NCBI GenBank assembly: GCA_029977425.1
Contig: JAPOKX010000003.1
Span: 1 to 39,817, forward strand
Direction of reading: 5' to 3'
Length of the DNA stretch: 39,817 bases
Origin: Actinomycetota bacterium
GTDB taxonomy: Bacteria > Actinomycetota > Actinomycetes > S36-B12
Part shown: piece by piece, positions 1 through 39,817 of the stretch
How positions within the stretch are numbered: position 1 is the stretch's first letter
Layout: the number at the start of each line of letters is the position of its first letter
Notes under the pieces: generated by a model
Seen by the model: the letters and a program-made list of their open reading frames with translations, nothing else
The model's database searches: none
What the model was told of the DNA's origin: nothing
Translations under genes and position numbers: made by a program

Positions 1-84
1 GTCTACGGGGTCGGCGCCCGTGCTCCGTCCCCAGGCCCTCGGCTTCCCCAGGGAGCGGGGCGGGACTTCCCTGGCAGGACCCCG

Positions 85-618
85 GTGGCTCACCGTGACC
101 GGATGACCCTCGCTGCCTTAGCCCTGCCTCTCCTGCTGGCACTCGCGTCGAGCTCCCCCCTCGGCCTACCCGCCCGGGAGACCGCCTGGCGGCCTCCTGT
201 CACTCCGGTCGTGGTGGAAAGGCCCTTCGCGGCACCCGCAGGCCCCTACGCCGCCGGGCACCGCGGGGTCGACCTCACGGCGGATCCCGGCTCGGTCGTC
301 CGGGCCCCCGCTCCCGGAGTCGTGCGCGTCGCCGGTCGCGTCGCGGGCAAGGCCGTGGTGAGCATCGAGCACCCGCATCGCATCCTCGGCGGCACCGGCT
401 GGCGCACGACGTACGAAGGAGTCCTCGCCCACGTCGAGGCGGGTGACGCCGTCGATGCCGGCGACCCGATCGGCGTGGTGATCGCCCATGCGCACTCGCG
501 TGGCTTCCACTGGGGACTGAAGAACGGACGCGTGTACGCCGACCCGATGCTGCTGTTGCGACGCGCGGTGATCCTCAAGCCGCTCCGCGGTCAGGCCCGC
601 GGATGCGCCTGCTCGTAG
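85..618 (+). CDS. M23-family (LytM-like) peptidase, exported
   Basis: Hydrophobic N-terminus; [22 protein letters not shown] (HxxxD) and [15 protein letters not shown] motifs typical of actinobacterial M23 domains. The start could be GTG 85 or ATG 103. Confidence 0.8.
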
Positions 619-1517
619 GTCTTGCGCAGCCGCTCGACCGACACATGCGTGTAGACCTGGGTCGTCGCGAGGCTCTGATGGCCGAGGATCTCCTGTACGG
701 CGCGCAGGTCGGCGCCCCCTTCCAGCACGTGCGTGGCCGAGGTGTGGCGCCAGCCATGTGGCCCGATATCGGCCACTCCCTCGACCGCGCCGGCCGTGCG
801 GTGCACGACCGCGCGGACTGTCCGCGGGTCGATCCGCCCGCCGCGAGCACCGAGGAACGCCGCCGGTCCCGAGGTGTCCCTCACCAGCGCCGGCCGGCCC
901 TCAGCGAGCCAGGCCGCCAGGGCGCGCTCGGCGGGGACTCCAAAGGGCACGGTGCGCTCACGACCGCCCTTGCCGAGGACCCGTAGCGTGCGTCGCGTCC
1001 TGTCGATGTCGTCGATATCAAGGCCGACGAGCTCGCCCACGCGGATCCCCGTGGCATACAGCGTCTCGAGGATGGCCAGGTCGCGCAGACCGATAGGCGA
1101 GTCCGCCCCCTCGGCAGCAACCTCCAGCACCGCGCTCGCCTGATCGGCCGTGAGCACGGAGGGCAGGCGGTGGGCGCGCTTGGGGGACGCGAGCCGGGCG
1201 GCGACATCCGCGCTGAGGACCCCGCGCTGGACGGCCCACTCGGTGAAGACGCGGGCACTTGCCGCGCGGCGCGCGAGAGTGCTGCGCGAGAGTCCGCGCC
1301 GCTCCTGGTCCGCGAGCCACGCGCGCAGGGACAGCAGGCTGAGGTCACCGACGTAGGGCGTGCCGCGCTCTCGAGCGAAGTCGGCGAGCGCGTCGAGATC
1401 CCCGACGTAGGCGCGCACGGTGTGGTCGCTGCGCCCGAGCTCGAGGGAGAGGTGATCGCGGAAGCGCGCGATCACCTCGTCCCAGTCGCCCTCGGGCGGG
1501 GCAGCGGGTTCGGCCAC
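591..1517 (-). CDS. xerC: Tyrosine recombinase XerC/XerD-like
   Basis: 308 aa; N-terminal SAM-like core-binding domain; catalytic motifs [53 protein letters not shown]; sits in the dprA-xerC housekeeping context. Confidence 0.85.
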
Positions 1518-1560
1518 TCCCCCATGCTGACGCCTGTGGCCGCTCCCGCCGGTGACCGAC

Positions 1561-2700
1561 TCACGCGGCGCGGCGTGCCCAGCCTTCCCCGGCGCGCTGC
1601 ACGAGCCCCAGCGCGTCCAGGGTGCCGAGGGCGGTCATGGCCTCCGCGAGCCCGAGGCCGGCCAGCCGAGCGATGCTCACCAGGGGTGCGGGGCGACGCG
1701 CGGGCACCGCATCGAGAACGCGGCGCTCGCGCCAGCCCAGGTCCTCGTCGTCCGCACAGCCCTGGTCATCGCTCGTCAGCCTGCCCTCCACCAGGGCGAG
1801 GACCTCGCGCGGCGACGTGACCAGCTGAACTGCCTCGTCGCGAATCACCGCATGACAGCCGGCAGACATGGGCGAGGTCACGGGACCAGGGAATGCCATC
1901 ACGACGCGATTCAGCGCGCGGGCCTCGCGCACGGTCGAGCGCCCGCCCGAACGCAGGGCGGCTTCGACGAGCACGCTGCCCCTGCTCAGCGCCGCGATCA
2001 GTCGATTGCGCGTGAGGAAGCGATGACGCATCGCCGCACCACCGAGGGGCGCCTCGCTGATGAGCACCCCTGAGTCCCGGATGCGCGCAAGGAGGTCGGC
2101 ATGCGAGCGGGGGTAGGGCACGTCAACACCTCCGGCAAGCACGCACGCGGTGGCGCCATTCACGGCGAGGGCACCTCGATGCGCAGCAGCGTCGATCCCG
2201 AAGGCCCCGCCCGAAACAGTGAGCCAGTCGCTCTCGGCGAGGTGGGCGCCGAGCTCACGTGCGATTCCCTCGCCGTATGCGGTGGCCGAGCGCGCGCCGA
2301 CGACCGAAATCGACCGCAGGGCGAGCAGGCGAAGGTCGCCCGCACCCGCGAGCCACAGGCCCAGGGGCGCCGCGTCACGAAGGTCGTCGAGCTGCGAGGG
2401 CCACTCGAGGTCTCCCGGCACGACGTAGCGCGCCCCGATCCGCTCGGCGGCGATCCAGGCAGGCTCGACCCAACGACGGATCGCCGCGTCGTAGGTCGTG
2501 CCGCTGGGGACACGGGCGCCAATGCCGGTGGATGCGGGCAGCGGCGAATGCCCCGCGAGCGCTTCCTCGACCACGGTGTGCGCGCCCCGCTCGCGCACGC
2601 GCGCCCCCAGGGCCTGATCCCCCGCTTCGCACCACTGCGAGAGGAGGAGTCGCGCGCATCGATCGGTCTCCACAGGAGCACCGTCGTTCAGGACGCCCAT
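1561..2700 (-). CDS. dprA: DNA-processing protein DprA (Smf)
   Basis: [42 protein letters not shown] and [21 protein letters not shown] motifs. Likely start ATG 2700 (MGVLNDGAP), overlapping the end of comM; the ORF track extends to 2787. Confidence 0.9.
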
Positions 2701-4205
2701 GCGAGCCCTCCCCCGCGCAGGACCATCGCACCCGCCACATGATCCGCACCCGGTTGAGCGGCGGCGTCGAGGTCCGCGAGTGTCCATGCCACGCGCAAGA
2801 CCCGATCGGCACCGCGCATGCTCAGCGAGCCGCGCGCGAACGCCGAGCGCAGCAGTCGCGCACCCGCTTCGTCAGGCGGCCGACGATCCCGAAGGACTGA
2901 ACCCGGGGCCTCTGCATTGACGCGCCAGTCCACCCCCTCGGATGCCCATCGCGTGGCTGCCCTGACCCGAGCCTCGGCCACCCGATCAGCGACGACGGCG
3001 GTCGACTCGCCCGCATCACCGATCTGCGCGAGGCTCGGCTTCTCCAGCGATACGCGCAGGTCGACCCTGTCCATCAAGGGGCCTGACATCTTCGCGGCGT
3101 AGCGTCGACGCTCCATCGGCGAGCACACGCAGGCCGCATCCATGCCCAGTCCTTTGCCGCAGGGGCACGGATTGGCCGCGATCACCAGCGCGAAGCGCGC
3201 AGGGAGCACCCCTGAGATGTCCGCGCGCGCGATACGCACTTCCCCGCTCTCGAGAGGCTGGCGCAGGGCATCCAGGACCGAGCGAGCGAACTCCGGCGCC
3301 TCGTCGAGGAAGAGGACGCCCCGGTGGGCGAGCGTCGCGGCACCGATGCGCAGCCGCCCTCCCTGTCCACCGCCGACGATTGCCGTCATGGATGCCGAGT
3401 GGTGTGGTGCCTGGAAGGGGACGCGTCGGACCAGGCCACGGGGATCGAGACCAGCGGCCGACTGTATGGCGGTCACTTCGAGAGCAGTCGCATCGTCCAG
3501 GGGCGGAATGAGGCCGGGGAGCCTTTCGGCGAGCAGGGTCTTGCCTACGCCGGGCACCCCGATCATGGCGAGGTGATGCCCGCCCGCAGCCGCGACCTCG
3601 AGCGCGCGACGCGCCTCCGACTGTCCGCGCACGTCCGCCAGGTCAGGCGGGTGTGGTGCGGACACGAGCCCGTCGCGCGCCGCGCCCTCGGGCTCCGCTT
3701 CCCCACGGAGCACGCGGACGAGATGCGACAGGTCGCGCACGCCCCCGGCATCGACACCCGGCACCAGGGTGGCCTCGCCGACGCCCGCTGCCGGGACGAG
3801 CAGTCGTACGGCGCGCCCCTGGACCGCGAGAGCGGCCGCGATTCCGCCGGCCACGGGGTGAATGCGGCCGTCGAGCCCCAGCTCGCCGAGGACGCAGGAC
3901 CCCGCGGCCGCGGCCTCCGGGAGTTGCTGCGAGGCGGCGAGGATCGCCACGGCAATGGCGGCATCGAGCGAGGAGCCGCGCTTGGGCAGGGATGCAGGCA
4001 GGAGCGCGACGGTGACACGCGTGCGCGGCCACTCGAAACCGCTGTGCTCGATGGCCGCACGCACGCGATCGCGGGACTCGCTGACCGCGGTATCCGCGAG
4101 TCCCACGATGGTGAGGCCCGGGAGCCCCGAACTGACATCCGCCTCCACGTCGACGATCCGCGCGGCCACGCCCACGATCACGGCCGTGCGGCATCGTGCC
4201 ACCAC
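2688..4205 (-). CDS. comM: YifB/ComM Mg-chelatase-like AAA+ ATPase
   Basis: VDVEADVSSGLPGLTIVGLADTAVSESRDRVRAAIEHSG; Walker A GVPGVGKTLLAERLPGLIP; GVLFLDEAPEFARSVLDALRQPLE; CPCG motif. Likely start GTG near 4205, overlapping the yraN stop. Confidence 0.92.
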   Translation of the reverse strand: MVARCRTAVIVGVAARIVDVEADVSSGLPGLTIVGLADTAVSESRDRVRAAIEHSGFEWPRTRVTVALLPASLPKRGSSLDAAIAVAILAASQQLPEAAAAGSCVLGELGLDGRIHPVAGGIAAALAVQGRAVRLLVPAAGVGEATLVPGVDAGGVRDLSHLVRVLRGEAEPEGAARDGLVSAPHPPDLADVRGQSEARRALEVAAAGGHHLAMIGVPGVGKTLLAERLPGLIPPLDDATALEVTAIQSAAGLDPRGLVRRVPFQAPHHSASMTAIVGGGQGGRLRIGAATLAHRGVLFLDEAPEFARSVLDALRQPLESGEVRIARADISGVLPARFALVIAANPCPCGKGLGMDAACVCSPMERRRYAAKMSGPLMDRVDLRVSLEKPSLAQIGDAGESTAVVADRVAEARVRAATRWASEGVDWRVNAEAPGSVLRDRRPPDEAGARLLRSAFARGSLSMRGADRVLRVAWTLADLDAAAQPGADHVAGAMVLRGGGLAWAS

Positions 4206-4570
4206 TACGCCACCCCGCGCAGGTGCTCGAGGCTCGGGGCGCCGGAGCGGCTCAGCAGGATGCCGATGACATCGATGCGCACCTCGCGCGCATGATGGTC
4301 GTGGGCACGCATCCACGCGCCTGCCAGGGCACGCAAGCGCCGCAGCTTGCGGGGAGTGACAGCGGCGAGAGGGGATCCGAAGTCTTCCGAGCTACGCGTC
4401 TTGACCTCGCAGATGACGATGGTGTCGTGCGCCACGTCGCCGGCGACGATGTCAATTTCGCCCTCTCTGCATCGCCAGTTGCGGTCGATGACGGTGAGCC
4501 CGAGCCTCTCGAGGTGGCGCACCGCCAGATCCTCGCCCCAGCGACCGCGTTGCAGATGCTGCGTGCCCAT
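4205..4570 (-). CDS. yraN: YraN family endonuclease-like protein (UPF0102)
   Basis: GRWGEDLAVRHLERLGLTVIDRNWRCREGEIDIVAGD...VICEVKTRSS; neighbour of comM and rnhB. Confidence 0.88.
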   Translation of the reverse strand: MGTQHLQRGRWGEDLAVRHLERLGLTVIDRNWRCREGEIDIVAGDVAHDTIVICEVKTRSSEDFGSPLAAVTPRKLRRLRALAGAWMRAHDHHAREVRIDVIGILLSRSGAPSLEHLRGVA

Positions 4571-4663
4571 GCCACTCCCTCCGCGGGCCGGCGGCCCTCG
4601 GGGTCAGGGTGGCTGCACGCGCCCGACGGAACGACGTGTCGAAGGAGCCTGGGGATAGGTCCT

Positions 4664-5302
4664 TCAGCCTGACGCTGTGGACACCCCCGGGAGCCTCCAG
4701 CTGACCCGATGCCACGGCGAGGGCCCATGGCGCTCGAGTGCAGCGATGTGCTCGGGTGCTGCGTACCCCTTGTTGCCGCTCCAGCCGTACCCCGGGCACT
4801 GCTCATCGAGAGCCACCATGTGCGCATCCCTCGTGACCTTGGCGATGATGCTCGCCGCGGCAACCGCCGCGCACGTGGCATCCGCCTGGATGCGCGTCAC
4901 CACCTGGGAGCCGGGCGCGACTCGCGAGATCCAGTCGTGCTTGCCGTCGAGGAGCACGAGGTCGGGACGCACGCCCGTCGCGTTGAGCGCTCGGGCCGCC
5001 GCGAGGGCGAGTGCGCCGATGATCCCGATCGAGTCGATCTCCACGGATGAGGCCATGCCCACCGCGCTTCGATTCGCCCAGGCTCGCACGCGCGGCGCAA
5101 GGCGTTCCCGCGTCGCCCTGTCGCATTCCTTGCTATCGCGCACTCCCTGCGGCGCCGCAGCGGAAGCCGCGTCGATGATGACCACGCCCACGGCAACGGG
5201 TCCCGCGAGCGCACCGCGGCCAACCTCGTCGACGGCGGCGAGGACCGCGCCCGGACGCGCTTCGCGCAACAGTGCACGTTCGACACGGAGGGTGACCGCC
5301 AT
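4664..5302 (-). CDS. rnhB: Ribonuclease HII
   Basis: AAVDEVGRGALAGPVAVGVVII, DSKECDRATRERLAP, LLDGKHDWI, ASIIAKVTRDAHM. Start ATG 5302 (MAVTLRVERALLREARP); the longer ORF to 5677 runs out of frame through lepB. Confidence 0.9.
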   Translation of the reverse strand: MAVTLRVERALLREARPGAVLAAVDEVGRGALAGPVAVGVVIIDAASAAAPQGVRDSKECDRATRERLAPRVRAWANRSAVGMASSVEIDSIGIIGALALAAARALNATGVRPDLVLLDGKHDWISRVAPGSQVVTRIQADATCAAVAAASIIAKVTRDAHMVALDEQCPGYGWSGNKGYAAPEHIAALERHGPSPWHRVSWRLPGVSTASG

Positions 5303-5310
5303 GGAGCGCC

Positions 5311-5934
5311 TCAGCCCACTGGACCTCGGGGCGGCCAGGCCACGAGGACGACGCGCCCGAGCACGTCGTCGGCCGCGAGGGTCCCGTCGCCGGTACCGAG
5401 CAGGGCGCGGCTGTCGCGCGCTGTCGCCCGGTCGTCCGCGAGGACGAAGACCCTCCCCTTCGGCACGGTGACGTCGAAGTCGACCTGGTCGGTGGCACCG
5501 GCGACGTAAGGCTCGTCGAGAGGAGCCCCGTCGATGGTGATCCGCCCGGCACCATCGCAGCAGACCACGCGCTGCCCGCCGACGGCGATGATGCGGGCGA
5601 CTGAGGTGTCGGAGGGGGTAGCCCACCCCTCGGGGGTGCGCACCATCACGACGTCCCCGCTCGCGGGCTCGCCCCATGCCGTCACGACCACGCGATCGCC
5701 CGCCGAGAGCGTCGGCTCCATGGCGTCATCCGCGACGTGCGCCACCTGGCCGACGACCAGCCTGGCGATGATGAGGAACGCCACGACGATCGCAGCGACG
5801 ATTCCCGCCTCGCGCGCGACGCGTACAGCCCACTGGCCAGCCGAGCGCTTGGGCCGGGGCGCGGCGTGACGGCCCCGAACGACCGGGATGGGCTGGGTGT
5901 CCTCGTCGGGGCGGCGAACCGACGGCACGGTCAC
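5311..5934 (-). CDS. Signal peptidase I-like (S26) protein with apparent loss of the catalytic Ser and Lys
   Basis: 207 aa; one N-terminal TM segment; VADDAMEPTLSAGDRVVV, SVARIIAVGGQRVVCCDGAGRITIDGAPLDEPYV and VFVLADDRATARDSR align with the neighbouring LepB, but the catalytic positions are Ala. Confidence 0.8.
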   Translation of the reverse strand: MTVPSVRRPDEDTQPIPVVRGRHAAPRPKRSAGQWAVRVAREAGIVAAIVVAFLIIARLVVGQVAHVADDAMEPTLSAGDRVVVTAWGEPASGDVVMVRTPEGWATPSDTSVARIIAVGGQRVVCCDGAGRITIDGAPLDEPYVAGATDQVDFDVTVPKGRVFVLADDRATARDSRALLGTGDGTLAADDVLGRVVLVAWPPRGPVG

Positions 5935-6695
5935 GGCGTGGATCCGGACCCGTCTAGGGCCGGCTGCTCGAAGGTCTGCGGGATCTCGAGGATCTGGGCG
6001 TTGCCGAGTGGCCAGACAACGGCGAAGGCACGGCCGATGACTCGGTCGACCGGGACGAAGCCGCCCCCCGGGTCGCCCATGTGGGATCGCGAGTCGGCCG
6101 ACGCCGATCGGTGGTCGCCCATGACCCAGAGGGTCCCCTCGGGGACGAGGACATCGAAGGGTTGCTTGCTCGGCGGATTGTTGCGATAGAGGTAGGCCTC
6201 CTCGTCGAGCGGAACGCCGTTGACGGTGATCCGCCCATCGACGTCGCAGCAGACGACCCGGTCGCCCCCCACTCCGATCACGCGCTTGATGAAGTCCGTG
6301 TCGCGCGGTGGCGCGAGTCCGACGATCTCGCCGAGCAGGCGGCCGACGACCTCGACGGGCGAGCGATCGGGTTCGACGATGTCGCCAGTGATGAAGGAGC
6401 CTGTGCCATCGAAGACGATGACATCGCCGCGCTCGATCGGGCGTAGGTGGTAGACGACCTTGTTGACGAGAACGCGGTCACCCACCTGGAGGGTGTCCTC
6501 CATCGAGCCCGAGGGAATGTAGAACGCCTGGACCAGGAAGGTCTTGACGACGAAGGCGACGAGGAACGCCCCCACGATGAGCAGGGGGAACTCCAGCCAA
6601 GCCGGGATGCGCGGACGCTTGCGATCCTGTGGCGACACGCCCTCGGACGCGTCTCGGTCCACGTGGGTTCCTTCGCGCGGACCCGTCTCGCTCAT
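5931..6695 (-). CDS. lepB: Signal peptidase I
   Basis: 254 aa; YIPSGSMEDTLQVGDRVLVNKVVY (catalytic Ser), FIKRVIGVGGDRVVCCD (catalytic Lys), MGDHRSASADSRSHMG; ATGA overlap with the downstream S26 gene. Confidence 0.93.
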   Translation of the reverse strand: MSETGPREGTHVDRDASEGVSPQDRKRPRIPAWLEFPLLIVGAFLVAFVVKTFLVQAFYIPSGSMEDTLQVGDRVLVNKVVYHLRPIERGDVIVFDGTGSFITGDIVEPDRSPVEVVGRLLGEIVGLAPPRDTDFIKRVIGVGGDRVVCCDVDGRITVNGVPLDEEAYLYRNNPPSKQPFDVLVPEGTLWVMGDHRSASADSRSHMGDPGGGFVPVDRVIGRAFAVVWPLGNAQILEIPQTFEQPALDGSGSTP

Positions 6696-6734
6696 GATCG
6701 TCCGACAGTACAGCTTGGGACCCGCGCTACGACC

Positions 6735-7100
6735 TCACTCCGCGTTGGCGGGCGTGGTGTCGCGCAGCTCCTTGATCTTGGCGGCCTTGCCGCGAAGGCT
6801 GCGCAGGTAGTAGAGCTTGGCGCGGCGCACGTCGCCACGGGACACGAGCTCGACCTTGTCGATGATCGGAGTGTGCAGCGGGAAGGTGCGCTCCACGCCG
6901 ACGCCGTAGGAAACCTTGCGCACGGTGAATGTCTCGCGGACGCCATCACCCGCACGACCGATCACGACGCCCTGGAAGACCTGGACGCGAGTCTTGTTTC
7001 CTTCGACGACCTTGACGTGCACCTTGACGGTGTCACCGGGACGGAAGTCGGGAATGTCGGTGCGGAGGGAGGCGGAGTCGAGATCGTCGAGTGTCTGCAT
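6735..7100 (-). CDS. rplS: 50S ribosomal protein L19
   Basis: [47 protein letters not shown]...[44 protein letters not shown]; start ATG 7100. Confidence 0.97.
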
Positions 7101-7301
7101 GGCGCAATCGCTTCCTGCCGGCGCCACAGGTCGCCCGCGGTCGATCCATCCCGTCGGGATGGCACGGCTCCCCACCCGGGACCGGGCGGGAGAAGCGCTT
7201 CCTACGGCCGGCCCCCTGTGGCGGGCCGGCCCCCTTCACGGGCGGGAGCGCCCCGAAAGTGTGCCACACGCCTGCCGCAGGGCCCGAATCGAGGGGCTGG
7301 C

Positions 7302-8000
7302 CTACTCCTCGGGGACCCCCGGCCTCATGCGCCTCGTGCGCTCGAGCGCCTGCTCGCGACGCCACGCGGCGATGCGCGCGTGATCGCCGGAGAGGAGGAT
7401 TCCGGGCACCTCATGGCCTCTCCAGGAAGGTGGGCGCGTGTAGACGGGGCCCTCGAGGAGACCCTCCATGGCTCCCGGTGCGAACGAGTCGTCGGTGATG
7501 CTCTCTTCGTTGCCGACGACGCCGGGAAGCAGGCGCGCGACCGCCTCGACGATCGCCAGTGCGGCCACCTCGCCACCGGCAAGCACGTAGTCGCCCAGGG
7601 AGACCGGCACCACCTCGGCTCGGTCGGCGTACTCCTCGGCGACGCGCGCATCGATTCCCTCGTAGCGGCCACAGGCGATGATCATGCCCGGTCGCTGAGC
7701 CCAGTCGATGGCGATGGCCTGCGTGAGGGGCGTGCCCGACGGCGTGGGGATGACGACCAGCGGCTGCGCGTGCTCAGGAAGGATTGCGTCGAGCGCCTCG
7801 CCCCAGGGCTCGGGGCGCATGACCATGCCGGGCCCGCCGCCGTAGGGCTCGTCGTCGACGGTGCGATGGCGGTCGTGCGTGTGGTCGCGCAGGTCGTGGA
7901 CTCGGATGTCGAGGATCCCCTGCTCGCGCGCCTTGCCGACCAGGGAGAGTTCGAGAGGGGCGAGGTAGTCGGGGAAGATCGTGACGATGTCGATCCTCAC
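7302..8000 (-). CDS. trmD: tRNA (guanine-N1)-methyltransferase
   Basis: [39 protein letters not shown]...[17 protein letters not shown]...[30 protein letters not shown]. Confidence 0.97.
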
Positions 8001-8521
8001 GAGGATTCCTCTTCGACGTCGAGGAGTCCCGCGGGCGGCCTGATGACGACGCGCCCGGTGTCGAGGTCGACCTCGGGCACGATCTCCACCACGAAGGGGA
8101 CGAGGATCTCCGGTGCGTCGGGAGCGGCCCGTACGGCGAGGACGTCCTGGCCCGGGAGATGGAGCACCTCGGTCACCGCGCCGACGCGCTCCCCCGCCTC
8201 CGTGACGACCTCCAGGCCGACAAGGGCATCGTCGTAGTACTCGTCGGGGTCCTCAGGTCGCTCGTCGTCACTACGTTCGGCTTCGAGCATGAGTCCCGTG
8301 AGCGCCTCGGCGGCGGTGCGGTCATCGATGCCGGCGAAGTGCAGGCAGAGCCGGCCTCCGTGCGGGCGATCCGACTCGATGCGCAGGATCCGGTCGCTGC
8401 CCATGACGAAGACATCGATTCCCGCGGCAAGGCGACGCTCCGGCTCGTCCGTGAGGACATCGACGAGGACGTCGCCCTTGACCCCCAGCGCGCGGCCCAC
8501 GCGAGCGACCACGACCCGCAT
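7997..8521 (-). CDS. rimM: 16S rRNA processing protein RimM
   Basis: [30 protein letters not shown]-barrel C-terminus; ATGA overlap with trmD. Confidence 0.92.
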
Positions 8522-8528
8522 GGCGGTG

Positions 8529-8768
8529 TCAGCGTTCGTCGACGTCGAGGAAATCGATCCGCACGTGACCGTCGCGCGAGATCGCCGAGACGACGGTGCG
8601 CAGGGCGGTCGCGGTGCGGCCGGAGCGGCCGATCACGCGGCCCATGTCCTCGGGGTGCACGCGGACTTCGAGGGACCGGCCGCGACGGCCCGTGCGCTCG
8701 CGCACGGCGACGTCATCGGGGTGGTCGACGATGCCACGCACGAGGTGCCCCAGGGCGTCCTCGAGCAT
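8529..8768 (-). CDS. khpA: KH-domain RNA-binding protein (KhpA-like)
   Basis: 79 aa MLEDALGHLVRGIVDHPDDVAVRERTGRRGRSLEVRVHPEDMGRVIGRSGRTATALRTVVSA; GRSG KH loop; between rpsP and rimM as usual. Confidence 0.88.
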   Translation of the reverse strand: MLEDALGHLVRGIVDHPDDVAVRERTGRRGRSLEVRVHPEDMGRVIGRSGRTATALRTVVSAISRDGHVRIDFLDVDER

Positions 8769-8769
8769 G

Positions 8770-9396
8770 TCAGGCCTCGGTGGACTCGGCCGCGGCCTCG
8801 ACGGCCTCGGCGACGGCCTCATCCGCAACGACTGCAGCGGCGTCGGCGACAGCATCGGCCTCGACGGCAGCCTCGACGGCGGCCTCGGCCTCCGCGGCGC
8901 TGACCTCGCCGGCATTGGCCTCGGCGATCTCGACGATGGCCTCGGCCTCGGCGAGCACGGCGTCGTCAGCAGCGGCAACAGCGACAGCTTCGGCGACAGC
9001 GGCGTCGGCAACCTTCTCGGCAACCTTGCGCGGCGTCGGCGTCTTGGGCTCGTCGGCAGCCTGCTTGACGGCAGCCTCGTATGCGACGACCTTGGACTCC
9101 TTGGGCGCAGCGACCTTGAGGGTGCCCTCCTGGCCCGGCAGTCCCTTGAACTTCTGCCAGTCGCCGGTGATCTTCAGCAGCACGAGGACAGCATCGGTGG
9201 GCTGGGCGCCGACCTTCAGCCAGTGCTGGGCGCGATCGGAATCGATCTCGATGAGGCTGGGATCCTGCATCGGCTGGTAGACGCCGATCTCCTCGATCGC
9301 GCGGCCGTCGCGCTTGGTGCGCGAGTCGGCGACGATGACGCGGTACTGGGGGGCGTGGACCTTGCCCACGCGCTTCAACTTGATCTTGACGGCCAC
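8770..9396 (-). CDS. rpsP: 30S ribosomal protein S16 with long Ala/Glu-rich C-terminal extension
   Basis: [80 protein letters not shown], then ~110 aa of Ala/Glu/Val/Asp low complexity. Likely start GTG 9396; the ORF track extends to 9426. Confidence 0.92.
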
Positions 9397-9422
9397 GGCC
9401 GGCACTGCTCCATTCGATTCGT

Positions 9423-9436
9423 CCACCCGAGGGTGG
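9423..9436 (-). promoter_or_regulatory. Small hairpin in the rpsP 5' region
   Basis: CCACCC-GA-GGGTGG inverted repeat about 27 nt upstream of the likely rpsP start. Confidence 0.3.
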
Positions 9437-9571
9437 TCATGATGGTCCGTGGGCGTCGCGTGGGGGTGCGTCGCCGCCGGTCCGGCGGGTACGCCGCCCT
9501 GGGTTGAGAGGGACCCGGGACCGCGTACAGCAGGGAGGAGTCTGCCAGAGGGGGCCCCGAGGAGACCAATC

Positions 9572-9599
9572 AGCCCCTCGCGGACAGGCCTCGAGGGCT
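9572..9599 (-). terminator. Stem-loop immediately downstream of ffh
   Basis: AGCCCCTCG ... CGAGGGCT (one bulge) directly after the ffh stop codon; no strong U-tract. Confidence 0.4.
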
Positions 9600-9600
9600 A

Positions 9601-11148
9601 CTAGCCGCCGAGGAGCTTCTTGACGTCGTCGGGGAGCTCGAAGTCCGCCGCGGCGGCCGGCGCGGCGGGGGCCTCGGCCGCGCGCACGGCAGCCTCGCGC
9701 TCCTCGGCGGCTCGCTTGGCCGGATTGCCGCTTCGGGCCTTCTTGGCCTTGGCCGGGGTCTTGCCGGAGCGGCCCTTGGACTTCTTGCCGCCCCCTCCCC
9801 CGAATCCCTGCATCCCGGGCATGCCGGGGATCCCGGGCATGCCCTTGCCACCGCGCATCTGGCGCATCATCTTCTGGGCCTCGCCGAAGCGGTCCACGAG
9901 CCCGTTGACGTCGCTCACCTGCGTGCCAGAGCCGCGAGCGATGCGCGCGCGGCGCGAGGCATTGAGGATCTTGGGGTCGCGGCGCTCCTGGGGCGTCATC
10001 GACTGGATGATCGCCGAGACGCGATCGAGCTCGCGATCGTCGACCTGGTCGAGTTGGGCCTTCATCTCGCCCATGCCCGGGAGCATCCCCAGGATCTTGC
10101 CGAGCGAGCCCATCTTCTTGACGGCCTGCATCTGCTCGAGGAAGTCCTCGAGCGTGAAGTCCTCGCCCTGCGAGACCTTCTGCGCCATGCGCTCGGCCTG
10201 CTCCGCGTCGAAAGCCCGCTCGGCCTGCTCGATGAGGGTGAGCACGTCGCCCATGTCGAGGATGCGCGAGGCCATGCGGTCGGGGTGGAAGGCCTCGAAG
10301 TCCTCGAGCTTCTCGCCTGTCGATGCGAAGAGGACCGGACGACCCGTCACCGACACGATCGAGAGGGCGGCGCCACCTCGTGCGTCACCGTCGAGCTTGG
10401 TGAGCACCACGCCGTCGAAGCCGACCCCGGCCCCGAACTCCTCCGCCGTGCGCACGGCATCCTGACCGATCATGGCGTCGACGACGAGCAGCGTCTCGTC
10501 AGGATCGACGGCATCGCGCACGCGCACGAGCTGATCCATCAGCTCGGCGTCGATGGCCAGGCGACCGGCCGTGTCGACGATCACGATGTCGTTGAGGTGC
10601 ACTTCCGCGTGCTTGACCGAATCGCGCGCGACCTGCACGGGGTCGCCCACGCCGTTGCCCGGCTCCGGCGCGAAGACCGGGACGCCTGCGCGCTCGCCCA
10701 CGATGCGGAGCTGGTCGACGGCATTGGGGCGCTGGAGGTCCGCGGCGACGAGCAGGGGCGTGTGCGACTGGGACTTCAGGTAGGCGGCGAGCTTGCCCGC
10801 GAGCGTGGTCTTGCCCGCGCCCTGGAGGCCGGCGAGCAGGATGACCGTGGGCGGCTGCTTGGCGAAGCGCAGGCGCCGGGTCTCGCCGCCGAGGATCTCG
10901 ACCAACTGCTCGTGCACGATCTTGACGACCTGCTGGGCGGGGTTGAGCGCGCCCGAAACCTCGGAGGAGAGCGCGCGCTCCTTGACCTTCGCGCAGAAGT
11001 CACGGACGACGGGCAGCGCGACGTCGGCATCGAGGAGCGCGATGCGTATCTCGCGGACGGTCTCGTCGATGTCCGCCTCGGACAGGCGCCCCTTGCCGCG
11101 GAGATTGCGGAAGGTTGCCGAGAGGCGATCGGACAGCGAGGCGAACAA
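9601..11148 (-). CDS. ffh: Signal recognition particle protein Ffh
   Basis: LLAGLQGAGKTTLAGKLAAYLK, DTAGRLAIDAELM, TKLDGDARGGAALS, Met-rich M domain. Start inferred as TTG 11148 (FASLSDRLSATFRNLRGKGRLSE) with AGGAG 8 nt upstream; the ORF extending to 11916 overlaps glnD out of frame. Confidence 0.93.
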   Translation of the reverse strand: MFASLSDRLSATFRNLRGKGRLSEADIDETVREIRIALLDADVALPVVRDFCAKVKERALSSEVSGALNPAQQVVKIVHEQLVEILGGETRRLRFAKQPPTVILLAGLQGAGKTTLAGKLAAYLKSQSHTPLLVAADLQRPNAVDQLRIVGERAGVPVFAPEPGNGVGDPVQVARDSVKHAEVHLNDIVIVDTAGRLAIDAELMDQLVRVRDAVDPDETLLVVDAMIGQDAVRTAEEFGAGVGFDGVVLTKLDGDARGGAALSIVSVTGRPVLFASTGEKLEDFEAFHPDRMASRILDMGDVLTLIEQAERAFDAEQAERMAQKVSQGEDFTLEDFLEQMQAVKKMGSLGKILGMLPGMGEMKAQLDQVDDRELDRVSAIIQSMTPQERRDPKILNASRRARIARGSGTQVSDVNGLVDRFGEAQKMMRQMRGGKGMPGIPGMPGMQGFGGGGGKKSKGRSGKTPAKAKKARSGNPAKRAAEEREAAVRAAEAPAAPAAAADFELPDDVKKLLGG

Positions 11149-11210
11149 CGCGAGGGCTCCTGGTCCATGAGGGCGTCGAAGGGGCCCGGTCGCCCGGGCG
11201 TCGCCCCAGC

Positions 11211-13618
11211 CTAGATCGTGCGGGCGGCAGCGTCGTTCGGGCCTTGCTGGAGACGATCGAGTACGGCGCCGACCACACGCGCGCGCTCGGCGGATCCGAG
11301 CGTGCCGCCCCCGGCGGCACGCAGGTAGAAGACGTCTACGGCCTCGGATCCCAGGGTCTCGATGCGCGCGGCCGTGATGCTGGCCCCCGCTTCCCTGATG
11401 GCCTCCCCGATCCGATGCAGGAGCGCCGGCTCGTCGTGGGCGCGCACCTCGAGGACCTCCGCGTCGCTTGCCGCGCCGGGCACGAAGTCCACGCGGGGCG
11501 GAGCGCCGGTCGTGCCACGTCGGCGATGCGCGAGCCGCTCGCGCACGTCCCACTCGCCCGCGAGCGCGCGCAGGATGTCGGAGCGCACGAGGTCGAGCGC
11601 AGGGAACTCGCCATACAGGGGCACGACGGTCCATGCCGTGAGCGCGCGATCGCCGACGGTCTCGGTGTCTGCCGCCTTCACCTCGAGGCGATGCACCGCG
11701 AGGACACCGGCGATGGCGCCGAGCAGCCCCGGGCGGTCCGGCGCCGCGACGATGATGCGCGAGGCCGGCGACCCCGCCTCGAGGACGAGCGCGACACCCT
11801 CGGAGGCAAGGAGGTGCGCATGCCGCTCGGCCAGGACGGGGGGCGCAGGGGGCAGCGCGCCTGAGAGGCGCGCGCGCGTGCGTGCGGCGAGGTCGTCCAC
11901 CAGGGCCGCCTTCCACTCGCTCCAGGCGCCCGGCCCTGTCGCCGCTGCGTCGGCGTAGGTAAGCGCGCGCAGCAGTTCGAGCGTCTCCACGCAGCCGACA
12001 GCAGCGGCCACCTGGTCGGCGGTGAGGGGATCGTCCAGATCGCGACGCGTCGCGGTGTCGGGAAGCAGCAGGTGGTGCCGCACCAGGCAGACGAGCACTC
12101 CCCGGTCGCCGGCGTCGAGTCCCATGCGCGCGCCGATCACGTCCGTGAGCTGGGCGCCCACCTCGCTGTGGTCACCCGGGTGCCCCTTGCCGATGTCGTG
12201 GAGCAGGGCACCCAGGACGAGGAGGTCGGGACGGCCGACGTCGCGCAGGTGGGCCGCTGCCGCGGCCGCGGTCTCCACGAGGTGCCGGTCGACCCGGTAG
12301 AGATGCACGGGATTGCCCTGCGGTGCCGACCGCACCGCCACCCATTCAGGGATGAGCCGCACGATGAGCCCGTGCTGATCGAGCGCCTCCCACACCGGCA
12401 CCAGCCCGATGCCCGATCCCAGCAGGGAGACGAGCGCATCGCGCGCATCAGAGGGCCACGGCACCGGCATGGGCGCGGACTCGCGCGCAAGCCGTGCCAC
12501 CGCCGCGGGAGAGACGGGCAGCCCCGCCTGGGCAGCGGCAGCAGCAAAGCGCAGCAGGAGCGCGGGATCCCGGTCGGGTCGCGCGTCGGCGGCAAGCGCG
12601 ACTTCGCCGTCGTGCACCACGACACCGTCCGCCAGCGGCACTCTCTCCGGGCCCGGGCGGCGCAGTCGCCGACGCACGCCGCGATCCGACCGACCCCGCT
12701 GGAGACGCGAGACGCGGTGCCACATGGTGTCTGAGGCATAGGCGATGGCCCGGGCTGCCTCGCCGAGTTCGCGGAGCATCGCATCGCGACCATCGAGCCC
12801 GAGCCTGCGGGCCACGTCCTCCTGGTCCTGCGTGCGCAGGACATCGGACGGTCGCCGTCCCTCCTCCAACGCGCAGTCGTGCAGGGCGTCGCGTAGGTCG
12901 AGAAGAGATGAGCGCACCTCGTCGAGACCCTCGCGCGGCACGTCAGTGACCCACGACGCAGCCACGGCATCGAGGATCCCCGAATCACGCAGGCCGCCGT
13001 AGGACTCCTTGAGATCAGGTTCAAGCAGGTGCGCGGCGTCGCCATGCCGCGCTCGACGTGCCTCCACGGATGCCCGCACCTCATCCAGGCGGGTGCGGGC
13101 GAGGGCACGCCAGTCGGCGAGGATCGCACTCGCCACCCGTTCGCCCAGGGCGATGTCGCCGGCAATCGGGCGGGCGTCGAGCAGTCCGAGGATGACGCGG
13201 ATGTCCTGGGTGGCCGCGCGGCGCACCTCGGCGGGAGTGCGCACGCTGTGATCGACCGGCACGCCGCTATCCCATGCGGGATACCACAATCGGTCCACGA
13301 CCTCGGTCACCCGCGCATCGGTGGGGTCGACGCGATCGGGCAGCACGAGGAGCAGGTCGAGGTCACTGCCCGCCGTCAGGTCGCCGCGCCCGTAGCCGCC
13401 GACCGCCACGAGGCAGGCACCGAGGCCGTCGGCCCCGCTCGCCTCGAAGACAGCCGTGAGCCAGTCGTCCGTGAGCGCGGAAAGCGCGCGCCGGCGCGCG
13501 GGCCGTGACGCGACGGGCCGGCTCAGGAGCTCGCGGCGCGCGTCGCGATACGCCGAGGGGCCGGCGGACAGGGGCACTGACCCCGCCGCCGGCCCGACTC
13601 CCGTGGTGGGCTGCGTCA

Positions 13619-13619
<1 letters not shown>
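11211..13619 (-). CDS. glnD: [Protein-PII] uridylyltransferase / bifunctional GlnD
   Basis: 802 aa; GGYGRGDLTAGSDLDLLLVLPD nucleotidyltransferase motif; LGALLHDIGKGHPGDHSEVGAQL HD domain; C-terminal ACT repeats. Confidence 0.93.
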
Positions 13620-13957
<338 letters not shown>

Positions 13958-15265
13958 CTACTGCTCCCCTCCGTGCGCGCGGTGACCGATGCCCGCGAAG
14001 ACTCCGCCACCCCCTGAATCTCCCAGTTCGTACGCCGACTCCGCATGCTCATTGAGATCGACTCCGCTGATCTCGACGTCCTCGCTCACCCGGAAGCCCA
14101 TGGTCACCTTGATGAGGTAGCCGATGATGAAGGTGAGGATCAAGGAGTAGAAGAGGACGGCGAAGGCCCCGATCGCCTGCTTGCCCAGCTGCTCCGCGCC
14201 GCCTCCGTAGAGGAGTCCATTGACTCCGGCCGGGGCGGCCTCGGTGGCGAGGAATCCGATGAGCAGGGTGCCGACGAGTCCCCCGACGAGGTGGACTCCC
14301 ACGACGTCCAGGGAGTCGTCGTACTTGAGCTTGTACTTCAGGCCCACGGCGAGGGCGCACAGCACGCCGGCGATGAGGCCGATGACCGATGCGCCCAGGG
14401 GGCTCACCGCGCTACACGCCGGCGTGATGGCGACCAGGCCCGCGACGATGCCCGATGCGGCACCGAGCGACGTGGCATGCCCGTCCCGGACCTTCTCCGT
14501 GATGAGCCAGCCGATGCCAGCGGCGCACGTGGCGACGAACGTGTTGAGGAACACGACGGCCGAGGTGTTGTCTGCCGCGACCTGCGAGCCGGCGTTGAAG
14601 CCGAACCACCCGAACCACAGCAGGGCGGCGCCGATCATCACCAGCGTCAGGTTGTGGGGCTTCATGGGCGTCCGTGGCCAGCCGAGTCGGGCTCCCAGCA
14701 GGATGACCAGCGCGAGGGCCGCGATGCCGGCGTTGATGTGGACCGCAGTGCCCCCCGCGAAGTCGATGACGCCGAGCTTGGCGATCCAGCCGCCCGTCTC
14801 GGGGTCTAGGTTGAAGACCCAGTGCGCCACGGGGAAGTAGACCAGGGTCGCCCAGATCGCCGCGAAGACCAGCCAGGCACTGAACTTCGTGCGATCGGCG
14901 ATGGCACCGGCGATGAGACCTACCGTGAGGCAGGCGAACATCGCCTGGAAGGCCACGAAGATCATGGCGGGCACCGTGGCCTCGGGATCATCGACCATGA
15001 GGCTCTCGAGGCCGAAGTACTCCGTGACATTGCCCAGGAGGCCCGCGTCGCCGTACGACGCACCGAAGGCCATCGAGTAGCCGTAGAGCATCCACAGGAT
15101 GCCCACGATGAAGAGCGCTCCCATGATCATCATCATCATGTTGAGCACGGACTTGACCCGCACCATGCCTCCGTAGAAGAAGGCCAGGCCGGGGATCATC
15201 AGCAGCACCAGCGCGGCTGCCATGAGCATCCAGGCGGTGTCACCGGTGTTGAGCGCGGATTCCAT
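13958..15265 (-). CDS. amtB: Ammonium transporter
   Basis: 435 aa multi-TM; DTAWMLMAAALVLLMIPGLAFFYGGMVR, DFAGGTAVHINAGIAALAL, GVHLVGGLVGTLLIGFLA; directly upstream of glnB. Confidence 0.97.
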   Translation of the reverse strand: MESALNTGDTAWMLMAAALVLLMIPGLAFFYGGMVRVKSVLNMMMMIMGALFIVGILWMLYGYSMAFGASYGDAGLLGNVTEYFGLESLMVDDPEATVPAMIFVAFQAMFACLTVGLIAGAIADRTKFSAWLVFAAIWATLVYFPVAHWVFNLDPETGGWIAKLGVIDFAGGTAVHINAGIAALALVILLGARLGWPRTPMKPHNLTLVMIGAALLWFGWFGFNAGSQVAADNTSAVVFLNTFVATCAAGIGWLITEKVRDGHATSLGAASGIVAGLVAITPACSAVSPLGASVIGLIAGVLCALAVGLKYKLKYDDSLDVVGVHLVGGLVGTLLIGFLATEAAPAGVNGLLYGGGAEQLGKQAIGAFAVLFYSLILTFIIGYLIKVTMGFRVSEDVEISGVDLNEHAESAYELGDSGGGGVFAGIGHRAHGGEQ

Positions 15266-15328
15266 GCGTCACACTCCTCGCGTCGCGTCTCTGGGTGGTT
15301 CGACTGCGCGCGAGCAAATCCCACGTCC

Positions 15329-15366
15329 GTTACCCGTGATGTGTCCGCGAGTTACGGGTCGGTGAC
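15329..15366 (-). promoter_or_regulatory. Candidate GlnR-type operator upstream of amtB-glnB-glnD
   Basis: On the minus strand GTCAC-n6-GTAAC-n6-ACACA-n6-GTAAC, i.e. gTnAC half-sites on an 11-bp register ~64 bp upstream of the amtB start. Confidence 0.6.
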
Positions 15367-15404
15367 TTCCGAAGCCCGGATGTTTCGGGCATGTGACGCG
15401 AGGT

Positions 15405-16634
15405 CTACTCCTCGAGAAGGGCGTCGACGAATGCCTCGGGCTCGAAGGGGGCGAGGTCGTCAGGCCCCTCTCCCAGGCCGACCAGCTTGACCGGCACGCC
15501 GAGCTCTCGCTGCACGGCGACCACGATGCCGCCCTTGGCCGTGCCGTCCAGCTTCGTCAGCACGATGCCCGTGACATCGACCACTTCGGAGAAGACCTTC
15601 GCCTGGGTGAGGCCGTTCTGGCCCGTGGTCGCATCGAGGACGAGGAGGACTTCGTCCACGGGCCCCTGCTTCTCGATCACGCGCTTCACCTTGCCGAGTT
15701 CGTCCATGAGGCCGACCTTGGTGTGGAGGCGTCCGGCGGTATCGATGACGACCGTGTCGACGTCCGCCTCGGCACCGATGCGCACGGCATCGAAGGCGAC
15801 GGCAGCGGGGTCACCGCCCTCCGGGCCGCGCACGACGGCCGCGCCCACGCGGTCGCCCCAGGTCTGGAGTTGGTCAGCAGCTGCGGCTCGGAAGGTGTCT
15901 GCAGCGCCGAGCACCACGGTGCGTCCTTCCGCGACGAGCAGGCGGCCGAGCTTTCCCGTGGTGGTGGTCTTGCCGGTGCCATTGACACCGACGACCAGGA
16001 GGACCGCGGGACCGTCGCCCTCGCGCGTCGAGCGCAGCGTACGGTCCATCGTCGGATCGACCAGGGCGATGAGCTCCTCCCGCAGGAGGGTGCGCACCTG
16101 CTCGGGCGTCGACGGGCTCTCGGCCATCACGCGCGCGCGCAGGCGCTCCATGAGGTCGGTCGAGGCGGCGACTCCCAGGTCGGCGGTGAGGAGGGTCTCC
16201 TCCACCTCGTCCCACGTGGCCGCGTCGACGGAATCGCGCGACATGAGGGCCAGCAGGCCGCGGCCGAGTGCGGACTGGGAGCGAGCGAGCCGCCGGCGCA
16301 GGCGAGTGAGTCGCCCTGCCGCCGGCTCCGGCTGCTCGAGCCCCAGCTCCTCGGCACGCAACTCCTCGAGGTCGACCTCCTCGAGGTCCGCCTCGATCGG
16401 CTCGACCTCCAGCGTGGCCGTCGCGCCGAGAGCGTCAGCCGGCACGGCCTCCTCGATGGGGCGGCGCGTGGTGTCGCGCGGGACGGTGTCGTCATCTCCC
16501 ACCCCGGGCGCGTAGTCGATGCCGGGGCGCGGCCGCGCAGGCGGAGCCGGCCGGCGACGTACGAGGGCGACGACGACGCCCACGATGACGAGGAGGGCGA
16601 CGGCGAGAGCAACGATGAGACCGAGGGAATCCAC
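15405..16634 (-). CDS. ftsY: Signal recognition particle receptor FtsY
   Basis: 409 aa; N-terminal TM and acidic A domain; VVGVNGTGKTTTTGKLGRLLV, DTAGRLHTKVGLMDELGKVKRVI, TKLDGTAKGGIVVAV. Confidence 0.95.
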   Translation of the reverse strand: MDSLGLIVALAVALLVIVGVVVALVRRRPAPPARPRPGIDYAPGVGDDDTVPRDTTRRPIEEAVPADALGATATLEVEPIEADLEEVDLEELRAEELGLEQPEPAAGRLTRLRRRLARSQSALGRGLLALMSRDSVDAATWDEVEETLLTADLGVAASTDLMERLRARVMAESPSTPEQVRTLLREELIALVDPTMDRTLRSTREGDGPAVLLVVGVNGTGKTTTTGKLGRLLVAEGRTVVLGAADTFRAAAADQLQTWGDRVGAAVVRGPEGGDPAAVAFDAVRIGAEADVDTVVIDTAGRLHTKVGLMDELGKVKRVIEKQGPVDEVLLVLDATTGQNGLTQAKVFSEVVDVTGIVLTKLDGTAKGGIVVAVQRELGVPVKLVGLGEGPDDLAPFEPEAFVDALLEE

Positions 16635-16691
16635 GGCCCGATCCTCTCAGGAGCGGTGTCGCGGTCGGCAGGGGCGGCGTCGCAGTAGGCG

Positions 16692-16736
16692 ATTGTGCGG
16701 CTGATTATCGGTATTACTCGCTCTCAGCCGCACAAT
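16692..16736. repeat. Perfect 13-bp inverted repeat with 19-nt AT-rich spacer, intergenic ftsY/smc
   Basis: ATTGTGCGGCTGA (16692-16704) and TCAGCCGCACAAT (16724-16736). Confidence 0.85.
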
Positions 16737-16752
16737 TCGCGCGTGGGAGCGA

Positions 16753-16765
16753 ATTCCCGGGGAAT
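16753..16765. repeat. Short palindrome adjacent to the 13-bp inverted repeat
   Basis: ATTCCC-G-GGGAAT. Confidence 0.6.
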
Positions 16766-16864
16766 CGCGCGAGGCCCGCTCGCTCGCCTTCCCGAAGGTG
16801 GCGCTCACGCGCGGCCCGCTTGTCGGCCGCGGCGAAGGCCGGACGAGCCCGTCGTGGCCGCGCG

Positions 16865-19800
16865 TCAGGCGGAGACGGGGTCGCGGTCGCGCAGGCGCTG
16901 GCCGACCACCTGGGTGACGCCGTCGCCGCGCATGGAGACGCCGTACAGGGCGTCTGCGATCTCCATCGTGCGCTTCTGGTGCGTCACGACGATGAGCTGG
17001 GACGCCGTGCGCAACTCGTCGATGGCATCGATGAGACGCCCCAGGTTGACGTCATCGAGGGCTGCCTCGACCTCGTCCAGCACGTAGAACGGGCTCGGGC
17101 GCGCCTTGAAGAGGGCGATGAGGAAGGCGACGGCCGTGAGCGAGCGCTCGCCGCCGGACAGCAGCGACAGTCGCTTGACCTTCTTGCCCGGCGGCCGCGC
17201 TTCGACATCGACACCCGTGAGGAGCATGTCGGATGGATCAGTGAGCACGAGCCGGCCGTCGCCGCCGGGGAAGAGCCGGGCGAAGACGCGCTCGAACTCG
17301 CGCGCGGTGTCGTGGTACGCCTCGGTGAAGACGGCCTCGACACGCTCGTCGACCTCCTTGATGATGGCCAGGAGGTCCGCCTTGGAGCGCTTGAGGTCAT
17401 CGACCTGCTCGGTGAGGAAGCGGAGGCGCTCCTCCAGCGCGGTGAACTCCTCGAGTGCCAGCGGATTCACCTTGCCCAGCAGCGCGAGACCCCGCTCGGC
17501 CGCCTTGAGACGGCGCTCCTGCTGGGCCCGGTCGTACGGATAGGGCTCGGGCTCAGGCGCGCTCGGATCGACCTCGTCGCCGGGGGCGGCCGGGGTAGGC
17601 GGCACGAGCTGGTCCGGGCCGTACTCGGCCACGAGGGCATCGGGCTCGATCCCGAACTCCTCGATGACGCGACCCTCGACCTGCTCGATGCGCAGCCGCT
17701 GCTCCGCTCGAGCTACCTCGTCGCGATGCACCGAGTCGGTGAGGCGCTCCATCTCCTGGCTGAGCTCACGCAGGGACTGGCGCACCTGCTGCAGCGTGGT
17801 ATCGCGCGTCGCCTGCTGCTCCTCGCGCTCGCGGCGCTCCGCATCCGCGCGCGCCAGCGACGCGTCAAGGTAGCGCAGCACGACGCGCACGCCCTTGGCC
17901 ACGGCCTCCGCGACCTCCGCTTCGCGCGCGCGCTGCTCGCGGCGCTCGATCGCACGCCGACGCGATGCCCGCTCATTGGCGGCCGCCCGCTCGAGCCCCT
18001 CCGCGCGAGCGGTCAGCGAGGCAAGGCGCTCCTCTCCTGTGCGCAGGGTCAGACGCGCCTCGACCTCGTGCGCGCGGGCATCCTCAGCGGCCTTGGCCAG
18101 CTCGGGACGCCGATCGGCGAGGTCGTCACCGCTGCCCGCAGCCTCGTCCACGGCCAGCCGCTCCTCGAGCTCCGCCAGCGTCGCCTCATCGGCCGCCAGT
18201 GCTTCGAGCGCCGCCTGCTCCGCCATGGCGAGGCGATCGGCCTCGGCAGTGGCGGCGCGCGCGGCCTGGCCGAGGAGGCCCAGTTGCTCTGCCACGGCCG
18301 CGAGCTGGGCATCCGACTCGTGCAGGCGCGAGAGGGCCGCCTCCGCCGTCTCGGTGGCCGACTGCTGCGCGTCGAGGGCTGCCGCGAGCTCGAAACGGGT
18401 GCGTTCGAGCGCATGCTGGACGGACTCAAGCGAGGCGGCAGCCTCGTCGACGGCGGATTGGAGTTCGATGAGGGAGGGCGCCTCGCCCGATCCTCCGAAG
18501 GCCACGTGGGGCCCGATGAGATCGCCTTCGCGCGTCGCCGCGGTCAGGCCGGCATCGGCCGCGCGCGCCGCGTCATCGAGGTGATCGACGATGACAATGC
18601 CGGCCAGTCTCGACCGGAGTGCCACGAGGAGCTCAGGAGAGCCGGAGACGACATCGGTGATCCAGCGCAGCCCGGCGGGCGCCGCACCCTGATCGGGGGC
18701 TGACCCCGCGGACTGGCCGAGCACGACCACGCTTGCGCGACCTGCCGTATCGCGATGCAGGAGCATGATGCCGTCGATGGCGGCCCGGGCATCGCGCACG
18801 ACCACGGCATCGGACAGCGGGCCCAGCGCGGCGGCGACGCCACGCTCGTAGCCCGACTCCACAGCCAGAAGCGAGGCCACCGTGCCGATGACGCCGACGG
18901 ACTCCCCCGCCTGAAGCAGGGCCCCGGGACCATCGCCGCGGGCGAGCGCGATGCGCAGTGCCTCGAGTCGCGCCGCAAGCGCCGCGCGCTCGCGCTCGCT
19001 CTCGCGCTCCTGCTGGCGCAGCGACTCCACGAGCGCATCGGCCTCGGCCAGTCGCGCCTGGGTCTCCTCGTACTGCGTGTCGAGGCCGAGCTCGCCGGCA
19101 TCGAGGCCAGCCACCTGCGCCTCGAGCGCAGCGAACTCGCGCTGCGCGGTAGCCGCGCGGGTGCGCGCATCCTCTCGCTGGCTCGCGACGCGCTCGATCT
19201 CGGCCGCTCGCGCCTCACGCCGAGACCGCGCCGCGGCCACGCGTCCCGCGAGACGAGCAAGGCCCTCGCGGCGGTCGGCCTGCGAGCGGATGCCCTGGGC
19301 CACGCGACGCTCCTCCTCGGCGAGGGCGCGCTCGGCATCCGTGCGGACAGACGTGGCCTCGCCGAGCGCTGTCCTCCCGGCCTCGACCTGGCGCCCCAGG
19401 GCGAACTCCTCCTCGCGCAGTCCCGCGGCCTCGGCCTCGAGCGCATCGGGGTCGCGACCGCTCGCGGTCTCGTCCTCGATTTCCGGACCGATGAGGCGCA
19501 GGCGCTCCGCTGACAGAGACGCGGTGCCGAGGAAGCGCTCACGCAGGGCAGACAGGGCAAACCAGGACTGCTGCGCGGATGCCAGGAGCGGCGCTGCTGA
19601 CTGCGACTCGGCATCGAGGGTCGCCTCCTGCGCGGTCAGCGCAGCCAGTTGGCCTTCGACTTCCAGGCGTCGTTCGCGAAGAGCTGACTCGTCGGCCACC
19701 TCGGCCGCGAGCGTCTCGCGGAACTGCGCGAGATCGTCAGCCATGAGGCGCAGGCGCGCGTCACGAGCCTCTGCTTGGATCACCGCGGCCCGGCGGGCCA

Positions 19801-20431
19801 CCTCGGCCTGACGGCCGAGGGGCTTCAACTGGCGCCGGAGCTCGGTGGTGAGGTCCGTCAGTCGCGTGAGATTGCCCTGCATGGCGTCGAGCTTGCGGAG
19901 CGCCTTCTCCTTGCGCTTGCGATGCTTGAGGACGCCGGCAGCCTCCTCGATGAAGCCGCGACGGTCCTCAGGGGTGGCGTGGAGGATCGCGTCGAGTTGC
20001 CCCTGGCCGACGATGACGTGCATCTCGCGGCCGATGCCCGAGTCCGACAGCAGCTCCTGGATGTCGAGCAGGCGGCACGGCGTGCCGTTGATGGCGTACT
20101 CGGATCCCCCGTTGCGGAAGAGAGTGCGCGAGATCGTGACCTCGGTGTAGTCGATCGGAAGGGCACCGTCGGTGTTGTCGATCGTGAGGGCGACTTCAGC
20201 GCGCCCCAGGGGGGCTCGGCCGCTGGTGCCGGCGAAGATCACGTCCGACATCGCGCCGCCACGCAGGGACTTGGCTCCCTGCTCGCCCATGACCCAAGCG
20301 ATGGCATCCACGATGTTGGACTTGCCGGAGCCGTTGGGCCCCACGACGCAGGTCACCCCGGGCTCGAAGGCAAGGGTCGTCGCGGAGGCGAACGACTTGA
20401 AGCCCTTGAGCGTGAGGCTCTTCAGATGCAC
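16865..20431 (-). CDS. smc: Chromosome segregation protein SMC
   Basis: 1188 aa; MHLKSLTLKGFKSFASATTLAFEPGVTCVVGPNGSGKSNIVDAIAWVMGEQGAKSLRGG; long coiled coils, hinge, LLSGGERSLTAVAFLIALFKARPSPFYVLDEVEAALDDVN. Confidence 0.97.
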   Translation of the reverse strand: MHLKSLTLKGFKSFASATTLAFEPGVTCVVGPNGSGKSNIVDAIAWVMGEQGAKSLRGGAMSDVIFAGTSGRAPLGRAEVALTIDNTDGALPIDYTEVTISRTLFRNGGSEYAINGTPCRLLDIQELLSDSGIGREMHVIVGQGQLDAILHATPEDRRGFIEEAAGVLKHRKRKEKALRKLDAMQGNLTRLTDLTTELRRQLKPLGRQAEVARRAAVIQAEARDARLRLMADDLAQFRETLAAEVADESALRERRLEVEGQLAALTAQEATLDAESQSAAPLLASAQQSWFALSALRERFLGTASLSAERLRLIGPEIEDETASGRDPDALEAEAAGLREEEFALGRQVEAGRTALGEATSVRTDAERALAEEERRVAQGIRSQADRREGLARLAGRVAAARSRREARAAEIERVASQREDARTRAATAQREFAALEAQVAGLDAGELGLDTQYEETQARLAEADALVESLRQQERESERERAALAARLEALRIALARGDGPGALLQAGESVGVIGTVASLLAVESGYERGVAAALGPLSDAVVVRDARAAIDGIMLLHRDTAGRASVVVLGQSAGSAPDQGAAPAGLRWITDVVSGSPELLVALRSRLAGIVIVDHLDDAARAADAGLTAATREGDLIGPHVAFGGSGEAPSLIELQSAVDEAAASLESVQHALERTRFELAAALDAQQSATETAEAALSRLHESDAQLAAVAEQLGLLGQAARAATAEADRLAMAEQAALEALAADEATLAELEERLAVDEAAGSGDDLADRRPELAKAAEDARAHEVEARLTLRTGEERLASLTARAEGLERAAANERASRRRAIERREQRAREAEVAEAVAKGVRVVLRYLDASLARADAERREREEQQATRDTTLQQVRQSLRELSQEMERLTDSVHRDEVARAEQRLRIEQVEGRVIEEFGIEPDALVAEYGPDQLVPPTPAAPGDEVDPSAPEPEPYPYDRAQQERRLKAAERGLALLGKVNPLALEEFTALEERLRFLTEQVDDLKRSKADLLAIIKEVDERVEAVFTEAYHDTAREFERVFARLFPGGDGRLVLTDPSDMLLTGVDVEARPPGKKVKRLSLLSGGERSLTAVAFLIALFKARPSPFYVLDEVEAALDDVNLGRLIDAIDELRTASQLIVVTHQKRTMEIADALYGVSMRGDGVTQVVGQRLRDRDPVSA

Positions 20432-20457
20432 GCGCCGACCCTACCTGCGGCGGCAGG

Positions 20458-20652
20458 TCACCGGGGATCGGGCACGAGGAGGTCGGCCGGGACCGTCCAG
20501 TCCTGGGCTACCCACTCATCCTCGGGGAGCACAGCGACTTCCCGGAGCCGCTCCACCTCCGCCTCGAGATCGCGGACCCGGGCCCGCAGCCGGGAGATCT
20601 CGGCAGCGAGACGGGCATCGGCACCCGTGTGGCCGTAGATGGCCTTGGCCAT
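20458..20652 (-). CDS. Small coiled-coil protein of unknown function
   Basis: 64 aa MAKAIYGHTGADARLAAEISRLRARVRDLEAEVERLREVAVLPEDEWVAQDW...; co-directional, tightly packed between smc and mutM; heptad-like Leu/Arg/Glu pattern. Confidence 0.65.
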   Translation of the reverse strand: MAKAIYGHTGADARLAAEISRLRARVRDLEAEVERLREVAVLPEDEWVAQDWTVPADLLVPDPR

Positions 20653-20722
20653 GGCATCTCCTCAGGTCCCGCGGACATCAGCCCATCGGCGTGCTCAGGG
20701 TGGCAGGGGCGAGAGGACGCCG

Positions 20723-21589
20723 TCAAACTCTCGTGCGCGGGCGGCGCTGGCACGTGGGGCACCGGTACGACGAGCGATTCATGAAGGGCTCTCGGACGAT
20801 GGGGCGGCCACATCGGTCGCAGGGCTCCCCCTCGCGCCCGTAGGCGTGGAGCGAACGATCGAACCACCCGCTCTCCCCGTTGACGTTGACATAGAGCGAG
20901 TCGAAGGAGGTGCCGCCTTCGGCGAGGGCGTCGGTCATCACGTCGCGGACGTGGGCGAGGAGCTCGCGGATGCGGGCACCCGTCAGGCGCTCCCCTGGCA
21001 CGTCGTAGTGCAGTCGTGCCCGCCAGAGGGCTTCATCCGCGTAGATATTGCCGATCCCCGAGACCACACCCTGGTCGAGGAGGCAGCGCTTGATGCCCGA
21101 GGACCGCGAGCGGACCCTGCGAGCGAAGTCACGATCGTCGAACCGGGGATCGAGCGGATCCCGGGCGATGTGCGCCACGGCGCCCGGCACGCGGCCGCCG
21201 GCTCCGTCTTCGACGAGGTCGTCGATGTGCATTCCCCCGAACATGCGCTGGTCGACGAAGTGCAGTTCGCGATCGGCGCCCTCGAGCACGATGCGCACGC
21301 GCAGATGCCGCTCGTCAGCGGACCCGGGATCCGGCAGGAGCATCTGACCACTCATGCCCAGGTGCACCACGAGCGCCCGGTCGTCGTCGAGAGTCATCCA
21401 GAGGTACTTCCCCCGTCGGCTCACGGAGCGCAAGCGGCGCCCGATCAGTCCGGCGACCAGGTCCGCGGGTCCCGCCTCGTGGCGGCGCACCGATCGTGGC
21501 TCCAGGACCTGGACCGCCGCGATGCGCCGATCCGTCACGTAGGGAGCGAGTCCGCGACGGACCACCTCCACCTCGGGCAACTCAGGCAC
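20723..21589 (-). CDS. mutM: Formamidopyrimidine-DNA glycosylase
   Basis: [44 protein letters not shown]-terminal zinc finger [25 protein letters not shown]. Confidence 0.96.
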
Positions 21590-21594
21590 GAACG

Positions 21595-22302
21595 TCAGGC
21601 ACCCTGCTGTCGGAGGGTCGCCGCGCGATAGGCGGCCTCGGCCGCCTGCTGCTCGGCCTCCTTCTTGGAACTTCCCTCGCCCTCGCCCCAGACCTCGTCC
21701 ACGAGCATCACGCGAGCGCGGAAGACCTTGGCGTGGTCGGGGCCGGCTTCGTCGACCTGGTACTCCGGGACCCCCAGAGCCAGTGCCGCGGTCAACTCCT
21801 GCAGCGACGTCTTCCAGTCCAGCCCAGCGCCCAGGGTGGAGGCGTGCTCGACCAGGGGATCGAAGAGGCGATGGACGACAGCCTCCGCGGCCGCCAGTCC
21901 GTGCTCGAGGTAGACGGCGCCGATCACGGCCTCAAGCGTGTCGGCCAGGATCGATGACTTGTCGCGGCCGCCCGTGATCTCCTCGCCCCGCCCCAGTCGC
22001 AGGAGCGCACCCAGTCCCAGCGACCTGCCCACGTCAGCGAGTGCGCGAGCGTTGACGATGGCCGCGCGCATCTTGGCGAGGTGTCCCTCGGCCACATCGG
22101 GATAGCGACGGTAGAGCGACTCCGTGACCACGAGCCCGAGGACGGCGTCGCCTAGGAACTCCATGCGCTCGTTGGTCGGGAGGCCGCCGTTCTCGTAGGC
22201 GAAGGAGCGATGCGTGACCGCCTGCTCCATCAGCGCGTCGGGCAGCGTGGCGCCGAGGGCGGCAAGTGTCTCCTTCACCGAGCTCACGGTCGCCTCGCTC
22301 AT
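21595..22302 (-). CDS. rnc: Ribonuclease III
   Basis: [57 protein letters not shown]-terminal dsRBD. Start ATG 22302 ([17 protein letters not shown]). Confidence 0.95.
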
Positions 22303-22544
22303 CAGGGTGATCCGACGGGAGTCAGGCAGTCGGCGAGATCCGCGACGCTGCCCGCGCGGGAGGCCGCGCCGGTGTCGCTGCGCCACCCTGCTTGGCCCAC
22401 CGCGTCCGTCCAGCAGATGCACGCGAGGGAGTCCCACCCGAGCGGCACGAGGGGTGAGTCGGCGCGCAGGGTCGACTCCTCGATGCCGAGCACGCGGGCC
22501 AGCGCTGCCCGGGCAACGAGGACCTGCGGCTCTGCCGAGGACAT
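22302..22544 (-). CDS. Divergent acyl carrier protein-like small ORF
   Basis: 80 aa [53 protein letters not shown]...[17 protein letters not shown] resembles the ACP phosphopantetheine-attachment motif; TGATG overlap with rnc. Confidence 0.55.
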
Positions 22545-22551
22545 GCGCAGC

Positions 22552-22725
22552 TCAGACGTCGAGGACGCGCCGCTTGGCGTAGGTGCCGCAGGTGGGGCAC
22601 ACGGTGTGCGCGAGCTTGGGCTCACGGCAGCGGGCGCAGGACACCAGCGTGGGCGCGGCAGCCTTCCACTGGGAACGGCGATGCCGGGTGTTGGAGCGGG
22701 AGGTCTTCCGCTTGGGAACGGCCAC
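22552..22725 (-). CDS. rpmF: 50S ribosomal protein L32 (zinc-binding, CxxC form)
   Basis: [60 protein letters not shown] start 22725. Confidence 0.95.
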
Positions 22726-22726
22726 G

Positions 22727-23494
22727 TCAGTCGTCCTTGTCGTCGTCGTGCGCCTTGTCGCGCACAGTCTCTTGGTCGCGCGCGGTCTCTTGGTCGCGCA
22801 CGGCGTCTTGCTGGTCTTTCGGTCCCTCGTCGAGCAGAGCTTCCAGCGCTGCCCACCGGGGGTCGTGCACTTCGTGACGATGACCGGGGTCGAGCGCAAG
22901 GAGTGCGCCGCACTCGACGCACAGCCCCGGGCAGTCGTCCCGGCACAGCGGCGCAATGGGCAGTCGAAGAACAACCGCGTCTCGCACCGTCGCCTCGAGG
23001 TCGATCAGGTCGTCCTCGATGACGGGCGGGGCATCCTCTTCGTCGTCAGCCTCCACATCCACGCGGTGTCCTCGCGCGTCCTGCGGCGGGTAGACGAACA
23101 ACTCCTGGATGTCCGCGAACTCATCCCACGACACGGGTTCGAGACAACGCGCGCATTCGGCGTCGACTCGCGCCCGGACTGTCCCGGAGACGAGCACCCC
23201 CTCCACCACCGACTCCAGCCTCAGATCGAGGTCGACGTCGCTGCCTTCGGGGACCCTGGCCAGCCCTGCTCCCCAACCCTTTGTCGCCGGCACCTCGCGG
23301 TGGAGTTCCTTCATCGCGCCCGCCCGCCGGCCTAGGTCGCGGATATCCACGACGAAGGGCGCGCGGGGGTCGAGGGCGTTCAGGACTCCTCCGACTACTC
23401 CGGCTACTTCGTGCCGGGGAAACCGGCCGGGCCAAGGATACGCCAGGGGCGATCCCGGCCGCCAATGCCGGTGCTGCCCCGGCGGGGGGCTCAC
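22727..23494 (-). CDS. YceD / DUF177 family protein
   Basis: [23 protein letters not shown]...[31 protein letters not shown]...[28 protein letters not shown]; upstream neighbour of rpmF. The true start may be internal to this ORF. Confidence 0.85.
22754..22811. repeat. Short ~18-bp tandem repeat in the 3' end of the yceD-like gene
   Basis: tcttggtcgcgc-type units encoding [14 protein letters not shown] in the C-terminal tail. Confidence 0.5.
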
Positions 23495-23982
23495 TCAGGG
23501 ATCGGGCCCTCGTCGTCGGCGTACTCCTCCTCGAACTCCGCCTGGCCGCGGAGCTTGTCGCGTCCGCGCTCCACGGCCGCGAGCGTCTTGTGGAGGGTGA
23601 TCTCGAACGTGGCCAGGCGCGCATCGATGTAGTCGTCGGTCTCGCGGCGCATCCGCGTCACCTCGTCGAGGGTCTCGGCGCGCAGCGCCTCGGACTCGGC
23701 CACGGCGACGAGGTAGACCTCATGCTGGGACAGCATGCGCAGCTGCTCCTCGCGCGCTTCGGCGATGAGTCGCTCCGCCTCGCGACGACCTTCGGCAACC
23801 ACAGCCTCTCGCTCCGCGAGCAGCTGATCGGCGTCGGAGAGGGAGCTCGGCAGGGCGTCGCGGATATCGTCGATGAGGTCGAGCACCACGGCGCGGTTGA
23901 CCATGCACGACGCCGACAGCGGGACCGCCTTGGCCTCCTCGACGAGCACGGAGAGCTCTTCTAGTTTCTGATCGACGTCCAC
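23491..23982 (-). CDS. SepIVA/DivIVA-like coiled-coil protein
   Basis: MDVDQKLEELSVLVEEAKAVPLSASCMVNRAVVLDLIDDIRDALPSSLSDADQLL... resembles the N-terminus of mycobacterial SepIVA; same coaD-...-yceD-rpmF-rnc neighbourhood. Confidence 0.7.
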   Translation of the reverse strand: MDVDQKLEELSVLVEEAKAVPLSASCMVNRAVVLDLIDDIRDALPSSLSDADQLLAEREAVVAEGRREAERLIAEAREEQLRMLSQHEVYLVAVAESEALRAETLDEVTRMRRETDDYIDARLATFEITLHKTLAAVERGRDKLRGQAEFEEEYADDEGPIPE

Positions 23983-23999
23983 GCACTACCTCCAGTCGA

Positions 24000-24023
24000 C
24001 GATCCGACGTAGACGTCGGATCG
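24000..24023 (-). promoter_or_regulatory. Perfect 10-bp hairpin between coaD and the SepIVA-like gene
   Basis: CGATCCGACG-TAGA-CGTCGGATCG. Confidence 0.6.
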
Positions 24024-24045
24024 CAGCACACTCAGCGGCTTGACC

Positions 24046-24528
24046 CTAGCGCCGCTGCTCCAGTGTCGCGTGGAGCCGCTCCAGGACGACATCCGGGACC
24101 AGCCCCTCGACGCTTCCGCCGTGCGTCGCGACCTCCTTGACGAGGCTGGACGACAGGTAGCTGTAGAGGGGGTTCGTGGAGACGAAGAGCGTCTCGACCT
24201 TCCCGAGTCGGTAGTTCATCTGGGCCATCTGGAGCTCGTAGTCGAAATCGCTCACGGCCCGTAGTCCCTTGACGATCGCCTGGACGCCATGCTCCTTGCA
24301 GTAGTCGACCAGGAGGCCGTAGAAGGAGTCCACCTCGACGTTGGGCAGGTCGGCCACGACCTCGCGCAGCATGTCCATGCGCTCGTCGACGCTGAAGAGG
24401 CTCGACTTCGTCTTGTTGATGAGCACGGCCACGATGACGCGATCGGCCAGGGTCGCCGCACGCCGGAACACATCGAGGTGTCCATTGGTTACCGGGTCGA
24501 AGGACCCAGGACAGACCGCGACGCGCAT
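24046..24528 (-). CDS. coaD: Phosphopantetheine adenylyltransferase
   Basis: MRVAVCPGSFDPVTNGHLDVFRRAATLADRVIVAVLINKTK...KGLRAVSDFDYELQMAQMNYRL; TGATG overlap with rsmD. Confidence 0.97.
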   Translation of the reverse strand: MRVAVCPGSFDPVTNGHLDVFRRAATLADRVIVAVLINKTKSSLFSVDERMDMLREVVADLPNVEVDSFYGLLVDYCKEHGVQAIVKGLRAVSDFDYELQMAQMNYRLGKVETLFVSTNPLYSYLSSSLVKEVATHGGSVEGLVPDVVLERLHATLEQRR

Positions 24529-25106
24529 CACGCCTCCTCTACCGCTGACGGGCTGACTCGACCGTACCAAAGCGCAGTGTCCCCGTAGTCGCGCTTGCGC
24601 AGCTCTTCCCACCCGGAACCAGGCCACGGTTCGTGCGAGCGCACCGATCGCTCCACGACGACCAGCGCGCCTTTGGCCAGCGCACCGTGGACGACCAGGG
24701 CTGTGAGCACGCCGCGCACGTCGTCATCGGCCACGGCGTAGGGCGGGTCGACGTAGACCACGTGAAAGGGACCGCCCTCGGGGTGCCAGCGCGTGGCGTC
24801 CGCCGCGACGACGCGGGCCCGGGCGTCGACCGTGGCGACGTTGCGGCGCAGAACCTCCAGGCATCGGCGATCGCGCTCGACCAGCGTCGCCTCCGCAGCG
24901 CCCCGGCTCATGGCCTCGAGCCCCACTGCACCGGAGCCCGCGAAGAGGTCCAGGAAGTGAATGTCGCTCCAGCCGCCGTAGTTCTCGCGCACGTGGGTGT
25001 CCAGGCTCGAGAACAGCGCTTCGCGCACCCGGTCCGTCGTCGGTCGCGTGCCCTCCGGCGGCGCGGCGAGGCGCCGCCCACCTGCATGCCCGGCGATGAC
25101 GCGCAT
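24528..25106 (-). CDS. rsmD: 16S rRNA (guanine966-N2)-methyltransferase
   Basis: MRVIAGHAGGRRLAAPPEGTRPTTDRVREALFSSL, FLDLFAGSGAVGLEAMSRGA, VYVDPPYA. Confidence 0.95.
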   Translation of the reverse strand: MRVIAGHAGGRRLAAPPEGTRPTTDRVREALFSSLDTHVRENYGGWSDIHFLDLFAGSGAVGLEAMSRGAAEATLVERDRRCLEVLRRNVATVDARARVVAADATRWHPEGGPFHVVYVDPPYAVADDDVRGVLTALVVHGALAKGALVVVERSVRSHEPWPGSGWEELRKRDYGDTALWYGRVSPSAVEEA

Positions 25107-25107
25107 G

Positions 25108-27360
25108 TCAGCCCTTCTCCAGGAACTCGGACCGGTCGTCGGCGGCGAGCATGCGCACCCGCTCGCGCAGCGCAGCATGGCGCGTGAGCGTGGGATCGTC
25201 GGCGACGATGGCCTGGGCCGCCTGGCGCGCTTCCTCCACGAGCGCCTCGTCCCGGATGACTTCGAGCAGGCGCAAGGAGGATCTCTTGCCCGATTGGGCG
25301 GTCCCGAGGATGTCGCCCTCCCGACGCGCCTCGAGATCGACTCGGGCGAGCGCGAATCCGTCGGTCGTGGCTGCCACCGCGGCGAGCCTCTCGCGAGCGG
25401 GCGATCCGGGCTCGGCGGCCGTGACGAGGAGGCACAGGCCATCGCCTCCTCCGCGCGCGATACGCCCGCGGAGCTGATGCAACTGCGAGATGCCGAAGCG
25501 CTCGGCATCGAGGATGACCATCATCGACGCCTCAGGCACGTCGACGCCTACTTCGATCACGGTCGTGGAGACCAGGACGTCGAGCGCAGCCGGGTCGTCG
25601 CTCGACAGCGTGAAGCGGCGCATGGCCTCGTCCTTGTCCTCGGCAGGCATGCGGCCGTGAAGCATGCCCACGCGCAGGCCGGACAACCAACGGTCTGCGA
25701 GCGAGCGGGTGACGTCGACCACGCTCGAGAGGGGCGACTCGTCGGCGCTCGACTCCGGATCGGCCTCGATCTCGTCCGAGCTGACAGCGGCGGAGTCGTC
25801 TCCGATGCGCGGGCACACCACGAAGACGCGCCTCCCAGCATCGACCTCCTCGCGGACTCGATCCCATGCGCGCACCAGGTGAGCGGGATGCTCCCGGGGA
25901 GCGACCACGTGGGTGGCGATTCGACCGCGGCCAGGCGGGTACTCGTCGATGACGCTCACGTCGAGGTCGCCGAACACGGTCATGGCCACCGTGCGCGGGA
26001 TAGGGGTGGCCGTCATGACCAGCACGTGGGGCCGAGTGTCGGCGGGTCCCCGTCCGGCAAGCGCGGCGCGCTGCTCCACCCCGAAGCGATGCTGCTCGTC
26101 GACGACCACGAGGCCGAGGTCGGCGAAGGCGACCGTGTCCTCCAGGAGCGCGTGGGTGCCCACCACGATGCCCGCCTCGCCGCTGGCGATGGCGGCGAGT
26201 TCCTCTCGGCGCTGGCGTGCCGACTGCGAGCCCGACACGTAGGCCACGCGCGTGCCCATGTCACTCGACCCCAGCAGCCCCGACTCGGCCAGCGGGCCGA
26301 GGAGTCCGCGGATGGTGCGCAGGTGCTGCTGGGCGAGGACCTCCGTCGGGGCGAGCAGGGCTGCCTGCGCTCCGGCGTCCACGACCTGGAGCATCGCGCG
26401 CAGGGCCACGAGAGTCTTGCCGCTGCCCACATCGCCCTGGAGCAGGCGCTGCATGGGGTGGGTGCCGGAAAGGTCCGAGGAGATCTCCGCTCCCACGCGC
26501 TCCTGCGCGGAAGTCAGGGCGTAGGGAGTGCGGCTGTCGAACTCTGCAAGCAGGCCCTCAGCGGAGCGCGGCCTCGGCGTCGCGGCCTGCGCGAGGCGCT
26601 CGTGCCGGCGCTGAGCGAGCACCACCTGCAGGTCGAAGGCCTCCTCGAAGCGGAGTCTGCGGCGCGCGGCTTCGATCGCGTCGCGATCCGGAGGCCGGTG
26701 GATGCCGCGCAGTGCGTCGTCGAGCCCGAGAAGCCCCTTCTCCATGCGCAGGGCGGGGGGCAGCGGGTCTTCGACGTCCGCCAGCGAGTCGAGGACCAGT
26801 CGCACGGTTTGCTGAATGCGCCAACTCGGCAGTCCCGCCGTGGCGGGGTAGATGGGAATGAGGAGATCGGAGAACGCCGCCTCAGCTTCGCGGTCGCGGT
26901 CCGCATCGCCCGACTCGTCCACGAGATGCAGGCCCGCGTCGGGAATCATCACGTGACGCGGATGCGCGAGCTGGCGGGTCCCGCCATACGCCGACACGGT
27001 GCCCGCGAAGAGCCCGCGCCTGCCCACGCGAAACTCCCGCTCGACGCGCCACGGCTGGTTGAAGAACACCAGGCTGATGCGCCCCCGACCATCGGAGACG
27101 ACGACCTCGGTCACGGTGCCCTTGCGTTGCTGCATCCGGCGATTGCTCGCGGACACGACCTCGGCGAGGACGGTGACATGCTCGCCCACCTGCAGGGAGT
27201 CGAGGTCGGTGAGCTCGCCGGGGTCAATGTAACGGCGCGGATAGTGCCGCAGGAGGTCGTCGACCGTCTCGATCCCCAAGCCGTCGCGCAGGGCCTTGGC
27301 GGTCTTGCCGCCGGCGACCGCCGACACGGGTGCTGCGAGGCTCACGCGCGCCACGGTCAC
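25108..27360 (-). CDS. recG: ATP-dependent DNA helicase RecG
   Basis: YPRRYIDPGELTDL, LLQGDVGSGKTLVALRAML, APTEVLAQQHL, VVDEQHRFGVEQR, TATPIPRT, LRGRIARGG. Likely GTG start 27360 overlapping the upstream stop. Confidence 0.95.
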   Translation of the reverse strand: MTVARVSLAAPVSAVAGGKTAKALRDGLGIETVDDLLRHYPRRYIDPGELTDLDSLQVGEHVTVLAEVVSASNRRMQQRKGTVTEVVVSDGRGRISLVFFNQPWRVEREFRVGRRGLFAGTVSAYGGTRQLAHPRHVMIPDAGLHLVDESGDADRDREAEAAFSDLLIPIYPATAGLPSWRIQQTVRLVLDSLADVEDPLPPALRMEKGLLGLDDALRGIHRPPDRDAIEAARRRLRFEEAFDLQVVLAQRRHERLAQAATPRPRSAEGLLAEFDSRTPYALTSAQERVGAEISSDLSGTHPMQRLLQGDVGSGKTLVALRAMLQVVDAGAQAALLAPTEVLAQQHLRTIRGLLGPLAESGLLGSSDMGTRVAYVSGSQSARQRREELAAIASGEAGIVVGTHALLEDTVAFADLGLVVVDEQHRFGVEQRAALAGRGPADTRPHVLVMTATPIPRTVAMTVFGDLDVSVIDEYPPGRGRIATHVVAPREHPAHLVRAWDRVREEVDAGRRVFVVCPRIGDDSAAVSSDEIEADPESSADESPLSSVVDVTRSLADRWLSGLRVGMLHGRMPAEDKDEAMRRFTLSSDDPAALDVLVSTTVIEVGVDVPEASMMVILDAERFGISQLHQLRGRIARGGGDGLCLLVTAAEPGSPARERLAAVAATTDGFALARVDLEARREGDILGTAQSGKRSSLRLLEVIRDEALVEEARQAAQAIVADDPTLTRHAALRERVRMLAADDRSEFLEKG

Positions 27361-28988
27361 TCCACGCCGACGATGACCGGCCACAGCGGTTGACCGCCGT
27401 CCAGGGCCACGACATCGACTCCCGCGTGCCTGCGCTGCAGCGAATCGGCGAGCGACTCCGACTCCTCGGCGTCCCACTCCGCACCCGTGACGAGGGTGAC
27501 GAGCTCTCCCCCGCCGCCCAGGAGCCGGTCAGCCACAGCCGCGGCCACGGCACCCACGTCGGAGCCAATCTCGACGATGTCGCCCTCGGCCAGGCCGAGC
27601 ACATCTCCGACGCGACAGGGACCGGCCATGGTGAGCGCGTCCTTGGAGGCGATCGTCACCGCGCCGTATCTCGTGGCTCCGGCAGCTCGCGTCATCGCCA
27701 CGACCGCATCGTCGAAGCGCGCGGCGGGATCGTGGACCGCGAGAGCCGCGAGGCTCTGCACGATGGAACGGGCCGGGATGACCGAGACGCGCATCCCCTC
27801 GGCCCGGGCCTGTTCCGCGGCGGCCTCCGCGACGGCCAGGGAGTCGGAGTCGCTCGGCAGCATGACCACCTCGCCCGACCCTGCGCGGCGCACCCCGTCG
27901 AGGAGCTCGGCCGTGGAAGGACGCCGTCGCGGACGCGCGGGCACCGCCACCGCCCCGTAGTCGGCCACGAGTGCTGCCGTGCCCGGTCCGTGAGTCACCA
28001 CCACGAGCCCGCGGCCCGACAGCGGCGGGGTCGCCGTGGCCTCCGGCAGGTAGGTCACGCGAATGCGCTCAAGGGGCCCGGTCGCGATTCCGGCTTCGAT
28101 CGCGGCGCCCGCATCGTGCACGTGCACGTGCACGTTCCACAGTTCGGCGTCGCCGGTCACCATGAGCGAGTCCCCCAGTGGCTCGAGCGCCTCGCGCAGG
28201 CGCGTCACGGCGTCCGCGTCCGCCGTGACGAGATACATCACCTCGTAGGACGGCTCGCCCGCCGCCACGACGGGAGCGCCGTGGACCACGTGCGGTGCGG
28301 GCAGCTTGGCTCGCGCGGCGGGGCGGGGGCGCCGCCGCCGCACGCCCGTGACGACATCGAGCAGCGCGTCGTACACCACCACGAGGCCCTGGCCACCCGC
28401 GTCCACCACCCCGGCATCGCGCAGCGCCGGCAGTTGATCCGTGGTGAGCGCAAGAGCCTGGTGCGCGTCGGTGACCGCGCTCTCGATGACAGCGACAAGG
28501 CCCTCGCCTGCGGCCGCGGCGCGCTCGGCTGACTCCGCGGCTGCTCGCACCACCGAGAGAATCGTGCCCTCGACCGGTCGCGATACGGCGGCATAGGCTT
28601 CATCACTGGCGGCGCGCAGCGCACGCGCCACGATCTCGGGAGTGAGCACATCGCGATCGGATACCTCACCGAGGACACCGGAGACACCGCGCACGATCTG
28701 GGCGAGGATGACGCCGGAGTTGCCGCGGGCCCCCAGAAGCGCCCCCCGGGCCATGGCCGCGGCCACGTCGGCGGTGCCGGGTCGAGTGTCGCGCGCCTCA
28801 GCGTCGTCGAAGACCTCGTCGATCGAGGCGCACGCAGACTCGACGGTGAGGAACATATTGGTGCCGGTGTCGCCATCGGGCACGGGGAAGACGTTGAGCG
28901 CGTCGATGGCGGCGCGCTCCTCGCCCAGGGCAGCCAGGGAGGCCTCGGCCCAGGCCCGCACCGCGGCGGCATGGAGACGGGTGGGCAT
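27357..28988 (-). CDS. DAK-family (YloV/FakA-like) kinase domain protein
   Basis: [53 protein letters not shown]. Start ATG 28988 or a nearby upstream GTG; the ORF extends to 29183. Confidence 0.88.
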
Positions 28989-29197
28989 GGGCTCCGCCAC
29001 GGTCACCTCCCCGGTCGCCTCCCGCCCACCCCTTCGGATGTGGCCTGAGCCACCGTATCCCCCGGGACGGACCGTGGAGGGCCTCCCGGTTTGGGGTGCG
29101 CCGCCCCTCTCGGCTACCCTCATGTGGCTGCTGCCAGTGGCAGCGGCACGCGACCTGGGCCCGAGGGGGCCCGCGCCGACCACCTGAGGAGTTCACC

Positions 29198-29386
29198 GTG
29201 GCTGCCACCTGTGACGTCTGCGGCAAGGGCCCGGGCTTCGGCAACAGCATCTCGCACTCGCACCGACGGACGTCACGGCGCTGGAACCCCAACATCCAGT
29301 CGGTCCGCGCGATGATCGGCCGCACTCCCAAGCGCCTGAATGTCTGCACCTCCTGCCTCAAGGCAGGCAAGGTCACCCGCGCCTAG
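29198..29386 (+). CDS. rpmB: 50S ribosomal protein L28 (CxxC form)
   Basis: [65 protein letters not shown] start with GAGGAG upstream. Confidence 0.95.
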
Positions 29387-29404
29387 GCGCCTGCAGAGCC
29401 GCGC

Positions 29405-30367
29405 CTACGCGCGGAAGTGCTCGAACCCCGTCACCTGATCGACCTCATGCCCGTCGACGCGCACGCGCGCGCCTGACCCCACCGCGTCCAGGACCGTGCC
29501 GACGGCGACGAAGCCCTCGGGAAGCCGCGAGCCGGGCGGGAAGGTCGCCAGCAGCGCGTGGTCGTCTCCGCCGCCGAGGATCCACGTGAGCGGATCGAGG
29601 TTGTACGCCGATGCCGTCGTGACGACGGCCTCGTCCCGCGGCAGCGCCTCGCTCTGAATGTCGATCGCCACTCCCGAGGCACGCGCCATCCGATCGGCAT
29701 CCAGCAGGAGTCCGTCGCTCACGTCCATGAGCGCATGCGCACCCGCATCGGAGGCCCGCACGCCCGCCGGATAGTCCGGCAGCGGACGGCGATGCGCATC
29801 CACCAGCGCCCGCGGGGAGCGGAATCCGCGCGAGAGCACGGCAAGGCCTCCCGCAGCGCTGCCGAGAGTGCCGCATACCGCGACGACATCGCCCGCCTCG
29901 GCACCCGACCTCAGGATGGGCGCTCGACCTCCGAGGTCTCCGAAGGCCGTCACGCCGATGGTGATCGCATCGCCCCGAACGAGATCGCCACCCGCGAGGA
30001 CCGCTCCCGCGCGCCCTGCTTCCTCCAGGAGCCCCGCGAGGAAGCCATCGACCCACGCGATCTCCGTCTCGGGCGGGAGGGCAAGGGCCACGACGAGAGC
30101 GGTCGGCTTCGCTCCCATGGCCGCGACATCGGCGAGATTCTCGGCAGCGGCCTTGTGCCCGATGTCGGCGGCCTCCGACCAATCGCGCCGGAAATGGCGG
30201 CCCTCGACCAGCATGTCGGTCGTCACCACCAGGCGTCCGTCGGCACAGGCGAGGACGGCAGCGTCATCACCCGGCCCCACGGGCACTCCGGGCAACGGGC
30301 CCACCGCCCCGAGGATGCGCTCGACGATCGCGATCTCGCCGAGGTCTCCCACCGTCTGTGCCGCCAC
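29405..30367 (-). CDS. thiL: Thiamine-monophosphate kinase
   Basis: GPGDDAAVLACADGRLVVTTDMLVEGRHFRRDWSEAADIGHKAAAENLADVAAMGA; ILGGGDDHALLATFP. Confidence 0.94.
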   Translation of the reverse strand: MAAQTVGDLGEIAIVERILGAVGPLPGVPVGPGDDAAVLACADGRLVVTTDMLVEGRHFRRDWSEAADIGHKAAAENLADVAAMGAKPTALVVALALPPETEIAWVDGFLAGLLEEAGRAGAVLAGGDLVRGDAITIGVTAFGDLGGRAPILRSGAEAGDVVAVCGTLGSAAGGLAVLSRGFRSPRALVDAHRRPLPDYPAGVRASDAGAHALMDVSDGLLLDADRMARASGVAIDIQSEALPRDEAVVTTASAYNLDPLTWILGGGDDHALLATFPPGSRLPEGFVAVGTVLDAVGSGARVRVDGHEVDQVTGFEHFRA

Positions 30368-30462
30368 GCTGCCTCCTGCCTGCCGATCGCGCCGACGCGC
30401 GATTCCCCCATCCGCCCCCGGTCGCTAGTCTGCCGGGACAGGCAAGGGACCCGGGAGGGGAC

Positions 30463-30699
30463 ATGAGCGTCCAGGCATACGTACTGGTCCAGACCGAGGT
30501 CGGTGCCACCGTCGGGGTCCGCTCGGCGATCGCGGCGATCCCGGGAGTGATCTCCGCCGAGGACGTCACCGGCCCCTACGACATCATCGTGCGCGCCGAG
30601 GCACCCGGGATCGACGAACTCGGCCGCGAGGTCCTCAGCGCCATCCAGCAGGTCGGGGGCATCACGCGCACCCTCACGTGCCCCGTCGTGCACCTCTGA
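30463..30699 (+). CDS. Stand-alone Lrp/AsnC ligand-binding (RAM) domain protein
   Basis: 78 aa MSVQAYVLVQTEVGATVGVRSAIAAIPGVISAEDVTGPYDIIVRAEAPGIDELGREVLSAIQQVGGITRTLTCPVV; no HTH domain. Confidence 0.88.
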   Translation: MSVQAYVLVQTEVGATVGVRSAIAAIPGVISAEDVTGPYDIIVRAEAPGIDELGREVLSAIQQVGGITRTLTCPVVHL

Positions 30700-30712
30700 G
30701 GCCGCCCTACCC

Positions 30713-31153
30713 ATGCCCTCGCGCACGTCCCTCGCCGTCGCCGCGGCCGTTGCGGTGGTCGCTCTCGTCTCAGGCTGCGGCCGGCAGGTGGCCGTGCCCC
30801 CACCCGATGCGCGGGCTCCCGTCTGCGATCAGGTGTCGATCCCGGCGACGGTCTCCGGCGCGGGACTGCGCCCCACCACCGAGCCCGGCACGGCGGCGTG
30901 GGGCGAGCCTCCGATCACCTACCGGTGCGGAGTGGTTCGACCTGCCGCCCTGGCACCGACGTCCAAGCTCCTCGATGTCGGCGGCATCGGATGGCTGCCG
31001 ATCGAGGGCGCGGGCGGCACCGGCTTCTTCGCCGTCACGTGGCCGACGGAGAGTGAGCCGGTCTACGTCGAAGTGCTCGTGCCCGACGAGTACGCCGCTC
31101 CGGCGGACGTGCTCATCGACATCTCCGCAGCGCTGGCCTCCGCCGGCGACTAG
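30713..31153 (+). CDS. DUF3515 family putative lipoprotein
   Basis: N-terminal signal with lipobox-like LVSGCG; CDQVSIPATVSGAGLRPT...WGEPPITYRCGV; thiL/ddl neighbourhood. Confidence 0.82.
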   Translation: MPSRTSLAVAAAVAVVALVSGCGRQVAVPPPDARAPVCDQVSIPATVSGAGLRPTTEPGTAAWGEPPITYRCGVVRPAALAPTSKLLDVGGIGWLPIEGAGGTGFFAVTWPTESEPVYVEVLVPDEYAAPADVLIDISAALASAGD

Positions 31154-31159
31154 GTCACC

Positions 31160-32263
31160 TCAGCGCAGGCCGGTGCCCCTCCTCAGCGCATCCGCGATGA
31201 GGAGGTCGAGCACCGTCGCATAGTCGATACCGCTGGCCGCGCACATGCGCGGGAAGAGCGAAATGGGCGTGAAGCCCGGCATGGTGTTGACCTCGTTGAC
31301 GAGGACCCCATCGGGACGGACGAAGAAGTCGACGCGCGCGAGGCCCTCGCAGTCCAGCGCCTCGAAGGCGGCGACCGCAAGACGCCGCACCTCCTCCTCG
31401 ACGTCTGCGGGCAGATCGGCGGGGACGACGAGTTCGGCGGCATCGTCGAGGTACTTCGCCTCGAAGTCGTAGAACTCGTGCGCGCCGCTCACGATGATCT
31501 CCGCGCAGCGCGTGGCACGCGGTGCCCCGGTCTCGTCCACGATGACCGCGCACTCGATCTCCCGCGCATCGGGGATGCCCGCCTCGATGATGAGGCGCGG
31601 GTCCCAGGACCGCGCCTCGGCGATCGCCGCATCGAGGCCTGCCGGATCGCTCACCTTGGTGATGCCCACGGAGGAGCCAGCCCGCGCCGGCTTCACGAAG
31701 ACGGGATACCCGAGTGAGTCCACACGTGCGCGCACGGAGGCCGCGTCCCTGTCCCACTGCGCCCCCGTGACCACGGCACTCGGCCCGACAGGCAGGCCGG
31801 CCGCGGCAAGCAGCGCCTTCATATGGCCCTTGTCCATCGCGGCGGCAGAGGCGAACACACCGGAGCCGACGTACGGAATGCCCGCCATCTCGAGAAGTCC
31901 CTGCACCGTGCCGTCCTCGCCCCAGGGGCCGTGAAGGACGGGGAAGACCACGTCCACGCCGCGGATGGCATCGGGGGCATTGACGCCGCCGACGGGCTCG
32001 GGCAGGAGGACTGCCGACTCCCCCGTGTCCGCGACCTCGGGCAACTGCCCCGGCGCGGCCGCGGCGATGGCGCCGGGATCGGCGTCGACGCGCATCCAAC
32101 GTCCGTCCGGGAGGATTCCCACCGCGGCGACGTCGTACCGCCCGCGATCGAGGGACCGCAGGACACCCGCCGCGCTCAGGCACGAGATGGCGTGCTCGCT
32201 GCTGCGGCCCCCGAAGAGGACGAGCACGCGCACGCGCCCCGCCGCCGAGTCGCCTGCCACCAC
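31160..32263 (-). CDS. ddl: D-alanine--D-alanine ligase
   Basis: VLVLFGGRSSEHAISCLSAAGVL, FPVLHGPWGEDGTVQGLLEMAGIPYVGSGV, KPARAGSSVGITKV, VNEVNTMPGFTPISLFPRM. Likely GTG start 32263; the ORF extends to 32395. Confidence 0.95.
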   Translation of the reverse strand: MVAGDSAAGRVRVLVLFGGRSSEHAISCLSAAGVLRSLDRGRYDVAAVGILPDGRWMRVDADPGAIAAAAPGQLPEVADTGESAVLLPEPVGGVNAPDAIRGVDVVFPVLHGPWGEDGTVQGLLEMAGIPYVGSGVFASAAAMDKGHMKALLAAAGLPVGPSAVVTGAQWDRDAASVRARVDSLGYPVFVKPARAGSSVGITKVSDPAGLDAAIAEARSWDPRLIIEAGIPDAREIECAVIVDETGAPRATRCAEIIVSGAHEFYDFEAKYLDDAAELVVPADLPADVEEEVRRLAVAAFEALDCEGLARVDFFVRPDGVLVNEVNTMPGFTPISLFPRMCAASGIDYATVLDLLIADALRRGTGLR

Positions 32264-32307
32264 GCCCGAGACGTTAGTGCCCGGGCCGCGCGTTAGGGTC
32301 GGCGCCA
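32263..32307. promoter_or_regulatory. Candidate back-to-back leaderless promoters for ddl (-) and the gamma-lyase-like gene (+)
   Basis: TAACGT + 7 nt + GTG on minus; TAGGGT + 7 nt + ATG on plus; the two -10-like hexamers are 17 nt apart. Confidence 0.5.
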
Positions 32308-33428
32308 TGCCGGAGCAGCCCGAGACCGCCTGGTCGATCGACACGCAGCTGGTCCACGCCGGGCGTCCGCCCGCCGAGCCGGGCAATCCGGTCAACTACC
32401 CCATCGAACTGTCGTCCACGTATCACGCGGGTGGCGAGGTGGAGTACGCGCGCGACGGCACCCTCGGAATGCGCTCGCTCGAGGAGGCGATGGGTCCGCT
32501 GGAGGGTGGCGAGGCGATTGCCTTCGCCTCGGGCATGGCAGCCGCCAACGCGATCATGGACCTCCTACCGCAGGGTGCCATCGTCGTCGCCGCGGAGTTC
32601 ACCTACACGGGCGTGGCCCTGCGCCTGCGCGAACTCGACGAGCGCGGCGCGATCAGCCTGCGTCGCGTCGACATCGCGGACACGGAGGCCGTCATCGCGG
32701 CCCTTCAGGGCGCGGACGCCGTGTGGGTGGAGTCGCCCACCAATCCCATGATGGAGATCGCGGACATCCCCGCGATCAGCGAGGCGGCGCACGCGGTCGG
32801 TGCGGTCGTGGTCTGCGACAACACCTTCGCGACCCCCCTCGGCCAGCGCCCGCTGCAGATGGGCGCCGATGTCGTGCTCCACAGCGCGACGAAGGCGATC
32901 GGCGGGCACTCCGACTGCCTGCTGGGCATCGTGGTCACGGCCGATCCCGACCGGGCGGATGCCCTGCGCGTGCGCCGCACGCTGCTCGGCGCAGCCCCGG
33001 GCGCACTTGAGTGCTATCTCGTGCTGCGGGGCCTGCGCACCCTGGCCCTGCGACGCGCCCGCTCGCAGGCAAGTGCCCAGGTGATCGCCGAGCGCCTGGC
33101 CGCGCACCCTGCCGTCGCCCGCGTCCGCTATCCCGGCCTGCCTGGCGATCCGGGCCGCGAGCGAGCCGCGCGACTCATGACGGGTCCCGGCTTCATGATG
33201 GCCATCGAGATCGCCGGCGATGCCGCCGCGGCACAGACGGTCGCGGAGTCCGTGCGCCTGTGGGTGCATGCGACGAGCCTCGGCGGGGTCGAGTCGCTCA
33301 TCGAGCGGCGCAGGCGCTGGCCGGCGGAGAACCCTCGCGTGCCCGAGGCGCTCCTGCGCCTCTCGGTCGGCATAGAGGATCCCGAGGATCTCTGGACCGA
33401 CCTGGCGGGCGCCCTGGCTCGCGTGTGA
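32307..33428 (+). CDS. Cystathionine gamma-lyase/synthase-like PLP enzyme
   Basis: 373 aa; LEGGEAIAFASGMAAANAIMDLL, VWVESPTNPMMEIADIPAI, VVLHSATKAIGGHSDCLLG (PLP Lys), SLGGVESLIERR. Confidence 0.88.
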   Translation: MPEQPETAWSIDTQLVHAGRPPAEPGNPVNYPIELSSTYHAGGEVEYARDGTLGMRSLEEAMGPLEGGEAIAFASGMAAANAIMDLLPQGAIVVAAEFTYTGVALRLRELDERGAISLRRVDIADTEAVIAALQGADAVWVESPTNPMMEIADIPAISEAAHAVGAVVVCDNTFATPLGQRPLQMGADVVLHSATKAIGGHSDCLLGIVVTADPDRADALRVRRTLLGAAPGALECYLVLRGLRTLALRRARSQASAQVIAERLAAHPAVARVRYPGLPGDPGRERAARLMTGPGFMMAIEIAGDAAAAQTVAESVRLWVHATSLGGVESLIERRRRWPAENPRVPEALLRLSVGIEDPEDLWTDLAGALARV

Positions 33429-33445
33429 CTCCCTGCGCGTGACGG

Positions 33446-34453
33446 CTAGCCCAGGCGCGTCTCGGGCTTGGGCGAGCGCGACATGAAGGCCGCGAGCATC
33501 TCCTGCGGCTTCATGCCGTGGTGGACGACTTGTACGACCTGCTCGGTGATGGGCATCTCCACGCCGTGGCGCGTGGCGAGGTCGAGGATCGACTGACAGC
33601 TCTTGACCCCTTCGCAGGTCTGCTTCGTCGCCGAGATGGTCTCGTCCACGGTGAGGCCCGAGCCCAGGTTGACGCCGAAGGTGCGATTGCGCGAGAGCGG
33701 GGACTGGCAGGTGGCGATGAGGTCGCCCACTCCGGCGAGGCCCATGAAGGTGAGGGGGTCGGCGCCCAGCGCCGTGCCGAGTCGCGCCATCTCGGCGAGC
33801 CCTCGGGTGATGAGGGACGCCTGCGAGTTCTCGCCGAAGCCCAGGCCCGAGGCCATGCCGTTGGCGAGGGCGATGACGTTCTTGACCGAGCCGCCGATCT
33901 CGACGCCGACGACGTCGGTGGTCCAGTACGCGCGGAAGTAGTCGGTGGTGCAGGCATCCTGCAGGCGCTGCGCGCTGTCGCGATCTGAGCAGGCCACCGT
34001 CGTGCCGGCGGGCTGACGCAGGGCGATCTCGCGTGCGAGATTGGGGCCCGAAACGACCGCGACGCGCGCGGAGGGCACCTGCGCCACGTCCTCGATGACC
34101 TGGCTCATGCGCAGCGTCGTGCCGATCTCGATGCCCTTCATCAGGCTGACGAGGACGCTGCCGGGCGCGAGGGTGTCGCGCCAGCGGGCGAGGTTGTCGC
34201 GCAGCGACTGGGCGGGCACGGCGAGCACGACGAGCGGCGCTCCCTCGAGGGCCTCGCGCTCATCAGCCGTGGCGCGCAGGCTCGCCGGCAGGCGAATGCC
34301 GGGGTGATAGCGCTCGTTGACATGCTCGTCGTTGATCTGGCGTGCGAGGTCCGCATCGCGACTCCACATCACGACATCGCCCCCTGCATCGGCGAGGATC
34401 ATCGCGAAGGCAGTCCCCCAGGACCCGGATCCCATGACGGCAACTCGACTCAT
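33446..34453 (-). CDS. gpsA: NAD(P)H-dependent glycerol-3-phosphate dehydrogenase
   Basis: RVAVMGSGSWGTAFAMILADAGGDVVMWSRD, LVSLMKGIEIGTTLRMS, GGSVKNVIALANGMASGLGFGENSQASLITRGLAEM. Confidence 0.97.
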   Translation of the reverse strand: MSRVAVMGSGSWGTAFAMILADAGGDVVMWSRDADLARQINDEHVNERYHPGIRLPASLRATADEREALEGAPLVVLAVPAQSLRDNLARWRDTLAPGSVLVSLMKGIEIGTTLRMSQVIEDVAQVPSARVAVVSGPNLAREIALRQPAGTTVACSDRDSAQRLQDACTTDYFRAYWTTDVVGVEIGGSVKNVIALANGMASGLGFGENSQASLITRGLAEMARLGTALGADPLTFMGLAGVGDLIATCQSPLSRNRTFGVNLGSGLTVDETISATKQTCEGVKSCQSILDLATRHGVEMPITEQVVQVVHHGMKPQEMLAAFMSRSPKPETRLG

Positions 34454-35154
34454 GCGGCCTCACCCCTGTTCAGTTGTGCCTGGTCGTGACGGATCTCGCG
34501 CAGCAGTGCGGTGATGGCCGCCATGACGCGATCGGTCGCCTGACGCAGGGCCTCAGCATCCGGCTCGCCCTCCGCGCGCAGGTCATCGAGCTCCACCGGC
34601 GGACCGATGAGCACATGCATGGTCTTGCGCGGGAAGGCCTTGAATTCCTTGCGGTAGGGCCCCATGACCTCCTGTGCACCCCAGTGCGCCATCGGGATGA
34701 CCGGCACGCCGGCCGTGAGGGCGATGCGCGCTGCTCCGGTCTTGGCCGCCATCGGCCACAGGTCGGGATCCTTCGTGATGGTGCCCTCGGGGTAGACGAT
34801 GACGCACTCCCCTGCGGCCGCAGCGTCCACAGCAGCCTCGACGGCTGCAGCGGCGTCCCGGGTGCCGCGGACGACGGGGATCTGGCCCGCACTCCGCATC
34901 ACCCAGCCCACCACCGGCACCCGGAAGAGCGCGTCCTTGGCGAGGAAACGAGGCGGACGGCCGTTGTCCCAGAGGACATGCGAGATGACGATGGGATCGA
35001 ACCATGAGAGGTGATTGGCCGCGAGCACCATCCCGCTGTCGACGTCGAGGTGCTCAGTGCCGCGCCAGTCGCGGCGCGTGATGAACATCATGAAGGGCCT
35101 GAGGATGACGGCCGCCAGGCGATAGGCGAAGCCCAGTCGATCCTGCCTGGTCAC
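34450..35154 (-). CDS. plsC: 1-acyl-sn-glycerol-3-phosphate acyltransferase
   Basis: VLAANHLSWFDPIV (NHxxxxD), VIVYPEGTITKDPDLWPMAAKTGAARIAL; overlaps gpsA. Start GTG 35154 or 35163; the ORF extension to 35865 is antisense to cofC. Confidence 0.9.
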   Translation of the reverse strand: MTRQDRLGFAYRLAAVILRPFMMFITRRDWRGTEHLDVDSGMVLAANHLSWFDPIVISHVLWDNGRPPRFLAKDALFRVPVVGWVMRSAGQIPVVRGTRDAAAAVEAAVDAAAAGECVIVYPEGTITKDPDLWPMAAKTGAARIALTAGVPVIPMAHWGAQEVMGPYRKEFKAFPRKTMHVLIGPPVELDDLRAEGEPDAEALRQATDRVMAAITALLREIRHDQAQLNRGEAA

Positions 35155-35248
35155 CCGAGCCACGCCGCCCCACCTCCCATCGCGGAAGTCTCCCAGGACG
35201 GAGGCGCCCCTGTCATGGGGACGCGCATCGACGCCATGGCATGCTCGC

Positions 35249-35869
35249 GTGGTGGACGCAGCCTGGCGCATCGTCATCCCCCTGCGCCTGAGCGACGCGA
35301 AATCCCGACTCTCGAGCCAGACCGCGTCGAGGCGCCGTGAGCTCGTCGTGGCCATGGCACTGGACGTGGCGACGGCCGCTGCGAGCTGCCCGGGCGTCGA
35401 CGACATCGTCCTGGTGGCGGATCGGGCGGGGATCGAAGCAGTCGAGGCCTCGGGAATGGGCGGCATCCGCATGCTCGAGGATGCGGGCGGAGGGCTGAAC
35501 GCCGCGATCCTTGCCGGTGCTGCCGACGCATCCGGGCCCGTGGCCGCGCTCCTCGCCGACGTGCCCTGCGCCACCCCGGAGGCGCTTGCGCTCGCGCTGA
35601 CCACCTGCACGGAGGGCCCTGCCTTCGTGAGCGATGCCGAGGGCATCGGCACGACGCTCCTCGGCGCGCCTCGTGCGACGGATCTGCACCCCCGCTTCGG
35701 TCCTCGTTCGCGGGCCGCGCACGTGGCCGCGGGCGCCCGGGACATCGCCGATCCCGCACCCGGAGCCCTCGCCGGCCTGCGCCGCGATGTCGACAGCGAA
35801 GTCGACCTCTGGGATGCCCGGAGGATCGGCCTCGGGGCCTTCACTCGGGCCGTCGTCGCGCGCACCTGA
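35249..35869 (+). CDS. cofC: 2-phospho-L-lactate guanylyltransferase (F420 biosynthesis)
   Basis: IVIPLRLSDAKSRLSSQTASRRRELVVAMALDVATAA, ADVPCATPEAL, HPRFGPRSRAAHVAAGA, DVDSEVDLWDA. Confidence 0.9.
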   Translation: MVDAAWRIVIPLRLSDAKSRLSSQTASRRRELVVAMALDVATAAASCPGVDDIVLVADRAGIEAVEASGMGGIRMLEDAGGGLNAAILAGAADASGPVAALLADVPCATPEALALALTTCTEGPAFVSDAEGIGTTLLGAPRATDLHPRFGPRSRAAHVAAGARDIADPAPGALAGLRRDVDSEVDLWDARRIGLGAFTRAVVART

Positions 35870-35886
35870 CGGCGACCTCGCAGACA

Positions 35887-35919
35887 GAAGCGGGGCCGGG
35901 CAATGCCCGACCCCGCTTC
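35887..35919. terminator. Bidirectional stem-loop between cofC (+) and hup (-)
   Basis: GAAGCGGGGCCGGGCA-a-TGCCCGACCCCGCTTC, 16-bp arms with one non-complementary/wobble position, at a convergent gene junction. Confidence 0.8.
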
Positions 35920-35933
35920 CGTGACAGCTGGTT

Positions 35934-36368
35934 CTACTTCTTCTTCGCGGCCTTCTTGGCGGGAGCCTTCTTGGCCGGGGCCTTCTTGGCGGGAGCCTTC
36001 TTGGCCGGGGCCTTCTTGGCCGGGGCCTTCTTGGCGGGAGCCTTCTTAGCCGGAGCCTTCTTGGCAGCCTTCTTGGCCGGGGCAGCCTTCTTGGCGCCCG
36101 ACACGACAGCCTTGAACTCCGCACCCGGGCGGAACTTCGGAAGCTTGGTGGCCTTGATCTGCACGGTCTCACCCGTCTGCGGGTTGCGACCGGTGCGCGC
36201 CTTGCGATCGTGGCGCTGGAAGACGCCGAAGCCGGCGAGGGCGACCTTCTCGCCGCGCGCGACGGCGCGCTTCAGCTCGTCGAGGGCCGCCTCGATGACG
36301 TTGCTGACATCGCGCTTGCTGTGCCCGAGCTGCGTGGACACCGAGTCGATGAGTTCCTGCTTGTTCAC
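35934..36368 (-). CDS. hup: HU-family DNA-binding protein with Lys/Ala/Pro-rich C-terminal tail
   Basis: [86 protein letters not shown], then (APAKK)n; GTG start with GGAGGGG. Confidence 0.95.
35950..36100. repeat. Intragenic ~15-bp tandem repeat array in hup
   Basis: Repeated 'ccttcttggcsggrg' units encoding APAKK pentapeptides. Confidence 0.85.
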
Positions 36369-36374
36369 TTAAGT

Positions 36375-36432
36375 CCCCTCCGGAGGGAAGTCGGACCGAT
36401 CCTCGGATCGGTAGGCCGGTCCCGCGACCGGC
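36375..36432 (-). promoter_or_regulatory. Structured 5' leader of hup: three consecutive hairpins
   Basis: GCCGGT-cccgcg-ACCGGC (36415-36432), ACCGATCC-tc-GGATCGGT (36395-36412), and CCCTCCGGAGGG overlapping the SD. Confidence 0.5.
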
Positions 36433-36499
36433 GACATGCATCACCCTAGTACGGCAAGCGATTTCCGCCATCGGCGGGCTGGCGCGGGTCGTTCCGAGC

Positions 36500-37090
36500 T
36501 CAGCCGATCGTCGTCGGGGAGTAGGCCGGCCGCGACGACTCGAACGTCGCGATGGCGTCCTCCTTCTGGAGGGTGATCCCGATGTCGTCGAGGCCCTGGA
36601 GCAGTCGCCAGCGCACATAGGGATCGACGTCGAAGGACGCGACGAGGTCACCCGCGCTCACCGTCTGCGCCTCGAGATCGACCGTGACCGCGGTCGTGGG
36701 ATCGGCCTCGATGAGCGCCCACAGTCGCTCCACGGTCTCCTGGTCGACGAGAGCCGTGAGGAGTCCGGCCTTGCCGGAGTTGCCGCGGAAGATGTCGGCG
36801 AAGCGCGATGAGATCACGACTGTGAAGCCATAGTCCTGCAGGGCCCACACGGCGTGCTCGCGCGAGGAGCCCGTGCCGAAGTCCGGGCCGGCCACGAGCA
36901 CCGACACACCGGCGTACTCCGGCTGATTGAGCACGAAGTCGGGATCGCTGCGCCAGGCGCTGAAGAGTCCGTCCTCGAACCCGTGGCGGGTGATCCGCTT
37001 GAGGTACTCCGCGGGGATGATCTGGTCGGTGTCGACATTGCTGCGGCGCAGCGGAGCCGCGGTGCCGGTGTGGACGGTGAAGGCTTCCAT
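36500..37090 (-). CDS. leuD: 3-isopropylmalate dehydratase small subunit
   Basis: [57 protein letters not shown]. Confidence 0.97.
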
Positions 37091-37102
37091 GGGACTCCCT
37101 AC

Positions 37103-38509
37103 TCAGGCCAGGTCGGCAGGCGAGGCGAAGTGGCCGGTGACAGCCGTCGCGGCGGCTACCTGCGGGGACACCAGATGGGTGCGGCCACCCGGACCCTGGC
37201 GTCCTTCGAAGTTGCGGTTGGAGGTCGAGGCGCTGCGCTCCCCCGGCGTGAGCTTGTCGGGGTTCATTGCCAGGCACATGGAGCAGCCGGCCTCGCGCCA
37301 CTCCGCACCGGCGTCGATGAACACTCGGTCCAGGCCCTCCGATATCGCCTGGAGGCGCACCTTGACCGAGCCGGGAACGACGAGCATGCGCACGCCGTCG
37401 GCGACCTTGCGCCCCTCGAGGATCGAGGCTGCTGCGCGCAGGTCCTCGATGCGTCCGTTGGTGCACGACCCCACGAAGACGGTGTCGACGGGGATCTCGC
37501 GGATCGGCGTCCCAGGCGTGAGAGCCATGTATTCCAAGGCACGCTCGATGGCGACGCGCTCGACCTCGTCGGCGGCATCGTCCGGAGACGGCACGACGCC
37601 TGCGAGCGGCACGCCCTGGCCGGGGTTGGTGCCCCAGGTGACGAAGGGGCTCAACTCACTCGCCTCGATGACGACCTCGGCATCGAATCGGGCATCCGCA
37701 TCGGTCCGCAGCGTCTTCCAGTAGGCAACGGCGGCATCCCAGTCGGCGCCCTGTGGCGCGTGCGGACGGCCCTGGAGGTAGTCGAAGGTGGTGTCGTCGG
37801 GGGCGACCATGCCCGCGCGAGCTCCCGCCTCGATCGACATGTTGCACAGGGTCATGCGGCCTTCCATCGACAGGCCTTCGACGCCCTCGCCGCGGTATTC
37901 GAGGACGTAGCCCTGGCCACCGCCTGTGCCGATTTGCGCGATGACGGCGAGGATGAGGTCCTTGGCCGTGACGCCCTCAGGCAGCGGGCCGTTGATGGTG
38001 ATCGCCATGGTCTTGAAGGGCTTGAGCGGCAGCGTCTGCGTGGCGAGGACATGCTCGACCTCACTCGTGCCGATGCCGAAGGCCAGAGCGCCGAAGGCGC
38101 CGTGGGTCGACGTGTGCGAGTCCCCGCAGACGACCGTCATGCCCGGCTGGGTGAGGCCGAGCTGCGGGCCCACGACGTGGACGATGCCCTGATCCTCGCT
38201 GCCAAGCGGGAAGAGCGGCACTCCGAACTCTGCGCAGTTCTTGCGCAGTGCCTCGACCTGGGCGCGCGAGATGGGGTCGGCGATGGGCTTGTCGATGTCG
38301 ATCGTGGGGACGTTGTGGTCTTCGGTCGCGAGGGTGAGATCGGGGCGGCGTACAACGCGTCCCGCTGAGCGCAGTGCGTCGAAGGCCTGCGGACTCGTGA
38401 CCTCGTGCACGAGGTGGAGGTCGATGTAGAGCAGGTCGGGCTCACCGTCCGCACGGCTCACCACGTGCGCTTCCCAGACCTTCTCCGCCAGCGTCTTGCC
38501 CATGTCCAC
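37103..38509 (-). CDS. leuC: 3-isopropylmalate dehydratase large subunit
   Basis: [74 protein letters not shown]. Confidence 0.97.
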
Positions 38510-38547
38510 TCCTTAGGGGGTGAAGCAAGGGTAACGACGCAAAAGGA

Positions 38548-38578
38548 AAGGCCCGATCCCGGGATGGGATCGGGCCTT
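38548..38578 (-). terminator. Intrinsic-type terminator between tRNA-Glu and leuC
   Basis: 13-bp perfect stem AAGGCCCGATCCC-gggat-GGGATCGGGCCTT; in minus orientation followed by TTTCCTTTTG (T-rich). Confidence 0.8.
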
Positions 38579-38604
38579 CCTGCGAGACATCGGTCTCGCT
38601 CGCG

Positions 38605-38677
38605 TAGCCCCGACGGGATTCGAACCCGCGCTACCGCCTTGAGAGGGCGGCGTGCTAGGCCGCTACACAACGGGGCC
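38605..38677 (-). tRNA. tRNA-Glu (anticodon CTC)
   Basis: GGCCCCGTTGTGTAGCGGCCTAGCACGCCGCCCTCTCAAGGCGGTAGCGCGGGTTCGAATCCCGTCGGGGCTA folds as a cloverleaf; GTTCGAATC T-arm; CTC in the anticodon loop. Confidence 0.95.
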
Positions 38678-38707
38678 GTGCGGCACGTGAGAGAGCACGT
38701 GCACTCG

Positions 38708-38779
38708 CTGGGGTACCAGGACTCGAACCTAGACTAACTGAACCAGAATCAGTTGGGCTGCCAATTACCCCATACCCCA
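38708..38779 (-). tRNA. tRNA-Gln (anticodon CTG)
   Basis: TGGGGTATGGGGTAATTGGCAGCCCAACTGATTCTGGTTCAGTTAGTCTAGGTTCGAGTCCTGGTACCCCAG; anticodon stem ACTGA/TCAGT with loop TTCTGGT. Confidence 0.94.
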
Positions 38780-38843
38780 TGGGCGTCTCCCGGCTCAGCG
38801 CCGAGCGACCCGGAGAGTGTACCCGAGCGCTCGTGAGGCCATG

Positions 38844-39817
38844 TCAGCCGGTGCGCGCCAGGGAGAGCCGTCGCAGGGTCTCTTCGCGACCAAGGATCTC
38901 CATCGACTCGAAGAGCGGAGGGGAGACGCGCCTGCCCGTGACGGCGATGCGCACGGCGCCGAAGGCGACCTTGGGCTTCAGGCCCAGGCCGTCGATGAGC
39001 GCACCGCGCAGTGCCTGCTCGATCGGCCCGGCCGCCCACTCCCCCAGGCCTGCGAGCGCCTCGGTGCTCGCGGCGAGGACCCGCTGGGACTCCTCGTCCG
39101 CGACCGACTGCTCAGGGTCGATCGCGAAGTCAGCGGGGTCGACGAAGAGGAAGCCGAGCATGCCCACGGACTGCGCGAGCGTCTCCATGCGCTCCTGCAC
39201 GAGCGGCACGGCGAGGGCCAGGGTCTCGCGCTGGCGTGCCGTGGGCGGATCCGCGACGAGCCCGGCGCGCTGAAGGAAGGGCACGACGCGCTCGCCGAAC
39301 TCCTCGGGCGAGAGCGAGCGGATCCAGTCGCCATTGATGGCCGTGCACTTCTTCAGATCGAAGCGCGCCGGGTTGGGGCTCACGCGGGAGATATCGAAGG
39401 CCTCGGCCATCTGGCGCATGGAGAAGAACTCGCGGTCCTCCCCCATCGACCAGCCCAGCAGCGCGAGGTAGTTGAGCAGGGCCTCGGGCAGGTAGCCTTC
39501 CTCGCGGTACATCAGCAGCGCCGACTCCGGATCGCGCTTGGAGAGCTTCTTGTTTCCCTCCCCCATGACATAGGGCAGGTGACCGAACCTCGGCGTGGTG
39601 CCATCGCCCACCCCGATGTCCGCCAGGGCGGCGTACATCGCGAGCTGGCGAGGGGTGGAGGAGAGCAGGTCCTCGCCGCGCAGGACATGCGTGATGCGCA
39701 TGAGCGCGTCGTCGACGGGATTGACGAGTGTGTAGAGCGGATCGCCGTTGGCACGCACGATGACGTAGTCGGGCACGTGCTCGCTGGCGAAGGTGAGTTC
39801 GCAACGGACGAGGTCGT
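38844..39817 (-). CDS. gltX: Glutamyl-tRNA synthetase (5' end truncated by window edge)
   Basis: DYVIVRANGDPLYTLVNPVDDALMRITHVLRGEDLLSSTPRQLAMYAAL, KLSKRDPESALLMYREEGYLPEALLNYLALLGWS; the frame stays open to position 39817. Confidence 0.95.
   Translation of the reverse strand, partial: DLVRCELTFASEHVPDYVIVRANGDPLYTLVNPVDDALMRITHVLRGEDLLSSTPRQLAMYAALADIGVGDGTTPRFGHLPYVMGEGNKKLSKRDPESALLMYREEGYLPEALLNYLALLGWSMGEDREFFSMRQMAEAFDISRVSPNPARFDLKKCTAINGDWIRSLSPEEFGERVVPFLQRAGLVADPPTARQRETLALAVPLVQERMETLAQSVGMLGFLFVDPADFAIDPEQSVADEESQRVLAASTEALAGLGEWAAGPIEQALRGALIDGLGLKPKVAFGAVRIAVTGRRVSPPLFESMEILGREETLRRLSLARTG

What the first reader, a model, noticed from the sequence alone, without database searches (positions are those of the whole stretch)
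5311..6695. Tandem signal peptidases in which the downstream copy has lost both catalytic residues
The two overlapping S26 genes align well around both catalytic motifs. The upstream copy has YIPSGSMEDTLQVGD (catalytic Ser) and FIKRVIGVGGDRVVCCD (catalytic Lys). The downstream copy has VADDAMEPTLSAGD, with Ala (codon near 5722-5724) replacing the Ser, and SVARIIAVGGQRVVCCD, with Ala (codon near 5596-5598) replacing the Lys. The fold-defining segments (VVCCD..GRIT..G.PLDE, VFVLADDR...DSR) and an N-terminal TM are kept, so this looks like a maintained pseudoenzyme rather than a decayed gene. ATGA coupling to the active LepB suggests a partner, regulatory or substrate-binding role. There is a precedent: staphylococcal SpsA is a catalytically deficient SPase next to SpsB. 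I do not know whether this actinobacterial pair has been described.
Basis: partly seen in the sequence, partly recalled or inferred. Interest (0 to 1): 0.72.

Follow-up and report, generated by a model that had tools for sequence, protein, structure and literature searches.

The report
Catalytically dead twin signal peptidase, maintained
Next to the working enzyme that trims exported proteins, this actinobacterium and its near relatives keep a second copy that has lost its cutting residues but is still protected by selection, so it probably does something other than cutting; similar dead copies are known in staphylococci and streptococci.

Summary
The window (a Candidatus Nanopelagicales MAG) holds rplS-lepB1-lepB2-rnhB. 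LepB1 has the Ser/Lys dyad (Ser64, Lys137); LepB2 has Ala71/Ala113. This is not a one-genome point loss. In all 11 sampled species of the genus and all 4 of its sister genus, LepB2 lacks the catalytic Lys (A, V, M, G, E or L) and 11 of 15 also lack the Ser. LepB1 keeps Ser/Lys wherever readable, and LepB2 is Ser/Lys in 66 of 82 family members. One separate loss occurred (G017); class-wide, 84 of 85 readable copies are Ser/Lys. The dead clade also mostly lost the residues equivalent to E. coli Ser88 and Ser278, but kept the fold residues, membrane helix, open frame and coupling to lepB1. Omega is 0.06-0.15 against 0.02-0.04 for LepB1, and neutrality is strongly rejected. So it is a maintained pseudo-signal-peptidase: Lys lost first, Ser later, several times. 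No new conserved catalytic residue appeared. Substrate-contact side chains are also relaxed, unlike SipA, which slightly favours a structural partner role with LepB1; that role is inference. The kind is known (SpsA, SipA); this clade appears undescribed in the papers searched.

The parts
5311..5934 (-). lepB2: pseudo-signal-peptidase (S26 fold), 207 aa, one N-terminal TM helix (model helix 32-61)
5722..5724 (-). Ala71 of LepB2 at the catalytic Ser position
5596..5598 (-). Ala113 of LepB2 at the catalytic Lys position
5931..6695 (-). lepB1: active-type signal peptidase I, Ser64/Lys137
6504..6506 (-). Ser64 of LepB1, catalytic nucleophile
6285..6287 (-). Lys137 of LepB1, catalytic base
5931..5934 (-). 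GTGA overlap: GTG start of lepB2 overlapping the TGA stop of lepB1
6735..7100 (-). rplS upstream, conserved neighbour (ATG near 7100)
4664..5302 (-). rnhB downstream, conserved neighbour

Best explanation
LepB2 is a membrane-anchored, non-proteolytic type I signal peptidase homologue, maintained by selection in two sister genera of Nanopelagicales. In their common ancestor LepB2 lost its catalytic Lys; Ser and the supporting Ser88/Ser278 positions were then lost repeatedly, while fold, TM helix and translational coupling to the active LepB1 stayed. Most likely mechanism: LepB2 is made next to LepB1 and acts as a non-catalytic partner or scaffold of LepB1 at the membrane, for example by stabilising it, presenting a subset of preproteins or tuning its access. 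Shown by sequence: dyad loss, orthology, conservation, coupling of the genes. Inferred: lack of activity, physical partnership with LepB1, effect on secretion.
For: Dyad absent in 15/15 species of g1+g11, which form one clade in a tree of neighbouring genes (SH-aLRT 96) and in the LepB2 tree (93; LepB1 and LepB2 split at 100). LepB1 is Ser/Lys wherever readable. Residues equivalent to Ser88, Ser90, Lys145 and Ser278 are invariant in 55 active LepB2 but retained in the dead clade at 20, 27, 0 and 7%; Met91, Arg146, Asp273, Arg275, Asp280, Arg282 and the Cys-Cys pair are kept in all. Relaxation is concentrated at the active site and cleft (11 of 13 against 14 of 47 conserved columns, Fisher p 5e-4). 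ML omega 0.062 (g1) and 0.147 (g11), 2*delta lnL 860 and 214 against omega 1. The lepB2 start overlaps or directly follows the lepB1 stop in all 15. AF2 model pLDDT 86.8; best PDB match is the inactive SPase homologue SipA, then E. coli LepB and SpsB.
Against: No interaction or activity data. Gene adjacency predates the loss, so it does not by itself prove a new partnership. LepB2 evolves about 3 times faster than LepB1, so constraint is reduced. A heterodimer model could not be run with the tools.
Confidence: 0.5

Rival explanations
1. SipA-like: LepB2 works independently of LepB1 as a peptide-binding factor or chaperone for particular exported or surface proteins, for example in sortase-dependent assembly.
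For: The best fold match is SipA of S. pyogenes, an inactive SPase homologue essential for pilus polymerisation (PMC4049620). Some cleft residues (Met91, Leu95, hydrophobic 86 and 144) are kept.
Against: Other cleft side chains (84, 87, 132, 143) are relaxed, unlike SipA, whose cleft is reported as strongly conserved (PMC4049620). Near-complete genomes with dead LepB2 lack any sortase match: G003 96%, G005 90%, G017 98% complete. The gene sits in a housekeeping locus, not in a pilus cluster.
Confidence: 0.25
2. A relic under relaxed constraint that is slowly being lost; retained so far by chance or by operon structure, for example to keep translation running into rnhB.
For: Omega is about 3 times higher than for LepB1 and higher than for active LepB2 of other genera; some families of the order have lost one of the two copies.
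Against: Open in 15 of 15 species at pairwise dS around 1; amino-acid level purifying selection with 2*delta lnL of 214 to 860; selective retention of fold residues.
Confidence: 0.17
3. LepB2 still cleaves, with migrated catalytic residues or with the retained Ser alone in the S/E and S/G species.
For: Ser is retained in four of the 15 (and in G017), so loss was stepwise.
Against: Lys is absent in all 15; no column gained a conserved Ser, His, Lys, Asp, Glu or Cys in the dead clade; Ser88 and Ser278 equivalents are mostly lost.
Confidence: 0.04
4. Assembly or binning artefact.
For: All genomes of the genus are draft assemblies.
Against: The same loss is seen in 15 independent assemblies with different substitutions and intact synteny.
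Confidence: 0.01

Closest known systems
SpsA of Staphylococcus aureus (inactive SPase I homologue beside active SpsB)
   Same: Pair of an active and a dyad-less type I signal peptidase; SpsA is reported as lacking both catalytic residues and dispensable (PMC12445088). That the two genes are adjacent is from general knowledge.
   Different: Different phylum and locus; no orthology beyond the S26 family was tested; here a graded series of losses is visible among species.
SipA (LepA) of Streptococcus pyogenes pilus clusters
   Same: SPase fold without Ser/Lys (Asp/Gly there), membrane anchored, best structural match of the LepB2 model (PMC4049620).
   Different: SipA lies in pilus gene clusters and keeps its peptide cleft; LepB2 lies at rplS-rnhB, its cleft side chains are partly relaxed, and sortase is absent from several carriers.
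Tandem SPases of other Actinomycetes (such as the multiple Sip enzymes of Streptomyces)
   Same: Tandem S26 genes with CCD and GDxRxxSxDSR-type motifs in related genomes.
   Different: Readable copies there keep Ser/Lys (84 of 85; the exception is the third copy of Kocuria palustris, Ala/Lys).

Membership tests
Type I signal peptidase homologue (Pfam PF10502, S26) | Significant profile match over the domain | tested here: met
   PF10502 E 1e-26, TIGR02227 E 3e-26, both over the curated cut-off
Type I signal peptidase homologue (Pfam PF10502, S26) | SPase fold with N-terminal TM helix | tested here: met
   AF2 model pLDDT 86.8, helix 32-61; matches SipA, LepB and SpsB structures
Active signal peptidase I | Ser nucleophile and Lys general base | tested here: not met
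   Ala71/Ala113; Lys absent in all 15 of the clade
Active signal peptidase I | Cleavage of preproteins | not testable with these tools
   needs biochemistry
Pseudoenzyme of the SPase I family (SpsA/SipA kind) | SPase fold lacking the dyad, no replacement catalytic residue | tested here: met
Pseudoenzyme of the SPase I family (SpsA/SipA kind) | Maintained as an intact gene under purifying selection | tested here: met
SipA pilus factor | Located in a sortase-pilus gene cluster | tested here: not met
   rplS-lepB1-lepB2-rnhB locus; no sortase match in G003, G005, G017
SipA pilus factor | Conserved peptide-binding cleft | tested here: inconclusive
   Positions 91, 95, 86 and 144 kept; 84, 87, 132 and 143 relaxed

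The most novel reading that the evidence does not exclude
These bacteria have an obligate two-subunit signal peptidase, one catalytic and one pseudo-catalytic chain encoded as a coupled pair: a bacterial heteromeric signal peptidase that arose by loss of catalysis in one tandem paralogue, with living species showing the intermediate steps.
Probability: 0.22. Interest if true: 0.75.

Novelty: new member of a known kind. Interest (0 to 1): 0.45.

Why it matters
Bacterial type I signal peptidases are usually described as single-chain enzymes, and the roles of their dead paralogues (SpsA, SipA) are poorly explained. Here a housekeeping tandem gives a natural series: active/active in most of the family, then Lys lost with Ser kept, then both lost, always with the first copy intact. 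That makes it testable which interactions, rather than catalysis, selection keeps in a signal peptidase paralogue, and whether a bacterial signal peptidase can be heteromeric.

Tried and rejected
Point loss in one genome: rejected, 15 species share it. Decay: rejected as sole explanation by codon models and intact frames. Migrated catalytic residue: no gained conserved polar residue. Natural fusions of the two copies: the whole-genome tool listed 463-532 aa frames spanning both copies in some relatives, but the genes are separate under table 11; in G056 the stops between them are all TGA, so no fusion is claimed. Sortase dependence: not required. A first class-wide search failed on the server and was repeated with fewer genomes. 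A Kocuria genus search could not be centred on a named record. A mistyped fetch of an annotated region gave nothing. The first codon-model output did not show omega; it was rerun.

Full report
What is there. On the minus strand the window carries rplS, lepB1 (5931-6695), lepB2 (5311-5934) and rnhB, with a GTGA overlap between the two lepB genes. Both proteins are S26 signal peptidase homologues by Pfam and NCBIfam, 38% identical to each other. LepB1 has IPSGSM and FIKRV; LepB2 has VADDAM and SVARI, so Ser and Lys are both Ala at codons 5724-5722 and 5598-5596. The window lies in a 79% complete MAG; the closest named records are an uncultured bin (L035) and a Candidatus Nanopelagicales MAG (L036), so the order name rests on that record title.

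How widespread. I pulled the locus from 79 genomes of the order, aligned the S26 domains and read the dyad, then added 18 more family genomes. LepB1 is Ser/Lys wherever readable. LepB2 is Ser/Lys in 66 of 82 readable family members (48 and 18). The 16 exceptions are all 11 species of the window's genus (AA 3, AV 1, AM 2, GM 1, SG 2, SE 2), all 4 of genus g11 (AL), and one of three g8 species (G017, SE). In a draw from the class, 84 of 85 readable S26 copies in about 45 genomes were Ser/Lys; the exception, Ala/Lys, is the third tandem copy of Kocuria palustris, which had been found through a DDAMEPTL pattern and so is not a random draw. The class sample was taken from listed best matches, so rare divergent copies could be missed.

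History. In a tree of rplS+lepB1+rnhB the two genera g1 and g11 form one clade (SH-aLRT 96), with the Ser/Lys genus g7 beside them; the dead state needs two changes on the tree. LepB1 and LepB2 separate cleanly (100), and the 15 dead LepB2 form one clade within LepB2 (93), so they are orthologues of the active LepB2 of relatives and not a new paralogue. Lys is missing in all 15 while Ser persists in four, so the simplest order is one early loss of Lys followed by several losses of Ser. G017 is a separate loss with a long branch, also with Lys replaced and Ser kept. Trees are quick searches without bootstraps.

Maintained or decaying. None of the 15 frames is broken (in G009 the gene is split over two contigs), and in each the start of lepB2 overlaps or lies within a few bases of the lepB1 stop. 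Codon models give omega 0.062 for LepB2 in g1 and 0.147 in g11, against 0.020 and 0.044 for LepB1; omega 1 is rejected with 2*delta lnL of 860 and 214. In genus g6, where LepB2 is active, both copies have nearly the same omega (0.035 and 0.033). Pairwise estimates agree in direction. So the dead copy is under clear but roughly threefold weaker constraint. Synonymous sites are near saturation in some pairs, so absolute omegas are rough.

What was lost and kept. Using motif-based E. coli numbering, Ser88, Ser90, Lys145 and Ser278 are invariant in 55 active LepB2 and mostly gone in the dead clade, while Met91, Arg146, Asp273, Arg275, Asp280, Arg282 and the Cys-Cys pair stay. Of columns conserved in active LepB2, 11 of 13 active-site or cleft columns are relaxed against 14 of 47 others (p 5e-4; the list of cleft residues is from my knowledge of the E. 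coli enzyme). No new conserved polar residue appeared. The window's own subclade also lacks an insert of about 25 residues between the two catalytic boxes. The predicted structure (pLDDT 86.8) is an SPase fold with one TM helix; the best PDB match by E-value is S. pyogenes SipA, itself a dyad-less SPase homologue.

What it does. LepB1 is the only full-length, dyad-bearing S26 protein found in the window's genome, which is incomplete; the other hit, on contig C33, is a short S26-like protein. SipA shows that a dead SPase can be essential for a surface-assembly process (PMC4049620), and SpsA that a dead SPase can coexist with an active one (PMC12445088). The sortase route is not general here: three carriers of a dead LepB2 that are 90-98% complete lack any sortase match. 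Because cleft side chains are relaxed as well, simple retention of ordinary signal-peptide binding is less likely than in SipA. I favour a structural or regulatory partner of LepB1, made in coupled fashion, at modest confidence; that step is inference.

Novelty. No paper found in the searched library describes this, but the library is open-access only. The kind, an inactive type I SPase homologue, is known; this clade and its graded loss at the housekeeping locus are the new part.

Noticed in passing
L037:2005-3681: Kocuria palustris has three tandem S26 genes; the third has Ala at the Ser position with Lys kept, a probable independent loss in another lineage.
   Followed up: partly
L072-L079 (families f3, f4, f6 of the order): Some families keep only a LepB1-type copy (f4), others only a LepB2-type copy (f6, part of f3), so either member of the tandem can be lost.
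   Followed up: partly
L087:2735-2776 (G056) and relatives: The whole-genome tool reported a 480 aa stop-free frame across two lepB genes that are separated only by TGA codons, which suggests a TGA-sense code was assumed for those genomes; recoding not examined.
   Followed up: no
window 8770-9426: The ORF that looks like ribosomal protein S16 has a long Ala/Glu/Val-rich C-terminal extension (218 aa in total).
   Followed up: no
L003:859-1809: Short S26-like protein elsewhere in the genome (GDSMAPAL, VKRLV, GDN..SRDSR), resembling a Ni-SOD maturation protease; not tested.
   Followed up: no
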